DNA of 64,000 nucleotides from Oxalobacteraceae bacterium OTU3CINTB1 (GTDB lineage: Bacteria > Pseudomonadota > Gammaproteobacteria > Burkholderiales > Burkholderiaceae_D). Each line of letters begins with the position of its first letter. The first letter of the stretch is position 1. The notes beneath the pieces were generated by a model. The model saw only the letters and a list, made by a program, of their open reading frames with translations, searched no databases and was not told the origin of the DNA. The stretch covers positions 3,844,001-3,908,000 of the forward strand of contig CP099652.1 in assembly GCA_024123955.1 (NCBI GenBank), written 5' to 3'. This document shows positions 1-64,000 of this stretch, piece by piece. The position numbers and the translations under genes were made by a program.

Positions 1-1654
1 CCGCATCGACGTAGTCCAGATTGTGGCCGGCATCGAGGATCTGCTCCGTCAGTTCCGGCGTCACGTGCTTGTGCATCTCCGCCGACAGCGAGACTTTACC
101 CGGCGTCATCGACGCGTAGACGTCGTCGTTCGGCAGCAGCACCGCGACATCGTTGGCCGGACGTCCCTGGCGCATCAGATAGCTGGTACGGCTCAGATAC
201 GCGGTCACGTCCGGCATGACGTTCCACCAGGGCTGGTGGTCGTTGAAGACGGCGGCCGCATAAAACGCGTAGCCCGGCTCCGGCGACCCGGGTGGTGTGT
301 AAGGCCAGCCGTGACCGACGAACAGATTCACGCCTTGAAGCAGCATGCGGTCGGCCTCCGCCTTCATATCCAGCGGCGTTGCGCTGAAGGCCGGCGAGTG
401 CAGCCAGGTCCAGGTCTCGGCCGAGATCACCGGCTTGTCGTACAGGTGCCCCGCCGATGTCGCCAGACGGGTGAAAGAGAAGGTGCGGAACTGCGGTCCC
501 TCGCCTTCCGGCAGCGCCACCAGGCGGTTGCTCGACATGGATACCGCAGGCTCGCCATAGGTCTGGGAGCGGAACTGCGTTTTGTGCGCCTTCGCCCAGT
601 CGTTGACCGGCGTCAGATAGCGCTCGTTGACCAATTCCGTTTGCGTCTGCACCCAGTCGTGGCGCAGCGCGCCCGCATCCGGCCCGGCGCCGCTGTGGAT
701 CGCCGGCAGATGCGGCTTGAGATCATAGCCGCGCCGACGCTCGAACTCTTCGAGAAAATCGTCGGTCCAGTCGGTGCCGTAGACTTCAAGACTATCCGAG
801 AACACCGCATACGGCGGCTGGTCGCCGAACGCCTTGAGCAGCGGTTCGGCGACGACATTCAAATGATGATCGATGGCCTTGCGGCTCAGATGGTCCAGTA
901 CGAAGCCTTCCGCGCCGAGCGCGGCGCGCTTGACCTGCTGGCCCGTGCGGCTGGCGATGTAGAACACCATCACGCGCGCATCGGCAGCGGGGGCCACGGC
1001 GGCGCGTCCGGTGCCGGCGGCCGCAGGCAGCTCCGCCAGTTTCAACGCGGCGGCGTCATACTGCCTGGCGCTGCCCGCGCCGACGAAGGCGGCCAGCAGC
1101 TTCTCGCCGCTCATGATGGACGGCAGCGCGACACTGGCCGCGCCGGGCGCCACTTCCGCCACGGCGACGCGCAGGCGCCCCGCCGATTCGGTGACCGGAA
1201 CATTCGGACCGCCATATGGCCAGCCGCTGGCCAATGTGATATCGACGCGCATGCCTTCGGCGCGCGCCTTGCGGTTGACGAAGCTGACCGAATCGAGGAA
1301 ATCGGCCGACAAATAGGGAACATTGCGAATGCCGCGCGCGGGGTCGTCCAGCTCCATCGGATATACCGGCTGGATCTCCACGCCGCCGAAGCCGCCGGCC
1401 TTCATCGCCAGCAGTTCGCGCTCAAGCTCCGATTGGACCACGGCCGGGCCAAACCACCACCACCGCACCAAAGGACGGGCGTCCGATGGCGGATTGGCCA
1501 CATGGGCGGCGACATCGGCGAGGCGGTCCGACAGCACCGGAACCTGTGCGGCGGCCAAGCCGCCACACAGCCACGCCAACGCGACAAAAGCCGCCCTTGC
1601 TGCAGGCGTCGCCGGGCGGCGCTGATCGCGCGGCCCCTTGGTTGTCGGGGCCAC
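1..1654 (-). CDS. GH106-type alpha-L-rhamnosidase (partial, C-terminus beyond window)
   Basis: Reading the minus strand from a GTG at 1654 gives an open frame of about 551 residues that runs off the left edge. An N-terminal basic stretch and hydrophobic segment (VALAWLCGGLAAAQ) looks like a signal peptide, so the enzyme is probably periplasmic or outer-membrane facing. Visible motifs include RWWWFGP near residue 65, GGFGGVEIQPVYP near 87, ASGWPYGGP near 140, SDSLEVYGTDWTDDF near 265 and ISAETWTWLHSP near 390. These fit glycoside hydrolase family 106, which releases L-rhamnose from plant or bacterial glycans. It starts 3 bp after the rhaI stop and so is probably the last gene of the rhaD-rhaI operon, feeding rhamnose to it. 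There is no strong Shine-Dalgarno; translation may depend on coupling. The exact start is uncertain; the family call is fairly firm. Confidence 0.8.
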   Translation of the reverse strand, partial: MAPTTKGPRDQRRPATPAARAAFVALAWLCGGLAAAQVPVLSDRLADVAAHVANPPSDARPLVRWWWFGPAVVQSELERELLAMKAGGFGGVEIQPVYPMELDDPARGIRNVPYLSADFLDSVSFVNRKARAEGMRVDITLASGWPYGGPNVPVTESAGRLRVAVAEVAPGAASVALPSIMSGEKLLAAFVGAGSARQYDAAALKLAELPAAAGTGRAAVAPAADARVMVFYIASRTGQQVKRAALGAEGFVLDHLSRKAIDHHLNVVAEPLLKAFGDQPPYAVFSDSLEVYGTDWTDDFLEEFERRRGYDLKPHLPAIHSGAGPDAGALRHDWVQTQTELVNERYLTPVNDWAKAHKTQFRSQTYGEPAVSMSSNRLVALPEGEGPQFRTFSFTRLATSAGHLYDKPVISAETWTWLHSPAFSATPLDMKAEADRMLLQGVNLFVGHGWPYTPPGSPEPGYAFYAAAVFNDHQPWWNVMPDVTAYLSRTSYLMRQGRPANDVAVLLPNDDVYASMTPGKVSLSAEMHKHVTPELTEQILDAGHNLDYVDA

Positions 1655-1657
1655 CGC

Positions 1658-2950
1658 TTAGACGATACCGCTGCTGCTGGCGCCCGCCTTGGCCGGCCGG
1701 CGTTCCGCCGCCTGGCTGCGATAACCGCTTGACCGATAGAACGCCACCGGATCGATCGCGCCGCCGGACCGCAGCCGCGCCATCGCCAGAATCGCGCTGA
1801 CGTCGGTGCGGTACGCGTGCTTGAGCGTTTGTGCCGACTGCAGCGCGTCATTGGCTTCCTGATACTGTCGCAGAACCACGCGATCGACCAGATTCGCCTG
1901 GACGAATGCGCGCTGCACTTCGACCGCGCTGTTCATCAGGCTTTCGATCGGATCGGTCACATTGTGCGACTGGTCCAGCATGTAGGCCGGCGCGAACGAC
2001 GCGCCTTCGCGTTCGGCGGCGTCGGCCAGCTCGTTGAAGACCAGGAACAGCTGGAACGGATTGATGCTGCCCGAATCCAGGTCGTCGTCGCCGTATTTGC
2101 TGTCATTGAAGTGGAAGCCACCCAGCTTGCCGAACTGCGCCAGCCGCGCGACGATCATCTCGATGTTGGTGTTCGGCGCATGGTGGCCCAGGTCCACCAG
2201 GCATTTCGCCTTCTCGCCCAAGGTTTGCGCGCAGGCGAAACTGGTGCCCCAGTCGGCGATGGTGGTGGCGTAGAACGCCGGCTCGAACAGCTTATGTTCG
2301 ATAAACATATTCCAGTCGGCCGGCAGCGCGGCGTAAATGCCGCGCGCGCTGTCCAGATAACGCTCCAGCGCGCCGCGCAGATTGTGCTGGCCCGGGAAGT
2401 TGGCGCCATCGCCCACCCATACGGTCAACGCCTTCGATCCCAGCGCCCGGCCCAACTCGATACATTCGATATTGTGCTCGACCGCCTGGGCGCGCGTGGC
2501 AGCGCTGTGCGCCGTCATGCTGCCGTATTTGTAGGTGTGCTCCTGGCCCACCTGGTCCTGGAAGGTGTTCGAATTGACGGCGTCGAAATACAGGCCGTGG
2601 CTCTCGGCCTGCTGGCGCAGCGCCGACGGGTCCGAGGTTTTATCCCAGGGGAAGTGCAGCGACACCCCGGGCGTCGCGCAGGTCAGCTGGTGGATGACGG
2701 CGCAGTCCTCCAGCTTTTCGACCACGTTGCGCGGCTCGCCCTTTCCCGGAAAACGGGCGAAGCGCGTGCCGCCGGTGCCGGCGCCCCAACTTGGCAAGGC
2801 CACCGCGAACTTCTCCGCTTGCGCGGTCAGCTTTTCGATATCCTGTCCACGGCGGGCCAGCATGCCGCCCAGCGCCGCGTAGTCCTCGTCCAGATTGGCG
2901 CGCAGCTTGGCGTTGTGTTCGGCCACGCGGCCGCTGTCGATGATGCTCAT
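1658..2950 (-). CDS. rhaI: L-rhamnose isomerase (Rhizobium/P. stutzeri type)
   Basis: A 430-residue protein of the xylose-isomerase-like TIM-barrel family, of the type named L-rhamnose catabolism isomerase in Rhizobium and Pseudomonas stutzeri, unrelated in sequence to E. coli RhaA. It would convert L-rhamnose to L-rhamnulose in the cytoplasm. Likely metal-site segments are visible: MFIEHKLFEP near residue 215, CLVDLGHHAPNTNIE near 245 and GGFHFNDSKYGDDDLD near 275. The ATG at 2950 has an AAGGAG Shine-Dalgarno 6-7 bases upstream, which fixes the start. It lies 33 bp downstream of rhaD on the same strand and directly upstream of the rhamnosidase gene. Length and context agree with the family. 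Confidence 0.93.
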   Translation of the reverse strand: MSIIDSGRVAEHNAKLRANLDEDYAALGGMLARRGQDIEKLTAQAEKFAVALPSWGAGTGGTRFARFPGKGEPRNVVEKLEDCAVIHQLTCATPGVSLHFPWDKTSDPSALRQQAESHGLYFDAVNSNTFQDQVGQEHTYKYGSMTAHSAATRAQAVEHNIECIELGRALGSKALTVWVGDGANFPGQHNLRGALERYLDSARGIYAALPADWNMFIEHKLFEPAFYATTIADWGTSFACAQTLGEKAKCLVDLGHHAPNTNIEMIVARLAQFGKLGGFHFNDSKYGDDDLDSGSINPFQLFLVFNELADAAEREGASFAPAYMLDQSHNVTDPIESLMNSAVEVQRAFVQANLVDRVVLRQYQEANDALQSAQTLKHAYRTDVSAILAMARLRSGGAIDPVAFYRSSGYRSQAAERRPAKAGASSSGIV

Positions 2951-2983
2951 AAGGTCTCCTTCGTTATTTTTATAGTGTGTGGC

Positions 2984-5083
2984 TTAGCGCGTGAACGCAG
3001 CGGCGTTGCCGGCATCGACGTTGAGAATGTTACCAGTGCTCTTGCCGGCTTTGTCGCTCGCCAGGAAGTACACGGCTTCGGCGATATCCTCCGGCAGAAC
3101 GCTCAGTTTCAGCATGCTGCGGTCACGGTAGAATTTCTCGACGTCGTCGGCCTCGATTTTATTCGACTGGGCGCGTTCCTGCTTCCACTTGCCGTCCCAG
3201 ATGCGCGAGCCCTTGATGACCGCGTCCGGATTGACGACGTTGACGCGGATGCCGTGCGGCGCGCCTTCCAGCGCGATGCAGCGCGCCAGGTGGATTTCCG
3301 CAGCCTTGGCGGTGCAATAGGCGGAAGCGCCGGCCGATGCCACCAGGCCGTTTTTGCTGGCGACGAAGACCATGCTGCCGCCGAGTCCCTGCTGCTTCAT
3401 GATGCGGAAGGCGGCGCGGCTGGCCAGGAAGTAGCCGGTCACCAGGATGTCCTGGTTGCGCTGCCAGATTTCCAGGGTGGTGTCTTCCAGCGGCGCCGAC
3501 GAGGCGATGCCGGCGTTGGAGATCAGCAGATCGACGCCGCCGAAACGCAGCGCGGCCGCCTGCAGCACGCTTTCCACCGCCTCTTCGCTGGTGATGTTGG
3601 CGACGATGCTGCCAACACTGTCCTTGCCGGCCGACTTTACCAGATCGGCGTGCGCCTGCGACAGCGCCTCCGGATCGATATCGGTCAACATCACGCAAGC
3701 GCCTTCCTGCAGCAGCTGCTTGGCGACCGCCTGGCCGATGCCGCCGGCGCCGCCGGTGACCAGCGCGATGCGCCCGGCCAGGCTTTTAGGCTTCGGCATG
3801 CGCTGCAGCTTCGCTTCTTCCAGCAGCCAGTATTCGATGTCGAAGGCTTCCTGTTCCGGCAGGCCGACATAGGTGTCCACACCGTTCGCGCCGCGCATCA
3901 CGTTGATCGCGTTGACATAGAACTCGCCGGCGATGCGTGCGGTGGCTTTGTCCTTGGCGAACGACAGCATGCCGACGCCCGGAATCAGGTAGATGATCGG
4001 ATTGGCGTCGCGAACGGCCGGGCTGTTATCGTGCTTGCAGCGCTCGTAGTAGGCCACATAGCCGGCCCGGTAGTCCTCCAGCGCCTGATCCAGGCCGGCG
4101 ACCAGCTTGTCGAAGTCCGGCTTGAGCGGGTCGAAGTCGATCACGAACGGACGGATTTTTGTGCGCAGGAAGTGGTCGGGGCACGAGGTTCCCAAGGCCG
4201 CCAGCGGTTGCAGGTCGCGGCTGCAGACGAATTCCAGCACGGCGGCGCTATCGTCGAAGTGACCGAGCTTGTATTCGTCGCGGCTGATTTTACCGCGCAA
4301 CAGCGGCATCAATTTGGCCGCCAGGGCGCTGCGCTGTTCGGACGGCAGCGGCTCGATGGCCTGGCCGCCGAACGAAGGCTGCTTCGAATTGGCGGCCAGC
4401 CACTCCTCCGCGCGTTTGATGATCGCCAGCGTGGTCTCGTAACAGGACTTGGCGGTGTCGCCCCAGGTGAACAAGCCGTGGCCTTCGAGGATGATGCCCT
4501 TCAGGTTGGGCTGTGCCTTCGACACCTGTTCCAGTTTCAGGCCAAGGTCGTAGCCTGGACGCTGCCATGGCAGCCATCCCAACTCGCCCTCGAAGATTTT
4601 TTGCGTCAGCGCCTGGCTGCCGGCGCAGGCCGCGATGGCGATCACCGCGTCCGGGTGCATGTGGTCGACGTGCTTGCGGGCGATATAGGCGTGCAGCGGC
4701 GTGTCGATGCTGGCGGCGCGCGGATTCAGATTGAACGTGCAATGCGGCAGATAGGCCACCATCTCGTCTTCCAGCGCCAGGCCGCGATAGCGCCCCTTCA
4801 AGGCGTTGAGCTTATCCATGTACAGCGTCGAAAAACCGTCAAGCTTGATGCTGCCAAGGTCGCCGCCGGAGCCCTTCACCCACAGCACCTCCACTTGCTC
4901 GCCGCTGAGCGGGTCGGCCATCATCACCTTGGCCGAGGTGTTACCGCCGCCGAAATTGGTGATGCGCAGGTCCGAGCCAAGCAGGTTCGAACGGTATAGC
5001 AACAGCTCCGGCTCGCTCATGGCTGCCGCAGCTTTGTCGTCCCACAGAGAAGTGATCGGGGCCTGCTGCTGAGTCAAATTCAT
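2984..5083 (-). CDS. rhaD: Bifunctional rhamnulose-1-phosphate aldolase / short-chain dehydrogenase
   Basis: A 699-residue two-domain protein. The first ~400 residues are a class II aldolase/adducin domain with a metal-binding HMHPDAVIAIA motif near residue 140 and EGHGLFTWG near 200. The remainder is a short-chain dehydrogenase with the Rossmann motif TGGAGGIGQ near residue 440, a SNAG segment and the catalytic AYCTAKAAE near 590. This is the known RhaD aldolase-dehydrogenase fusion. The aldolase splits rhamnulose-1-phosphate into DHAP and L-lactaldehyde, and the dehydrogenase domain is thought to oxidise lactaldehyde. The ATG at 5083 has a GGAG about 8 bases upstream. It is first in the minus-strand rhaD-rhaI-rhamnosidase operon, divergent from rhaR. 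Confidence 0.93.
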   Translation of the reverse strand: MNLTQQQAPITSLWDDKAAAAMSEPELLLYRSNLLGSDLRITNFGGGNTSAKVMMADPLSGEQVEVLWVKGSGGDLGSIKLDGFSTLYMDKLNALKGRYRGLALEDEMVAYLPHCTFNLNPRAASIDTPLHAYIARKHVDHMHPDAVIAIAACAGSQALTQKIFEGELGWLPWQRPGYDLGLKLEQVSKAQPNLKGIILEGHGLFTWGDTAKSCYETTLAIIKRAEEWLAANSKQPSFGGQAIEPLPSEQRSALAAKLMPLLRGKISRDEYKLGHFDDSAAVLEFVCSRDLQPLAALGTSCPDHFLRTKIRPFVIDFDPLKPDFDKLVAGLDQALEDYRAGYVAYYERCKHDNSPAVRDANPIIYLIPGVGMLSFAKDKATARIAGEFYVNAINVMRGANGVDTYVGLPEQEAFDIEYWLLEEAKLQRMPKPKSLAGRIALVTGGAGGIGQAVAKQLLQEGACVMLTDIDPEALSQAHADLVKSAGKDSVGSIVANITSEEAVESVLQAAALRFGGVDLLISNAGIASSAPLEDTTLEIWQRNQDILVTGYFLASRAAFRIMKQQGLGGSMVFVASKNGLVASAGASAYCTAKAAEIHLARCIALEGAPHGIRVNVVNPDAVIKGSRIWDGKWKQERAQSNKIEADDVEKFYRDRSMLKLSVLPEDIAEAVYFLASDKAGKSTGNILNVDAGNAAAFTR

Positions 5084-5406
5084 TTACTGATCTCCGTTGT
5101 TTGATTGTGCGTTTAGTTTTCGTTCATGCCGCTTTTGGCAACTGTAACCAGTAGAAATCAGCGGCGCATGGGTGTCAATGCGCCAGCGCTCAAGTTGATG
5201 ACCAAGTAGGAAATAATCATATCGATGATCAGAACTTGATCAGTTCACGAAAACGATATCGAAACAATCAAATATTTGATCGACTAATGATTGACGTAAG
5301 ATTTTGAAATGTTTAGTCTTAGTAATTAATAAAGGCGCACACCGGATCGGTCCCCCAGAAAACTGTGGCAGCGACGGTAGTAAGCGCCAAATAAAAGGAG
5401 ACAGGA
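5084..5406. promoter_or_regulatory. Divergent rhaD/rhaR control region
   Basis: This 323-bp gap separates the two rhamnose operons and has no convincing coding frame. It is AT-richer than its surroundings. Toward rhaR, TTGACG at 5291-5296 could be a -35 box with a weak TAGTCT at 5314-5319 (17-bp spacing); the rhaR Shine-Dalgarno AAAAGGAG ends at 5400. Candidate operators are listed separately. The promoter assignment is inferred from spacing only. Confidence 0.5.
5226..5262. promoter_or_regulatory. Candidate RhaR (DeoR-family) operator cluster
   Basis: Within 37 bp are two TGATCA palindromes, a perfect inverted repeat GAACT-N5-AGTTC (5232-5246), and a CGAAAACGATATCGAAAC stretch with CGATATCG at 5254-5261. 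The last resembles the TTTCG/CGAAA direct-repeat sites bound by several DeoR-family repressors. Position midway between the divergent operons fits joint repression by RhaR. No binding data; inference from symmetry. Confidence 0.35.
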
Positions 5407-6273
5407 ATGGTAAATCACAAACGCCGTAAACGTTTGCTGAAGTTGCTCGCCGAACATAATACGGCCAGCGTGCCGCAGTTGGTCGACTGGCTCAGCGCCT
5501 CCCCCGCCACCGTGCGCCGCGACATCAGCTGGCTCGCCGCCCGCAGTCTGCTCACCCGCACCCGTGGCGGCGCCGCGAACCTGGAGCAGAAAAAGCGCAG
5601 CTTCACCCTCACCAGCGAGACCTTCCAGCACAATATCCAGTGCTACGCCGAGCGCAAACGCGCCATCGCGCGCCACGCCGCCGGCATGTGCAGCGAAGGT
5701 GAAACGATCATCATCAACGGCGGCACCACCACCTTCATGATGGCCGAATTCCTGGTCGACCAGCACCTCAAGATCCTCACCAACTCCTTCCTGATGGCCG
5801 AACGCCTGCTCGTATCGAGCGAGAACGAGATCATTGTCCCCGGCGGCAAGGTCTATCGCGAGCAGAACGTCATCCTCAGCCCCTTCGACAACGACATCAC
5901 CCAGCACCACTACGCGGCCAAGATGTTCATGAGCGTCTACGGCCTGTCGCTGCTTGGCCTGATGGAGGCCGACCCGCTGCTGATCCAGGCCGAGAAGCGC
6001 CTGATCTCGCAGGCGGAAGAACTGATCGTTTTGGTCGACAGCTCCAAGTTCGCCAAGAAGGCGGGCCTGATCCTGTGCGGCTTGAACCGCGTATCGACCG
6101 TCATCACCGACACCTACGCCTCCGATTCGGCGGTGCAGCTGCTCGAGCAATCGGGGGTGCGAGTGGTCACCGTGGAGCCGGAAGCGATCCCCGCCCAGCA
6201 CAACGCCAGCCAGTTCAATCCACCGTTCGACTACCAGTCGGCGGCGATGTACCAATCGGAGGTATCGCATTGA
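5407..6273 (+). CDS. rhaR: DeoR-family transcriptional regulator of rhamnose genes
   Basis: A 288-residue regulator with an N-terminal DeoR helix-turn-helix (VPQLVDWLSASPATVRRDI, residues ~20-40) and a C-terminal sugar-phosphate sensor domain carrying the family signatures NGGTTTFMMAEFL and LVDSSKFAKKAG. Members usually repress sugar catabolic genes and are released by a phosphorylated intermediate. In Rhizobium leguminosarum the first gene of the rhamnose transport operon, rhaR, is of this family, and this gene holds the same place. An AAAAGGAG lies 6 bases before the ATG. Its stop overlaps the TTG start of rhaS by 4 bases. Ligand identity is inferred. Confidence 0.85.
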   Translation: MVNHKRRKRLLKLLAEHNTASVPQLVDWLSASPATVRRDISWLAARSLLTRTRGGAANLEQKKRSFTLTSETFQHNIQCYAERKRAIARHAAGMCSEGETIIINGGTTTFMMAEFLVDQHLKILTNSFLMAERLLVSSENEIIVPGGKVYREQNVILSPFDNDITQHHYAAKMFMSVYGLSLLGLMEADPLLIQAEKRLISQAEELIVLVDSSKFAKKAGLILCGLNRVSTVITDTYASDSAVQLLEQSGVRVVTVEPEAIPAQHNASQFNPPFDYQSAAMYQSEVSH

Positions 6274-7277
6274 AGCGCAGGAAGATCGTATTGGCGGCCG
6301 TTGCCGCCGGCCTGCTCACGGCCATCGCCGGCTGCGGCGAGAAGAAAAGTGACAACATGCGCATCGCGATGGTCGTCAAGAGCCTGGGCAACGGCTTCTT
6401 CGACGCCGCCCACACCGGCGCCAAGGACGCGGCAAAGGAGCTGAAAAATGTGGAGATCATCTACACCGGGCCGACCACGCCGAGCGCCGAGGGCCAGATC
6501 GAAATCATCAACTCGCTGATCAGCCAGAAGGTCGACGCCATCGTCATCTCGGCCAACGATCCCAACGCGCTGGTGCCGATCACCAAAAAGGCCATGGCGC
6601 GCGGGATTAAGGTGATCTCCTTTGACAGCGGGCTGGCGCCGGACGGCCGCTTGATGCAGCTGAATCCCTCCAACCCGGAGATGATCGGATTGAAGCAGAT
6701 CCAGATGGCGTCCGACGCCATCGGCGGCAAAGGTGAGATCGCGATCCTGTCGGCGTCGGCGCAGGCGACCAACCAGAATATCTGGATCGGCGTGATGAAA
6801 AAGACGCTGGAGAAGCCAGAGTACAGCAACATGAAGCTGGTGGCCACCGTCTACGGCGACGACCAGTCCGACAAGAGCTACCGCGAGGCGATCGGCCTGT
6901 TGCGCAGCAATCCGAAGCTGAAGGCGATCATCGCCCCGACCACGGTGGGCATCAACGCCGCCAGCAAGGCGGTGGTCGACGAAAACCTGGTCGGCAAGGT
7001 GTTCGTCACCGGTTTGGGACTGCCGTCCGAGATGGCTGGCCACGTCAAGAGCGGCGCGGTGCGCGAATTCGCGATCTGGAATCCGATCGACCTCGGTTAC
7101 GCCGCCACTTACGCCGCCTACGACTTCGTCAAGGGCCAGCCCACCGCCAAGCCGGGTGGCAGCGTCTCGGCCGGCCGCATGGGCAGCATCGCATTGGACG
7201 CCAACGGTGAAGGCGCGATGGCGCCGCCATTCACCTACGACAAAGGGAACGTCGACAAGTTCTCCAAGATCTTCTGA
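6270..7277 (+). CDS. rhaS: Rhamnose ABC transporter, substrate-binding lipoprotein
   Basis: A 335-residue periplasmic-binding-protein family 1 (ribose-binding type) protein. I choose the TTG at 6270, which overlaps the rhaR stop (TTGA) and has GGAGGT 6 bases upstream; no in-frame ATG precedes the signal sequence within the gene. The N-terminus KRRKIVLAAVAAGLLTAIAGC ends in a lipobox (I-A-G-C), so it is probably a lipoprotein. Core segments MVVKSLGNGFFDAAH, IVISANDPNALVPI and FDSGLAPDGR are typical of the sugar-binding fold. It would capture rhamnose and deliver it to RhaPQ/RhaT. Substrate is inferred from the operon. This rhaS is unrelated to the AraC-type regulator of the same name in E. coli. 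Confidence 0.88.
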   Translation: MKRRKIVLAAVAAGLLTAIAGCGEKKSDNMRIAMVVKSLGNGFFDAAHTGAKDAAKELKNVEIIYTGPTTPSAEGQIEIINSLISQKVDAIVISANDPNALVPITKKAMARGIKVISFDSGLAPDGRLMQLNPSNPEMIGLKQIQMASDAIGGKGEIAILSASAQATNQNIWIGVMKKTLEKPEYSNMKLVATVYGDDQSDKSYREAIGLLRSNPKLKAIIAPTTVGINAASKAVVDENLVGKVFVTGLGLPSEMAGHVKSGAVREFAIWNPIDLGYAATYAAYDFVKGQPTAKPGGSVSAGRMGSIALDANGEGAMAPPFTYDKGNVDKFSKIF

Positions 7278-7288
7278 GCTGGAGTCCC

Positions 7289-8812
7289 ATGAATAATAAT
7301 ACAACCCCGGTCCTGCAATTGACCGGGATCTGCAAGCGCTTTGCCGGCATCGTCGCGTTGAACAACGTGGCGCTGTCGGTGCGCGCGGGTGAGGTCATGG
7401 CGCTGATCGGAGAGAACGGCGCCGGCAAGTCGACATTGGTCAAAACCCTGACCGGCATCTACCGGCCGGACGAAGGTTCGATCGAACTGGCCGGCCGACC
7501 GGTCAAATTCGCCAACGCGCAGGACGCGATGCGCGCCGGCGTCACCGCGGTGCACCAGGAAACCGTGATGTTCGACGAGCTGACCGTGGCGGAGAATATC
7601 TACGTCGGCCGCCAGCCGTGCAAGGGTGCATCGGGCCGCATCGACTGGAGCAAGATCGAGGCGGAGGCCGAGAAGCTGTTCGCGCGCCTGGAGGTGAACC
7701 TGCCGGTGCGCGCCCGCGTCAAGGATTTGAGCGTGGCCCAGCGCCACTTCGTCGAAATCGCCCGCGCGCTGTCGCGGGATGCGCGCGTGGTGATCCTGGA
7801 CGAGCCGACGGCATCGCTGTCGCAGCGCGAGATCCACGAACTGTATCGCATTATCGGCCAGCTGCGCGCCGCAGGCACGGCGATCATTTTCATCACCCAC
7901 AAATTCGACGAGATCTTCGCCGTCGCGGACCGCTACACGGTGCTGCGCGACGGCCAGTTCATCGCAGAAGGTGCGATCGCCGACGTCACCGAGCAGGAGC
8001 TGGTGGCGCTGATGGTGGGCCGCACCGTCAAGCAAGCCTACCCGAAGGCGAATGTCACGCCGGGCGAGGTGCTGCTCGAAGTGAAAAACCTCTGCCATCC
8101 GACCGAATTCGACGACGTCAGTTTCTCCTTGCGGCGTGGGGAAATCCTCGGCTTCTATGGACTGGTCGGCGCCGGCCGCTCGGAGGTCATGCACGCGGTC
8201 TTTGGATTGAGCACCGCCGCGCGCGGAACGGTCAGGCTCGATGGCAAGGAGATTTGCGTCACCTGCGCGTCCGACGCCATCAGGCACGGCATCGCCTATG
8301 TGCCGGAAGACCGCCAGCACCAGGGCGCCCATTTGTCGCTGCCCATCCTGCAGAACATCACGCTGCCGATCCTGTCGAAGGTCGGCTTCTTCCTGCGCGG
8401 ACGCCGGGCGCAGGAAACCGCGATCGCGCGCCACTACGCCGAGCAGCTGGAGCTGAAGGCGGCGCACTTGACGCAGAACGTCTCCGAACTCTCAGGCGGC
8501 AATCAACAGAAGGTCGTGCTGGGCAAATGGCTGGCGACCAATCCAAAAGTGATCATCCTGGACGAACCGACCAAGGGCATCGACATCGGCTCCAAGGCCG
8601 CCGTGCACCGCTTTATCGGTGAGCTGGTGAGCAAGGGGCTGTCGGTGATCCTGGTCTCGTCCGAACTGCCCGAGGTCATGGGCCTGGCCGACCGCATCGT
8701 CGTCATGCACCAGGGCCGCATCGAACATATATATAACCGCGCCGACGCCACGCCGGAAAATATCGTGGCCGCCGCCTCGGGCTGCGCGCTGCCAGTGGAG
8801 GAATGCGTATGA
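7289..8812 (+). CDS. rhaT: Rhamnose ABC transporter, double ATPase subunit
   Basis: A 507-residue sugar-type ABC ATPase with two nucleotide-binding domains. The first has Walker A GENGAGKST near residue 47, a non-canonical signature LSVAQRHF and Walker B VVILDEPTASL. The second has a degenerate Walker A (GLVGAGRSEV), a canonical LSGGNQQKV signature and IILDEPTKGID. This asymmetry is normal for RbsA/XylG-type proteins. It energises import through RhaP and RhaQ. The gene starts 11 bp after rhaS and its TGA overlaps the ATG of rhaP. This is the ABC-type RhaT of Rhizobium nomenclature, not the E. coli rhamnose-proton symporter RhaT. Confidence 0.92.
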   Translation: MNNNTTPVLQLTGICKRFAGIVALNNVALSVRAGEVMALIGENGAGKSTLVKTLTGIYRPDEGSIELAGRPVKFANAQDAMRAGVTAVHQETVMFDELTVAENIYVGRQPCKGASGRIDWSKIEAEAEKLFARLEVNLPVRARVKDLSVAQRHFVEIARALSRDARVVILDEPTASLSQREIHELYRIIGQLRAAGTAIIFITHKFDEIFAVADRYTVLRDGQFIAEGAIADVTEQELVALMVGRTVKQAYPKANVTPGEVLLEVKNLCHPTEFDDVSFSLRRGEILGFYGLVGAGRSEVMHAVFGLSTAARGTVRLDGKEICVTCASDAIRHGIAYVPEDRQHQGAHLSLPILQNITLPILSKVGFFLRGRRAQETAIARHYAEQLELKAAHLTQNVSELSGGNQQKVVLGKWLATNPKVIILDEPTKGIDIGSKAAVHRFIGELVSKGLSVILVSSELPEVMGLADRIVVMHQGRIEHIYNRADATPENIVAAASGCALPVEECV

Positions 8813-9810
8813 AGGCGTTGCTGAAAATGCGCGAAGTTCAGCTTGCGCTGTGCACCGTCGCACTGATCATATTGGTGGGCACGCGGGCGCCTGTGTTTGT
8901 CACAGGCTCGAGCCTGGCCAACCTGCTCACCGACAGCACCTTGCTGATCATGCTGGCGCTGACGCAGATGCTGGTCATTGTCACACGCGGCGTCGATCTG
9001 TCGGTCGCTTCCAGCCTGGCGCTGGCGGGCATGATGTCGGCGCTGCTGGCGTCGCGCTTCCCGGAACTGCCGCTGCCGCTGGTGATGCTGGCGGCGGTGG
9101 CGATCGGGCTGCTGCTTGGTTTGATCAACGGTTACCTGATCGGCTATCTCGATCTGGCGCCGATTGTCGTCACCCTGGGTACGATGAGCGTCTATCGCGG
9201 CCTGGTGTTCGTGCTGTCCGGCGGCGCCTGGGTCTCCTCGCACCAGATGCCGGCCGATTTCATCGCCTTCCCGCTGGCGCGCCTGTTCGGCGTCACGCAT
9301 CTGGTGTGGATCGCGGCGCTGACCGTGCTGGCGGCTTGGTACGTCGCAAAGCACAGCCGCTTCGGCCGCGACCTGTACGCCATCGGCAACGAGCCGTTTT
9401 CGGCCCGCTACGTCGGCATTCCCATCGCAAGCCGCTTGATGTGGACTTACGGGCTGTCCGGCGCCATGGCCGGCTTGTGCGGCTACCTGTGGGTGGCGCG
9501 CTATGCGGTCGCCTACACCGAGATCGCCTACGGCTTTGAATTCACCGTCATCGCGGCGTGCGTCATCGGCGGCATCAGCATCGCCGGCGGCAGCGGCAGT
9601 GTGGCCGGCGCAATGCTGGGCGGCCTGTTCCTCGCCGTGATCGGCAACGCGCTGCCGGTGGTGAAGGTGTCGCCCTTCTGGCAAAGCGCGCTGACCGGCG
9701 TCGTGATCCTGACGGCGGTGCTGATCAACGCCCGTGGCGGCAGACCTATCGGCCGGCAAATCCTGCCGCTGCACCTGAACAAATCCAACGCAACCGGGAG
9801 CGCTGCGTGA
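8809..9810 (+). CDS. rhaP: Rhamnose ABC transporter permease
   Basis: A 333-residue inner-membrane permease of the ribose/xylose type with about 8-10 hydrophobic segments and the family EAA-like region (YAIGNEPFSARYVGI near residue 195). Two in-frame ATGs exist at 8803 and 8809. The second is preferred because GGAGG at 8797-8801 sits 7 bases before it, and because it forms an ATGA overlap with the rhaT stop. It should heterodimerise with RhaQ to form the channel. Its stop overlaps the GTG start of rhaQ. Confidence 0.9.
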   Translation: MKALLKMREVQLALCTVALIILVGTRAPVFVTGSSLANLLTDSTLLIMLALTQMLVIVTRGVDLSVASSLALAGMMSALLASRFPELPLPLVMLAAVAIGLLLGLINGYLIGYLDLAPIVVTLGTMSVYRGLVFVLSGGAWVSSHQMPADFIAFPLARLFGVTHLVWIAALTVLAAWYVAKHSRFGRDLYAIGNEPFSARYVGIPIASRLMWTYGLSGAMAGLCGYLWVARYAVAYTEIAYGFEFTVIAACVIGGISIAGGSGSVAGAMLGGLFLAVIGNALPVVKVSPFWQSALTGVVILTAVLINARGGRPIGRQILPLHLNKSNATGSAA

Positions 9811-10844
9811 CTACGAGTACCGTGATGTCCAATTCCACCGACGCGCCTGAAAAATCCGGCGCCTCCCGCTACATCATCGCGGACCGTCCGGGCTTCCGCC
9901 TGGGCGCCCTGCTCGCAAGTTGGGAAGCCCTGCTTGCGCTGCTGCTGGTGGCCGCCTTCGCCGCCAACGCCATCATGCTGCCGCACTTCCTCGACTTGTA
10001 CAACCTGGCCGACGGCACCTTCAACTTCAGCGAAAAGGCGCTGATCGCGCTGCCGATGGCGTTGCTGATCATCTGCCGCGAGATCGACATTTCCGTGTCC
10101 GGCATCCTGGCGCTGTCGTCGGTGTCAATCGGCCTGGCGCACGCCAACGGCATTGCGCCGGAGCTCCTGCTGCCGATCGCGCTGGCCACCGGCACGGCCT
10201 GCGGCTGGCTCAATGGCATCATGGTCACGCGCTACCGCCTGCCGTCGATCGTCGTCACGATCGGCACCGTTTCGCTGTTCCGTGGCCTGGCCAGCGTGGT
10301 GCTGGGCGATAAGGCCTTCACCGGCTACCCGCAGGTGATGGCCGATTGGGGCCAGGGCTACTTCTTCGGCTTCATCCCGCGCGAATTCATCATCCTGTTG
10401 CTGTTCGCAGGCCTGTTCGCGTTCGTGCTGCACGCGACGACCTGGGGCCGCCGCATCTACGCCATCGGCAACAACCCGGTCGCGGCGCGCTTCTCCGGCA
10501 TCGCCGTCGACCGCTATCGCCTGGTGCTGTTCATGCTGACCGGCGCCATGGCCGGCTTGGCAGCCTACCTGCTGACGGGACGCATCGGCAGCACGCGGCC
10601 GAATATCGCCATGGGCTGGGAGCTAGAAGTGATCACGATGGTCATCCTGGGCGGGGTCGGCATCGCGGGCGGCGCCGGCACCATCGGCGGCGTGATGCTG
10701 GCCGTCCTGACCCTGGGCACTGTCACTTACGGCCTGTCGTTGGCGAATATCCCGGGCATCTACATGACCATCGTCGTCGGTATCCTGCTACTGGCGACCA
10801 TCGCCCTGCCACGTCTGCTGCGCGGCCGGAAGACCGCCAAATGA
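9807..10844 (+). CDS. rhaQ: Rhamnose ABC transporter permease
   Basis: A 345-residue permease paralogous to the preceding gene, with a longer soluble N-terminus (about 35 residues) and then multiple membrane segments; YAIGNNPVAARFSGI matches the coupling segment of RhaP. The start is taken as GTG 9807, which forms a GTGA overlap with the rhaP stop and has CGGGAG 6 bases upstream; an ATG at 9825 is the alternative. Its stop overlaps the rhaK start (ATGA). It is the second membrane subunit of the RhaSTPQ transporter. Confidence 0.88.
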   Translation: MTTSTVMSNSTDAPEKSGASRYIIADRPGFRLGALLASWEALLALLLVAAFAANAIMLPHFLDLYNLADGTFNFSEKALIALPMALLIICREIDISVSGILALSSVSIGLAHANGIAPELLLPIALATGTACGWLNGIMVTRYRLPSIVVTIGTVSLFRGLASVVLGDKAFTGYPQVMADWGQGYFFGFIPREFIILLLFAGLFAFVLHATTWGRRIYAIGNNPVAARFSGIAVDRYRLVLFMLTGAMAGLAAYLLTGRIGSTRPNIAMGWELEVITMVILGGVGIAGGAGTIGGVMLAVLTLGTVTYGLSLANIPGIYMTIVVGILLLATIALPRLLRGRKTAK

Positions 10845-12235
10845 GTTCTTCGATCGAAGCCACCATCGTCCTCGATATCGGAAAAACCAACGTCAAGCTG
10901 GTGCTCATCGATGTCGACGGCGCGGTGCTGGCGGAACGCCGCAGTCCGAATACGATACGCAATTGCACGCCGTATCCGCACCACGACACGGACCGCATCT
11001 GGAGCTGGATGCTGGACGGGATGCAGCAGTTTTCGGCGCTGGCACATGTCGGCGCCATCGTCAGCGTTACGCACGGCGCCACGGCGGCGCTGGTCGATGA
11101 CGAGGGACTGGTGCTGCCGGTGCTCGACTACGAGTTCGAGATGCCCGGCGAGCAGGGAGCGCACTACGCCGGCCAGCGGCCGCCCTATTCCGCGACCTAC
11201 TCGCCGCGGCTGCCGGCCGGCCTGAATCTCGGAAGGCAGCTCGCCTGGCAGGCGCAGGCCTTTCCCGAGGAGTTCCGCCGCGCGCGCCATATCCTGATGT
11301 ATCCGCAGTATTGGGCGTGGCGTTTGAGCGGCGTGGCGGCCAGCGAGGTCACGTCGCTGGGTTGTCACACCGACCTGTGGCAGCCGGCGCGCCAGCAGTA
11401 TTCGTCGCTGGTCGAGCGCCTGGGATGGAACGATTTGTTCCCGCCGCTGCAGCCGGCGTGGGCGCCGCTCGGTAACCTGAAGGCGGAGCTGGCACGGCAA
11501 ACGGGCTTGCCGTCCGGGTGCAGGGTCTTGTGCGGCATCCATGACAGCAATGCGTCGCTGCTGCGGCATTTCGTGCGGGCGGATGGTGGCGAGGGCGACC
11601 CGCCGGCGGTGCTGTCCACCGGAACCTGGGTGATCGCCGCCGCGCCGGGCAAGCCGCTGGAAGGTTTGCGCGAGGCGGCCGACATGCTCGCCAATAGCAA
11701 CGCGATGGGCCAGGCCGTGGCATGCATGCGTTTTATGGGTGGGCGCGAGTTCGGGGCGTTGGCGGGCGCGGAGCTGGAGGTCTGCGGGATGGAGGATTTG
11801 CGTTTGCTGATCGCACGGCAGACGATGGCACTGCCCTGCTACTCGCAGGCTGGCGGTCCTTTCGCGGGCCGGGCTGGCGAGATTCTCGGGACGGCGCCGC
11901 AAGACAACCGGCAGCGTTACGCGCTCGCCACGCTATATTGCGTTTTGATGAGCGACTACTGCCTGGAGCAGTTGGGCGCGGACGGCGCGGTGGTGGTCGA
12001 AGGCAGCTACACGGGAAACCCATGGTTCGCGCCGTTGCTGGCGGCGCTGCGCCCGCGGCAGCAGATCAGCAGCACGGATGACACCAGCGGGACCACCTGC
12101 GGCGGCTGGATGCTGCATCACTGGGGCAGCACGGCGGCCGTGCGGAGTACGACGGCGGAGCCATTGAAGATCGATGGCTGGGACGAATATAAGGAGCGCT
12201 GGCTATCCCTCGTGGAAACACGTAGGGCGGATTAG
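10841..12235 (+). CDS. rhaK: Rhamnulokinase (FGGY family)
   Basis: A 464-residue FGGY carbohydrate kinase with the phosphate-1 motif VLDIGKTNVKLVLID at residues 8-22 and later motifs GIHDSNASLLRH and LSTGTWVIAA. It would phosphorylate L-rhamnulose to rhamnulose-1-phosphate, the RhaD substrate. The ATG overlaps the rhaQ stop (ATGA). In Rhizobium leguminosarum the kinase is also needed for rhamnose transport, so a kinase at the end of the transporter operon fits. The last codons and the stop TAG lie inside a dispersed 33-bp palindromic repeat (12219-12251), so the C-terminal few residues (TRRAD) are repeat-derived. No rhaU mutarotase gene is found between rhaQ and rhaK. Confidence 0.9.
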   Translation: MSSSIEATIVLDIGKTNVKLVLIDVDGAVLAERRSPNTIRNCTPYPHHDTDRIWSWMLDGMQQFSALAHVGAIVSVTHGATAALVDDEGLVLPVLDYEFEMPGEQGAHYAGQRPPYSATYSPRLPAGLNLGRQLAWQAQAFPEEFRRARHILMYPQYWAWRLSGVAASEVTSLGCHTDLWQPARQQYSSLVERLGWNDLFPPLQPAWAPLGNLKAELARQTGLPSGCRVLCGIHDSNASLLRHFVRADGGEGDPPAVLSTGTWVIAAAPGKPLEGLREAADMLANSNAMGQAVACMRFMGGREFGALAGAELEVCGMEDLRLLIARQTMALPCYSQAGGPFAGRAGEILGTAPQDNRQRYALATLYCVLMSDYCLEQLGADGAVVVEGSYTGNPWFAPLLAALRPRQQISSTDDTSGTTCGGWMLHHWGSTAAVRSTTAEPLKIDGWDEYKERWLSLVETRRAD

Positions 12236-12251
12236 CGCAGCGTAATCCGCC
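12219..12251. repeat. Dispersed palindromic repeat, copy 1
   Basis: 33 bp with perfect 9-bp arms GGCGGATTA/TAATCCGCC around an 8-base GC-rich loop and a CACGTAG flank. It overlaps the 3' end of rhaK and lies between the convergent rhaK and GH43 genes. Related copies are at 32390, 50124 and 62626. The hairpin has no following T-run, so it is not a classical terminator, though it may stall transcription or protect RNA ends. Confidence 0.9.
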
Positions 12252-12266
12252 GTGCATGCTCCGTTG

Positions 12267-13301
12267 TCAATCACGTTTGTCGGCTACCGGTTGACCGAAA
12301 TTCGGCGTGCCGTCCGCGTTCCAGTGCAGCACCTGCGCGCGCGTGTGGCGGTTCTGGTCATTCAGCGGATCTCCGACGATGTCACGGTAGTTGCGCGCGT
12401 GGTAGACCAGGATATCCGTTTTGCCGTCCGGCGTGGTCGTGAACGAGTTGTGCCCCGGCCCATACTGGCCATTCGCCTCGCTGCTGACAAACACCGGCTT
12501 CGGCGATTTGCTCCAGGTGCCGGGCTTCAGTAGATCTCCTCCCGCCGGTGCCGTCAACAAGCCAAGCGCATAGTTCGCATCCGTCGCGCTGGCCGAATAG
12601 CTGACAAACACCTTGCCATTCTTGACCAGCACCGCCGGCGCTTCATTGACCGCGTGCTTGACCTTTTCCCAGTCATACTCGGGCTTTGTCAGCATCACAG
12701 CAGGGCCTTTGATCGACGACGGCGTATCCATCGCGGCGATGTAGATGTTGGTGGCGTGCGTGGTCGATTCCGGGGCCACCTGCGTCCACAGCAAATAGCG
12801 CTTGCTGTCCATGGCAAACGTGGTGGCGTCCAGAGAGAACGACTCCCAGCCCGTCTTGAGCTGCCCTAGCTCTTTCCATTCACCCTCCAGGGGATTGGGC
12901 GAACTGTTTTCCAGCACGTACAGGCGGATCTCCCAAATCTTCTCGGCGCTGCCTGCGGTGAAGTAGATGTACCATTTGCCGTCGATGTGGTGCATTTCCG
13001 GCGCCCAGATGTGCGCACCCATGATGCCGCTGGCGTGCTTGCGCCACACCACCTTGGCCTCGGCCGCTCCCAGATCGTTGAGCGAGCGGGCGCGCCGCAG
13101 CTCGATGCGGTCGTACTCCGGCGCCGTGGCCGTAAAGTAGTAATAGCCGTCGCTGTGCAGCGAGACCTGCGGGTCGGCCCGCTGTTTGACCAGCGGGTTG
13201 TTGAATACCGGTTCCGCCGCCGATGCGACGAGCGCAAACGAAAAAACAGCGGCCATACAGGCCGCCGTTTTCAGTCCGCGCGCAATAAACGCTTGCGCCA
13301 T
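12267..13301 (-). CDS. Exported glycoside hydrolase family 43 protein
   Basis: 344 residues from the ATG at 13301, chosen because GAGGG sits 6 bases upstream and a clear signal peptide follows (ACMAAVFSFALVASAAEP). The five-bladed propeller family GH43 is indicated by NPLVKQRADPQVS (catalytic-base Asp in RADP), YFTATAPEYDRIELRRA, WAPEMHHIDGKWYIYFTA and NEAPAVLVKNGK (likely catalytic acid Glu). GH43 enzymes act on arabinose- or xylose-containing glycans. The gene is 24 bp downstream of a TonB-dependent receptor on the same strand, suggesting a two-gene glycan-uptake unit beside the rhamnose locus, for example for rhamnogalacturonan or arabinan side chains. The substrate is inference. Confidence 0.85.
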   Translation of the reverse strand: MAQAFIARGLKTAACMAAVFSFALVASAAEPVFNNPLVKQRADPQVSLHSDGYYYFTATAPEYDRIELRRARSLNDLGAAEAKVVWRKHASGIMGAHIWAPEMHHIDGKWYIYFTAGSAEKIWEIRLYVLENSSPNPLEGEWKELGQLKTGWESFSLDATTFAMDSKRYLLWTQVAPESTTHATNIYIAAMDTPSSIKGPAVMLTKPEYDWEKVKHAVNEAPAVLVKNGKVFVSYSASATDANYALGLLTAPAGGDLLKPGTWSKSPKPVFVSSEANGQYGPGHNSFTTTPDGKTDILVYHARNYRDIVGDPLNDQNRHTRAQVLHWNADGTPNFGQPVADKRD

Positions 13302-13324
13302 GGATGCCCTCAGTTTTTTAACGC

Positions 13325-16300
13325 TCAGTTTTTGAACGACACACTCACAAAGTAACGGCGGCCGGACCACGCCAATTCGTTCACACGGAACGTATCGCCG
13401 GCGTCGGTGGTCTGGGCTTGGTCCGTCAAGTTCTTGCCTTCGATGGAGAACGTGATGTTGTCATTGTAGCGATATTGGAACTTCGCGTCGAGGAAACCGG
13501 TCTTCTCCTGGAAGTTCGGATTGCCCGAAACGTCGTTGCTACCGGTGTAGAAACGGTCGCGGTAGTTATAGGCGAGACGCGCGTTGACCTTGCCCAGGTC
13601 ATACCACAGCGCGAGGTTGTAGCTGTTTTTCGACAGTCCGGCATACGGCAGCACCGTGCCGTCCAGGATGTTCAAGCGCTCGGTCCCCGCCGCATATTTG
13701 TACGTCATGCGGGTGTAGTTGGCGTCGCCGCCGAAGCCACCGAGCCAGCCAGGCAGGAAGGTGAAGGCGGTGCGCGCCGTCAGTTCGATGCCCTTGGTGG
13801 TGGCGCCCTTGCCATTGATCGCTTGCGTGACATCAAAATATTCACCGTTCTTAAACAGGTCGACGTGTTTGACGATTTGCTTCTCCAGGATGTAGCTGTC
13901 GATATCCTTCTTGAACAAACCAACGCTCACCTGGCTGTCGGCGCTCGGATAATATTCGAAGCTCAAATCCGTGTTCTTGGCGCGGAACGGCTTCAGATCC
14001 GGATTGCCGGCCGTGCAATCGTCGTCGCCGTCGCCGCCGAACACCGCCAGGCCGCTGTTGCGGATGCAGCGGGCGTTCGGCACCAGCAGGTCGACACTGG
14101 GCCGCGACATGACCTTGGACAGGCCGAATCGCACCATGAACTTGTCGGGCACAACCCAACCCATCACGTTGAGGCTAGGCAGGTAGTCGTGGTAGGTATT
14201 CTCGAGCGTGGCGATGTTGGTGCCGAACAGGTAGTCGGAGTAGCCGCTTCCGCTGCTTGGATTAGCCATGCGCACGCCGTACGTCTGCGAACCCGTTGAC
14301 TTGTCGCGCGTGCCGGTATAGCGGACCCCGACGTTACCCCAGATCTGGTGATCATAAAGTTCGGTGTCGAAGTCGACGCGCAGATAGGCCGACTTGATGC
14401 GCTCTTCGACCCGATACACCGGCACTTGCGGGTGCATCGCGCCGTCGGTGCCCAAGCCGTTGTAAATGGTGTCGAAGTTGAACTTGGAGGGGTTGAAGAA
14501 TTGCGCCGCCTGGCTATAGACCGGCGCCAGCCAGCCACTCGGGATATTGTCAACCTTGTCGTAGCCGCCGAAGAACGTACCCGGCGAGCGACCGCGCACG
14601 GCATCGACCAGCTGCGCCATCTGCGCGGCGCTCAGGTAGCCGCTCGAACTGGGGGCGTTGACCGCGCTGATGACATCGGGCGCCCGAATCACGCCCGTCT
14701 TGTTGTTCGGATCATAGGTGAGGGTCTGGTTTGCATTAGCCCCGCCGACGTTGATGTCGTCCGCCGTGCTCACCAGATCGGCGCCGCTACTGAACTTATA
14801 CGGATCGCCTTTGTACTGCTGCGCCGACGCCTTGCGCGCCTGAACGCCGAACCAGACCTTGCTGAAGAATGGCGTCGACAGACGGTACTTGAAATCCAGC
14901 TTGGCTTGGTCTTCGTCGTTCTTGGTTTCGTAGGGCCGGTATTGCAGCTCGGCGCGTACGTAGGAGCTGCTGTCGTCGGGCGAATAACCTTGCGGGAAGG
15001 TGAAGTGCGGCATGCCCTGTTTGTCGAGCGAGACCTTCAGGCCCGGCGCGTTCTGCGTCAATACGATGCTGTTGGTCTCATTGTGGTAGTTCGAGCGCGA
15101 TGTGCCACCGAGACCTTCGATCTCCAACGGACCGTTTTTGTAGGTGAAGCCCGTGCTCACGTAGCGCGAATCGATCTTCAGGTCGAAGTCGCGCGCCGAG
15201 GTACTGAACGCGCCCTGTGCGCCGATGCCGGCCAGGTAGGTGCAATTGCCGACGGTGTAGTCGGTCACATAGTGGTTGGTGACGGTCATCCCCGCCGGCG
15301 TCGAGGTAGTCGGCGCGGCGACACAGCTTCCGCCGGTGGGCACGCCGGAGGCGCTGTACGTTGGCGCCACGCCGGCGTTGGCCAGGCGGGTGACCGCGCC
15401 GAACTCGGTGCCGAAATTGCGATCGTTGAGACGCTGGTCCTGCTTGTTGCCCTGGTAGCTTACATAGGCTTTCAGCTCGTTGCTGAATTTATACTGCGCC
15501 GTGAGCTCCGCCGACGAGCGTTTGTGGTCGCGGGTCCAGATGCCGTAACGCGGCACGCCCGGCGAGTAATCGTACCATTGCGAGCTGCAAGCGGTGCGCT
15601 GGGCCGGTGTCAATGCGGTGGACGAGCAACCGGATGCTTGCGAAATACCGGCCACCGCCGGATCGAGGGAAGTGACGGTCTTCTCGGGCGAGAAGTCCCA
15701 GTCGCGCAGGAAGCGCCAGCTGGTGTTGCGCGTGTAGTCGTTGCGGGTGCGGACGTCGTCATACACCACGTTGGCCATCACCCCGAGGCGGCCGTCGAGG
15801 AACTGGTCGGCGATCAGCAGGCTGGCGCGCGGCTGCACGCCGCCACGGCTCGACGCCTGCTCGCCCGAGAGCGTGCCGGCCATCGTAAACTTCTTGAAGT
15901 CCAGCGGCTTGCGCGTGGTGATCACCACCGTGCCGCCCACGCCGCCCTCGGTCAGGTCGGCGGTGCTGCCCTTGAAGACGTCGATCGAGGCGATCAACTC
16001 GGAGGCCAGCTCGCGCAGCTCGGCGCCGCGACCGGCGCCGCCATTGGTGCCCAGCACCGACATGCCGTTGACCTCGACCCGGTTCAAATTCGGCTCGACG
16101 CCCCGGATGGAGATTTGCGAGCCTTCGCCGAAATCGCGCGTGAGCTGCACGCCGGTGATGCGCGACAGCGCTTCGCCCACGTTCTTGTCCGGGAACTGGT
16201 TGATGTCCTCCGCCACCAGCGAGTCGGAGACGGTGGAGTTGCGGATCTTGCGGTCGATCGCCGACGCCACCGATTTACGGGTGCCGACCACGGTGACGAC

Positions 16301-16504
16301 GGCTGGCGCCACATCGTCCGGCGCGCGCGGCGTGGCCGCGGGCTGGGAGGCTGGCGCGGCGGCGTCGGTCGATTGCGCCATCGCGCCGCTACTGGCCAGG
16401 ATGGAGGCGACCGCCGACGCCACAGCGGCTACGATGACACGCTGGGTGGTGCGGCTGCCGGTTTGCTTCGAGTGCTTACCTGATGTGTTCGTTGTTGTGT
16501 TCAC
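13325..16504 (-). CDS. TonB-dependent receptor, TIGR01782-like glycan-uptake type
   Basis: 1059 residues from GTG 16504, preferred over an upstream ATG at 16570 because GGGAG lies about 8 bases before it. After a signal sequence (VIVAAVASAVASILASSGAMAQ) comes a plug domain with VVTVVGTRKS, PDKNVGEALSRITGVQLTRD, ISIRGVEPNLNRVEVNG and EGGVGGTVVITTRKPLDF. A long beta-barrel follows, ending in RRYFVSVSFKN with a terminal aromatic-polar outer-membrane sorting pattern (..F-K-N). This architecture matches the large receptors that import oligosaccharides in Caulobacter and Xanthomonas relatives. It is probably cotranscribed with the GH43 gene. No N-terminal STN/anti-sigma signalling domain was seen. 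Ligand unknown. Confidence 0.9.
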   Translation of the reverse strand: MNTTTNTSGKHSKQTGSRTTQRVIVAAVASAVASILASSGAMAQSTDAAAPASQPAATPRAPDDVAPAVVTVVGTRKSVASAIDRKIRNSTVSDSLVAEDINQFPDKNVGEALSRITGVQLTRDFGEGSQISIRGVEPNLNRVEVNGMSVLGTNGGAGRGAELRELASELIASIDVFKGSTADLTEGGVGGTVVITTRKPLDFKKFTMAGTLSGEQASSRGGVQPRASLLIADQFLDGRLGVMANVVYDDVRTRNDYTRNTSWRFLRDWDFSPEKTVTSLDPAVAGISQASGCSSTALTPAQRTACSSQWYDYSPGVPRYGIWTRDHKRSSAELTAQYKFSNELKAYVSYQGNKQDQRLNDRNFGTEFGAVTRLANAGVAPTYSASGVPTGGSCVAAPTTSTPAGMTVTNHYVTDYTVGNCTYLAGIGAQGAFSTSARDFDLKIDSRYVSTGFTYKNGPLEIEGLGGTSRSNYHNETNSIVLTQNAPGLKVSLDKQGMPHFTFPQGYSPDDSSSYVRAELQYRPYETKNDEDQAKLDFKYRLSTPFFSKVWFGVQARKASAQQYKGDPYKFSSGADLVSTADDINVGGANANQTLTYDPNNKTGVIRAPDVISAVNAPSSSGYLSAAQMAQLVDAVRGRSPGTFFGGYDKVDNIPSGWLAPVYSQAAQFFNPSKFNFDTIYNGLGTDGAMHPQVPVYRVEERIKSAYLRVDFDTELYDHQIWGNVGVRYTGTRDKSTGSQTYGVRMANPSSGSGYSDYLFGTNIATLENTYHDYLPSLNVMGWVVPDKFMVRFGLSKVMSRPSVDLLVPNARCIRNSGLAVFGGDGDDDCTAGNPDLKPFRAKNTDLSFEYYPSADSQVSVGLFKKDIDSYILEKQIVKHVDLFKNGEYFDVTQAINGKGATTKGIELTARTAFTFLPGWLGGFGGDANYTRMTYKYAAGTERLNILDGTVLPYAGLSKNSYNLALWYDLGKVNARLAYNYRDRFYTGSNDVSGNPNFQEKTGFLDAKFQYRYNDNITFSIEGKNLTDQAQTTDAGDTFRVNELAWSGRRYFVSVSFKN

Positions 16505-16688
16505 TTTTTGTCTCCCGTCGTCTCGGCCTTGGGGTCTGGCCTTAGTTTTATGATCAGCTTGTGAGCGCATTCTAGTAGTCGCTTGCGCATAAAAATCATC
16601 GCCCGCTCAAAGAATCACAATGATGATCACCAATCGCTCTTCCTTTAGAATCTGGCAGTGCAGCATTCAACCGCGTTAAACTGTGATC

Positions 16689-18362
16689 ATGACGACCTAC
16701 GACACCTTCAAATCCCGCGCCGGCCAGGCGCTCCCCAAACTCGATGCGTCCGAGATCCGCAGGATCGAACGCTTCGGCGCGCGCGCCTGCTACCGCGACG
16801 GCGAGATGCTGTTCGAGGCAGGTCGCAGCACCTTCGGCATGTTCGTTCTGCTGGCCGGGAAAATCCGCATCAGCCGCTATGACGGATTGGGAAATACCTC
16901 GGTCATCACCGAACATCTGCCGGGCGAATTCGCCGGCGAAATGAGCCAGTTGTCGAACGCACCGTCGCTGGTCAACGGCCACGCGATCGGCGCCGTCGAA
17001 GTGCTGGTGCTGACCACGCAGTCGCTGCGCGCGCTGCTGGTGGCAGAGGCGGAACTGGGCGAGAAGATCGTGCGCGCCTTCATATTGCGGCGCGTCGAAC
17101 TGATGGATAACGGCGCCAGCGGAGTCGTCCTGATTGCAACACCGGGCCATCCGCGCATGCACGCGCTGCAGGGCTGGTTGAACAGCAACGGGATTCCCAA
17201 CAAGGTGCTCGACCCGCAGGCCGACGAGCAGGCGCGCGCGCTATGCGAACGCCATCACCCGCTGCCGGAGGACATGCCGCTGGTGGTGTGCCCCGACGGC
17301 AGTGTGCGCAAAAACCCGACGACGGTCGAACTGGGACGCTGCCTGGGCACCCTGCCGGAGCTGAACTCCAACCAGGTGTGGGACGTGATCGTGGTCGGCG
17401 CCGGGCCGGCCGGGCTGGCGACGGCGGTATATGCGGCTTCCGAGGGCTTGTCGGTGCTGGCGCTCGAGACGCGCGCCTACGGCGGCCAGGCCGCGGCCAG
17501 CGCCCGCATCGAAAATTACCTCGGATTCCCCACCGGGATCTCCGGCCGCGCGCTGGCCGGCCGCGCCTACGTGCAGTCGCGCAAATTCGGCGTGGAACTG
17601 GCGATCCCCGCGCCGGCCGGACGACTGGTGTGCGACAGCTACCCGCTGGAGGTGGAAATGTGCGGCAGCCTGCAACGGCTGCAAGCGCGCGCGGTGGTGC
17701 TGTCATGCGGGGCGCGCTATCGCCGCCCTTCCCTGGCCAACCTGACGCAGTTCGAGGGCAAGGGCGTGTACTACTGGGCCTCGCCGCTGGAGGCCAAGCT
17801 GTGCGCCAGCGAGGAAGTGATCCTGGTCGGCGGCGGCAATTCGGCCGGCCAGGCAGCGGTGTTCCTGTCCGGCTTCGCGTCAAGGGTGCATATGTTGGTC
17901 AGGAAGGACAGCCTGGCGTCGACGATGTCGAGCTATCTGATCGAACGGATCGACGCGACGCCGAACATTGTGCTGCACACGCACTCCGAGATCGTCGCAC
18001 TGGAAGGCAGCAGCGAGGAAGGCTTGCGGCAGGTGCGCGTGCGCGACAACCGCGACGACGTCGAAACCGACTTCGACGTGCGCCGCCTGTTCCTGTTCAT
18101 CGGCGCCGATCCGAATACCGGCTGGCTGGGCGACTGCGGCGTGGAAGTCGACGCCAAAGGCTTCATCCTGACCGGCTACGACGCCCCGGGCTGCGCGCTC
18201 GGAAGCCGCCAGGCCAGCCTGGAGACCAGCGTGCCGGGAGTGTTCGCCATCGGCGACGTGCGCGCCAACTCGACCAAGCGGGTGGCCGCCGCCGTCGGCG
18301 AAGGCGCCGCCGTGGTGTCGCAGATACACGCGTTCCTGGCGCGGCGGGAGACAGAGGGCTGA
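16689..18362 (+). CDS. cNMP-binding domain fused to thioredoxin-reductase-like flavoprotein
   Basis: About 557 residues. Residues ~10-130 look like a CRP/cNMP-binding beta-roll (MLFEAGRSTFGMFVLLAGKI, HLPGEFAGEMSQL). Residues ~138-215 resemble a glutaredoxin-like fold without cysteine motif. The rest is a TrxR-type FAD/NAD(P)H domain: VVGAGPAGLATAVYAASEG, VGGGNSAGQAAVFLSG and AIGDVRANSTKRVAAAVGEG. At the place of the TrxR redox CxxC, the sequence reads GVYYWASPLEAKLC, so the active disulphide is missing. A DNA-binding helix-turn-helix is also absent. Start is ATG 16689 or GTG 16683; neither has a good Shine-Dalgarno. It stands alone, divergent from the TonB receptor. Likely an NAD(P)H-dependent flavoenzyme regulated by a cyclic nucleotide; substrate unknown. 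Confidence 0.8.
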   Translation: MTTYDTFKSRAGQALPKLDASEIRRIERFGARACYRDGEMLFEAGRSTFGMFVLLAGKIRISRYDGLGNTSVITEHLPGEFAGEMSQLSNAPSLVNGHAIGAVEVLVLTTQSLRALLVAEAELGEKIVRAFILRRVELMDNGASGVVLIATPGHPRMHALQGWLNSNGIPNKVLDPQADEQARALCERHHPLPEDMPLVVCPDGSVRKNPTTVELGRCLGTLPELNSNQVWDVIVVGAGPAGLATAVYAASEGLSVLALETRAYGGQAAASARIENYLGFPTGISGRALAGRAYVQSRKFGVELAIPAPAGRLVCDSYPLEVEMCGSLQRLQARAVVLSCGARYRRPSLANLTQFEGKGVYYWASPLEAKLCASEEVILVGGGNSAGQAAVFLSGFASRVHMLVRKDSLASTMSSYLIERIDATPNIVLHTHSEIVALEGSSEEGLRQVRVRDNRDDVETDFDVRRLFLFIGADPNTGWLGDCGVEVDAKGFILTGYDAPGCALGSRQASLETSVPGVFAIGDVRANSTKRVAAAVGEGAAVVSQIHAFLARRETEG

Positions 18363-18444
18363 CTCCGATGGACTGACCCGCGAATAACAAGGATCGCCGG
18401 CGCGTTTGGTTGTTTTACAGATAACACCATGCTACAGTTGGTCC

Positions 18445-20658
18445 ATGCAAAAAATCACCCTGCTGCTTTGCTGCGTTGGCTTACAACTTCTCCAGAGCGC
18501 CCGCGCGCAGGAGGGGACGCCCGCCGCGCCACCGTCCGTCCGGCCCAAGGTGGCACTGGTGCTTTCCGGCGGCGGCGCGCGCGGCGGCGCCCACCTCGGC
18601 GTGCTCAAAATCCTTGAAGACCTGCGGATTCCGGTCGATATGATCGTCGGCACCAGCGCCGGCGCCATCGTCGGCGGCGCCTATGCCAGCGGCATGCCGC
18701 TGGCCGATATCGAGCGCGAGATGCAAACCCTCAGCACCGCCAACCTGTTTCACGACGTCGCCCGGCGCGATCTGTCGATCGCCCGAAAGGCGGACAACGC
18801 CGGCGCCTATGTCGGACCGGAGATCGGCGTCGGCCACGGTGGCGTGGCGCTTCCCAAGGGCGCCGTGGCCGGCGTGGCGCTGGAAGCGGTGCTGCGGCGG
18901 CTGACGGCGCGCCAGACGGCGACCAACTTCGATCACTTCCCCATTCCCTTCCGCGCCATCGCCACCGATGTCAGCGACGGCCAGATGATCGTGCTTGCCG
19001 ACGGCAATCTGGCGCAGGCGGTGCGCGCCAGCATGGCGATACCGGCGGCGATCAACCCGGTGGAAATCGACGGCAGGCTGCTGGTCGACGGCGGCATCGC
19101 GCGCAACCTGCCGGTGGACGTGGCCCGCGCCATGGGCGCCGACGTGGTCATCGCGGTCAATATCGGCACGCCGCTGCTCCGGCGCGACGAGATCACGTCG
19201 GTGCTGTCGATGTCGGACCAGATGACGCGCATGCTGACCAACACCAACGTGCAGGTGTCGCTGCGCGAGCTCAGTGACAAAGATGTGCTGATCACGCCCA
19301 ATCTGGCAGCGATCCAGGCGGCCAGTTTCGACCTGCTCAAGGAAGCCGAGGCCCAGGGGCTGGAAGCGGCCCGCGCGGCGACGCCGGAACTGCGGCGCTA
19401 CGCGTTGAGCCCCGACGACTATGCCCTGCTGGCGAGCCATCGCAGCGGCGAACCAGCGCCCAAGGGGGTGTTGCTCAAAGAGGTACGCATCGCCGGCGCC
19501 CGGCGCGTGCCGGCCGATGCGCTGCGCGGCACAATGGAATCCCAGCCCGGCCAATTGTTCGATCCGGCCGTCGCCGAACGCGACATGCGCCGCCTGTATG
19601 GGCGCGGGGACTTCGAACATGTCGGCTATGCCGTTACGCCGCTGCACGACGGCAGCCACGTGATGACGACCACCGTCACCGAAAGGTCCTGGGGGCCGCA
19701 GTACCTGCGCCTCGGATTGGGTGTGTCGACCGACTTCGAAGGCGATTCCTTCTTCTCGCTGCGGGCTTCGCACCGCTGGACGTGGCTCAATTCCCTCGGC
19801 GCCGAGTGGCGCAACGAGGTGGAGATCGGCCACACCGACCGGCTGGGCACCGAATGGCGCCAGCCGCTGACTCCGGCGCAGCGCCTGTTCGCCACCGTCT
19901 ACCTGGCCGGCGAACGCACGCCGCTTGACGTCTACACCAAAGGCGACCGGCTGGCGCGCTACCGTCGCGAGTCGGTCACCGCCGGCACCGACATCGGCGT
20001 GCCGCTGGCGGAATGGGGCGAGGCCAGGATAGGCTATTCGCGCGGCCACGCAAGGCTGCTGGCCGATACGAGCCTGCTCCCCACCCTGCTCTATCCCAGC
20101 GCCCGCACCGCCGCCATCCAGGCCCGACTGCGCGCCGACACGCTGGACAACCTGGCCTTCCCGCGCTCAGGCTTCGAGGCCGATGTGCAGGTGTACTCGT
20201 CGCGCACGGGCCTGGGCGCGAGCTCCAGCTATGACAAGCTGTCGTTCTCGGCGCGCACCGCCGTCGCGACCGGGCCGCACTCGCTTCAGGGCGGCGTCGA
20301 AGTACAACGCAAAATGGGCGGCAACCCGCTGCCCGATCATGAGTTGATCGCGTTCGGCGGTTTCCTCAAGCTATCCGGATACCGCACCGGCGAACTGCTC
20401 GGCAACAGCCTGCATTACGGGCGGCTGGTTTACAACTACCGCATCTCGCGCCCCGGCCTGCTTGACGGTGCCTACATCGGCTTGTCGGCGGAACTGGGAC
20501 GGATGGGCGAGACGCTCGATTCGGTCGACGGCGTACAGAACGTGCGCAGCAACGCGCTATACGTCGCCATCGACACGCCGCTCGGGCCGATCTATCTGGG
20601 CGCCGGCCGCGCCTCGCGCAACAAGACGGCCTTGTATCTGTTGATTGGCAAACCCTAG
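18445..20658 (+). CDS. Patatin-like phospholipase with POTRA and Omp85 barrel (type Vd, PlpD-like)
   Basis: 737 residues. A short signal peptide (MQKITLLLCCVGLQLLQSARA) precedes a patatin domain with the oxyanion motif GGGARGGAHLGV (~42-53), nucleophile elbow GTSAGA (Ser ~71) and the dyad Asp in LLVDGGIARNLPVD. A single POTRA-like segment (VLLKEVRIAGARRVPADAL, ~355-430) leads into a C-terminal 16-strand Omp85-like barrel. Domain order and length match P. aeruginosa PlpD, a type Vd autotransporter whose lipase domain is exposed outside. The ATG at 18445 is chosen for the signal peptide. The gene converges on fabI with only 16 bp between stops. Confidence 0.88.
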   Translation: MQKITLLLCCVGLQLLQSARAQEGTPAAPPSVRPKVALVLSGGGARGGAHLGVLKILEDLRIPVDMIVGTSAGAIVGGAYASGMPLADIEREMQTLSTANLFHDVARRDLSIARKADNAGAYVGPEIGVGHGGVALPKGAVAGVALEAVLRRLTARQTATNFDHFPIPFRAIATDVSDGQMIVLADGNLAQAVRASMAIPAAINPVEIDGRLLVDGGIARNLPVDVARAMGADVVIAVNIGTPLLRRDEITSVLSMSDQMTRMLTNTNVQVSLRELSDKDVLITPNLAAIQAASFDLLKEAEAQGLEAARAATPELRRYALSPDDYALLASHRSGEPAPKGVLLKEVRIAGARRVPADALRGTMESQPGQLFDPAVAERDMRRLYGRGDFEHVGYAVTPLHDGSHVMTTTVTERSWGPQYLRLGLGVSTDFEGDSFFSLRASHRWTWLNSLGAEWRNEVEIGHTDRLGTEWRQPLTPAQRLFATVYLAGERTPLDVYTKGDRLARYRRESVTAGTDIGVPLAEWGEARIGYSRGHARLLADTSLLPTLLYPSARTAAIQARLRADTLDNLAFPRSGFEADVQVYSSRTGLGASSSYDKLSFSARTAVATGPHSLQGGVEVQRKMGGNPLPDHELIAFGGFLKLSGYRTGELLGNSLHYGRLVYNYRISRPGLLDGAYIGLSAELGRMGETLDSVDGVQNVRSNALYVAIDTPLGPIYLGAGRASRNKTALYLLIGKP

Positions 20659-20674
20659 CCGGTACCCGAAACCT

Positions 20675-21451
20675 TCAGCCGACGATATTCAGGCCGCCGT
20701 CGACATACACGGTGCTTCCGGTGAGCCGGTGCGCGTAAGGCGTCGCCAAAAACGCGCAGGTGGCGCCGACATCGTCGATGTCGACCAACTCGCCCAGCGG
20801 CGCGCGTTCCACCGCCTCGTTCAGCAAGCGGTCGAAATCCTTCAGGCCGGACGCCGCGCGGGTTTTCAACGGCCCCGGCGAAATCGCGTGCACCCGGATG
20901 CCGCGCGGTCCCAGCTCATAGGCCAGATAGCGGCATGACGCCTCCAGCGCCGCCTTCACCGGCCCCATGACGTTATAGTTGGGCACCACCTTGTTGGCGC
21001 CGTGATAGCTCATCGCGAACATGGAGCCGCCGTCCGTCATCAGCGGCGTCGCCAGCCTGGCCATCCGCACGAACGAGTGGCACGACACGTCCATCGCCTG
21101 CAGAAAACCATCGAGCGAACAATCAAGCAAGCCGCCCTGCAAATCCGACTTGGGCGCGAACGCGATCGAGTGGACCAGGATATCGAGCTTGCCGTGCACC
21201 GCCAGCGTCGCGAACAACGCTTCGAGTTGGCCAGGTTGCGTCACGTCCAGCGGCAGCAGCTGCGCGTCGATCTGCGCCGCCAGCGGCGCCACATGCGGCA
21301 GCGCCTTGTCATTCAGATAGGTCAGCACCACGTCGGCGCCCGCCTTGCGGAACGCCAGCGCGCAGCCCCAGGCGATCGAGTGCTCGTTTGCCACGCCGAC
21401 CACCAGGGCGCGCTTGCCGGCCAAAATGGGAAACACAGTTTCGGTATTCAT
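20675..21451 (-). CDS. fabI: Enoyl-[acyl-carrier-protein] reductase, FabI type
   Basis: 258 residues from ATG 21451, which overlaps the ackA stop (ATGA). FabI hallmarks are visible: GKRALVVGVANEHSIAWG at the N-terminus for NAD(H) binding, HSIAFAPKSDLQG, and SYHGANKVVPNYNVMGPVK, which contains the two active-site tyrosines and lysine (Y-x6-K). It would catalyse the last reduction of fatty-acid elongation. Being third in a pta-ackA-fabI operon, it may be a second enoyl reductase serving a special pathway rather than the sole housekeeping copy; the rest of the genome would decide. Confidence in the family is high. Confidence 0.9.
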   Translation of the reverse strand: MNTETVFPILAGKRALVVGVANEHSIAWGCALAFRKAGADVVLTYLNDKALPHVAPLAAQIDAQLLPLDVTQPGQLEALFATLAVHGKLDILVHSIAFAPKSDLQGGLLDCSLDGFLQAMDVSCHSFVRMARLATPLMTDGGSMFAMSYHGANKVVPNYNVMGPVKAALEASCRYLAYELGPRGIRVHAISPGPLKTRAASGLKDFDRLLNEAVERAPLGELVDIDDVGATCAFLATPYAHRLTGSTVYVDGGLNIVG

Positions 21452-22641
21452 GCATCCTCCAGCACCGCCAGCGTGTGGCGGGCGATCATCAGTTCCTCGT
21501 TGGCCGGCACCACCCACACCGCCACCTTGCTGCCGGCGGCGCTGATACGCGCCACGCCGCGCGGATTGGCGTCGTTGGCGGCCCCGTTCAGCGCCACGCC
21601 CAGCCAGGCGGCGTCGCGGCAGACGGCGGCGCGCAGCGCGACGCTGTTTTCGCCTATGCCACCCGAGAACACCAACGCATCCAGCCCTCCCAGTGCTGCA
21701 GCCAGCGAACCGAGTTCGCGGCCGATGCGGTAGACCATCAAGTCGATCGCGGTCCTGGCGCGCGGATCGTCGCTGGCCTCCAGCGTACGCATATCCGCCG
21801 AGATGCCGGATACGCCCAGCAGGCCCGATTCCTGGTACAGCAGTTTTTGGACGGACGCCACGTCCATGCCCAGTTCCTCGATCAAATACAGCACCACACC
21901 CGGATCGAGGTCGCCGCAGCGAGTGCCCATCGGCAGGCCGTCGACGGCGGTAAAACCCATCGTGCTGGCGACGCTGCGCCCGGCCGACATCGCGCACATG
22001 CTGGCGCCGTTCCCCAGATGCGCGGCCACCACCTTCGCGCCGGCCAGGCCGGGGTCCGCCTGCGGCAGGCGGCTGGCGATATATTCGTAGGACAGGCCGT
22101 GGAAACCGTAACGGCGGATGCCCAGATCCGTGATCCGGGGCGGCAGCGCGAACGCCTGCGCCTGCGCCGGCTGGCCGACATGGAAGGCGGTGTCGAAGCA
22201 GCCCACCTGCGGCACGTCGGGCGCCAGCGCCATCATCGACCGCACCGGCGCCAGGTTGTGCGGCAAGTGCAGCGGCGCCAGCGGAACCAGCTTGTCCAGC
22301 TCCGTCACCACGGTTCGATCCAGCAGCTGCGGCCCGCTGCAGGCGACGCCGCCATGCACGATGCGATGCCCGACGGCCGCCACGCGCCTGCCATCGAGAT
22401 GCGTCTGCGCGAAGTCGATCAGGAAGCGCATGCCGGCCTCGTGATCGATAGGCGCATCCGCCCAGCTACGTTCGCCAACCTTCGCGCCCTGTGCATCCTG
22501 TGCGATAAATCGTGTGACGCCGGCATACAGGTTCTCGATCTTGCCGCGCAGCGCCGGTTGCAGCGACGGACCGTCGAACAGCGAGAACTTGATGCTGGAT
22601 GAACCGGCGTTGATGACGACGATCGAATCGTTGGGCGCCAT
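21448..22641 (-). CDS. ackA: Acetate kinase
   Basis: 397 residues with the acetate kinase signatures VVINAGSSSIKFSLFDG at the N-terminus, VGHRIVHGG, AHLGNGASMCAMSAG and GFTAVDGLPMGTRCGDLDPG, plus VFSGGIGENS near the C-terminus. It interconverts acetyl-phosphate + ADP and acetate + ATP. It begins 4 bp after the upstream phosphotransacetylase-like gene and overlaps fabI by 4 bp, so the three are translationally coupled. Length is normal for AckA. Confidence 0.95.
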   Translation of the reverse strand: MAPNDSIVVINAGSSSIKFSLFDGPSLQPALRGKIENLYAGVTRFIAQDAQGAKVGERSWADAPIDHEAGMRFLIDFAQTHLDGRRVAAVGHRIVHGGVACSGPQLLDRTVVTELDKLVPLAPLHLPHNLAPVRSMMALAPDVPQVGCFDTAFHVGQPAQAQAFALPPRITDLGIRRYGFHGLSYEYIASRLPQADPGLAGAKVVAAHLGNGASMCAMSAGRSVASTMGFTAVDGLPMGTRCGDLDPGVVLYLIEELGMDVASVQKLLYQESGLLGVSGISADMRTLEASDDPRARTAIDLMVYRIGRELGSLAAALGGLDALVFSGGIGENSVALRAAVCRDAAWLGVALNGAANDANPRGVARISAAGSKVAVWVVPANEELMIARHTLAVLEDA

Positions 22642-22645
22642 CGCC

Positions 22646-23605
22646 TCAGACTCCGGTGGCGGCGACCAAGGCCGCCTTGCTGTGCACCAGCAGCACCGCC
22701 ACCGCGCACGATGCCAGACGCGCCTCCACCGAATCGGCGCGGCTGGTCAGGATGATGGGCACGCGCGCGCCCAGCACGATGCCGGCCGCGCCGGCGCCGG
22801 CCATGAAGGTCAGGCTTTTGGCCAGCATATTGCCCGCCTCCAGATCCGGCGCGATCAGCACATTGGCCTGCCCCGCCACCGGCGACACCAGGTTCTTGAT
22901 CGCCGCCGCCTCCGGATCGATGGCGTTGTCCATCGCCAGCGGGCCGTCGAGGATGGCGCCGGTGATCTGTCCCCGGTCGGCCATCTTGCACAAGGCCGCC
23001 GCGTCGATGGTGGACGGCATCTTGGCGCTCACCGTCTCGACGGCGGCCAGGATCGCCACCTTGACCGGATCGAATTTGAGCACCAGCGCCAGGTCGATCG
23101 CGTTTTGCACGATGTCGACCTTCTCGGCAAGACCCGGATTGATGTTGACGGCGGCGTCGGTGATGATCAGCGGTTCGCCGCGTCCCGGCACGTCCATGAT
23201 GAAGCAGTGGCTCAGGCGCCGCGCGGTGCGCAGGCCCGTGTCGGCGGCCACCACGGCGCCCATCAGTTCATCGGTGTGCAGGCTGCCCTTCATCAGCGCC
23301 TGCGCCTTGCCCTCGCGCACCAGCTCCACCGCGCGCGCGGCCGACGCGTGGCTGTGCGGTGTATCGATCAGGGTTAGCGCGGAGATGTCGAACTTGGCCG
23401 CGTCGGCGGCTTGGCGGATGCGCGCCTGCGGTCCAACCAGGATCGGCTTGATCAACCCCATGTCGGCCGCATCCAGCGCCGCCTCCAGTGCGTTGCGGTC
23501 GCATGGATGGGCGACTGCCACCGTCACCGGGCCGGCGCTGCGGGCGGCGGCGATCAGACGGTCGTAGTTCGGGTGCGTGGATTGCTGCCGGGTCGATGCA
23601 TTCAT
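22646..23605 (-). CDS. Phosphate acetyl/butyryltransferase family protein
   Basis: 319 residues from ATG 23605, which has GGAG five bases upstream; the longer frame to 23647 has no such signal. It is the single-domain PTA/PTB family: VAVAHPCDRNALEAAL, GLIKPILVGPQARI, ALMKGSLHTDELMGAVV, DGPLAMDNAIDPEAA and VLIAPDLEAGNMLAKSL. These enzymes transfer acyl groups between CoA and phosphate. With AckA it forms an acyl-CoA to acyl-phosphate to acid plus ATP route. It lacks the N-terminal hydratase domain that many beta-proteobacterial homologues carry. Acetyl versus butyryl preference cannot be told from sequence. Confidence 0.87.
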   Translation of the reverse strand: MNASTRQQSTHPNYDRLIAAARSAGPVTVAVAHPCDRNALEAALDAADMGLIKPILVGPQARIRQAADAAKFDISALTLIDTPHSHASAARAVELVREGKAQALMKGSLHTDELMGAVVAADTGLRTARRLSHCFIMDVPGRGEPLIITDAAVNINPGLAEKVDIVQNAIDLALVLKFDPVKVAILAAVETVSAKMPSTIDAAALCKMADRGQITGAILDGPLAMDNAIDPEAAAIKNLVSPVAGQANVLIAPDLEAGNMLAKSLTFMAGAGAAGIVLGARVPIILTSRADSVEARLASCAVAVLLVHSKAALVAATGV

Positions 23606-23632
23606 TGGGGCTCCTGGAGGATGACCCGGCAG

Positions 23633-23660
23633 ATGATAGCAATCCATGCAAAAAACGCAA
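23633..23660 (-). promoter_or_regulatory. Candidate sigma-70 promoter for pta-ackA-fabI
   Basis: On the minus strand TTGCGT (23660-23655) and TATCAT (23638-23633) are separated by 16 bp, 28 bp before the start codon. Placement immediately upstream of the first gene supports it; the match is only moderate. Confidence 0.4.
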
Positions 23661-23710
23661 CCGCCATTTTGTGCGGTGCGGCATACCGTTAGCGCCCTAT
23701 ACAGACATCG

Positions 23711-24937
23711 TTACTGGGGCAGCCCGGTCGTGGCGATGTCGGTGCCCGTATAGAGCAGCAGGTTGGGCGAGCCGGTGCCGGCGTTCCACACCTTGTTGGG
23801 GGTGGCGCGCGACTTGATCAGCTGAGCGACCTGGCTCGGGATCAGCGTTGGCTGGGCCTGGAGCAGCAACGCGACACTGCCAGCCACGTGCGGCGACGCC
23901 ATCGACGTTCCGCTCATCGTGGCCACGGCCGTATTGCTGGAGATGCCAGCCGACGTGATGGACGAGCCGGGAGCAAAGATGTCCAGGCAGCGTCCCCGGT
24001 TGGAGTAGGAGGCACGCGCATCGTTGCTGCCGGTGGCGCCGACGGTGATGGCCGACGGCTCGCGGGCCGGCGAACTGGTGCAGGCATCCACATTGGAATT
24101 GCCCGCCGCGACCGCCACGCTGATGCCGCGCGACACCACATTGGCCACGGCCCGGTCCAGCGTGGAGGAGATGCCGCCGCCGAGCGACATGTTGACCACG
24201 GCCGGACGTACGCCGTTGGCAGCCACCCAATCCAGGCCGGCCAGCACGCCGCTCATGCTGCCGGACCCATCGCAGGCCAGCACCCGCACCGGCACGATGC
24301 TTGCCCCTTTCGCGATGCCGTACGTGGCGCCGGCCGCCGTGGCGGCGACGTGGGTGCCGTGGCCGTGGCAGTCGTTGGTGCCATTGCCATCGGCAATCGC
24401 GCTATAGCCTGCACGGACCCGCCCGCCGAAATCGACATGGGAGGCGCGCACGCCGGTGTCCAGCACATAGATTTGCACACCCTGGCCGGTGGCCGCGTAA
24501 CTGTAGGCGCCATTGAGCGGCAAGGCGCGCTGGTCGGACCGGTCCAATCCCCACGGCGCGCTGGTTTGCGTGCTTTGGGTATGCGTCACAACCATGTCGG
24601 GCTCGATGGATTCCACCAGCGGATGGCGGCGGATGGCTTCCAGGTAGTGGGCGCTCGACTTGGTCGGCAGCGTCACCGTGAAGCCTTTGACGGCGTGTTC
24701 GTAGACGAAGTCCGGACGGGTGCCGGAACCATTGGCCAACGACTCGGCGTGCTGCTTCACGGCGCCGGCGCCGGGCTTGAAGACGATGATGTAACGGGTG
24801 CGCTCGGCTTGCGGGGACCGCTCCGAAGGCTGGGCGATCGCCGGCGTGCTCAGCACGGCGCCGAGCAACGGAACCATCACTACGGTGGACAGGGTGACAA
24901 ACGTGCGGCGCGCAGCGGCGCCTTGCTTCTGCAACAT
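23711..24937 (-). CDS. Secreted subtilisin-like serine protease (S8, proteinase K-like)
   Basis: 408 residues with a signal peptide (about 1-35, cleavage after AIA). An inhibitor-I9 propeptide ([19 protein letters not shown] to [11 protein letters not shown], ~49-116) and an S8 catalytic domain follow. The triad is Asp160 (YVLDTGV), His193 (HGHGTHVA) and Ser345 ([11 protein letters not shown]). It should be exported and self-process its propeptide. There is no C-terminal sorting domain or PEP-CTERM tail, so it is probably released by type II secretion. The mRNA leader carries a c-di-GMP-I riboswitch and a hairpin covering the Shine-Dalgarno (AGAGG, 7 bases before the ATG), so expression is likely tuned by c-di-GMP. 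It appears monocistronic. Confidence 0.93.
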
Positions 24938-24943
24938 GGTTTA

Positions 24944-24966
24944 GCCTCTATAACATTGATAGAGGC
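24944..24966 (-). promoter_or_regulatory. Shine-Dalgarno-sequestering hairpin (riboswitch expression platform)
   Basis: On the minus strand, perfect 8-bp arms GCCTCTAT and ATAGAGGC flank a 7-base loop. The 3' arm contains the AGAGG Shine-Dalgarno of the protease gene, ending 7 bases before its ATG. No U-run follows, so translational masking rather than termination is suggested. The 5' arm (CCTCT) could alternatively pair with AGAGG at the 5' edge of the aptamer (25064-25068). That is a possible switch; this pairing is inference. Confidence 0.6.
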
Positions 24967-24989
24967 CGGCAAGGAATGTAGTCCTTAGA

Positions 24990-25070
24990 CGGTAGCCCAG
25001 CTGCCATGGCGCGGACTGCGCTGTAGGCCTGAAGCTTTGCGTCCCGAGGCTTTCGCCTGGTTTGCCCTCT
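24990..25070 (-). promoter_or_regulatory. Cyclic-di-GMP-I (GEMM) riboswitch aptamer
   Basis: The minus strand reads, in order, AGGGCAAACC, a GAAA tetraloop closed by AGGC/GCCT, GGGACGCAAAGC, then AGGCCTA, a second stem, and ATGGCAGCTGGGCTACCG. The elements occur in the same order and spacing as in the Vibrio cholerae Vc2 aptamer: AGGGCAAACC, CGAAAG, GGGACGCAAAGC, GGCCTA, GGTAGCGGGGTTACCG. GGGACGCAAAGC is the most conserved GEMM-I segment. It ends about 50 nt before the protease start codon. The aptamer call rests on direct sequence match; ligand binding is established for the family, not tested here. Confidence 0.93.
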
Positions 25071-25203
25071 GGTTTCAATGAGAGCGAGGTTACCACGAAG
25101 ACTTGCGGCACAAACACTTAATGCGATAAGGACAGCCGGATTTCCGTGGCATGTCGCCTGCACACAACTAGCTCATCTGTAGAGGCCCAACGCCTGCCGC
25201 AGT

Positions 25204-25374
25204 CTAACGGCGCAAGCCATACCATGCGCAAGCGATGGTCGGAACACCGAGCGCGACGGCGGAGACGTAATCCCACACGCCGTCGCCCAGCAACGCGGAA
25301 ATCAGGCCGATCGCCGTCAGTATCGCCAGCGCGATGGGCGCTCCCCACATGCGACGGAAGGAACTCGCGCTCAT
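25204..25374 (-). CDS. Small membrane protein paired with PepSY gene
   Basis: A 56-residue protein beginning MSASSFRRMWGAP, with two hydrophobic segments (IALAILTAIGLISALLG and VSAVALGVPTIACAWYG) and a basic C-terminus (LRR). Its ATG at 25374 overlaps the TGA of the PepSY gene (ATGA), so it is translationally coupled. Similar tiny two-helix proteins commonly accompany PepSY-associated TM proteins next to siderophore receptors. Function unknown; a partner of the PepSY protein in the inner membrane is a reasonable guess. Confidence 0.75.
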   Translation of the reverse strand: MSASSFRRMWGAPIALAILTAIGLISALLGDGVWDYVSAVALGVPTIACAWYGLRR

Positions 25375-26543
25375 CGCGCCTCCCCTTCGGTGGCATAGGC
25401 GGGCTCGCGCACTTCCGCGACCACATCATCATCCTCTTTGCGCAAAGGGGCCTTGGCCTGCACGCCCCGCTTCAACCACAGATACAAACCGCTGCCCAGC
25501 ACAAAGATGGTGGCGATATCGAGCATCGCCCACAGGAACTGCATCCACGCGCCGCCGTAGTCGCCGAAGTGCAGCGGCTGCGACACCAGCAGCGCCGTCA
25601 GGTACCACGGCAACGCGCGGCGATCGGTGATCTCGCTGGTTTGCGCATCGATCAGCACCGGCTTGTACAAGCGCGACGTCAGCGCCTCGCTGCCATGCAT
25701 GAAGATGCCGTAATGATGCGGGCTGGAGAACGCGGTGCCCGGAAAGGCGACGAAGGCCACCTGCATGCCCGGCTCGGCGGCAACGGCGTTGTCCATCGCC
25801 TTTTGCATCGAACCCAACTTGCCCGGCAGCGGCATATTCTTATACGGCGCAATCATCGCCGCCATTTCGGTGGTTTGCCAGTACTTCACCAGCAGATCGG
25901 CCCAGGTGTTGATCATGCCGGTGGCGCCCACCACCAGCGCCCACGTGAGCGTGACGATGCCCAGCATATTGTGCAGGTCCAGCCATTTGACGCGCGGACC
26001 GCGCTCGCGCCGTACTTCGCCGAATTGCAGCTTGCGCATGAACGGCGCGTACAGCACAACGCCGGAAATGATCGCCACCACCAGCAGCAGCCCCATGAAG
26101 CCGAGGAACAATTTGCCCCACAGGCCGGCGTACAAATCCACGTGGAGGTGGAACATCACGCCCAGGAATGTGCCTTCGAAACTCGGCTCGCCCAGCACCT
26201 GCGCGGTGCGCGCATCGACGGCGACCGACTTGAAGCCCTCGTCGGTCGGATGGTCGCCCATCGTCAGGTACCAGATCTCGCGCTCGTCCGCCTCCTGCGA
26301 CATGTACATCACCAGCTTGTTCGGGTAGCGCGCCTTGGCGGCGGCGATGACGGCGTCAAGATCGGCTTTGGGCGTGTCCGGCGCCATCTTGGGCGCCTCG
26401 ATGGCGTTGCCTAGCAGGTGGTCGATTTCGTGGTGGTAGATCAGCGGCAAGCCGGTCAGGCACAGCAGCAGCATGAACACGGTGCAGACCAGGCTGCTCC
26501 ACTTATGAATCCAGGCCCAGCGGCGAACGGTAACAGGTGTCAT
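25371..26543 (-). CDS. PepSY-associated TM helix protein (iron uptake context)
   Basis: 390 residues with an N-terminal helix (WSSLVCTVFMLLLCLTGLPL), a large extracytoplasmic PepSY-type region, and further membrane helices (LGFMGLLLVVAIISGVVLY, IVTLTWALVVGATGMINTW and ATIFVLGSGLYLWL). H-x-W and aromatic patterns are typical of the PepSY_TM family. Members sit beside TonB siderophore receptors and are thought to help reduce or release ferric siderophores at the inner membrane. It is divergent from such a receptor, with Fur-like boxes between them, so it is probably iron-repressed. Confidence 0.87.
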   Translation of the reverse strand: MTPVTVRRWAWIHKWSSLVCTVFMLLLCLTGLPLIYHHEIDHLLGNAIEAPKMAPDTPKADLDAVIAAAKARYPNKLVMYMSQEADEREIWYLTMGDHPTDEGFKSVAVDARTAQVLGEPSFEGTFLGVMFHLHVDLYAGLWGKLFLGFMGLLLVVAIISGVVLYAPFMRKLQFGEVRRERGPRVKWLDLHNMLGIVTLTWALVVGATGMINTWADLLVKYWQTTEMAAMIAPYKNMPLPGKLGSMQKAMDNAVAAEPGMQVAFVAFPGTAFSSPHHYGIFMHGSEALTSRLYKPVLIDAQTSEITDRRALPWYLTALLVSQPLHFGDYGGAWMQFLWAMLDIATIFVLGSGLYLWLKRGVQAKAPLRKEDDDVVAEVREPAYATEGEAR

Positions 26544-26574
26544 TATGAAAGTGATTCGGCAAACCGGAAATTAC

Positions 26575-26649
26575 AATGATAATGCAAATCACTCTCATTT
26601 AGTAGCGAAACTGCGGCGCACAGCGCTATAATTGAGAATCGCTCTCATT
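26575..26649. promoter_or_regulatory. Two Fur-box-like operators between PepSY and receptor genes
   Basis: Box 1 (26575-26599) contains AATGATAATGCAAATCA followed by CTCTCATT. Box 2 (26631-26649) reads ATTGAGAATCGCTCTCATT with inverted GAGAAT/CTCTC halves. Both resemble the 19-bp Fur consensus built on GATAAT repeats and lie in the divergent promoter gap, one near each gene. Iron regulation is inferred from the match and the gene types. Confidence 0.65.
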
Positions 26650-26673
26650 TACTTACCAAAAATTAAACGAATC

Positions 26674-28863
26674 ATGCACACTCCACATCTGAAATTGTCC
26701 CCTTTCGCGCTTGCCGCAATGCTTATGGTCAGCGCCGCCGGCGCGCAGAGTCAAACTGCTTCGGTAGCGGCCGATACTGCCGAGGGCAAGATCCAGACCG
26801 TCGTCATCAGCGCTTCGGCGGATGCGTCCGCCGAAGGGTTGACCAAGGATTACGCCGGCGGCCAGGTCGCACGCGGCGGCCGTCTGGGCCTGCTCGGCAA
26901 TGTGGACATGATGGATACACCGTTTAATACGCTGAACTTCACGCAGGCAGTGATCCAGGACCAGCAGGCGCGCAGCGTCGCCGACGTGCTGCAGAACGAT
27001 CCGTCGGTGCGCGTCGCGCGCGGATTCGGCAACTACCAGGAGCTGTATGTGATTCGCGGCTTCCCGGTCAACTCGGATGATCTGGCCTATAACGGTTTGT
27101 TCGGTTTGCTGCCGCGCCAGTTCGTCGCCTCCGAATTGCTCGAACGCGTGGAAGTGCTGCGCGGCGCGAACTCCTTCATCAACGGCGCGGCGCCGGGCGG
27201 TGGTGGCGTCGGTGGTTCGATCAACCTGCTGCCCAAGCGCGCCAGCAACAACCCGCTGACGCAGCTGACGGTCGGCGTCGATAGCGGCGGCCAGGGTTAC
27301 GGCGCGGTCGACATCGGCCGCCGCTTCGGCGAGAACGGCAACACCGGCATCCGCGTCAACGCAGTGCGCCGCGACGGCGACACGCCCATCGATGGCGAGA
27401 AGCGCGAGTTGTCGGTGGCGTCAGTTGGTCTGGACTTCCAGGGACGCGGCTTCCGCCTTTCGGCCGATGCCGGCTACCAGAACCACAATCTGCAAGGCGC
27501 GCGTCCGAGCGTGACCGTCAACAAAGACGTCGCCCTGCCCTCCGCCCCGGACTCCGACAGCAACTGGGCGCAGAAGTGGACGCACTCGAAGGAGCGCGAC
27601 ACCTTCGGCACGCTGCGCGGCGAAGTCGATCTGGCCAAGGACACGGTGGCGTGGGCCGCAATGGGCGCGCGCAGCGGCGACGAGTCCAACATCATCGCCG
27701 AGCCGACCATCAGTAGCGCCGCCGGCGCGGCAAGCATGTACCGCTTCGACAACGTGCGCCACGACAGCGTGCGCACCGGCGAGATCGGCGTGCGCACCAA
27801 GCTGCGCACCGGCGCCATTGGCCATAGCCTGAGCGCGACCGCGTCGGGTTTCTGGACTGAGTCGCGCAACGCCTACGCGTTCAGTAACTTCGCCGGCTTC
27901 GCGACCAATATCTTCAACCCGGTCGATGTCGCGGCGCCGTCAACCGACTTCTTCGTCGGTGGTTCCATGAGCGATCCAAAACTGACCGCCAAGTCCATCC
28001 TGTCCAGCTACGCGCTGGCGGACACGCTGTCCATGCTGGACGATAAAGTGCTGCTGACGGTCGGCGTGCGCCGCCAGACTATCAAATCGGACAGCTACGA
28101 CTACAACTCCGGCGTCTCGCTGTCGCACTACGACCAGAGCAAAAACACGCCGATGGCCGGCGTTGTTTACCGTCCAGTGAAAGCGGTGTCGCTGTACGCG
28201 AACTACACCGAGGGCCTGCAGCAAGGTGCGGTGGCTTCCGGTGATGTCGACAATATCGGCCAGGCGTTCGCGCCGTACGTATCGAAGCAGAAGGAAATCG
28301 GCGTGAAGTACGATGTCGGCACCCTGGGCGCCAGCGCGGCGGTGTTCAGCACCAAGCAGCCATCGGCGTATGTGCAGGACCGGATCTTCGGCGTCTTCGG
28401 CGAACAGCGCAATCGCGGTCTGGAGATGACCGTGTTCGGCGTGCCGACGCGCGGCCTGCGTGTGTTGGGCGGCCTGACATTGCTCGACGCCGAGCAGCGC
28501 GTTACCGCCGGCGGACTCAATCAGGGCAACGATGTGATCGGCGTGCCGAAGACGCAGGTGAACATCGGCGCGGAATGGGATGTGCCGGGCGTGCGCGGGC
28601 TGAACCTGAATGCGCGGGCGTTGTACACGTCGTCGCAGTATGCCGACGGCGCGAATCGGCAGGAGCTGGCGTCGTGGAGCCGTTTGGATATCGGTGCGAG
28701 TTATGTCGCCACTATCGCCGATCGCAAGGTCACCTTACGCGCGCGAGTCGATAACGTGGCTGACAAGAGCTACTGGGCGTCGGCCGGTGGTTATCCGGGT
28801 TCGGGGTATCTGGTGCTAGGTTCGCCGCGTACCGCGGTGGTGTCGGCAACGGTGGATTTTTGA
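26674..28863 (+). CDS. TonB-dependent siderophore receptor
   Basis: 729 residues from ATG 26674; the in-frame TTG upstream lies within Fur box 2 and is not a credible start. A signal peptide (PFALAAMLMVSAAGAQSQ) is followed by a plug domain with IQTVVISASAD, NFTQAVIQDQQARSVADVL, LYVIRGFPVNSDDLAYNG and ERVEVLRGANSFINGAAPG. A 22-strand-type barrel follows, ending SPRTAVVSATVDF with terminal Phe. This is the TonB-siderophore family (FpvA/FhuE-like). It would import a ferric siderophore across the outer membrane, with the divergent PepSY protein handling a later step. The siderophore cannot be named. Confidence 0.9.
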   Translation: MHTPHLKLSPFALAAMLMVSAAGAQSQTASVAADTAEGKIQTVVISASADASAEGLTKDYAGGQVARGGRLGLLGNVDMMDTPFNTLNFTQAVIQDQQARSVADVLQNDPSVRVARGFGNYQELYVIRGFPVNSDDLAYNGLFGLLPRQFVASELLERVEVLRGANSFINGAAPGGGGVGGSINLLPKRASNNPLTQLTVGVDSGGQGYGAVDIGRRFGENGNTGIRVNAVRRDGDTPIDGEKRELSVASVGLDFQGRGFRLSADAGYQNHNLQGARPSVTVNKDVALPSAPDSDSNWAQKWTHSKERDTFGTLRGEVDLAKDTVAWAAMGARSGDESNIIAEPTISSAAGAASMYRFDNVRHDSVRTGEIGVRTKLRTGAIGHSLSATASGFWTESRNAYAFSNFAGFATNIFNPVDVAAPSTDFFVGGSMSDPKLTAKSILSSYALADTLSMLDDKVLLTVGVRRQTIKSDSYDYNSGVSLSHYDQSKNTPMAGVVYRPVKAVSLYANYTEGLQQGAVASGDVDNIGQAFAPYVSKQKEIGVKYDVGTLGASAAVFSTKQPSAYVQDRIFGVFGEQRNRGLEMTVFGVPTRGLRVLGGLTLLDAEQRVTAGGLNQGNDVIGVPKTQVNIGAEWDVPGVRGLNLNARALYTSSQYADGANRQELASWSRLDIGASYVATIADRKVTLRARVDNVADKSYWASAGGYPGSGYLVLGSPRTAVVSATVDF

Positions 28864-28926
28864 TGTGAATGCGCGAAGTTTGTAGCGGATGCTTCGGAAA
28901 GAAAGCCCGAATTCTACATGGTCGGA

Positions 28927-28942
28927 CCGGTCTTGCGACCGG
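28927..28942. other. Short GC-rich stem-loop downstream of siderophore receptor
   Basis: CCGGTC-TTGC-GACCGG forms a perfect 6-bp stem about 65 bp after the receptor stop. There is no T-run, so terminator function is doubtful. It marks the edge where base composition drops into the AT-rich island. Confidence 0.35.
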
Positions 28943-28977
28943 CCGGTTCCGCACCCCAAAGCGGTCGAACAAGATAT

Positions 28978-29604
28978 CTAATTCTTATTATCTGTTATTT
29001 TCTCAAAGTCATCAAAATGAACATGTTCATCGTTATCTTCTTGCATATTGATTACCCAAATTGACCGTTGATCCACAAAATGCACCTCATGGATGTTTAA
29101 TAATTGAACAATTTGATTAAGCCAAGCTTTTAATTTTTGCGACATTCGTTGCATGTCACGTTCTGTTTTGTATGGATTTGTGGCGTGTAACAAGCCGTTA
29201 CAGAGCTCATAAGCATCTCGAAATTCACCAGGCGTAAGATAACCGTCTCCAAGACTTTCATGCACGAACGTGCCATCGACCTTTTTCTTAATACCGCTCT
29301 TGATCGGGACCGGATAATAGTTTACGTTGATCTTCGCAAGGTCGTTGAGTAGAAGCTTGGCATTCCACGTCTTAGAGAAATTGTCATACGTCTTTGCGCA
29401 CAAATTTCGGTTTGCAATTAAACTTCCAAACGCGATTCGTTCAAGTATCTTCCTGATTTGAAGCGCTGCTGACTCTACTGCTGGTTGAAAATAAACAGCA
29501 CTTCCGGTCGATCCCAAGAAGTGCTGCGCTACAGCCACGCGTCGCTTGACTTCCTCCATCTGGCGACCGTAGAGCTCAATGGGACTCAAAGCTTTCTTTT
29601 TCAA
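28978..29604 (-). CDS. Conserved-looking hypothetical protein, AT-rich island
   Basis: 208 residues, largely helical in appearance, without signal peptide or membrane segment, so probably cytoplasmic. Recognisable stretches are YFQPAVESAALQIRKILERI, ELCNGLLHATNPYKTERD and a C-terminal acidic tail (NMQEDNDEHVHFDDFEKI). The middle resembles proteins annotated only as hypothetical in many genomes; a HEPN-like helical fold is conceivable but the R-x4-6-H nuclease motif is not seen. GC content is far below the genome average, suggesting recent transfer. Function unknown. Confidence 0.65.
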   Translation of the reverse strand: MKKKALSPIELYGRQMEEVKRRVAVAQHFLGSTGSAVYFQPAVESAALQIRKILERIAFGSLIANRNLCAKTYDNFSKTWNAKLLLNDLAKINVNYYPVPIKSGIKKKVDGTFVHESLGDGYLTPGEFRDAYELCNGLLHATNPYKTERDMQRMSQKLKAWLNQIVQLLNIHEVHFVDQRSIWVINMQEDNDEHVHFDDFEKITDNKN

Positions 29605-29666
29605 TGCTTTCTCTTTTTTTGATCATCTTCAAATGGCGCTAATGGCCGGCGACCGTTATTCCCGGA

Positions 29667-29968
29667 TTAGAGGACGAGCGTCACGCCTTTTGGGCCAGCT
29701 TGGTAATCGATACGCCAACGCCCAAGCGGAATCTCCTCTAGAACGTCCATCAAACGTTTGTCATCGAAATACAGTGGCCCAGGGATATTGAACCTAGCCG
29801 CATAATTCGTTCCCTGCTGGGACATGTAGTCCATCTCAATTTTGAAGTCCTCAATCGTGCTAAATTCCTTCAGCAGTCCAGCGCGAAGCGCCACCAACTC
29901 TCGTCCGTCTCCACCACGTTGCTAATCAAAATGTTTAGCTGGGCGGTTTCATATACTTCTGTACTCAT
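29667..29968 (-). pseudogene. Frameshifted hypothetical gene (about 100 residues if intact)
   Basis: From ATG 29968 the frame reads MSTEVYETAQLNILISN and continues to SWWRFALDC, then stops. A second frame from about 29897 reads ALRAGLLKEFSTIEDFKIEM and continues through an intact-looking stretch to VTLVL at 29667. Joining the two with a one-base shift near 29885-29895 yields a smooth ~100-residue protein. Either the gene is broken or the sequence has an indel error there. The product is not recognised; size and setting are like small cytoplasmic immunity or accessory proteins, but nothing proves that. Confidence 0.5.
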
Positions 29969-30060
29969 GACTATTTTTTTACTTTTTTAAAGACACTCGC
30001 ACAGCGCAACAACGAGAATTTAGTGGGCGTCTGCTGTTGGCCATCAGCTGCAGGACGACA

Positions 30061-30330
30061 TTAAACATCGCGGGGTAATTTCGACACCCATTCTTGAACC
30101 CGTATGAGAATAGGAGCAAGCTCCGGTACGAAGCCATCCTCATCATGCCACTGAGCGATGTCTAAATCCATAGCCAAGCTCTCAATTTCCTTAGTCAAGT
30201 CATACGGCATCGCTTCCAATGCTCGACCGTTTCCACGAATCGAATCCGCGAGGGCTCGCGCAGATGCCTGATGTGCTTGAACAAGGTCCAGCTTCGCTTG
30301 AATACGATTGATTAGAGATTCGTTTGACAT
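30061..30330 (-). CDS. Small helical hypothetical protein
   Basis: 89 residues from ATG 30330 (MSNESLINRIQAKLDLVQ). It appears entirely helical with a repeated acidic/hydrophobic pattern and ends WVSKLPRDV. No signal peptide or known motif. The start is chosen because the upstream extension overlaps the neighbouring lipoprotein gene. Only a weak Shine-Dalgarno is visible. Not recognised. Confidence 0.5.
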   Translation of the reverse strand: MSNESLINRIQAKLDLVQAHQASARALADSIRGNGRALEAMPYDLTKEIESLAMDLDIAQWHDEDGFVPELAPILIRVQEWVSKLPRDV

Positions 30331-30367
30331 TAATTTTGTAGGTCTGCTTCTGGCCGGTTGCGGCAGT

Positions 30368-30661
30368 CTATACACAACGAAACTGAACTTCGGCAGATGC
30401 ATAAGTGCCGTAGCTCGAGTCTTTTCCTGTGCTGCCTACCGGTTCCACTTGCTTCCCTTTCCCCGAGCAAAACTTAGTCGCGTCTTGGAACATTCGGGCT
30501 TTAAGTGCGCTGCTGGAGAAATCGGTAAAATTGCCGAGCCCACCGATCATATACAAATTCTGGCCTATCTCGACCACTCCATCCGTGCGTGTTGTAGCGC
30601 AACCCATTATCGAGGAAGCGACTAAACACGCGCCGAAAGCAGAAGTAAAAAAGTTTTTCAT
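30368..30661 (-). CDS. Small lipoprotein, unknown function
   Basis: 97 residues: MKNFFTSAFGACLVASSIMGC is a lipoprotein signal with lipobox S-I-M-G-C (Cys21). The mature part ends in VQFRCV. It contains a second cysteine pair (FCSGKGK and FRC) that could form a disulphide. A GAGAAG stretch lies 8 bases before the ATG. Probably anchored in the outer membrane. It lies in the AT-rich island between unknown genes. Confidence 0.65.
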   Translation of the reverse strand: MKNFFTSAFGACLVASSIMGCATTRTDGVVEIGQNLYMIGGLGNFTDFSSSALKARMFQDATKFCSGKGKQVEPVGSTGKDSSYGTYASAEVQFRCV

Positions 30662-30735
30662 TGTCGGGCTTCTCTCTAAGTAGCAAAATTACGTCAGGCC
30701 GCTCATGGCCGGAAAGCGCCAGCTATGCGTAAGCG

Positions 30736-31284
30736 CTAGTGTAGCCTCCAAGAATGCGTTGTAGGCGAATACGTCATGAATGGTGTGGTCTGGCTATTTT
30801 CCGGCGTAATGTCCGCAGGCAGTTCTATTTCTACTGACAGCTGCTCCACGAAGTCGAGAACAGCATCATGCTCAGTAGGCCCGGAAATCTCTCGCGGGGA
30901 TATATCGAGCTCGAGCTGCCAATCAACGAAGAAATGGCAATTGACGCTTACTTCGCCGAGCATCACCGACAGCAGATGACTGCCCTCGCGATTAGCGAAA
31001 AGAGCTTGGCTTCCGGGGAACTGGGCATAGCTACCATCAAAGCTATAGGCAAGCTCATATTTGCGAACTAGCGAATCAAACCGTTCCCACTGCTTTGGCC
31101 CCATTTGTTGGATATAAACGTCCCGGAGAGAGCCGTCGTCAGTCCATAAATAAGGAGATGTATCGAATACAGGTCTCATTAGTTTAATGCTCACGTAATG
31201 TGAAAAGGTCCGCTTGTCGCCGCACTCGGCAATGAGCAAGGATACCATCTCGTCCAGAAAGAAAGCTCGCCAATCTCGTCGCAT
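30736..31284 (-). CDS. Hypothetical protein, 182 residues
   Basis: A soluble, acidic protein with no signal peptide (MRRDWRAFFLDEMVSLLIAE). Stretches such as KYELAYSFDGSYAQFPGSQA and VNCHFFVDWQLELD suggest a mixed alpha/beta fold. Its ATG follows the TGA of the GGDEF remnant directly, and the AGGGAG Shine-Dalgarno lies in that remnant's last codons, so it would be translated as if coupled to it. No family recognised. Confidence 0.6.
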   Translation of the reverse strand: MRRDWRAFFLDEMVSLLIAECGDKRTFSHYVSIKLMRPVFDTSPYLWTDDGSLRDVYIQQMGPKQWERFDSLVRKYELAYSFDGSYAQFPGSQALFANREGSHLLSVMLGEVSVNCHFFVDWQLELDISPREISGPTEHDAVLDFVEQLSVEIELPADITPENSQTTPFMTYSPTTHSWRLH

Positions 31285-31615
31285 TCAACTCCCTGATGCG
31301 AGTGGCCGGGAGCACTCGATACCGCTGTCACCCCCGCCGTCCAGGGCCGCAGTCATATCGCTCGCATCGTCAGCGATCACCACGCGGTCACGGCCGGCCT
31401 GCTTGCCTCGGTAGAGCGCCGTGTCGGCACGGTCCACGTAGTGCTCGAACGTTTCGCCCGGCTGGCTGGTGGCGCAGCCGATCGTCACGCTGATCGAGAG
31501 CGGCCGGCTGTCGTCGGAGATCCGCAACGCCTCGACCGAGCCGCGGATGCGCTCGGCGATGGTGGCGCCCTGTTGGGCGCCCCTGACGGCATAGATGCTT
31601 GCGTTGCAGGCGCGA
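31285..31615 (-). pseudogene. C-terminal remnant of a GGDEF (diguanylate cyclase) gene
   Basis: The minus strand encodes ATIAERIRGSVEAL, LSISVTIGCATSQ and YVDRADTALYRGKQAGRDRV, the end of a GGDEF domain (the RADxALYxxKxxGR motif is diagnostic). The GG(D/E)EF active-site segment and everything upstream are missing: in-frame sequence before ~31610 does not continue the domain. GC content is high here, unlike its neighbours, so this is a piece of native chromosomal sequence cut by the flanking AT-rich material. Non-functional as an enzyme. Confidence 0.75.
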
Positions 31616-31662
31616 GGAGGAAACGTCGGGTTCTTGGCGCGTCGACCCTTTTGGTAAGGATA

Positions 31663-31990
31663 TCATATTGCCAAAAATGAAAGGGGCACAGTTTCTCCAG
31701 ATGGAGCCTTGTTTGGCCAACGTCCTCGATACCTCAACGTGTATGCGGGCGTCAGGTCAAATATCGCGGCCCAGTGTGCTTCCAACCCTTGATCGCGCCT
31801 GATTCTCTCCGGAGCATCGTAGCAATCCAGTAAATGCCACTCTGCCTCGTCGCGGAGCCAATGATCGAAGAAGGAAAATGCAATTTTCTGCTTCCCGCCG
31901 TGGATTCTTTTTCCAATACTTTTTCTAAATGAGGAAATTTCTGGTGAATAAGCCACGTTTTTGGATCGACGCACGCGATAAGATCTTCAT
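31663..31990 (-). pseudogene. Degraded hypothetical ORF
   Basis: An open frame ends at 31663 and includes FSFFDHWLRDEAEWHLLDCY and YTLRYRGRWPNKAPSGE. Its natural ATG may be at 31990 (MKILSRASIQK), 2 bp after the preceding stop, but that frame ends soon. A shift at the A5 run near 31963 would join the two. Without the shift only a GTG start at 31974 is available. Product unknown; it may be an inactive gene. Confidence 0.4.
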
Positions 31991-31991
31991 G

Positions 31992-32174
31992 TCACCACTT
32001 GTGGCTTAATGCGGCTTTATCGAACATTTGGCGGCCAAAACCGCGCCCCGACCCCGACAATCTGACAACTCCTGAATTCGATAAAATGGCGTACTGGATC
32101 CCGTAGACAGGGCCGACTCCAGTAAAAGTGTTTTGACACCACGCGACAAAGATGCGCTTTTCGTCTGTCGCCAT
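31992..32174 (-). CDS. Small ORF coupled to or broken from upstream exported peptide
   Basis: About 60 residues from ATG 32174 (MATDEKRIFVAWCQNTFTGV). The ATG overlaps the stop of the upstream 54-residue ORF (TGATG) with AAGAG just before it. Either this is a coupled gene or the two are one exported protein split by a frameshift; the joined reading ..HLLYASKS-MATDEKRIFVAW.. looks natural. Unknown function, low confidence. Confidence 0.35.
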   Translation of the reverse strand: MATDEKRIFVAWCQNTFTGVGPVYGIQYAILSNSGVVRLSGSGRGFGRQMFDKAALSHKW

Positions 32175-32338
32175 CAACTCTTCGAAGCGTAAAGAAGGTG
32201 AAGTACCACAATATCACCGCCATCGACGGACGTGATAATCGGTATTGACCTATTAAGGGTGAACCCAGGAGTTTGCGCGCTGGCGACGGACGTAGCACCA
32301 AGAAAAAGCAAAATAATTGCCAAATTAATCTTTGTCAT
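32174..32338 (-). CDS. Short exported peptide / N-terminal half of split gene
   Basis: 54 residues: MTKINLAIILLFLGATSVAS is a clean signal peptide with cleavage expected after ASA. The mature part IPIITSVDGGDIVVLHLLYA is hydrophobic. The frame ends at 32174 where a second ORF begins. A signal peptide with so short a mature part favours the split-gene reading. It is the right-hand end of the AT-rich island. Confidence 0.4.
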   Translation of the reverse strand: MTKINLAIILLFLGATSVASAQTPGFTLNRSIPIITSVDGGDIVVLHLLYASKS

Positions 32339-32389
32339 ATTGTTCGGTTTTTCTTGGTGTGCATGCCTGTGTAGGCTTTGGCGGAGCTT

Positions 32390-32422
32390 GGCGGATTACG
32401 CCTCGCTAATCCGCCCTACGTG
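32390..32422. repeat. Dispersed palindromic repeat, copy 2
   Basis: Same palindrome (arms GGCGGATTA/TAATCCGCC, then CTACGTG) as copies at 12219, 50124 and 62626, in the opposite orientation to copy 1. It lies at the right edge of the AT-rich island, before the DUF2799-like lipoprotein gene. The loop differs by one base from copy 4. Confidence 0.9.
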
Positions 32423-32464
32423 GTTCAGATTGGCGCGGAGGTCTCGGCTCGCATCACGCGAAGC

Positions 32465-33862
32465 TTAGTAGATTTCGCGGCGCAGGCGCTGCATTTGCAT
32501 GTCGTGACGCTCGACCCAGCGGCGGGCTTCGTCCAGCTGCCATTCAAGGCGGCGGATGTAGTCGATCAGCTCGCGCCGCTCCTGCTCTCGGCGGCGCTCT
32601 TGTTTTTTGCTCTCTTCGTTGACTTGGCGGTCCTTGGCGTCCTGCGCGCCGCGTATGTCGCGTTCAAGGCGACCCAGGCGCCGGTTGGCGTCGTACAGGC
32701 GACTTTCCAGATCGTTGACGTCGTTGAGTGCCTGCGCGCGTTTCATCGCCGCCACTTCGAAATCCTGGCCGCTGACGTAGGCGCGCTTTAGCTGGTTCCG
32801 CAGCTCGCCACGGCACACCTCCACCGCCATGCCGGTGTTGGCGCGCCCGCGTTCGAAGGCATTCTCCGGCACGCAGTATTTGGCGTTTTGCTCTTCCCAC
32901 GCCTTGGTGTAGACATCGCGCGTCGACGGGATGACAAACACGCCGTCGCGCGAGGCGCTGGCCATGCGTTCTTCCAGCATGAACGGTTTGCCATAGCCGT
33001 CTTCCAGGCCCGCCGAGCGCCAGTGGTCGTCAAGACGCTTTTCCCAAGCCTTGCGGTATTCGGATTCGAACACCTTCAACCCTTTTCGACGCGCCTCTTT
33101 GCCGCGTGTGCCGAACTCCTTGCCGCTGACGGCATCCTGCGCGCCGAGGTTGCGCCAGTAGTTGACGATCTCCGCGTTCCATGCCGTGCGATACACTTCC
33201 TCCTGCACCTGCACACCGGCGTCGCGCGCGGCTGCGGCGCGGTCGCGGAAGCGGCTGTCCGGCGTGCCGTTGCGCGCGTCGGTGAATCCGGCGTCCTGCC
33301 AGAAGGTGCGGTTGCCGGCGTGCCAGCCGTTGGTATAGGCCGCTTCGTCGAAGCGCAATTGCGCGGTGGCGGCACGCGCCCGGCTGTCCTCCTTCATCGT
33401 CAGCGGCAGGCCTTCGGCGCCTTCGCGCTTGCCGATGTCTTCCCAATATTGGGAGTTCCCCTTCAACCAGCCCTCGTCGTAGGCCGCCTGATTTAGCGGC
33501 GTTTTACGCTTGCGAACTTCTTCGCCGGCCGCCCGCACCGCGTACTGCGATTGCTGCAATCCCTTGGCGCCGTCGATGGCGCCGACGGCCGACCACATCT
33601 CCCGGTTGCCCTGCTCCCAGCCGGCCGTGTAGCGCGCGCCGGCATCGGCGCCGGCGGGCTTTTTGTCGTCGCCGTGATCGTCGCAGAAGTCCTTGCGGTC
33701 GGCGAAGGTCGGCGGCGCGCCGTCAAGGCCGTCCGTCCGGCCGATCTGGTTCCAGTCTCCGGTCTTGCAAGCTTCTATGCGCTGCTTCATCGACGCGCCG
33801 CAGCCTCCCAGCACCAAGGGCAAAACAAGCATCATCGGCAGCAGGCGGGCAATAGAGATCAT
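32465..33862 (-). CDS. DUF2799-like lipoprotein with tandem ~48-residue repeats and coiled coil
   Basis: 465 residues from ATG 33862 (GTG 33871 is an alternative). A lipoprotein signal (LPMMLVLPLVLGGC) is followed by a DUF2799-like unit (CKTGDWNQIGRTDGLDG). Six repeats then start at Tyr78, 128, 176, 224, 269 and 318, each of pattern Y-x2-[GA]-W-x6-W-x2-G-x3-[DE]-[GA]. The last unit has lost the central Trp. The final ~100 residues are a charged coiled coil rich in R/E/Q. Likely an outer-membrane-anchored periplasmic protein; the repeats may form an elongated rod or bind another envelope component. Function unknown. Confidence 0.78.
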   Translation of the reverse strand: MISIARLLPMMLVLPLVLGGCGASMKQRIEACKTGDWNQIGRTDGLDGAPPTFADRKDFCDDHGDDKKPAGADAGARYTAGWEQGNREMWSAVGAIDGAKGLQQSQYAVRAAGEEVRKRKTPLNQAAYDEGWLKGNSQYWEDIGKREGAEGLPLTMKEDSRARAATAQLRFDEAAYTNGWHAGNRTFWQDAGFTDARNGTPDSRFRDRAAAARDAGVQVQEEVYRTAWNAEIVNYWRNLGAQDAVSGKEFGTRGKEARRKGLKVFESEYRKAWEKRLDDHWRSAGLEDGYGKPFMLEERMASASRDGVFVIPSTRDVYTKAWEEQNAKYCVPENAFERGRANTGMAVEVCRGELRNQLKRAYVSGQDFEVAAMKRAQALNDVNDLESRLYDANRRLGRLERDIRGAQDAKDRQVNEESKKQERRREQERRELIDYIRRLEWQLDEARRWVERHDMQMQRLRREIY

Positions 33863-33916
33863 AAGGTTCACGAATGAGTTTTTAGCGGCGAGATTATAGA
33901 CCCGTAGATTAAATAG

Positions 33917-35122
33917 ATGATAATCTTCGAGTGTCTAAATAGAAAGATCAAAATCTTGCGCGTACTCGCTATCGATGCCTTCCGTGGCATCACCATCCTG
34001 GTCATGATCTTTGTGAACACGCTGGCGGGCGTGAGCGAAATGCCGCCCTGGATGGGACACGTGGCCGCCGGCGTCGACGGCATGACCTTTCCCGATGTCG
34101 TCTTCCCCGCCTTCCTTTTCATCGTCGGCATGTCGATACCGTTCGCGATGGCCCAGCGCCAGGCGGCGGGCGACAGCGGCTGGAAGTTGTGGCGCCACGT
34201 GCTGGCCCGCGCCGCCGGGATGCTGGTGTTCGGCGTCTTCATGGTCAATGCGGAAGCGGGCTACAACGAGGCGGCGATGGGGATGACCATCCACGTTTGG
34301 TCGCTGCTGTTCTACGCCTGCGCGATACTCGTATGGGCGGTCTACCGCTTCGAAAACAAGCGGCTGGTCCTCGCGCTGCGGCTGGCCGGCATCGTGGGAC
34401 TTGTCGCGCTGGCGCTGGTTTTTCGCGGCGGGCCCGATGGCACCGAGAGATTGTCGCCGCAATGGTGGGGCATACTAGGGCTGATCGGCTGGGCGTACTT
34501 GTACGCGACCATCGCCTGGCGACTGACGCGCGCGCGTCCGCTGCCGATCGCGCTGACGATCCTCGCCTGCGTGGCCTGGTACTGTGTGTTCAACACCAAT
34601 GCGGCGCAGCCCTCGGCGCTGTGGACGCTGCTGGGCGCGCAGTCCGGCAATGCGATCCACACCGCCATCGCGCTGTGCGGCGTGCTGACAACCACGATCT
34701 TCTTCTGCGATGGCCGGCCGCGCGCGCAGCCTTTCGGCAAGGCGCTGTTGTTCGCGGCGGTACTGGCGGCGCTGGCGTTCGCGCTGCGTCCCTGGTTCAC
34801 GATATCGAAAATCGCCGCGACCCCGAGTTGGGCGCTGTACAGCGCGGCGATCTGCGTGCTGCTATTCGCGTCGATGTACTGGCTGGTTGACTTGAAACAG
34901 CAGCGCGGCTGGGTCGCGTTTTTCCGCCCGGCCGCCTCCAATCCCCTGCTTACCTACATCCTCCCGTTCATCATCTACGCGCTGATGGAGACGCTGAACC
35001 TGGCTTTTCCTTCCGTGCTGGGCGCCGGCATGCCGGGACTAATCTGGGCGTTGGTCTACGCCCTGGTCGTCCTGGCGCTGGTCGCTGGCCTCAACCGCCT
35101 GCACATCAAACTGCAACTCTAA
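33917..35122 (+). CDS. DUF5009/NagX-like multipass membrane acyltransferase
   Basis: 401 residues with about 10-11 transmembrane segments. The core RVLAIDAFRGITILVMIFVN near the N-terminus and VVFPAFLFIVGMSIPFA near residue 72 are the signatures shared with heparan-alpha-glucosaminide N-acetyltransferase/NagX proteins. Such proteins move acetyl groups across the membrane or sit in amino-sugar pathways. The ATG at 33917 is used; a TTG at 33956 just before RVLAID would match homologues better. It is 9 bp upstream of a paralogous gene. Substrate unknown. Confidence 0.8.
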   Translation: MIIFECLNRKIKILRVLAIDAFRGITILVMIFVNTLAGVSEMPPWMGHVAAGVDGMTFPDVVFPAFLFIVGMSIPFAMAQRQAAGDSGWKLWRHVLARAAGMLVFGVFMVNAEAGYNEAAMGMTIHVWSLLFYACAILVWAVYRFENKRLVLALRLAGIVGLVALALVFRGGPDGTERLSPQWWGILGLIGWAYLYATIAWRLTRARPLPIALTILACVAWYCVFNTNAAQPSALWTLLGAQSGNAIHTAIALCGVLTTTIFFCDGRPRAQPFGKALLFAAVLAALAFALRPWFTISKIAATPSWALYSAAICVLLFASMYWLVDLKQQRGWVAFFRPAASNPLLTYILPFIIYALMETLNLAFPSVLGAGMPGLIWALVYALVVLALVAGLNRLHIKLQL

Positions 35123-35131
35123 CAAACATCC

Positions 35132-36202
35132 ATGCGCATAAATTCAATCGACGCCGTACGCGGCCTGACCGTGGCCGCCATGCTGCTGGTGAACAACGCC
35201 GGCGACTGGTCAAACATCTACCCCTGGTTCGAGCACGCGCACTGGCACGGCTGCACGCCGGCGGACTTGATCTTCCCCACGTTCCTGCTGATCGTCGGCG
35301 TGTCGCTGCACCTGGCGCTGGGCCGGCAGCTGGACGCCGACGCCGGTCCGCTCGCGCGCAAGGCCCTGGCGCGCACGGTGCTGCTGCGCGGTGCGCGCAT
35401 CTTCCTGCTCGGTCTCGCCCTCAACGCCATCTCCACGCTGATGATGGACGGACGGCCATTCCGCCTGCTCGGCGTGCTGCAGCGGATCGGCATCTGCTTC
35501 GCGGTGGCGGGCCTCTTGGCCATCTACGTGCGCGGCGCGCGGGCGCAGTGGGCCTTCCTGGCCGCGATACTACTCGGGTATTGGGGAATGCTGGTCGCCG
35601 GCGGTTCGCTGGAGCCGAACCTGAATCTGGCCGACCGCATCGACAGCGCGCTGCTCGGCCCACTGTCCTATCAATACGATGCGGCGACGGGACTGGCGCA
35701 CGAACCCGAAGGCATCTTGAGCACCTTGCCGTCGCTGGCGACGGTCATCCTCGGTTTGCGCGTGGGCGACTGGCTGCACGCAGGCCGGATTCGCCAGCTC
35801 GCCATCGGCGGCGTCGTGGCGCTGGCCCTCGGCGGTGTGTGGTCGCTGCTGCTGCCCCTGAACAAACAACTGTGGACGTCATCGTTCGTGTTGTGGACCG
35901 GCGGTTACGGTATGCTGGCCATCGCGCTGGCGTATCAGCTGGTCGACGTGCGCGGCTGGCCGCCACTAGGGCGCGCGATGGGCATCAATGCCATCGCCGC
36001 CTACGCCGGATCGTGGGTCGCCACCTGTCTGCTAGCCTACAGCGGCGTCTTGGCGCCGCTGTATCAAAATGTGTTCGCCACGCCGATTGCGCCGCTGCTC
36101 GGGCCGGCGGCGGCGTCGCTGGCTTTCGCGGCGTGCTTCACCGCCGTCTTCTGGCTGGCGGCGGTGTATGCGGAAAAACGTGGTTGGCGCGTCACGATTT
36201 GA
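35132..36202 (+). CDS. NagX-like (HGSNAT-type) membrane acyltransferase, second copy
   Basis: 356 residues, about 10 membrane segments. It begins RINSIDAVRGLTVAAMLLVN, with DLIFPTFLLIVGVSLHLALG near 47 and GRPFRLLGVLQRIGICFAVA near 108, all typical of the DUF1624/HGSNAT family. It is a diverged paralogue of the preceding gene (same SIDAVRG/AIDAFRG motif) and lies in the same operon with 9 bp between. Probably acts on a sugar substrate at the inner membrane; the exact reaction cannot be told. Confidence 0.82.
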   Translation: MRINSIDAVRGLTVAAMLLVNNAGDWSNIYPWFEHAHWHGCTPADLIFPTFLLIVGVSLHLALGRQLDADAGPLARKALARTVLLRGARIFLLGLALNAISTLMMDGRPFRLLGVLQRIGICFAVAGLLAIYVRGARAQWAFLAAILLGYWGMLVAGGSLEPNLNLADRIDSALLGPLSYQYDAATGLAHEPEGILSTLPSLATVILGLRVGDWLHAGRIRQLAIGGVVALALGGVWSLLLPLNKQLWTSSFVLWTGGYGMLAIALAYQLVDVRGWPPLGRAMGINAIAAYAGSWVATCLLAYSGVLAPLYQNVFATPIAPLLGPAAASLAFAACFTAVFWLAAVYAEKRGWRVTI

Positions 36203-36287
36203 CCAATTTTGCTTCTAATCCAGATCAAGAAGAAAGCAATCATTCGCTATAATCCAACGTCCTTAACAACACTGAAGAAGGCTTCGG

Positions 36288-36794
36288 ATGATCAAGCGTT
36301 TGCGTAGTTCCATCGCGGCCAGCGTGCTGCTGCCGTTGCTGGCCTGCCTGTCCGGAGCGGCCGTGGCCGACACCTTCGAGACCATCGAGTCGGCGCCGCT
36401 GAAGGAGGTTTGGCTTAATGGGGGCTTTTACTCGTATCACTTCGACCGCGATAAGGATTTAAACGATAGTAATCCGGGCCTGGGGGCGGAATATCGGTTT
36501 TCGACCGTGGCGTCGGCGACCGCCGGGCGTTTTTATAACAGCGACCGCGCGTATTCGAACTATATCGGCGTGTATTACCAGCCGTTCAAAGTCGGCCCGG
36601 TGAGGCTGGGGGCGGTGGTGGGAGGGTTTAACGGCTATCCGAAGATGCGCGATGGCGGCTGGTTCCCGGCCGTGATACCGACCGCCAGCTTTGAATATAG
36701 AAGCGTGGGGGTGAATGTCGCCTTTGTGCCGAAGTATAAGGATCGGTTGTATGGGGCGCTGTCGATACAGCTGAAGTTGAAGGTATTCGATTAA
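36288..36794 (+). CDS. Small exported beta-barrel-like protein
   Basis: 168 residues with a signal peptide (IAASVLLPLLACLSGAAVA) and alternating beta-strand patterns (GGFYSYHF, GLGAEYRF, NYIGVYYQPF, RLGAVVGGFNGY, TASFEYRSVGVNVAFVP), ending IQLKLKVFD. Size and strand pattern suggest an 8-strand outer-membrane barrel, distantly like PagP-type or phage-related barrels. No catalytic residues are assigned. It follows the two NagX-like genes by 85 bp and may be separate from them. Confidence 0.6.
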   Translation: MIKRLRSSIAASVLLPLLACLSGAAVADTFETIESAPLKEVWLNGGFYSYHFDRDKDLNDSNPGLGAEYRFSTVASATAGRFYNSDRAYSNYIGVYYQPFKVGPVRLGAVVGGFNGYPKMRDGGWFPAVIPTASFEYRSVGVNVAFVPKYKDRLYGALSIQLKLKVFD

Positions 36795-36834
36795 AAAACA
36801 CGCGGTAACCCGCCAACGATGGCAGGTTACCGCG
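36790..36834 (-). terminator. Rho-independent terminator of fusA
   Basis: On the minus strand a perfect 10-bp stem CGCGGTAACC/GGTTACCGCG (36834-36801) with a 14-base loop is followed by TGTTTTTTAA. It begins 10 bp after the fusA stop. The convergent barrel-protein gene ends within the T-run, so the hairpin may serve both strands. Confidence 0.85.
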
Positions 36835-36843
36835 CATATCACA

Positions 36844-38958
<2,115 letters not shown>

Positions 38959-39125
38959 AAATCTCCTTGAACACTTCGTGTCTTTAAGCCTTGGGTAGTC
39001 TCAAGTGCGGCGATAGTTGCCGAAATCAAGCCCGGAAATACTTTCCTAATGTGCGACATACCTAACGGCAAGTAATGTAGTCTGTGTAATAAACTGCAAG
39101 CTTACATCTCACCTGGAAAAAATGC

Positions 39126-40271
39126 ATGGTACTCCGACGTAAAACCGCCCTCCTCCTCTCCTTAGGCATGGGACCGGCTCTGGCTTTAGCACAGTCCGCA
39201 CCGCCCCAGGCCGCCGATCTCGAATTGCGCATCGAACGCTGCGCGGTCCTTGGCGACGCCAGCGCCCGCCTTGCCTGTTACGATGGCCTGGCCCGCACCA
39301 CGCCGACCAAGCAGGCCGCCGGCGGCGCCGCCGTCGGCGTGCCGGACCCTGGCAACGACAGCAAGATCGTCAACGGCGCGGTGGTGCCTGCCAGCACCCA
39401 GCCGGCCGAACCGCCGGCGGCGCCGGCCGACGCGCCGATCCCGGCCAAGGTCGCCGAACTGACGACCATTCCGCCGCAGGACAAGGTCTCGCGCATGGTG
39501 CAATGGTGGGAGCTGGACCGTTCGGCCAAGCGCGGCGTGTTCAACTTCCGGCCGCACCGCGACAACTACCTGTTGTTGGCCAATTACAGCACGAGCAACA
39601 ACGATACGCCGTTCCAGGAATTCTCGCCCGATGGCCTGAAATCCAAGCACGTCGAATTGATGTACCAGCTTAGCTTCAAGATGAAGATGATCGAGCAAGC
39701 GTTCGGTTGGCCGGTCGACCTGTGGTTCGGCTACACGCAGGAAAGCTTCTGGCAGGCGTACAACCGTTCCGAATCGAGTCCGTTCCGCGAGACCAACTAC
39801 CAGCCCGAGCTGATGTTGACCACGCCGCTGGCGCTCAATCTGGGCGGCGTCGACGTGCGCTTCCTGACGTTGGGTCTGGTGCACCAGTCGAACGGCCAGA
39901 CCTCGACCTTGTCGCGCAGCTGGAACCGCGTCTATGCGCAGGTGGGTGCCGAGAAAGGCAACTTCGCGGTCAATTTCCGCCTGTGGCACAGGCTGGATAA
40001 TGCGCGCTCGGACAACGACAACATCGACATCACCGATTACCTCGGCCATGGCGATTTGAACGCCAGCTATCGTTTCGACGGGCATGAATTGTCGGTGACG
40101 GCGCGGCGCAACTTCCACACCAACCATGGCGGCCTGCAAGCCGGCTGGGCGTTCCCGGTGTCGGCCAACCTGAAGGGATATGTGCAAGTTTTCAGCGGTT
40201 ACGGCCAAAGTTTGATCGACTATAACTATGCGCAAAAATCCATCGGCGGTGGTTTCAAGGTCGATTTTTGA
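39126..40271 (+). CDS. pldA: Outer-membrane phospholipase A
   Basis: 381 residues with a signal peptide (ALLLSLGMGPALALAQ), a proline/alanine-rich linker (~60-115) and an OMPLA barrel. The catalytic His-Ser is in VHQSNGQ (His253, Ser255) and the supporting Asn in RSWNRVY (Asn267), matching H142/S144/N156 of E. coli OMPLA; DNDNIDITDYLG includes likely calcium ligands. It hydrolyses phospholipids in the outer leaflet when the outer membrane is disturbed. Final residue Phe fits barrel assembly. The N-terminal C-x12-CYD pattern is common in beta-proteobacterial homologues. Confidence 0.9.
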   Translation: MVLRRKTALLLSLGMGPALALAQSAPPQAADLELRIERCAVLGDASARLACYDGLARTTPTKQAAGGAAVGVPDPGNDSKIVNGAVVPASTQPAEPPAAPADAPIPAKVAELTTIPPQDKVSRMVQWWELDRSAKRGVFNFRPHRDNYLLLANYSTSNNDTPFQEFSPDGLKSKHVELMYQLSFKMKMIEQAFGWPVDLWFGYTQESFWQAYNRSESSPFRETNYQPELMLTTPLALNLGGVDVRFLTLGLVHQSNGQTSTLSRSWNRVYAQVGAEKGNFAVNFRLWHRLDNARSDNDNIDITDYLGHGDLNASYRFDGHELSVTARRNFHTNHGGLQAGWAFPVSANLKGYVQVFSGYGQSLIDYNYAQKSIGGGFKVDF

Positions 40272-40301
40272 TGTAGTGCCATGCGGGATGCGTTGAGTCT
40301 C

Positions 40302-40502
40302 TCAACGCCCCGGCGAACCGCGCAGGATGCGCGCCGGTAGCAGCACCACGGCGCGCAGCAGTTCGAACACCCCCTCCACGCCGATCCCGATCAGCCTGAA
40401 CGGCAAGGTCAGCAGCCAGAACAGCGGATACAGCAGCAGCGCCAGCAAGGCCAGCGGCCAGCAGAGAAACAGCAGAACCAGCCACAGCACAAAACTCAGC
40501 AT
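40302..40502 (-). CDS. Small inner-membrane protein
   Basis: 66 residues from ATG 40502 (MLSFVLWLVLLFLCWPLALL): a long hydrophobic region that probably forms two helices, then an amphipathic C-terminus (VVLLPARILRGSPGR). A GGGGG stretch lies 6 bases upstream. No known family assigned. An 8-bp inverted repeat (GCGTTGAG/CTCAACGC, 40290-40308) spans its stop codon. Confidence 0.55.
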   Translation of the reverse strand: MLSFVLWLVLLFLCWPLALLALLLYPLFWLLTLPFRLIGIGVEGVFELLRAVVLLPARILRGSPGR

Positions 40503-40670
40503 GAGACGCCCCCGATCCAGTGATGCGATTGACAATGCTGTCACTGTAGAAGGTAGGGGCGTTGCGGGCAATTTCCGTGCGACCGACTGCGTTTAAACGC
40601 GATCAATCGCAGGAATTAGGGGATAAACGGCGGAGAAAACCGGACTGTATCAGCCCGGCTACGGGCCCGG

Positions 40671-40919
40671 CTACTGGCCCAGGCAGATAATCTTGGTGAC
40701 GTACTCGTGGGCGTTCGGCTTCTTCTTGCCGGCCCAGGCGATCGCCTCGTTGGCCTGCTCGATGGTCAGGATCGACGCCTTTTCCTTGGACTTGATGAAG
40801 GACACGCCCTCAAAGGCACCCTCCTTGCTGCGCATGACTTTGGCGAACACGGGCGGTTTGGTCTCGCCGTCGGCGATCTTGTTTTGCTGGATGAGGTAGC
40901 GCTGGTCGTTCTGTTCCAT
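40671..40919 (-). CDS. Hypothetical protein, 82 residues
   Basis: MEQNDQRYLIQQNKIADGET begins a soluble, lysine-rich protein with a central FIKSKEKASILTIEQANEAI and C-terminus YVTKIICLGQ. AAAGAG lies about 6 bases before the ATG. It is 58 bp downstream of the PRMT-like gene on the same strand, so perhaps cotranscribed. No function recognised. Confidence 0.6.
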   Translation of the reverse strand: MEQNDQRYLIQQNKIADGETKPPVFAKVMRSKEGAFEGVSFIKSKEKASILTIEQANEAIAWAGKKKPNAHEYVTKIICLGQ

Positions 40920-40977
40920 ATATCTCTTTCTGTAAAAGACGAAATATACGCTCCAGAACGACCTTCGTGGGGACTTT

Positions 40978-41901
40978 TTAAGCGTAGGCGGCGATGCCCG
41001 TAGCCGGCTGCGTCACGGTCTCGTGCAGGATTTCGGCGCGCAGCGCGGCCTGCAGCGAGGGGATCGAGCCCCCCGCGCGGTACTGGAAGCTGACTTGCAG
41101 CACGTCGCCCTGTTTGGCCTTGATCGGCGTCGCAAGCGGCAAGGTCATGTAGTGATTCAGCCAGTCGATGGTGGTCGAACGCTCGGCCACCACGGCCAGC
41201 ACGTTTTTGGTCACGAAGCGCATGGCACTGATTTCGCCGGCCTTCTCGATGACGAACTTGCCCTGCCAGGCGTAGGCCAGCTCGTTGGGCTGGTTGAAGT
41301 CGATGATGCTGTAGACGGCCGGCTGCGCCGCCTCGACGGTGCCGGGATAGACCACGTTGGTCTCCTGGAACTGGACGATGGGCGCGTAAAAGCCCTCGAA
41401 GTCATACTCCTGCTGCACCGGCTGCACCGCCATGATCACCGCTTCCGGCAGGAACACCGGCAGCGGGCCGCCGAAGCGCTCCAGGTAGCGGCGCTTGAAC
41501 GACTCGATCACCTCGACCTGCTTTTCGCGCAACATGGCCACGTGGATCATCTCGCAGATGACGACATCCACCGGCTCCGGCGGCAGGTATTCGAAGGCGT
41601 CCGCGTGCACCACCTCGACCTTCTCGCCGTTGGGATTGAGCGCCAGCATCTTGCGCGCCTCCTTGACCATGTCCGGGTTGAACTCGACGCAATACACCTT
41701 CTCGGCCTTGGCCGCAGCGAACCAGGACAGCACGCCGGTGCCGCCGCCCAGCTCGAGCACTTTGGCGCCGGGCTTGACCGCGTAATCGATGGCCGACTTG
41801 AAACCGTGCATACGGTTCTGATCCATCAGCATATTGTGATGGTAGTGGACTGGAATGAATTGCCCCAGATAGCAGCTTTCGATTTCGCGTTCGTTCAGCA
41901 T
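40978..41901 (-). CDS. PRMT-like class I SAM-dependent methyltransferase
   Basis: 307 residues. N-terminal HYHHNMLMDQNRMHGFKSAI resembles the pre-motif of protein arginine methyltransferases. The SAM motif is VLELGGGTGVLSWFAA near residue 48, with acidic post-motif VYCVEFNPDM and VICEMIHVAMLREK, equivalent to the double-E loop region. A C-terminal beta-barrel-like part follows. Bacterial members are poorly characterised; it may methylate a protein arginine or another substrate. No operon partner other than the downstream 82-residue ORF. Confidence 0.75.
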   Translation of the reverse strand: MLNEREIESCYLGQFIPVHYHHNMLMDQNRMHGFKSAIDYAVKPGAKVLELGGGTGVLSWFAAAKAEKVYCVEFNPDMVKEARKMLALNPNGEKVEVVHADAFEYLPPEPVDVVICEMIHVAMLREKQVEVIESFKRRYLERFGGPLPVFLPEAVIMAVQPVQQEYDFEGFYAPIVQFQETNVVYPGTVEAAQPAVYSIIDFNQPNELAYAWQGKFVIEKAGEISAMRFVTKNVLAVVAERSTTIDWLNHYMTLPLATPIKAKQGDVLQVSFQYRAGGSIPSLQAALRAEILHETVTQPATGIAAYA

Positions 41902-42098
41902 GGTTTCCCTTGGTTGTGGCGCATTGTGCTTTGATGCAATACGGTGAACCTATTATCGTGAAGATTGTCCAACTATAAATGGGGGAGCTAGGTGGGAAAC
42001 CCCTGCCAGTTCTGCTTATTCGCAAGAAAGTTATCAGAAACCGTATTCAATTATATTATAGCGACCCGCTGCACGAAAGTTGGGCATGACGTCAAGAC

Positions 42099-42126
42099 TT
42101 GCGAACTGCCTCATTTGATATATACT
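42099..42126 (+). promoter_or_regulatory. Sigma-70-type promoter of the Xre/RES operon
   Basis: TTGCGA (42099-42104) and TATACT (42121-42126) are 16 bp apart, 22 bp before the antitoxin ATG, whose Shine-Dalgarno AAAGGAG is at 42135-42141. A consistent promoter-RBS-start series; autoregulation by the antitoxin is expected from the family but no clear operator is seen. Confidence 0.6.
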
Positions 42127-42148
42127 GCCGTCTCAAAGGAGACAACTC

Positions 42149-42712
42149 ATGTCAAATCCCAAGACCGTTGCAAAGCATGCGGCAGCTTCCAGCGCTGCTC
42201 GCATTAAAGCCACAGCGGCGACCTGCGGCAACTTTGCCCTAGCGAGCACCACGGCGCCGGAGGACGCCCGCCACAGCGCCACTATCGTCGCCGGTGAGCA
42301 GCTTTATCGCGTCGATCCACAGGCGCGCATTGCGATGATCAGACAGGGTATTCCTGCGTCGATGATCGGCAACCTTTCGTCGCGCATGGGCATGAGCAAG
42401 GAAACTTTGCTGTCCAGTCTGGGCTTGTCGCGCGCGACGATCAGCCGCAAAGAGAAGGACGCCACAGTGTTGTCGAAGGATGAATCGGAACGGGTCCTAG
42501 GCGTCGAAACCCTAATTGGCATGGTGCAAACCATGGTCGAGCAGTCCGGCGATCCGACCGGGTTCGACGCCGCACGCTGGGTGTCGGCGTGGCTCACCAA
42601 GCCATTGCCTGCGCTGGCTGGCGAGACGCCGGCGAGTTACATGGATACCTTCGAGGGCCAGAAACTGGTCGCCGAGTTGCTGTCTATGAGCCAGAGCGGA
42701 GCCTACGCGTGA
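42149..42712 (+). CDS. Xre/MbcA/ParS-type antitoxin (DUF2384)
   Basis: 187 residues. A helix-turn-helix region (SSRMGMSKETLLSSLGLSRA, ~70-90) is followed by the DUF2384 toxin-binding C-terminus (WLTKPLPALAGETPASYMDT), the normal order for RES-associated antitoxins. It neutralises the RES toxin and represses the operon. Shine-Dalgarno AAAGGAG lies 7 bases upstream. The first ~45 residues are alanine-rich and longer than in many homologues. Its TGA overlaps the GTG start of the toxin. Confidence 0.9.
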   Translation: MSNPKTVAKHAAASSAARIKATAATCGNFALASTTAPEDARHSATIVAGEQLYRVDPQARIAMIRQGIPASMIGNLSSRMGMSKETLLSSLGLSRATISRKEKDATVLSKDESERVLGVETLIGMVQTMVEQSGDPTGFDAARWVSAWLTKPLPALAGETPASYMDTFEGQKLVAELLSMSQSGAYA

Positions 42713-43182
42713 GCGTGCCGGTCTGGCGGATCGCGGTCGAGGCACCAACTTACGCAGCCAATGATTTGAGCGGCACCGGCGCCAAGACGACGGGCGGGCG
42801 TTGGAATAGCAAAGGTACAGCGGTGGTCTACTGCGCCGCGAACATCGCTCTGGCCACCCTTGAGACGGTCCATTATTTGCGTGGCGGCAGCCTACCATTC
42901 AATCGCTACCTGGTGCGCATCGACATTCCGGATGACGTATGGGCCGCGCGCCATGTGCTCGCGCCGCTGCCCGGCGGATGGGATGCGGTTCCAGTTGGAA
43001 TGAGCGCCAGGGCGGCGGGCGACGCCTGGATTGCGGCTGGCGCGACGGCCCTCCTGCAGGTGCCATCGGTAATCGTACCGGACGAATACAACATACTGAT
43101 CAATCCGCTGCACGGCGACGCTGCCGCCGTCGTCGCGACCACCCTGAAGCGCTGGATCTATGACCCCCGGTTCCTTGCCTGA
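42709..43182 (+). CDS. RES-domain toxin
   Basis: 157 residues from GTG 42709, overlapping the antitoxin stop (GTGA). RES-family features are GGRWNSKGTAVVYCA (Arg), ALATLETVHYL (Glu) and LQVPSVIVPDEYNILINPLH (Ser), the three residues that name the family. RES toxins degrade cellular NAD+ and halt growth. Together with the upstream Xre gene this is a complete type II toxin-antitoxin module. All key residues look intact. Confidence 0.9.
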   Translation: MSVPVWRIAVEAPTYAANDLSGTGAKTTGGRWNSKGTAVVYCAANIALATLETVHYLRGGSLPFNRYLVRIDIPDDVWAARHVLAPLPGGWDAVPVGMSARAAGDAWIAAGATALLQVPSVIVPDEYNILINPLHGDAAAVVATTLKRWIYDPRFLA

Positions 43183-43254
43183 CTAAGCAATCCTGGCGCC
43201 GGGGCGGTTGGAAAGTGCAGCGCCACAGGCGTTACCAAAGCCGAACCGCTACAC

Positions 43255-43932
43255 TTAACGCTGGGCCTTAGCCGCCAGGAACGCGTTGATCTTTTTGGCA
43301 ATCCACGGCTTGTCCGCCTTTAGCGCGAACTCTGCCGCCGTGAGCTTGAAGCCGCGATCCTTCAGCGTGGCGTCGGCGCCTCGCTCCAACAGCAACGCCA
43401 CCACCTGCTCCGCGCCTTCGCGCGCCGCCATCATCAACGGCGTCATCCCGGACGGCGATTCGGCGTCGATGTAGGCGTGCTGCTCCAGCAGGATGTTGGT
43501 GATCTCCACACTCCCGGCCGCGGCCGCGTAATGCAACGCGGTCCAGCCCTTTTGATTGACGTGCGCGCCGCGCTTGATCATGTCCAGCACCACCGGCTTA
43601 TTCTGGCGGAATGCCGCCATCATCAACGCGGTGTTGCCGTTGGGCGCCTTGGCTTCCAGGTCGATACCGGGCTGATCCATAAGCACGGTGGCGACCTTGA
43701 CCGCGTCGTGCCGCATCGCCAGGATCAGGCCGGTCTCGCCGCTCGGGTCGCGAACGTTGGGATTGAGGCCGCGCGCCAGCACTTTCTTGACGCCCCCGAC
43801 ATAGTCGACCTGCACGGCGCGGAAGAAGTCCACCTCTTCGTCCGTCTGATCGGCGGCGAAGGCCGGCAGGGCCGCCGCAACGGCAAGCACTCCCAGCAGG
43901 AAACGGCGGCGAGCTGTCTGTAGAATCAACAT
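43255..43932 (-). CDS. Exported ankyrin-repeat protein
   Basis: 225 residues with a signal peptide (RRRFLLGVLAVAAALPAFA), then four to five ankyrin repeats (GETGLILAMRHDAVKVATVL, GNTALMMAAFRQNKPVVLDM, GWTALHYAAAAGSVEITNIL, GMTPLMMAAREGAEQVVALL). It likely binds another protein in the periplasm. It starts 7 bp after tatD and is the last gene of the mltG-tmk-holB-pilZ-tatD cluster, a place where beta-proteobacterial relatives also keep an ankyrin gene. Confidence 0.85.
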   Translation of the reverse strand: MLILQTARRRFLLGVLAVAAALPAFAADQTDEEVDFFRAVQVDYVGGVKKVLARGLNPNVRDPSGETGLILAMRHDAVKVATVLMDQPGIDLEAKAPNGNTALMMAAFRQNKPVVLDMIKRGAHVNQKGWTALHYAAAAGSVEITNILLEQHAYIDAESPSGMTPLMMAAREGAEQVVALLLERGADATLKDRGFKLTAAEFALKADKPWIAKKINAFLAAKAQR

Positions 43933-43939
43933 GAGCTTT

Positions 43940-44719
43940 TTACGCCACGACGTTGAATAATTTGAAGAAATTGGCGGACGTCTGTTCCGCCACTTGCTCC
44001 ACCGGTACGCCTTTGAGCTTGGCGATATATTCGCCGACGTGGGCGACGAAGCCGGGCTCGTTCATCTTGCCCCGATGCGGCATCGGCGCCAGATACGGCG
44101 AATCGGTCTCGATCAGAATGCGCTCCAGCGGCACTTCCAGTGCCACCGCCTGCAAGTCCTTCGCGCTTTTGAAGGTGACGATACCCGAGAACGAAATGTA
44201 AAAGCCCATATCGATGGCCGCGCGCGCCACTTCCAGCGATTCCGTAAAGCAGTGCATGACGCCTGCGACGCCGCCGGCCTCGGTGCCGGCGCCCTCCTCG
44301 CGCATGATGCGGATGGTGTCCTCGCTGGCCGCGCGCGTGTGAATAATCAAGGGCTTACGCGTGATTCTTGATGCTTTGATGTGCGTGCGAAAACGCTCGC
44401 GCTGCCACTCGAGGTCGCCCTGCAGGCGGAAGTAATCCAGGCCGGTCTCGCCGATGGCGATAATTTTCGGATGGTTGGACAGTTCGACCAACTGCTCAAC
44501 GCTAGGTTCGGGCGTGTCTTCGTAATCGGGATGCACGCCGCACGAGGCGTAAATGTGCGGGTATTCCTTGGCCAGCGCCAGCACTTGTGGGAAATCCGGC
44601 AAGTCGACCGATACGCACAACGCGTGGGTCACCTTGTTGTCGGCCATCTTGGCCAGGATCTCGGGCATGCGAGCAGCCAGCTCGGGGAAATTAATATGGC
44701 AATGGGAGTCGATAAACAT
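43940..44719 (-). CDS. tatD: TatD-family metal-dependent hydrolase/DNase
   Basis: 259 residues from ATG 44719, where homologues begin (MFIDSHCHINF). Metal-site motifs are DSHCH at the N-terminus, GETGLDY near residue 93, IHTRAASEDT near 128, HCFTES near 153 and ETDSPYLAPMPHRGKMNEPG near 205. TatD proteins are 3'-5' exonucleases or related hydrolases. It follows pilZ by 57 bp in the conserved cluster. Confidence 0.93.
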   Translation of the reverse strand: MFIDSHCHINFPELAARMPEILAKMADNKVTHALCVSVDLPDFPQVLALAKEYPHIYASCGVHPDYEDTPEPSVEQLVELSNHPKIIAIGETGLDYFRLQGDLEWQRERFRTHIKASRITRKPLIIHTRAASEDTIRIMREEGAGTEAGGVAGVMHCFTESLEVARAAIDMGFYISFSGIVTFKSAKDLQAVALEVPLERILIETDSPYLAPMPHRGKMNEPGFVAHVGEYIAKLKGVPVEQVAEQTSANFFKLFNVVA

Positions 44720-44776
44720 GGCGATATTGTACCCCGGACGGGGCAGGCGCATCGGCGCGGCACTTCGCAAAAACGC

Positions 44777-45157
44777 CTACAAGGTATGCGTGGCGCGCGA
44801 CGACCTCAGCGCGGCGCCAAGGATTTCCTCGATCCGCAGCCGCGCGCGCTGCCCGCTCTCGTCGTCGGGGAAATGCACGCCGATGCCCTGCGCCTTGTTG
44901 TTGTGTGCGCCGGGCGGGGTGATCCAGGCCACCTTGCCGGCGATCGGATATTTGTTGGGGTCGTCCATCAACGCCAGGATGAGGTAGATTTCGTCGCCCA
45001 GCTTGTACGGCTTTTGCGTCGGCACGAACATCCCGCCGTTCTTGAGGAAAGGCATGTAGGCGGCATACAGCGCCGCCTTTTCCTTAATTGCCAGCGACAA
45101 CACCGTCGGCCGCGCGATGGGCGCGGCGTTCGGGTCGACGGGACTGGCAGCGGACAT
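44777..45157 (-). CDS. pilZ: PilZ domain protein
   Basis: 126 residues covering one PilZ domain (ALYAAYMPFLKNGGMFVPT, YLILALMDD, VAWITPPG, QGIGVHFPDDE). Placed between holB and tatD as in Pseudomonas and Neisseria, where PilZ is needed for type IV pilus assembly and does not bind c-di-GMP well. The c-di-GMP RxxxR/DxSxxG motif is not evident, agreeing with that subtype. Shine-Dalgarno GAAAGG precedes the ATG. Confidence 0.88.
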   Translation of the reverse strand: MSAASPVDPNAAPIARPTVLSLAIKEKAALYAAYMPFLKNGGMFVPTQKPYKLGDEIYLILALMDDPNKYPIAGKVAWITPPGAHNNKAQGIGVHFPDDESGQRARLRIEEILGAALRSSRATHTL

Positions 45158-45167
45158 GGCTTACCTT

Positions 45168-46205
45168 TCAGGCAACGCAGGCGGTATAGTCGAGCAACAT
45201 ATCCTCCAAGAACAGCTTGGGCGACAGCGGATGGTCGGACGTCGCGCGGCGCTCGTTGGCGCCCTTGATCGCCGCCAACAGCTTGCTCACGTGGATTTTG
45301 TCCGCCAGCCCGGCCAGCTCTTTCTGGTAGCGGGGATAGTAACGAATGTTACCCGCCAGTTTGTAGGAAAACAAATCATAAAGCCAGCGTTGCAGCCAAG
45401 ATACCTGCGCGCTCAGCGGCACCTTTTGAAGTTTATCAGCCACTTTCAACGCGCCTTCGACGCTTGGGCGCGCCAGCAGTTGCAGCAACACTTCCAAGTC
45501 GTCGCGGTTGCCCGTCTCGGCCTGCGCCATCGCCGCCAGCGGCGCGCCGCCCTGCTCGCGCAGCCAGCTGTCGGCGTCGGCCACGCCCTGCGCCTTGAGC
45601 CAGGCCAGCGCCTCGGCGTGGCTCGGCATCGGCAGCGCGAACTTGCGGCAACGCGACAGGATCGTCGGCAATAGCCGGTCGAGGCTGTTGGACGCCAGCA
45701 GGAACACCGTGCCCGGAGGCGGTTCCTCCAGCGTCTTCAGCAAGGCGTTGGAGGCCGGCATGTTGAGCGCCTCGGCCGGATACAGCACCACCACGCGCAG
45801 ACCCTGGCGGTGGGTCGAGATGTTCATGAAATCGGCCAGATTACGGATCTGCTCGATCTTGATTTCCTTGGACGGCGCCTTGGCCGACTTGGCCGACTTC
45901 TTGGTCTCGGCCTCGCCTTCCTCGCCCCCTTCGGCGGAAGGCTCGTCCTCCAATGCCTCAGGCCGCACGCGGCGGTAGTCCGGATGGTTTTGCTGCGCGA
46001 ACCAGCCGCACGAGGCACACTGGCCGCAGGCGTGGCCGTCCGGCAGTACCGCCTCGCACAGCAGCCCCTGGGCGAAGCGTTCGATAAAGTCGGACTTGCC
46101 AATGCCGGCGGCGCCATGGAAGAGGATGGCGTGCGGCATGCGCTGGCGCAGCTGTTGCAGCTGGGTCCAGGACGATTCTTGCCACGGATAGATCGTATTA
46201 CTCAT
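45168..46205 (-). CDS. holB: DNA polymerase III delta-prime subunit
   Basis: 345 residues. P-loop-like FHGAAGIGKSDF near residue 32, a four-cysteine zinc finger (LLCEAVLPDGHACGQCASC) near 48-66 and VVLYPAEALNMPASNALLKT near 140 (sensor/SRC region: LASNSLDRLLPTILSRCRKF). It is part of the clamp loader. A low-complexity acidic insert (EDEPSAEGGEEGEAETKKS) after the zinc finger is longer than in E. coli. It lies between tmk and pilZ. Confidence 0.93.
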   Translation of the reverse strand: MSNTIYPWQESSWTQLQQLRQRMPHAILFHGAAGIGKSDFIERFAQGLLCEAVLPDGHACGQCASCGWFAQQNHPDYRRVRPEALEDEPSAEGGEEGEAETKKSAKSAKAPSKEIKIEQIRNLADFMNISTHRQGLRVVVLYPAEALNMPASNALLKTLEEPPPGTVFLLASNSLDRLLPTILSRCRKFALPMPSHAEALAWLKAQGVADADSWLREQGGAPLAAMAQAETGNRDDLEVLLQLLARPSVEGALKVADKLQKVPLSAQVSWLQRWLYDLFSYKLAGNIRYYPRYQKELAGLADKIHVSKLLAAIKGANERRATSDHPLSPKLFLEDMLLDYTACVA

Positions 46206-46231
46206 TATATTCAGATACTTAGGTGGCGCGT

Positions 46232-46864
46232 TTAAAGTAGATCGTCAAGTATTGCGCTGATCTGCAACTGGATATGCGCGATCGATTGCGTCGAATCGAT
46301 CACGCGGAAACGCTCGGGAAACTGGGTTGCGCGGCGCAGATACTCGTTGCGGGTGGCGGCGAAGAAATCGGCCTTCTCCTGCTCGAACTTGTCCAGCGCG
46401 CGGGTGGCGTCGAGCCGCGCGCGCGCCACTTCCAGCGGCACGTCGAACAGCAACGTCAGGTCCGGCTGGAGATGCGGATGCACCCACTGCTCCAGCGCTT
46501 CCAGCTTGGCCAGATCCATGCCGCGCCCGCCGCCTTGATAGGCAAAGCTGGCGTCGGTGAAGCGGTCCGAGATGACCCAGGCGCCGTCTGCCAGCGCCGG
46601 GGCGATCACCTGCGCGATATGCTCGCGGCGGCTGGCGAACATCAGCAGCGCCTCCGTTTCCAGGTGCATTTTTTCATGCAATACCAGTTCCCGCAGCTTT
46701 TCGCCCAGCGGCGTGCCGCCCGGCTCGCGCGAGCTGACCAGCGCAATGCCGCGCGACTTGATGTATTCGCTGACGAATGCGATGTGGGTCGACTTGCCGG
46801 CCCCGTCTATGCCTTCGAAGGTGATGAATTTGCCGCTGTGTTGCGTGGCGCTTTGTTGAGTCAT
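46232..46864 (-). CDS. tmk: Thymidylate kinase
   Basis: 210 residues with P-loop [12 protein letters not shown] near residue 16, the DR(Y/F) segment [19 protein letters not shown] and [14 protein letters not shown]. It phosphorylates dTMP to dTDP. It starts 4 bp after mltG and precedes holB in the conserved cluster. Confidence 0.95.
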
Positions 46865-46868
46865 GTGG

Positions 46869-47858
46869 TTATCGTTGGTACTGATTCACTGCCCGGTTGT
46901 GGTCGGTCAGGTTATCGGAAAATTTGCTGGTGCCGTTGCCGCGGGCAACAAAATACAGGGCCTGCGACTTGGCGGGCGCCAGCGCCGCGGCCAGCGACTG
47001 CACACCCGGCAAGGCGATCGGCGTCGGCGGCAGGCCGTTGCGCGTGTAGGTATTGTACGGGGTGTCCGTCTCCAGGTCCTTTTTACGGATATTGCCCTCG
47101 TATTTGGTGCCCATGCCGTAGATCACGGTCGGATCGGTCTGCAGCATCATGCCGATTTTCAACCGGTTGACGAACACGGCGGCGATCATGTTGCGCTCGG
47201 ACTTTTGCCCGGTCTCCTTCTCGACGATGGAGGCCATCGTCAACGCCTCGTACGGATTCTTGTACGGTAACGCTGGATCGCGCTTTTCCCAGGCCGAGGC
47301 CAGGCGGTTGAGCATCATCGTGTGGGCCTGGCGATAGATTTGCAGGTCGCTGGCGCCCTTGGCGAACAGATAGGTGTCCGGGAAGAACAGGCCCTCGGGC
47401 TGCTTGTATTCGGAGGCGATGGCGTTCATCACTTCCTGGTCGCTGAGCGAGGTGGTGTCATGCTTGAGGCCGCGATGGGCGGCGATCGCCGCGCGCATCT
47501 GGCGGAACGTCCAGCCTTCGATGATGGTCAGCTGCTCCTGCGCGAACTCGCCGCGCACCAGCTGGTCGATCAGCTTGAGCGGCGTGGTGCCGGGCTTGAG
47601 CTCGTACGAGCCGGCCTTCAGGCGGCCGCTTTTATTGGTCACGCGGGCCAGCAGGTTGAACAGCAAAGGCCCCATCGGAATACCGGCGTCGGAGATTTGC
47701 TCGCCGGCCGCGTGGGCGCCGCTGCCCGGAATGATGGTGAAGGGTATCGGTTCAACGTCGCCGACGATAATCGGGGCCTGCGACCAGTACATGAAGTAAC
47801 CGCCGCAGGCGATTGCCAGGAGAACGCAGAGTGTAATTATTTTTTTGATAAATGCCAT
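46869..47858 (-). CDS. mltG: Endolytic murein transglycosylase MltG (YceG)
   Basis: 329 residues with one N-terminal membrane anchor ([19 protein letters not shown]) and the periplasmic YceG domain: LEGxF-type segment [32 protein letters not shown] containing the catalytic Glu, and [28 protein letters not shown]. It cuts nascent peptidoglycan strands. Divergent from ygfZ, as is common in proteobacteria. Confidence 0.94.
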
Positions 47859-48020
47859 TGTTCGAGCCGGATTGTAGGATCAACTGAAATCGGTACAGCT
47901 TGCCACTTCTCGGATCGGACCGCCAGCACCGCGTTTTGCACGGCATCCGACGCGATCTTCGGGACATCACTATAATGAGCCCGTAATGATAATGCTTTAA
48001 TCGTCAAACTATTGGAAATT

Positions 48021-49037
48021 ATGTCTTCTTGGAATGAACTTTTAGCACAGCCGGCCTCCCCGCTGACGCCCGTCGCGCTGGCGGTCGGTTTTGTCGCGCC
48101 CATCACGGACCAGGGCTTGATCGCGCTGGACGGCGAGGAAGCGGCCGGTTTCCTGCACAACCAGCTCACCAACGACGTCGAGCACCTCGGGCCGGGCGAC
48201 GTGCGCCTGGCCGGTTATTGCTCGCCGAAAGGCCGTCTGCTGGCCTCGTTCCTGATGTGGCGCAACGAGACGACTATCTTCCTGCAATTATCGCGCGACA
48301 TCCAGGTGGCCGTGCAAAAGCGGCTGTCGATGTTCGTTCTGCGCGCCAAAGCCAAACTCAGCGACGCCACCGAGGCGCCCGCCAACCAGGTCGTGCTCGG
48401 CCTGGGCGGCGGCCTGGCCGAAGCCGTGCTGCAAACGTGGTTCGACACCCTGCCCGCCAAACCGTTCGCCAAAATCGATCATCCGCTGGGCACGCTGCTG
48501 CGCGTGGCCGACGCCTTCGGCGCCGCCCGCTACCAATGGCTGCTGTCGGGCGAGGTCGCGCAAACGGTCGCGGTCGAACTGGCCGACCGGCTCACCGTCG
48601 GCGGCAACCAGGCCTGGCACCTGTCTGAAATCCACGCCGGCATCCCGCAGATCGCCAAGGCCACGCAGGAGCAGTTCGTCCCGCAGATGGTTAATCTGGA
48701 ACTGCTGGGCGGAGTGAACTTTAAAAAGGGTTGCTACCCGGGCCAGGAAATCGTCGCCCGCAGCCAGTACCTCGGCAAGCTCAAGCGCCGCACCACCCTG
48801 GTCAGCATCCCCGACCCGGCGGCCGCCGCCGGCGCCGAAGTATTCGCCACGGCCGATCCCGAGCAGCCATGCGGCATGATCGTCAACGCCGCCGCCAACG
48901 GCAACGGCGGCGTCGACGCGCTGGTCGAAATGAAACTCGCCGCGATCGAAGCGGCCTCGGTCCGCCTCGGCTCGGCGCAGGGTCCGGCCCTGGCCTTCCT
49001 CGACATGCCGTACGTGCTGGACCCGCTCGACCTCTAG
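48021..49037 (+). CDS. ygfZ: YgfZ/GcvT-like folate-binding protein (Fe-S cluster biogenesis)
   Basis: 338 residues from ATG 48021. The defining motif KKGCYPGQEIVARSQYLGKL (with the essential Cys) is near residue 237, and a GcvT-like tetrahydrofolate fold precedes it (FLHNQLTNDVEHLGPGDVRL). YgfZ supports repair or assembly of certain iron-sulfur enzymes. It is followed directly by a DUF4936 gene and an NRDE gene in the same direction, 1 bp and then an overlap. Confidence 0.92.
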   Translation: MSSWNELLAQPASPLTPVALAVGFVAPITDQGLIALDGEEAAGFLHNQLTNDVEHLGPGDVRLAGYCSPKGRLLASFLMWRNETTIFLQLSRDIQVAVQKRLSMFVLRAKAKLSDATEAPANQVVLGLGGGLAEAVLQTWFDTLPAKPFAKIDHPLGTLLRVADAFGAARYQWLLSGEVAQTVAVELADRLTVGGNQAWHLSEIHAGIPQIAKATQEQFVPQMVNLELLGGVNFKKGCYPGQEIVARSQYLGKLKRRTTLVSIPDPAAAAGAEVFATADPEQPCGMIVNAAANGNGGVDALVEMKLAAIEAASVRLGSAQGPALAFLDMPYVLDPLDL

Positions 49038-49038
49038 C

Positions 49039-49326
49039 ATGGATCTCTATATTTATTATCAGGTCAAGGATGCCGACACGGCTTCCTTGCAGGCTGCGGT
49101 CGTCTCGATGCAGGCGGAGCTGTCGCGTGGGCACGGCGTCGCCTGCCATCTCAAGCGTCGTCCGGAAGTCAACGATGGCTTGCAGACGTGGATGGAAGTC
49201 TACGCCGCCACGCCTGCCGGTTTCGCGGCGGCGCTGGCCGACGCCGTCGAACGGGCCGGCCTGTCCGCCTGGACTAGCGGAGCGCGCCATACCGAAATGT
49301 TTACGGATTTAGTCCCATGTGCCTGA
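49039..49326 (+). CDS. DUF4936 family protein
   Basis: 95 residues (MDLYIYYQVKDADTASLQAA...), with a ferredoxin-like alpha/beta pattern. The family is found mainly in beta-proteobacteria, next to ygfZ. Starts 1 bp after the ygfZ stop and overlaps the NRDE gene by 10 bp, so all three are probably cotranscribed. Function unknown. Confidence 0.8.
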   Translation: MDLYIYYQVKDADTASLQAAVVSMQAELSRGHGVACHLKRRPEVNDGLQTWMEVYAATPAGFAAALADAVERAGLSAWTSGARHTEMFTDLVPCA

Positions 49327-50060
49327 TTGTTTTTGCCTGGCGGGTGATCCCGGCGGTGCCGCTGGTGGCCGCAGCCAACCGCGACGAGTTTTATCAGCGC
49401 GCCACTGCGCCGGCGGCGCCGTGGCCCGAGCATCCACAGATCTTTGCCGGCCGCGACCTGCAGGCCGGCGGCAGCTGGATGGGCATCACGCAACCGTCCG
49501 AGTGCGGCGGCGCGGCGCGCTTTGCCGCCATCACCAACATCCGCGCGCCGTCCGAGCACCGCGAGGACGCCCCGTCGCGCGGGCGGCTGGTGGCCGATTT
49601 CCTGGCAAGCTGCGTCACGCCGCAGGAGTACGTGGAGTCCATCCGCGACAGCGCCGGTGATTACAACGGCTTCAATCTGGTGCTGGGCGACCGCGACACG
49701 CTGATCTGGTTCTCCAACCGCGGCGACGGCGACCCGCGCAACGGCAAGCCGCTCGAACCTGGCGTGTACGGCTTGTCGAACGCGCTGCTCGACGCGCCGT
49801 GGCCGAAGGTAGTCAAGACCAAGGCGCAGTTCGCCAGTTTGCTGTGCCTGGGCGCACCGGACGAAGCGTTCTTCGAAATGCTGGCCGACACCGCGCCCGC
49901 GCCCGACCAGCGCCTGCCGGAAACCGGCGTGCCGCTGGACCTGGAGCGGATGCTGTCGGCGGTGCGCATCGAAAGCCCAAGCTACGGCACGCGCACCTCG
50001 ACGGTGGTCAAGCTGTACGCCGACGCCCACGCCACCCTGCATGAGATGCTAATTCAATAA
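49317..50060 (+). CDS. NRDE (TANGO2-like) family protein
   Basis: 247 residues beginning MCLIVFAWR, with the naming motif AANRDEFYQRAT at residues 19-30 and GGSWMGIT, GRLVADFL, NGFNLVLGDRD, GVYGLSNALLDAPWPKV. An N-terminal Cys2 suggests Ntn-hydrolase-like chemistry, as known for NRDE proteins by fold. The eukaryotic homologue TANGO2 is linked to haem or lipid handling. The bacterial role is unclear. Confidence 0.9.
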   Translation: MCLIVFAWRVIPAVPLVAAANRDEFYQRATAPAAPWPEHPQIFAGRDLQAGGSWMGITQPSECGGAARFAAITNIRAPSEHREDAPSRGRLVADFLASCVTPQEYVESIRDSAGDYNGFNLVLGDRDTLIWFSNRGDGDPRNGKPLEPGVYGLSNALLDAPWPKVVKTKAQFASLLCLGAPDEAFFEMLADTAPAPDQRLPETGVPLDLERMLSAVRIESPSYGTRTSTVVKLYADAHATLHEMLIQ

Positions 50061-50123
50061 CTCCGGGGTCAGGTCCACCATTTCTACACGGGCTCGTGCT
50101 TACGGCGTTGGCGACCCGGCGAT

Positions 50124-50156
50124 GGCGGATTACGCTTCGCTAATCCACCCTACGTG
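50124..50156. repeat. Dispersed palindromic repeat, copy 3
   Basis: Same element as copies at 12219, 32390 and 62626, with one mismatch in the right arm (TAATCCACC). It lies between the NRDE and VOC genes in a 170-bp gap. Confidence 0.88.
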
Positions 50157-50230
50157 ATCAACTGGTTGTCGCTGTCCCAACCTATGCTAGAGTTTAATCG
50201 GGCGTATTAACGGGTCTTGGAGGGTCTTCT

Positions 50231-50617
50231 ATGAAACGTGTAACCGGCATCGGCGGCATTTTCTTCCACGCAAAGGACCCGGTCGCGCTGCGCGCCTGGT
50301 ACCGGCGGCATCTGGGCATCGACGTGCAGGATTGGGGTGGCGCCGCGTTCACCTGGGCCGATCAGGCCGGCAACCCTGCCAAGGGAAGCACCATCTGGTC
50401 GATCGGCGCGGCCGACAGCAATCAGTTCGCTCCCAGCGCTTCATCGTTCATGGTGAACTACCGGGTCGAAGACCTCACCGCGCTGCTCCAGCTCTTACGC
50501 GACGAGGGCTGCCATGTGCTGGAAAACACCGACGACTCGGAATACGGCAAGTTCGGCTGGGTGGTCGATCCGGAGGGAAACAAGGTCGAGCTCTGGCAAC
50601 CTCCCGCCGGACAATAG
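50231..50617 (+). CDS. VOC/glyoxalase superfamily protein
   Basis: 128 residues, single vicinal-oxygen-chelate domain: GGIFFHAKDPVALRAWYRRH at the start, FMVNYRVEDLTALLQLLRDE and VDPEGNKVELWQPP at the end with the usual metal-ligand Glu. The first ligand position (His15) is present. Substrate unknown; could be glyoxalase-like or a resistance-type protein. Shine-Dalgarno GGAGGG precedes the ATG. Confidence 0.82.
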   Translation: MKRVTGIGGIFFHAKDPVALRAWYRRHLGIDVQDWGGAAFTWADQAGNPAKGSTIWSIGAADSNQFAPSASSFMVNYRVEDLTALLQLLRDEGCHVLENTDDSEYGKFGWVVDPEGNKVELWQPPAGQ

Positions 50618-50618
50618 C

Positions 50619-50648
50619 GCGCTTATTTGCGCTTATTTGCGCTTACTT
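50619..50648. repeat. Three tandem copies of a 10-bp unit
   Basis: GCGCTTATTT occurs three times head-to-tail (third copy GCGCTTACTT), starting 2 bp after the VOC stop and running over the stop codon of the minus-strand 87-residue gene. Probably replication slippage; no function implied. Confidence 0.85.
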
Positions 50649-50906
50649 GATATGAGGCGCCATCCTCTGGACCAGGGATAGCTGCGCGACCTTGTCATGC
50701 CGCGCCAGCGCGCTCAAAGAGTCGGCCGGCAGCGACGCGAACAGCACCCGGCGCCGGGTATCGGCGTCGGCGCAGCCCAGGCGCTGTAACTCGCCCGCCT
50801 CGTCCGGCGTCAGGTGCGACCGCAGCCGCACCGAGACGTCGACATTGCCCTCTTGCGGCCGCACCAGCGCCAGGCTGAGGGCGGCGTCAAACTTCGTACC
50901 ACTCAT
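50643..50906 (-). CDS. Free prodomain (I9)-like protein downstream of subtilase
   Basis: 87 residues without signal peptide. Its second half (VLFASLPADSLSALARHDKV to RMAPHI) follows the same hydrophobic pattern as residues 77-108 of the adjacent protease (VMTALVPAAKLMEFAQDEKV to RLRPLM), and its first half (LVRPQEGNVDVSVRLRSHLT) matches the start of that pre-domain. It starts 3 bp after the protease stop, so it is cotranscribed. A prodomain-like inhibitor or folding aid for the protease is the best reading; the similarity was judged by eye. Confidence 0.6.
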   Translation of the reverse strand: MSGTKFDAALSLALVRPQEGNVDVSVRLRSHLTPDEAGELQRLGCADADTRRRVLFASLPADSLSALARHDKVAQLSLVQRMAPHIK

Positions 50907-50909
50907 GAT

Positions 50910-52649
50910 CTATACCTTGATCAAGCCATATCCCCACTTTATATCATGCGCGCCGGCGGCCGAATCGGGCACGGCCGAATTTTTCTTCAACCACGCCTTG
51001 GCTTGCGCCGGCGTCGCCTTCGGGTTGCTTTCCAAGAACAGCGCCAGCAGGCCGGTGACCACGGGCGAAGCCATGCTGGTGCCCGCCATCACCCGATAGC
51101 CCTGGGCGATCACATCGTTTTTATCGACGCTGGAGGCCGACGACAGGGCTGACGCGATCATCGCGCCGGGCGCGGCGACGTCGGGTTTAAGGGCGCCGCC
51201 GCGCAGCGGCCCCGGGCTGCTGAATTCGGATATCGTGTCCGGCGCCAGGCCGACCGATTGCGGAGCGCCCGAAATATCGATCCACTGGTTGCGCGAGGTG
51301 TAGGAGGCGACCGTGACGACGTCCTTGCCGGAACCTGGCGAGCCGACCAGCGTATCGAAGACCGGCGCCAGCATCTCCGCCGAACCGTAGCGCTCCTGGT
51401 CGCTCAACAGCCAGACATCGACATCGGCAGCCGCGCCCGACTTGCGCCGCACCTCCACCTTCCACAGGCCGCCCTGCACCGCGCCCTGCCCGGACACCTC
51501 CACCAGGAATTGCCGGTCGCCGCCCGGCGCCAAGGATTCCGGCGTCGAGATGACCACCTGATCGCTGCCCAACATGGTCGTCTTGGCGGCCGGATCGGTG
51601 CCGAGCAGACCTTGCCACGGCGTCGCCGCGCCGGTGGAGCTGATGACCCGCACCTCGCATTTGGTTTTGCCCGAGTACCAGCCGTTGATCAGGAACCATG
51701 GCGCCGACAGGTTGGACCGCTTCGGCTGCACTTTGATCTCGAAACGCACGGCCTGGGCGGAATCGACCTTCTGCCGCGCATGGATCGGATCGCCGCCCTC
51801 GTTGCCGGCCGCCGCCACCACCAAGCGGCCGGGGCCGCATTCATCGCTGATCCCGACGCTGGTGTCGTCCTCGCCGTCGTGGCCGTCGAAGTGGCCGCCC
51901 AAACTGAGGTTGACGACGCACGGGCGCCCGAGCTTTTTGGCCTCGTCGAAGATCCAGCGGACGGCTTCGACGATCGCGCTGTTCTGGAAATTGGTCTTGA
52001 CGATGAGCAGGTCGGCGCCGCCGGCGATGCCGCTGAACGGCGCCACCGCGCCGCTGGCGATGCCGGCCACATGGGTGCCGTGGCCGTGCATGTCCGCACT
52101 GGCGTCCATCGACGCGCCCGTCAGCACGCGGCCCAGCTTGCTATAGCCGGTTCCGGGGCCTTCGCCGGCGATTTCCTGGTCCCAAATTTTCAGGATGCGG
52201 CCGGCGAAGGCCGGGTGGTTGACATCGATACCGGTATCGACGACGCCGACGATCACGCCCTCGCCGGAGACTTTATTCTGGGCGCGATATTCCGGCGCGC
52301 CGACCAGCGGCCCGGCGATATCCATCAGCGGGCGCAAACGCCTGGGCGCCGACACGCGCTCCACTTTTTCATCCTGCGCGAACTCCATCAGCTTGGCCGC
52401 CGGCACCAGCGCCGTCATCACCTCGCCGGAGCCTTTGACGAGCTTGATGCCGGCGACCGATTTGGTCTGCGGATCGGTACAGCGGACCAGGACGTGGTAA
52501 ATCGGCGCCAGGTTCGGCACGCGTTTTCTGACCGACAGCAAATTCGGCGCGCCGGTCACCTGTTCGGCTTCGCTCGATGCCAACAAAACGGCCAGGCTGG
52601 CCGACATCTTGTTTTTTCCGCCGACCGCGGACTTGGATTTGCTCGCCAT
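50910..52649 (-). CDS. Subtilisin-like S8 peptidase without signal peptide
   Basis: 579 residues. Residues ~45-110 resemble an I9-type prodomain. The S8 domain has Asp138 (GVVDTGIDVNH), His190 ([13 protein letters not shown]) and Ser525 (AGTSMASPVVTG), with a long insert (~300-440) between His and Ser that may be a jelly-roll or protease-associated domain. The N-terminus (MASKSKSAVGGKNKMSASLA) lacks a hydrophobic signal, so it may be cytoplasmic or exported another way. It is followed by a gene for a free prodomain-like protein. No secretion partner is nearby. Confidence 0.85.
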   Translation of the reverse strand: MASKSKSAVGGKNKMSASLAVLLASSEAEQVTGAPNLLSVRKRVPNLAPIYHVLVRCTDPQTKSVAGIKLVKGSGEVMTALVPAAKLMEFAQDEKVERVSAPRRLRPLMDIAGPLVGAPEYRAQNKVSGEGVIVGVVDTGIDVNHPAFAGRILKIWDQEIAGEGPGTGYSKLGRVLTGASMDASADMHGHGTHVAGIASGAVAPFSGIAGGADLLIVKTNFQNSAIVEAVRWIFDEAKKLGRPCVVNLSLGGHFDGHDGEDDTSVGISDECGPGRLVVAAAGNEGGDPIHARQKVDSAQAVRFEIKVQPKRSNLSAPWFLINGWYSGKTKCEVRVISSTGAATPWQGLLGTDPAAKTTMLGSDQVVISTPESLAPGGDRQFLVEVSGQGAVQGGLWKVEVRRKSGAAADVDVWLLSDQERYGSAEMLAPVFDTLVGSPGSGKDVVTVASYTSRNQWIDISGAPQSVGLAPDTISEFSSPGPLRGGALKPDVAAPGAMIASALSSASSVDKNDVIAQGYRVMAGTSMASPVVTGLLALFLESNPKATPAQAKAWLKKNSAVPDSAAGAHDIKWGYGLIKV

Positions 52650-52710
52650 ATTCGCCCTGTCTTAAAGTGTTAAAGATAAGACATACTGTACAACATTGGC
52701 GAGCTAAGCA

Positions 52711-54339
52711 TCAATCGCGCGCAGGCGCATAGGCGCGCAGATACTGCGTGCTGAGCAGCTTGCGGTCGATCTTGCCATTGGCGTTGCGCGGCAGGCTGGC
52801 GTCGGCCACGACGATCTTATGCGGCAGCATGTAGTTGGGCAGGTGCGGCTTGAGCGCGGCCAGCAGGCGCGCCTCGTCGAGCGCGCGCCCGTCGCGTACC
52901 GACACCACCACCAAGATCGCCTGGCCCAGCACGGGATGCGGCACGCCCAGCGCGGCCGCCTCGGCCACCTCGGCCTGCGCGTACAGCACCGCTTCCACCT
53001 CGTTCGGACTGACCCGGTAGCCGGACGTCTTGATCATCTCGTCGGCGCGGCTGATGAAATACAGGAAGCCGTCCTCGTCGCGGCGCACGGTGTCGCCCGA
53101 CCACACCGCCATCTCGGGCAGCATCAGGCCCGTCAGCGGCGAGCGGTAGGGTTTGAAGCGCTCGGCGGTGCGCGCGGCGTCGTTCCAGTAGCCGAGCGAA
53201 ACCAGCGGTCCCCGGTGCACCAGTTCGCCCGCTTCGCCGGGCGCGCATTCGCTGCCGTCGGGCCGCAGCACCAGCACCTCGGCGTTGGGGATGGCCTTGC
53301 CCATCGAGTCGGGACGCCGGTCCAGCTCGGCCGGCGGCAGGAAGGTGGAACGGAACGCCTCGGTCAGGCCGTACATCAGATAGGGCGTGGCGGCCGGCAG
53401 CCTGGCGCGCAACCGGTCGAGCGTGGCGCGCGGCATGGCGCCGCCGGAATTGGTGAGGTAGCGCAGGGTACACGGCGTCGGCCAATCGAGCGCGGCCAGC
53501 TGCATCCACAGCGGCGGCACGCCGGCCAGGCCGGTGATGCGCTCGGCGATCACGGCGGCGGGCACGTCGCGCGGCAGCAAGTGGTTGATCAGCACCGCGC
53601 AGGCGCCGCTGAGGAAGGCGGTGGTGAGCTGGCTCAGGCCGTAGTCGAAACTGAGCGGCAGCACGGCCAGGATGCGGTCCTCGGCCGTGTTGCCCAGATA
53701 GCCGGCGACGCTGGCCGCGCCGGCCACCAGGTTGCGGTGCGACAGCACCACGCCCTTGGGCTGGCCGGTGCTGCCGGAGGTGTACAGGATGGCGGCGACG
53801 TCCGACTCGGTGATACGGCGCGCCGGCAAGGTCGCGGTGTCGGCCCCGGCGGCGTCGGCTTGCGCCAGCGCCCGTTCCCAGTCGAGCACCTTGATCCGGC
53901 CGATATCGGCGCACGGCGCGGCCGCGCGCGCCGCCCCCAGCGCCAGCACCGTTTGCAGGCTGTCGCAGCCGCCCAGGCCGGGCGCCAACTGGCGCAGCCG
54001 GTCGGCGCTGGTGACCAGCACCCGGACGTCGCAGTCACGCAGGATGTAGGCGACCTGTTCGGGCTTTAACAAAGGATTGACGGGGACGAACACCATGCCG
54101 GCAGCGGCGGCGCCGAACAGCGCGGCGACGTGCTCGATGTTCTTTTCCATGTAGACGGCGACCCTCTCGCCGCGCCGCGCGCCATGCGCCCGCAGCGCCG
54201 CGCAAGTGCGTGTGGTCAGGATCGCAAGTTGCTCGTAGGTGAGGCGCCGGGCGCCGTCGACCAGCGCTTCGGAAGCGGGTGCGCGCTCGGCCGAGCGGAA
54301 AATAAACTCGTGCACCAGATAGCTCGTAGCACTGCCCAT
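52711..54339 (-). CDS. Acyl-CoA ligase (AMP-forming), exosortase A system-associated
   Basis: 542 residues of the ANL superfamily: AILYTSGSTGQPKGVVLSHR (AMP/P-loop, ~187-206), YGLTEAFRSTFLPP near 322, WSGDTVRRDEDGFLYFISRA near 420 and the C-terminal lysine NANGKIDRKLL. This type (TIGR03098-like) is restricted to genomes with exosortase A and lies with the hydr1/hydr2 genes found next door. It activates an unknown acid, perhaps for decorating an exopolysaccharide. The usual acyl-carrier-protein gene is not seen beside it here. Divergent from hydrolase 2. Confidence 0.82.
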   Translation of the reverse strand: MGSATSYLVHEFIFRSAERAPASEALVDGARRLTYEQLAILTTRTCAALRAHGARRGERVAVYMEKNIEHVAALFGAAAAGMVFVPVNPLLKPEQVAYILRDCDVRVLVTSADRLRQLAPGLGGCDSLQTVLALGAARAAAPCADIGRIKVLDWERALAQADAAGADTATLPARRITESDVAAILYTSGSTGQPKGVVLSHRNLVAGAASVAGYLGNTAEDRILAVLPLSFDYGLSQLTTAFLSGACAVLINHLLPRDVPAAVIAERITGLAGVPPLWMQLAALDWPTPCTLRYLTNSGGAMPRATLDRLRARLPAATPYLMYGLTEAFRSTFLPPAELDRRPDSMGKAIPNAEVLVLRPDGSECAPGEAGELVHRGPLVSLGYWNDAARTAERFKPYRSPLTGLMLPEMAVWSGDTVRRDEDGFLYFISRADEMIKTSGYRVSPNEVEAVLYAQAEVAEAAALGVPHPVLGQAILVVVSVRDGRALDEARLLAALKPHLPNYMLPHKIVVADASLPRNANGKIDRKLLSTQYLRAYAPARD

Positions 54340-54626
54340 ATCACCCTCTTTTGCAGGTTTTTTGCGGAAAGGCCGGCTCGGCCGGCGGCGCGCAGGACGA
54401 CTCGGAAGCGAACGGAGAGTCCCCTCCGATCTTAGCGGCCTGGCGCGCGCGTAGCATGTCGAATGTCAATCGGCATGCCGGTTTCCAAGCGGTCGCCGAC
54501 GGCCCGGCTTTTTTTGCTGCCAAACCAGCTTTATGAGCATTTGTTTGCGCTAGGTCGTCCCAAGGGACCTGAATTCCATGGCAAGGTGATGGGGCGCATC
54601 CCCCAAAACCGTCTACGGAGTATTCA
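54340..54626. other. Divergent gap between ligase and hydrolase operons
   Basis: 287 bp with no credible gene. It contains a GCCGGC-rich palindrome (54371-54386), a T7 run near 54509 and a perfect inverted repeat GTCCC-AA-GGGAC at 54557-54568, 58 bp before the hydrolase start. It probably holds both promoters. No sigma-54 site with correct GG/GC spacing was found. Confidence 0.5.
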
Positions 54627-55490
54627 ATGACCGACATGACGACCGAAGCGTTCTTTCTGCCCGCAAGCACGGACGCCGGCGGGCTACGCTATTGCCTGTA
54701 CCAGCGGGCGGCCGGCGCATGTCGTGGCGCCTTGGTCTATGTACCGCCCTTTGCCGAGGAAATGAACAAATCGCGGCGCATGGCCGCCTTGCTGGCGCTG
54801 GAACTGGCGCGGCAAGGCATCGCCACCTTGCGCATCGACCTGCACGGCTGCGGCGACAGCAGCGGCGATTTCGCCGACGCCCGCTGGCGCCACTGGCGCG
54901 ACGACGTCGGCCTCGCCAGCGCGTGGCTGCAACAGCGCAGCGGCCACCGCCCGGCCCTGCTCGGGCTGCGTCTGGGCGCGCTGCTGGCGCTCGATTACGC
55001 CGCCAGCGCCAGCCCCGCCTACGCGCCGGGTCACATTATCCTGTGGCAGCCGGTACTGGACGGCGCCACCTTTCTCACGCAATTTCTGCGCTTGCGCATG
55101 GCCGGCGCGATGATGAGTGCGACGGGCGCGGCCGGCAACACCACCGCCGCCCTGCGCGCGATGCTGGCGGCCGGACTGTCGCTGGAAGTCGCCGGCTACG
55201 AACTTTCCGCGGAACTGGCGCAGGCCATCGATGGCCTGAAGCTGGCGCCGCTCGGCCGCGCCGGTTGCGCGCTGCACTGGTTCGACATTGGCCCGCCGGC
55301 GCGCGCGCCCTCCCCCGCCACGGACCAGGCGCTGATAGCGCTGCGCCAGCGCGGCGCCGAAGTCGCCATGACCCGGATCGCCGGCCCGGCCTTCTGGGGC
55401 AGCCAGGAAATCGCCACCTGCCAACCGCTGCTGGAGGCGACCGCCGCGCTCGCGCGGTGGCTGGCGATGGAGCTCGTCGATGCGCTATGA
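54627..55490 (+). CDS. Alpha/beta hydrolase 2, exosortase A system-associated
   Basis: 287 residues, alpha/beta-hydrolase fold: VYVPPFAEEMNKSRRM (~38-53), LRIDLHGCGDSSGDF near 68-82. At the nucleophile elbow (residues 113-117) the sequence is G-L-R-L-G, so the usual serine is replaced by arginine. It matches the hydr2_PEP (TIGR03101) type found only beside exosortase A genes. It may be non-catalytic or use other residues. Overlaps the next gene by 11 bp. Starts at ATG 54627 behind CGGAG. Confidence 0.8.
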   Translation: MTDMTTEAFFLPASTDAGGLRYCLYQRAAGACRGALVYVPPFAEEMNKSRRMAALLALELARQGIATLRIDLHGCGDSSGDFADARWRHWRDDVGLASAWLQQRSGHRPALLGLRLGALLALDYAASASPAYAPGHIILWQPVLDGATFLTQFLRLRMAGAMMSATGAAGNTTAALRAMLAAGLSLEVAGYELSAELAQAIDGLKLAPLGRAGCALHWFDIGPPARAPSPATDQALIALRQRGAEVAMTRIAGPAFWGSQEIATCQPLLEATAALARWLAMELVDAL

Positions 55491-56331
55491 CGAACACGCC
55501 GTGGCCTTTCGTTGCGGCGGCGAGCAACTTCACGGGGTACTCAGTCTGCCCGGACAGCCGTCACCGCGCGGCGTGCTGATCATCGTCGGCGGCCCGCAAT
55601 ACCGCGCCGGCAGCCACCGCCAGTTCACCTTGTTGGCGCGCACGCTGGCGGCGCGCGGCATTCCGGTGCAACGCTTCGATTACCGCGGCATGGGCGACAG
55701 CGATGGCGCGCAGCGTGACTTCGGCGATGTCGACCTCGACGTGCGCGCGGCCGTCGACCACTTCATGGCGGCCGTGCCCGGCCTGCGCGAAGTGGTACTG
55801 TGGGGCCTGTGCGACGGCGCCTCGGCCGCGCTGTTTTACGCCAGCCAGGACGCGCGCGTGCGCGGCTTGGTACTGCTGAACCCGTGGGTGCGCACCGAAG
55901 CCGGCGCGGCGCGGACCACACTCAAGCATTATTACCGTGGCCGCCTGTTGCAGGGCGCGCTGTGGCGCAAGCTGTTCAGCGGACGGTTCGACGCCGGCGC
56001 CGCCTGGCGCTCGCTGCGCCAGCTGATGGCCGCCAGCGGCGCGGGCGGCAAGCCAGCGGCCGATGCCGGCCAGGTGCCGGCGGACCTGCCGTCGCGCATG
56101 CTGGCGGGCTGGTCGCGCTTCAAAGGGCCGGTGCTGCTCATACTGAGCGGCGCCGACCTGACCGCGAAGGAATTCACCGACCTGGCCGACGCCTCGCCCG
56201 CCTGGCAAACGCTGCTCGCGCGCGCCGGCACCACTCGACACGAACTCGGCGAAGCCGACCACACATTCTCGCGTCGCGTATGGCGCGACCAGGTCGCCGA
56301 CTGGACCGCGAACTGGGTGCACACATGGTAG
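55480..56331 (+). CDS. Alpha/beta hydrolase 1, exosortase A system-associated
   Basis: 283 residues: LIIVGGPQYRAGSHRQFTLL near 33-52, RFDYRGMGDSDG near 65-76 and VVLWGLCDGASAALFYA near 105-121. The nucleophile elbow is G-L-C-D-G with cysteine (Cys111) where serine is usual, like dienelactone hydrolases; this is typical of the hydr1_PEP (TIGR03100) type. It may act as an acyl- or thioesterase on the product of the divergent ligase, or on a sugar. The start at 55480 is inside hydrolase 2 and has GGAG 7 bases before. Confidence 0.82.
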   Translation: MRYDEHAVAFRCGGEQLHGVLSLPGQPSPRGVLIIVGGPQYRAGSHRQFTLLARTLAARGIPVQRFDYRGMGDSDGAQRDFGDVDLDVRAAVDHFMAAVPGLREVVLWGLCDGASAALFYASQDARVRGLVLLNPWVRTEAGAARTTLKHYYRGRLLQGALWRKLFSGRFDAGAAWRSLRQLMAASGAGGKPAADAGQVPADLPSRMLAGWSRFKGPVLLILSGADLTAKEFTDLADASPAWQTLLARAGTTRHELGEADHTFSRRVWRDQVADWTANWVHTW

Positions 56332-57629
56332 CGACGGCGCCATCCAAAAAAGTGTTGATGATCGCTTTCCACTATCCGCCGATGCGCGGCAGCAGCGGCA
56401 TCCAACGCACGCTGAAGTTCTCGCAATACCTGCCGGAATGGGGCTGGAAGCCGGTGCTGTTGTCGGCGCATCCGCGCGCCTACGGCAACCGCGGCGACGA
56501 CCAGATGGGCGAGATCCCCGCCGGCGTTCCGGTGTGCCGCGCCTTCGCGCTCGACACGGCGCGCCACCTGTCGCTGCGCGGCCGCTACGCCAGTCTGATG
56601 GCGCTGCCGGACCGCTGGGTGTCGTGGCTGTTTGGCGCGGTACCGGCCGGGCTGCGGCTGCTGCGCCGGCATCGTCCGCAAGTGCTGTGGTCGACCTACC
56701 CGATCGCCACCGCCCACCTGATCGCCTACGTACTGCAACGCCTGTCGGGCCTGCCGTGGGTGGCCGACCTGCGCGATCCGATGACCGATGTCGGCTATCC
56801 GGAAAATCCGCTCACGCGCAAGGCCTACCTGTGGATAGAGCGCCGCACGGTCGAGCGCTGCACGGTGGCCGTGTGCACCACCCCGGGTGCCGTCAAGGCC
56901 TACCGGCAACGCTTTCCGCACCTGCCCGCCGAACGCTTCCGCCTTGTGGAAAACGGCTACGACGAGGACAATTTCCTCGACGCCCAGCGCGATGGCGTCC
57001 CCAACGCGCCGTCGCCGTCCGCCGGGCGGCCGCTGGTGCTGCTGCACAGCGGCGTCATCTATCCATCGGAACGCGATCCGGCGCCCTTGTTCGCCGCCAT
57101 GGCCGCGCTGCGGCGACAAGGCGTGATCGGCCCGGGCGCCTTGAAGCTGCTGCTGCGCGCCACCGGTCACGACGCCTTCCTGGCCGGATTGCTGGCTAAA
57201 TATGGACTGGACGACATGGTGAGCATCGCGCCGCATCAGCCTTACCGCGCCGCGCTGGCGGAAATGCTCACCGTCGACGCGCTGTTGATACTTCAGGCGT
57301 CCAACTGCAACCACCAGATTCCCGCCAAGCTATATGAATACCTGCGCGCCGGCCGCCCGATCCTGGCGCTGACCGACGCCGCCAGCGACACCGCCGCCAC
57401 GCTGCGCGCGTCCGGCATCGAAACAATCGCCGCGCTCGACTCCGAGGAGAACATCATGCAAACACTGCCACGTTTCCTGGCATTGGTGCGGGACGGCAAG
57501 GCACCGCTGGCGCCCGCCGCCGTAGTCGCCGCCCATTCCCGCCACGCGCGCAGCGCCGCGCTGGCGCAGTTGCTCGACGAGGTGGCCGGCGCTACGGGGG
57601 CGGTCAAGGCCGGCGCGGCGGCAGCGTGA
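56325..57629 (+). CDS. Glycosyltransferase (GT4-like)
   Basis: 434 residues from ATG 56325, overlapping the previous gene by 7 bp. Rossmann-type N-terminal half (VLMIAFHYPPMRGSSGIQRT, WVADLRDPMTDVGY) and a GT-B C-terminal half (LVLLHSGVIYPSERDPAPLF, SIAPHQPYRAALAEML, IPAKLYEYLRAGRPILAL). The E-x7-E-like LYEYLRAGRPI is the usual donor-site region. It probably adds a sugar in exopolysaccharide or PEP-CTERM glycan synthesis. Coupled to the O-antigen-ligase-like gene (GTGA overlap). Confidence 0.83.
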   Translation: MVATAPSKKVLMIAFHYPPMRGSSGIQRTLKFSQYLPEWGWKPVLLSAHPRAYGNRGDDQMGEIPAGVPVCRAFALDTARHLSLRGRYASLMALPDRWVSWLFGAVPAGLRLLRRHRPQVLWSTYPIATAHLIAYVLQRLSGLPWVADLRDPMTDVGYPENPLTRKAYLWIERRTVERCTVAVCTTPGAVKAYRQRFPHLPAERFRLVENGYDEDNFLDAQRDGVPNAPSPSAGRPLVLLHSGVIYPSERDPAPLFAAMAALRRQGVIGPGALKLLLRATGHDAFLAGLLAKYGLDDMVSIAPHQPYRAALAEMLTVDALLILQASNCNHQIPAKLYEYLRAGRPILALTDAASDTAATLRASGIETIAALDSEENIMQTLPRFLALVRDGKAPLAPAAVVAAHSRHARSAALAQLLDEVAGATGAVKAGAAAA

Positions 57630-60058
57630 CGCGCGAGCCGCCGGTCGGCGCCGCCGGCGTCGTGCTGTGGCGCCTGCTGGCGCCGATACCGCTGGCGCTG
57701 CTGATGGCGCTGCTGATCCACTATCCTTTCCGGCCGCTGGCCGCCGCGCTGGCGGTAGCCGCCTACGCGGCGCTGCTCTGGTGGCGCCCGGCCCTGTGGC
57801 TGCTGCTGGTGCCGGCCGCGCTGCCATGGCTGGACCTGGGCACCTGGACCGGCTGGTTCTATGTCGATGAACTCGATCTGATGCTGATGGCAACGGCGGC
57901 GGTCGGCTACTGGCGGCTGGCGCCCTGCGAACGCACCGGCAGGCTGCCTACGGTCGCTAAGCTCTTGCTCGCCGCCGTGATCGCCGCCACCGCCATTGCC
58001 GCCGTTCGCGGCCTTCTTCCGCTACCGCCGTTGGACCTGAACGCCTTCGTCAGCTACAACAGCCACTACAACAGCCTGCGCGTGGCCAAAGGCCTGGCGT
58101 GGGCCTTGGTACTGTTGCCGCTACTGACCCGCAGCGTGGGTCCCGAACTGTCCGGCCTGCGCACATTGCTGACGCCGGGCATGCTGCTCGGCTTGTGCTG
58201 CACAGCGCTGATCCAGGGCTGGGAGCGCTGGTTGTTTCCCGGCCTGCTCAACTTTTCCACCGACTACCGGCCAACGGCGTCGTTCTCGGCCATGCACACC
58301 GGCGGCGCCGCGCTCGACGCCTTCCTGGCGCTGAGCTTCCCGTTCGTGGCCTGCTGGCTGCTGGGTCCGACCAAACACTGGCAGCTGGGCGCCGCGCTGG
58401 TGCTGCTAATGATGGGCCTGTTCACCGGTTTCACCACCTTCTCGCGCGACGTCTGGCTGGCGTATGCCGCCTCCGGCGTCGTGATCGGCTGCCTGGTGGG
58501 CGGTCCGCAACTGGCCGCCGGCAAGCTGCGGCCGGGCGTGCTGGCGGCGATGGCGGTGCTGCTCGCGGTGATCAGCGCGTTGCTGATGCGCTCGTTCGCC
58601 ACCGGCGGCTACCGCACGCTGGGCGCCTTGCTCGTATTGCTGGGCGCGACCCTGCTGACGGGCGGGCTGCCGCGCGCCGCCGGCTGGGCTCTGCGGCCGC
58701 GCTACCTGGTGTGGGCCGGCGCTGCCGCCGCCGCGTTGCTGTTGCTGGATCTGGCCCTGTTCCTCGCCCTGCGCAAGCTCACGGTGCCGGGCTGGGCAAA
58801 GGCGCCCTATCTGTCGCTGGCGGCGGCAGGCTTTGCCGCCGGGCTGGCCGGCATCGCCGCGCTGGCCGGTCCGCGCGCGTGGCGAGAGCACGCCACCGCG
58901 TTGGCGCTGGGCGCCTACCCGGCCCTCGCGGTCGCCTGCCTGCTGGTGGCGCGCCACTGGGGCGGCATGCCGGCCGCACTGGACGCGGCCTGGGTGGTTG
59001 GACTGGGCGGCATGATCTGCGTCACCAGCCTGCTGTTCCACCAGCCGCTATGGCACATCGGCCGCGCCAGCGTCACCTTTGGGGCGGGCGCGGCGGCGCT
59101 GCTGGCGATGGCCATTCCGGTGCTGGGCAGCTCTTACATGGGCGAGCGCATAAGCACGGTCGCCCAGGATTGGGAGCTGCGCACCCGCCATTGGGACGAG
59201 GCCTTGCAGATGATGCCGGACGACTTGCCGACGGCTTTGCTCGGCGCCGGGCTGGGAAGTTATCCGCGCACCTATTATTGGGGCAATACTTTGGGCATCC
59301 GCCCGGGGAGTTTTCGCTACGAAACCGACCTCGCCGGCAACAACTACCTGCGAATGGCCGCGCCGGTGCATCCGCGTGGCTACAGCGATGTGCTGCGCCA
59401 CATACAGCATGTTCGCCTCGAGCCGAATACCAACTACCGGATTTCGCTGGACGTCAAACGCGGCGATCCCAAGGCTGTCGTGTGGCTGGCCGTTTGCGAG
59501 CGGTGGCTGCTGTATCCGCAAAACTGCGTGTCGCCCGGACGCAAGCCGACGCCGGCGGACGGCCGATGGCAACACTTCGATCTGGACTTCTACAGCGCGG
59601 GCATGGGGCAGCGATGGGGATTACCGGTGCAGCTGGAACTGGCCAGCGGCGGCCAGGCCGGCATTGTCGATATCGACAACGTCAGCGTGCGGGCGCGCGA
59701 TGGCGGCCCGGAGTTATTGCGCAATGGCGACTTCACGGCCGGCCAGGCGGGCTGGTTCTTCACCAGCGACCGCGATCACTTGCCTTGGCATATCAAGAAT
59801 TTTTACATCCACACCTACTTCGAGCAGGGCTGGCTGGGGACCGTGGCGATGGGCTTGCTGCTGGTTTATGCGGCCGGACGGATGGCGCGCAGCGCCTGGC
59901 ACGGCCGGGTGGAGGCGGCGGTGTTCCTGGCGGCGCTGACCGGCGCATTGGTGGTGGGCGTGTTCGACAGCCTGTTCGATGTGCCGAAGGTGCAGTTGTT
60001 GTTCATGTTGCTGCTGGCGGCGGGCCTGATGCGGCCGCGCCGGACTATCACGCCTTAG
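57626..60058 (+). CDS. O-antigen-ligase/Wzy-like protein with inserted extracytoplasmic domain
   Basis: 810 residues from GTG 57626. About 12 or more membrane helices fill residues 1-500 and a short final set 720-805. The region ALLLLMMGLFTGFTTFSRDVW fits the Wzy_C/WaaL core. Between them (about 540-710) lies a soluble stretch (VRLEPNTNYRISLDVKRGD, WQHFDLDFYSAGMG, GIVDIDNVSVRA, LLRNGDFTAGQAGW) with the look of a jelly-roll carbohydrate-binding domain, placed in a periplasmic loop. It may polymerise or transfer glycan and hold it by this domain. Last gene of the operon. Confidence 0.78.
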   Translation: MTREPPVGAAGVVLWRLLAPIPLALLMALLIHYPFRPLAAALAVAAYAALLWWRPALWLLLVPAALPWLDLGTWTGWFYVDELDLMLMATAAVGYWRLAPCERTGRLPTVAKLLLAAVIAATAIAAVRGLLPLPPLDLNAFVSYNSHYNSLRVAKGLAWALVLLPLLTRSVGPELSGLRTLLTPGMLLGLCCTALIQGWERWLFPGLLNFSTDYRPTASFSAMHTGGAALDAFLALSFPFVACWLLGPTKHWQLGAALVLLMMGLFTGFTTFSRDVWLAYAASGVVIGCLVGGPQLAAGKLRPGVLAAMAVLLAVISALLMRSFATGGYRTLGALLVLLGATLLTGGLPRAAGWALRPRYLVWAGAAAAALLLLDLALFLALRKLTVPGWAKAPYLSLAAAGFAAGLAGIAALAGPRAWREHATALALGAYPALAVACLLVARHWGGMPAALDAAWVVGLGGMICVTSLLFHQPLWHIGRASVTFGAGAAALLAMAIPVLGSSYMGERISTVAQDWELRTRHWDEALQMMPDDLPTALLGAGLGSYPRTYYWGNTLGIRPGSFRYETDLAGNNYLRMAAPVHPRGYSDVLRHIQHVRLEPNTNYRISLDVKRGDPKAVVWLAVCERWLLYPQNCVSPGRKPTPADGRWQHFDLDFYSAGMGQRWGLPVQLELASGGQAGIVDIDNVSVRARDGGPELLRNGDFTAGQAGWFFTSDRDHLPWHIKNFYIHTYFEQGWLGTVAMGLLLVYAAGRMARSAWHGRVEAAVFLAALTGALVVGVFDSLFDVPKVQLLFMLLLAAGLMRPRRTITP

Positions 60059-60492
60059 GCGAAGATGTAGCGCATGTTGATGTGGGCGATACCGGCTTCG
60101 AAAAACTCGTCGCCTTCGATCGCGAAGCCGTGGCGCTGGTAGAACGGGGCGGCGTGCGACTGCGCGCTGAGCACGACTTGGCGGTCGCCGCGCGCCCTGG
60201 CCTGCGCCATCAGCGTTTGCAGCAAGGCGCCGCCGACACCGGCGCCGCGTCCGCTCTTGCGCACCGCCATGCGGCCGATGTGGCCGTCCGGCAGCAGGCG
60301 TCCGGTGCCGACGGGCGTGCCGGCGGCGTCGTAGGCGACCGCGTGGAGGCAGACCGCGTCCATGGCGTCCATCTCCAGCTCCGCGGGAACCTTTTGTTCC
60401 TCGACGAAGACTTCAAAACGGATCATCCTGGCGTCTTCCTGCAGGACGTTCCAGTCCCCGGAACGAATATCGTATTGTGCGTGGTCGGTCAT
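60055..60492 (-). CDS. GNAT N-acetyltransferase (ElaA-like)
   Basis: 145 residues from ATG 60492, overlapping the LysR stop (ATGA). Acetyl-CoA motif HIGRMAVRKSGRGAGVGGAL near 87-106 and FVEEQKVPAELEMDAMDAV near 30. The end HAAPFYQRHGFAIEGDEFFE is typical of YitI/ElaA proteins. Substrate unknown. Its position suggests cotranscription with the LysR gene. Its last codon overlaps the end of the convergent O-antigen-ligase-like gene. Confidence 0.85.
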   Translation of the reverse strand: MTDHAQYDIRSGDWNVLQEDARMIRFEVFVEEQKVPAELEMDAMDAVCLHAVAYDAAGTPVGTGRLLPDGHIGRMAVRKSGRGAGVGGALLQTLMAQARARGDRQVVLSAQSHAAPFYQRHGFAIEGDEFFEAGIAHINMRYIFA

Positions 60493-61424
60493 AGGCGTGG
60501 CATCTGATTGGCTGATCCCGGATTGTCGCACGCGAGATGCCGTTCGAGGAAGTCCACGAACACGCGCACCTTGGCCGAGCCGGCGAGCCGTTGCGGGTAG
60601 ACCGCCCAGACATTGGCTTCCTGTGTGTACGCCGGCAATATCTGCACCAACTGGTCGCGGTCGAGATGCGCTTGTGCGTCCCAGCGCGAGCGCAGCACGA
60701 TGCCGGCGCCGGCCACCGCCCACTGCAATGCGATCTCGCCATGGTTGGTCGATAGTGGGCCGTTCACCTTGACCACGCCCTCCTCGGCCGCACTGCGCAG
60801 GCGCCAGACGCCGAAGGGCAAATCGCGCTCCTTGATCGGCAGGCAATCGTGCTCCTCCAGCTCGCGCAGGGTTTGCGGCGTGCCCCGTCGCGCCAGATAC
60901 GCGGGCGACGCGCACAGGATGCGGTGGTTGGTCATCAGCCGCCGGGCGATCAGCTGCGGCGCGATCGCGTCGCCGATGCGGACGTCGATGTCGAACCCTT
61001 CGCTGACGATGTCGACCAGACGATCGAACACCTCCAGCCGCACCTGCAACTCGGGATGGTCGGCCGCCAGTCCGGCGATGGCGGGCGCGACGACATTGCG
61101 CCCGAAGCCGAAACTGCTGCTGACGCGCAACTGGCCGCGCGGCACGCCTTGCCGCTCGGCGAGCTCGTCGAACAGGCCGTCCAGGCTCGCCAGTATCGCC
61201 AGCGTCCGCGCGTAGACTTGCTCGCCATCGTCGCTGACGACCACCCGTCGGGTTGTGCGGTGGAACAGGCGCACGCCCAGCGCCTGTTCCAGCATGCCGA
61301 TCCGCTTGCTGACGTAGGCCGGCGACATGCCCAGCTCCTCGGCGGCGGCGACAAAGCTGGCCTTGCGCACAACCGTGGCAAACACGCGCAAATCGCTGTT
61401 TTCGATATTCTTAGTCACGTTCAT
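60489..61424 (-). CDS. LysR-family regulator (DmlR/TtuA-like)
   Basis: 311 residues. Winged helix-turn-helix SFVAAAEELGMSPAYVSKRI near 24-43, then the effector-binding domain (VRLEVFDRLVDIVSEGFDID, GIVLRSRWDAQAHLDRDQLV). It is divergent from a tartrate/D-malate dehydrogenase with a 97-bp gap holding the dehydrogenase Shine-Dalgarno GGAGG. The normal arrangement is for the LysR protein to activate that gene in response to its substrate (DmlR, TtuA). No convincing T-N11-A site picked. Confidence 0.87.
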   Translation of the reverse strand: MNVTKNIENSDLRVFATVVRKASFVAAAEELGMSPAYVSKRIGMLEQALGVRLFHRTTRRVVVSDDGEQVYARTLAILASLDGLFDELAERQGVPRGQLRVSSSFGFGRNVVAPAIAGLAADHPELQVRLEVFDRLVDIVSEGFDIDVRIGDAIAPQLIARRLMTNHRILCASPAYLARRGTPQTLRELEEHDCLPIKERDLPFGVWRLRSAAEEGVVKVNGPLSTNHGEIALQWAVAGAGIVLRSRWDAQAHLDRDQLVQILPAYTQEANVWAVYPQRLAGSAKVRVFVDFLERHLACDNPGSANQMPRL

Positions 61425-61521
61425 TATTCACACAACGTGTTTTATGGGATCACAATTAGACACATTCTAAACCAGCCGCGGCGCGATATGCTGGCAGTCA
61501 TCGGCTAACGGAGGAAAAACA

Positions 61522-62601
61522 ATGAAAACGCACAAGATCGCAGTCATCGCTGGCGACGGCATCGGCAAGGAAGTCATGCCCGAAGGCATACGGGTGGTCG
61601 AGGCGGCCGCGAAGCGCTTCGACATCGGCATCGAATGGACCACGTTTGAGTGGGCCAGCTCCGACTACTACGTTGAGCACGGAAAGATGATGCCCGACGA
61701 CTGGTTTGAACAGCTCAAGGGCTTCGACGCGATCTTCTTCGGCGCCGTCGGCTGGCCGGAGACCGTGCCGGACCATGTTTCCCTGTGGGGCTCGCTGCTC
61801 AAATTCCGTCGCCAGTTCGACCAGTATGTCAACCTGCGGCCGGTGCGCTTGATGCCCGGCGTGCCTTGTCCGTTGGCGAACAAGAAGCCGGGCGACATCG
61901 ATTTCTACATCGTCCGTGAAAATACCGAGGGTGAGTATTCCTCGGTCGGCGGCAAGATGTTTGAAGGCACGGAGCGGGAATTCGTGTTGCAGGAGTCGGT
62001 CTTTACGCGCACCGGCGTCGATCGCGTGCTGAAGTACGCTTTCGAGCTGGCGCGGAGCCGGCCGAAGCAGCACTTGACGTCGGCAACGAAGTCCAACGGG
62101 ATTTCGATCAGCATGCCGTATTGGGACGAGCGTTTTGCAGCGATGGGCGCAGGCTATCCCGAAGTCCGGCGCGACCAGTACCACATCGATATTTTGTGCG
62201 CGCGGTTTGTATTGTCGCCGGAGCGGTTCGACGTGGTGGTGGCGTCCAATTTGTTCGGCGATATCTTGTCGGACCTGGGGCCGGCATGCACCGGGACGAT
62301 CGGGATCGCACCATCGGCCAATTTGAATCCGGAGCGGACCTGGCCGTCGTTGTTCGAGCCGGTGCATGGATCGGCGCCGGATATCTATGGAAAAAACATC
62401 GCCAATCCAGTGGCCATGATCTGGTCGGGCGCGATGATGCTGGATTTCCTGGGTGCCGGCGAGGGCAAGTACCGGGCGGCGCATGATGCGATTGTCGCGG
62501 CGATCGAATCGTGTATTCAGGACGGCGCGCGGACGCCGGATTTGGGCGGAACGGCCGATACGACGGGCGCGGGCAAGGCGATCGCGGCGGCGTTGAGGTG
62601 A
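61522..62601 (+). CDS. Tartrate dehydrogenase / D-malate dehydrogenase
   Basis: 359 residues of the isocitrate/isopropylmalate dehydrogenase family: IAVIAGDGIGKEVMPEG at the start, IVRENTEGEYSSVGG near 132, ATKSNGISISMPYWD near 193, NLFGDILSDLG near 243 and FEPVHGSAPDIYGKNIANPV near 278. The VRENTEGEYSSVGG form is that of TtuC/DmlA/YeaU enzymes, which oxidise and decarboxylate D-malate or act on tartrate. NAD+ and Mn2+ dependence is known for the family. ttuC and dmlA cannot be told apart by sequence alone. Confidence 0.9.
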   Translation: MKTHKIAVIAGDGIGKEVMPEGIRVVEAAAKRFDIGIEWTTFEWASSDYYVEHGKMMPDDWFEQLKGFDAIFFGAVGWPETVPDHVSLWGSLLKFRRQFDQYVNLRPVRLMPGVPCPLANKKPGDIDFYIVRENTEGEYSSVGGKMFEGTEREFVLQESVFTRTGVDRVLKYAFELARSRPKQHLTSATKSNGISISMPYWDERFAAMGAGYPEVRRDQYHIDILCARFVLSPERFDVVVASNLFGDILSDLGPACTGTIGIAPSANLNPERTWPSLFEPVHGSAPDIYGKNIANPVAMIWSGAMMLDFLGAGEGKYRAAHDAIVAAIESCIQDGARTPDLGGTADTTGAGKAIAAALR

Positions 62602-62625
62602 TTGTCGGGTCGCGGGCGGCGCTGT

Positions 62626-62659
62626 GGCGGATTACGCTTCGCTAATCCGCCCTACGTGG
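62626..62659. repeat. Dispersed palindromic repeat, copy 4
   Basis: 34 bp, the best-matched copy of the family with perfect 9-bp arms and CTACGTGG tail, starting 25 bp after the dehydrogenase stop. Same orientation as copies at 32390 and 50124. Confidence 0.9.
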
Positions 62660-62748
62660 ATCCTGGTTTACGCACCGTGCCGATTCTCCGCGAACACGTA
62701 GCATGCAGACCAGCGTCTCCGGCATGGCCAATTTCCGCGCCAATCGCC

Positions 62749-63276
62749 CTACTTTGCTGCAATGACGCCGCAGGCCAAACGGGCGCCGGAATTGCCGGTC
62801 GGCTGGGTCACCATGTCGTCCGGCGCCGCGTGGACGATCACCGAGCGGCCGACCGCGTTGGCCGGGTTGCCGTCGGTCAGGTTGATCTGCGTCAGCGGCA
62901 CCGTCACATCGAGCTCGGCCACGCCCTTGTCGTTGGCGTTCAGGTTGCCGAAGTCGCCGCCGTGGTGCGCCGCCTTGGCCGGATCGCCGTGCTGCGTCGT
63001 CGACGGGTTGAAGTGGCCGCCGGCACTGGTGCCGTCCGGCGCCGAGCAGTCGCCCTTTTCGTGAATGTGGAAGCCGTGCAAGCCGGGCGTCAGTCCTTCG
63101 ATGCGGGCCTTGACGCGCAAGCCGTCCTTGCCTTGCTCGAAATTCACGACGCCGCTGACCTTGTTGCCGGCGGTGGCCTTCAACGGCGCCTCGGCGGTCG
63201 TACTCGCGGCAAAGGCGGTCGATGCCGCCATCAGGGACAAACTCATCATGCAGCGCACTAGGGCGATCTTCTTCAT
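62749..63276 (-). CDS. sodC: Copper/zinc superoxide dismutase, periplasmic
   Basis: 175 residues from ATG 63276 with AGGAAA just before; signal peptide ending in AFA. Copper/zinc ligands are visible in GFHIHEKGDC, GGHFNPSTTQHGD, HHGGDFGNL and RSVIVHAAPDD, and the disulphide partner near the end in GARLACGVI. It would remove superoxide in the periplasm. The first copper His pair (H-x-H in FHIH) and all zinc ligands appear present. Confidence 0.93.
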   Translation of the reverse strand: MKKIALVRCMMSLSLMAASTAFAASTTAEAPLKATAGNKVSGVVNFEQGKDGLRVKARIEGLTPGLHGFHIHEKGDCSAPDGTSAGGHFNPSTTQHGDPAKAAHHGGDFGNLNANDKGVAELDVTVPLTQINLTDGNPANAVGRSVIVHAAPDDMVTQPTGNSGARLACGVIAAK

Positions 63277-63403
63277 ATATTTCCTATCTTCAAGAGAGTA
63301 CTTCGGGTACGTCAAGCAAGGTCTAGGCTACCGCTTATTGGTCGGATCGACAACAGTCGTAATGTAGAGTGTGTGAAACAATTCACCTATCAACAAATCA
63401 CGA

Positions 63404-64000
63404 TCAAATCAGCTTGACCAGCTGCTTGCCGAAATTCCGCCCTTCCATCAGGCCGATGAACGCGTCCGGCGCCGAGGCCAGTCCCTGCGCCACCGATTCG
63501 CGATACTTGAGTTTGCCATCGGCGACCAGCTCCCCCAGCTCCTGCAAGCCCTGCGACCAGAAGTCCATGTGCTCGGTGATGATGAAGCCGCGCAAGGTCA
63601 GACGATTGATCAGCAGCATGCGCGAGTTCTTGATCGACAGATCTGCTCCGGCGAAACCGGCGATGATGCCGCACAACGCGATGCGCGCGAAGGCGTTGGT
63701 GCGCGCCAGCGACGCATCGAGCACCGCTCCGCCAACGTTTTCGAAGATGCCGTCGACGCCATCCGGCGTTGCCGCCTCCAGATCCCGTTCCAGGTTGCCG
63801 GCCTTGTAATCGATGCAGGCGTCGAAGCCCAGTTCATCGACCACGTATGCGCATTTCTCCGCCCCGCCGGCGATGCCGACCGCGCGGCAGCCGCGCAGTT
63901 TGGCCAACTGTCCGACGACGCTGCCGACCGCGCCGCTGGCGGCCGAAACCACGATCGTTTCACCCGGTTTGGACGCCATGATCTGGTTGAAGCCGTACCA
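63404..64000 (-). CDS. NADP-dependent MDR-family oxidoreductase (partial)
   Basis: The C-terminal ~199 residues are inside the window and continue off the right edge. The cofactor motif SAASGAVGSVVGQLAKLRGC and ECxx-type segment GIAGGAEKCAYVVDELGFDA, with FENVGGAVLDASLARTNAF, match zinc-free MDR enzymes such as CurA/YncB or leukotriene B4 dehydrogenase-like proteins. These reduce alpha,beta-unsaturated ketones or aldehydes using NADPH. The N-terminal part is not available to refine this. Confidence 0.87.
   Translation of the reverse strand, partial: WYGFNQIMASKPGETIVVSAASGAVGSVVGQLAKLRGCRAVGIAGGAEKCAYVVDELGFDACIDYKAGNLERDLEAATPDGVDGIFENVGGAVLDASLARTNAFARIALCGIIAGFAGADLSIKNSRMLLINRLTLRGFIITEHMDFWSQGLQELGELVADGKLKYRESVAQGLASAPDAFIGLMEGRNFGKQLVKLI

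Follow-up and report, generated by a model that had tools for sequence, protein, structure and literature searches.

Introduction

The question raised by this locus is whether an RNA switch answering to c-di-GMP governs a secreted protease, and if so in which direction, and whether the arrangement extends beyond a single genome. According to a review, c-di-GMP riboswitches have been described before motility, chemotaxis, adherence and related genes (PMC6366702). The initial annotation of the 64,000-nucleotide stretch analysed here (the window) had placed such a riboswitch on the minus strand, about 50 nt before the gene of a proteinase K-like exported protease. Part of the explanation developed below is computed directly, namely the aptamer, its place, its recurrence ahead of this protease in those related genomes that were found, and a hairpin in which the Shine-Dalgarno sequence (SD) lies buried. 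Our preferred reading, to which we assign a probability of about 0.55, is that the c-di-GMP-I (GEMM-I) riboswitch in the subtilase 5' leader acts on translation and that c-di-GMP turns translation off, in which case the protease would be released when c-di-GMP is low.

The aptamer and the gene that follows it

24988..25076, minus strand: c-di-GMP-I riboswitch aptamer, full length (cmscan with RF01051, whole-genome search, R1 model)
23711..24937, minus strand: subtilase of proteinase K type, predicted to be secreted, 408 aa with I9 prodomain and S8 domain (Pfam and PDB matches)

The identity of the element was borne out by cmscan, in which RF01051 matched the minus strand at 24988-25076 with 69.4 bits (E 1.6e-11), far over the gathering score of 35, as the sole Rfam match above threshold in the 64 kb. 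The coordinates given earlier, 24990-25070, had the location right and missed a few bases at each end. The match spans model positions 1-87 of 87, cmscan marks no non-standard pair in it, and the 22 consensus pairs of the Rfam model helices are all standard; the succession of AGGGCAAACC, a GAAA loop, GGGACGCAAAGC, AGGCCTA and TGGGCTACCG, on which the annotation had relied, is present in the sequence, with the GCGAAAGC loop as the GAAA tetraloop. A covariance model of our own (R1), built partly from the window sequence, scores the aptamer at 82.6 bits. The P1 helix is absent from the Rfam consensus structure, and no clear P1 could be seen by eye in the window. Judged by its sequence, the element is a full-length c-di-GMP-I aptamer, and it is predicted to bind c-di-GMP. 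Model columns 11 and 83, which hold G and C in the window and are invariant in the alignment of 45 leaders described below, are taken by us to be the ligand-contacting G20 and C92 (Vc2 numbering). Members of a GEMM-I subgroup in Geobacter sense 3',3'-cGAMP via a G20A change; that the window aptamer would sense 3',3'-cGAMP rather than c-di-GMP is scarcely credible, given that the aligned G20 is G in the window and in every one of the 45 leaders.

The aptamer ends at 24988, exactly 50 nt before the ATG at 24937 of the open reading frame 23711-24937 (minus strand), in agreement with the distance first estimated. Both Peptidase_S8 (PF00082, E 1.6e-43) and Inhibitor_I9 (PF05922, E 3.9e-05) are matched over their cut-offs, and the best PDB matches of the 408-aa product are an extracellular serine proteinase (E 7.7e-105), a keratinase, aqualysin-1 (E 3.4e-98) and a bacterial proteinase K. 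The D/H/S motifs LDTG, GHGTH and GTSMASP are visible in the translation, and the N-terminus looks like a signal peptide by eye. A search of the 6.87 Mb genome returned one RF01051 match, before this subtilase; PF00082 is matched ten times in the same genome, twice within a single frame. A second Peptidase_S8 gene lies in the window at 50931-52265 (minus strand; a 583-aa frame with two partial PF00082 matches), with no riboswitch above the Rfam threshold.

Recurrence of the leader before orthologous proteases

Proteases of the 408-aa type were found in 3 of 74 genomes of the genus at E<=1e-60 (G000, G330 and G089), and in all three RF01051 lies upstream. It also precedes a protease 76% identical to that of the window in L033, a metagenome-assembled genome labelled Acidovorax (the label being the MAG's own), where the aptamer scores 80.1 bits; this is the closest protease and leader outside Duganella among the homologous loci. 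The expectation that the leader would be met again upstream of orthologous proteases thus held, and the original pairing of riboswitch and protease is supported by this recurrence together with the cmscan score. The window protease differs here from its proteinase K-like homologues at large, as R1, run over 79 homologous loci, placed an aptamer in three (L032, L033 and L066) within the DNA examined; at least 2 of the 79 loci start less than 300 nt from the match, and absence from these says little.

The aptamers of the two other Duganella loci share 96% and 93% identity with that of the window; in G330, 2 of the 22 consensus pairs are lost and the score is 55.4 bits. Across 16.7-28.9 kb of the window the three loci run collinear, with about 90% identity, and their conservation is only mild evidence because the genomes themselves are about 90% identical. 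Upstream of the aptamer two further features were noted.

25161..25182, minus strand: 22-bp block CTACAGATGAGCTAGTTGTGTG, a candidate activator site, identical in the three Duganella loci
25087..25114, minus strand: candidate promoter TTTGTG-16 nt-TAACCT, picked out by eye, whose transcript start would just precede the aptamer

The 22-bp block occurs at one place in the genome, even with up to 3 mismatches allowed. The candidate promoter is weak because a consensus scan found none at 25087..25114; the place aligned with it in L033 reads GGTAAAAT. At window 25187-25208, upstream of the conserved block, G330 and G089 carry about 600 extra nt (L222 8460-9077 and L221 8544-9146), within which G089 has a 162-aa open reading frame.

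Folding of the leader in the window

25066..25070, minus strand: AGAGG, proposed decoy strand copying the SD, on the 5' side of the aptamer (RNAfold SD-open state)
24971..24986, minus strand: hairpin A, AAGGA/TCCTT, directly after the aptamer and kept in the three Duganella orthologues
24943..24967, minus strand: hairpin B, GGCCTCTAT/ATAGAGGCT, enclosing the SD (RNAfold and leader alignment)
24961..24965, minus strand: CCTCT, anti-SD, proposed partner of the decoy or of the SD (masking)
24945..24949, minus strand: SD, AGAGG, 7 nt before the ATG
24954..25080, minus strand: candidate long-range helix CATTGA (25080-25075) with TCAATG (24959-24954) (RNAfold SD-open structure)

In the mechanism that we propose, the 5' aptamer strand AGAGG, a copy of the SD, would capture the anti-SD CCUCU during transcription when c-di-GMP is lacking, so that the real SD would stay open and the protease would be made; with c-di-GMP bound, the same strand would be held in the aptamer, the anti-SD would close on the SD, and translation would be off.

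Several elements of this scheme are visible in the leader. The SD is kept in 4/4 orthologous leaders, 6-7 nt before the ATG, and in all four RNAfold gives it a probability of being unpaired of 0.07 or less; masking GGCCTC (24967-24962) raised its local openness from 0.00 to 0.50. Hairpin B shows no covariation because its stem is nearly invariant in sequence. In the RNAfold SD-open state AGAGG at 25066..25070, whose last G we assume to be the ligand-contacting G20, pairs with CCUCU at 24965-24961, and the pairing is extended by the CATTGA/TCAATG helix, in which TCAATG is the loop of hairpin B; ATTGA and TCAAT are kept in the three Duganella leaders and not in L033, which keeps hairpins A and B and not the decoy helix. 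The window leader aligns with the class of leaders with a 5'-strand decoy treated below, its AGAGG falling on the decoy-strand position of 38 leaders of S53 sedolisins, and it has 5 of the 6 aligned pairs, an extra A-U pair and one G.G mismatch.

The direction of the switch is less easily read from the window copy. Its decoy has a probability of 0.96 in the free state and 0.76 when the aptamer is forced and G20/C92 are kept unpaired, and the decoy of G330 behaves alike (0.93 free, 0.73 bound). Of the 45 leaders these are the two whose decoy survives the forcing of the aptamer, although in both the constraint bars one of five pairs. Over the full length the SD of the window is closed both free and bound, and the structure with an open SD is 5.8 kcal/mol less favourable than the minimum. 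In these models the window copy is the weakest case of its class, with a shorter, mismatched helix that persists when the aptamer is forced and an unusually stable SD hairpin. Since the decoy hardly yields and neither computed state opens the SD, the sign proposed for the window would have to depend on kinetic folding.

The opposite sign has a claim of its own, since the ligand could stabilise a fold in which the AGAGG below the aptamer captures CCUCU, so that the SD opens and the protease is turned on. Forcing the aptamer pairs lowers the SD-open penalty in the window from 5.8 to 3.1 kcal/mol and, when a longer stretch is folded with only those pairs forced, raises the mean openness of an 8-nt segment at the SD from 0.02 free to 0.30 bound (0.01 to 0.08 in G089), and decoy and forced aptamer can coexist there (0.98 if G20/C92 are left unconstrained); V. 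cholerae has class I switches that act in either direction (PMC6366702). This rise nonetheless depends on the stretch folded, because a shorter stretch leaves the SD of the window at 0.00 in the free state and also in the bound one, whether or not G20/C92 are constrained, and among the 45 leaders the full-length SD is more open free than bound (by more than 0.05) in 19 and the reverse in 2. An ON switch seems to us unlikely, though the strongest of the competing accounts.

Somewhat less likely still is that the aptamer binds c-di-GMP and has lost its switching, the very stable SD hairpin keeping translation low with or without ligand, or another factor opening it. The SD closed in both computed states in 3/3 Duganella orthologues and the lost pairs of the G330 aptamer would fit such a loss, as would a class I switch of B. 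thuringiensis that binds the ligand with expression unchanged (PMC11218506). The near identity of the Duganella aptamers, with both hairpins kept, and the hairpin A of L033, in which AAGG/CCTT has become GGGG/CCCC with two pairs altered on both sides, speak mildly against it.

Control by transcription termination instead of translation is the mode of those class I riboswitches that are functional in C. difficile (PMC6366702). A terminator was considered for the window and rejected, as a scan of 24850-25400, which includes the interval from aptamer to ATG, found nothing resembling one on the minus strand, and no U run follows hairpins A and B; we hold this mode of control to be very improbable here.

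A proposed decoy helix in 45 aligned leaders

The alignment used here (A3) holds 45 leaders, namely 38 of S53 sedolisins, 3 of S8 subtilases from genus g24, those of the 3 Duganella genomes and that of L033; three S53 leaders with a chosen start 30 nt or less from the aptamer were left out (38 of 41 used), as was L066. Its blocks were aligned by MAFFT, which is blind to pairing, the frame of G089 replaces one wrongly chosen by the automatic procedure, and the start of G290 was set by hand. In this alignment aptamer columns 8-13 face a segment some 20-30 nt upstream of the start codon (ATG), and the helix so formed is paired in 96.3% of 270 cells, against 34-63% when slid by 1-3 columns; it ends past column 13, where the next position pairs in 1 of 45 leaders. 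Seven cells have changed on both sides, one pair going from G-C to A-U (3) and C-G (2) and the next from A-U to U-A (2). None of 500 shuffles reached that number of cells, the cells paired or the covariation score. For the count of pairs altered on both sides, 41/500 shuffles did as well, and for further pair types 79/500.

When the anti-SD block was masked, the local openness of the SD rose by more than 0.1 in 31/45 leaders and fell by as much in 0/45, against a mean change of -0.01 for blocks upstream of it. For transcripts that end immediately ahead of the SD, the decoy exceeds a probability of 0.5 in 42/45 if the aptamer is free and in 2/45 if it is forced while G20 and C92 are kept unpaired. 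This class result leans on the assumption about G20/C92, because with the aptamer forced the decoy stays above 0.5 in 29/45 when that constraint is dropped, and it is a sign of compatibility and not proof, because two of the six decoy pairs are excluded by construction. With these readings in mind, the leader class, as modelled, supports the view that translation would be off at high c-di-GMP, which for the window copy itself is only inferred.

Whole-leader thermodynamic folding was also tried as proof of direction and set aside as indecisive: the SD is more open free than bound in 18 S8 leaders, with the reverse in 4 (of 34), and S53 leaders have no preferred direction (17 vs 16 of 41). When single leaders are compared with their shuffled versions, the complementarity of the 5' strand in S53 leaders has p<=0.05 in 2/38 (median p 0.13), so that the S53 decoy case rests on position and covariation, single sequences seldom beating shuffles. 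In S8 leaders the best leader helix of the last 20 aptamer bases has p<=0.05 in 19/31 (median 0.035), and with the strands swapped the counts fall to 1/38 (S53) and 2/31 (S8). By this computed measure, the other S8 leaders pair via the 3' aptamer strand rather than the 5' one. A leader of like design was observed outside Oxalobacteraceae, in Aquincola tertiaricarbonis (L066 2369-2455; GAGGGC ... GTCCTCGCC ... GGAGCG), where about 68 nt separate the aptamer from the ATG of a lipoprotein-like S8 protease.

Association with peptidase genes across the family

A search with stricter filters, in which weak matches are lost, found RF01051 in 105 of 294 genomes of the family, at 144 places including one (G038) that scores under the cut-off and one (G155) that ends 69 nt before a contig end, so that no downstream gene can be named for it. 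The downstream gene was taken as the longest open reading frame within 400 nt, which may misname the gene at some places other than those of S8 and S53, and the latter two classes were assigned by phmmer against seven seeds. The 144 places precede 34 S8 subtilases and 41 S53 sedolisins, 75 together, one S8 case being doubtful (G218 C1, whose frame opens 410 nt downstream, E 1.4e-11). Ten of the remaining 69 places have HExxH in the setting HE(L/V)GHTLGL.HQG, and nine of these ten proteins match the M12 model Reprolysin_5 at E<=0.001; because all of these matches fall below the curated cut-off, we call the proteins likely metallopeptidases. The 85 peptidase places belong to 72 of the 105 genomes and to 14 of the 25 genera with an RF01051 match, although the counts of places are not independent, with 17 of the 41 S53 cases coming from one genus, and "secreted" means for the family a signal-like N-terminus judged by eye.

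PF00082 was matched in 33 of the 73 S8/S53 members scanned, a scan that left out G218 C1 and G067 C12 (at a contig end). One representative sedolisin matches S53 structures (best E 7.8e-10), and the other S53 assignments go by similarity to it, the weakest at E 1.2e-11 for a truncated gene. The genus of the window has 13 RF01051 places in 26 genomes, 12 of them before a subtilase and the thirteenth at a contig edge; 10 of the 12 subtilases are of another type, about 590 aa where complete. PF00082 matches are few in that genus, 1 to 11 per genome in 40 genomes. The association is thinner outside the family: among 30 loci from other families of the order, drawn from the best scores and examined for S8 and S53 genes only, 4 have the link, and a further instance beyond the family is L066 from Aquincola.

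Neighbouring peptidase genes each with its own RF01051 aptamer, about 2.2-2.5 kb apart, were seen in several places (L115, L116, L163, L187 and L178), with subtilases in G177, G228 and G011 and HExxH peptidases in G234; in G052 the copies are divergent and 0.7 kb apart. These arrangements suggest duplication of leader and gene together. One group of targets other than peptidases, mostly from one genus (g24), is lytic transglycosylase-like, an SLT domain being found in 10 of 68 scanned; g24 loci such as L027, L137, L150, L156, L157 and L168 share 46-51% identity with the SLT protein of L003.

Aptamer tree and possible transfer of leaders

A tree of the aptamers separates the window trio, together with L033 and 41 aptamers of S53 genes, from 28 other S8 aptamers (support 100/99.6). 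The position of L033 is intermediate, for with all rows included a further branch (97/82) groups it with the 28. Leaders may have moved between protease families, since the window subtilase has a sedolisin-type leader, unlike other Duganella subtilases. Topology tests, which left out 4 S8 aptamers (that of G218 and three of g24), did not reject a single S8-aptamer clade (p-AU 0.26 and 0.21) or a single S53-aptamer clade without the window trio (p-AU 0.52), and because both topologies stand, transfer is a lead and not a result. A search of the window genome at E 1e-10, run without a positive control, found no sedolisin donor.

The same decoy logic would, in our proposal, recur across the family in leaders of unrelated peptidases. 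The wider picture, in which the Oxalobacteraceae c-di-GMP-I riboswitch is an extracellular proteolysis module with two types of decoy leader (5' or 3' strand) before several unrelated secreted peptidase families, with leaders moved between families and a fall in c-di-GMP unlocking a set of proteases, is offered tentatively, at a little less than even odds.

Comparison with known systems

If about half or more of the family aptamers found stand before predicted secreted peptidases, extracellular proteolysis would be a main output of this RNA class, and the link would predict when Oxalobacteraceae secrete proteases. These might perhaps be switched off when a cell settles into a biofilm, and they may have the role in biofilm dispersal or matrix remodelling suggested from the outset. 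The decoy design would also be a simple test of wiring one aptamer to the ribosome site from either end.

In relation to RF01051 and its V. cholerae member Vc2, the window has a full-length aptamer match, with 22/22 pairs in common with the class by way of the Rfam model and not by direct comparison with Vc2; it is set apart from that class by its target, a predicted secreted serine protease, and by a leader with an SD-copying strand and an SD hairpin. The protease shares its S8 domain and I9 prodomain with the proteinase K/aqualysin S8 family. RF03167 (c-di-GMP-I-GGC) belongs to the same clan, and two G097 subtilase leaders (L124 2494-2589 and L125 4869-4964) fall under it by the clan's best match over RF01051; for the window aptamer the model reported is RF01051 and not RF03167.

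Among openly licensed PMC papers we found no earlier one on a family-wide protease link or a decoy leader. The nearest known case is the C. difficile secreted protease ZmpI/PPEP-1, which is lowered by a class I c-di-GMP riboswitch (PMC6366702). The zmpI leader and the window have in common a secreted protease under a class I c-di-GMP riboswitch, with zmpI regulated negatively, and the same review cautions that direction of regulation cannot be transferred between species. ZmpI is a zinc metalloprotease from a species whose functional class I switches act by termination, whereas the family studied here has S8, S53 and likely HExxH peptidases in many genera, and the control proposed is translational. 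The aptamer class itself is already known; what appears to be new, as far as the papers searched go, is that across the family it stands before peptidases of the S8, S53 and likely HExxH types, together with the decoy leaders.
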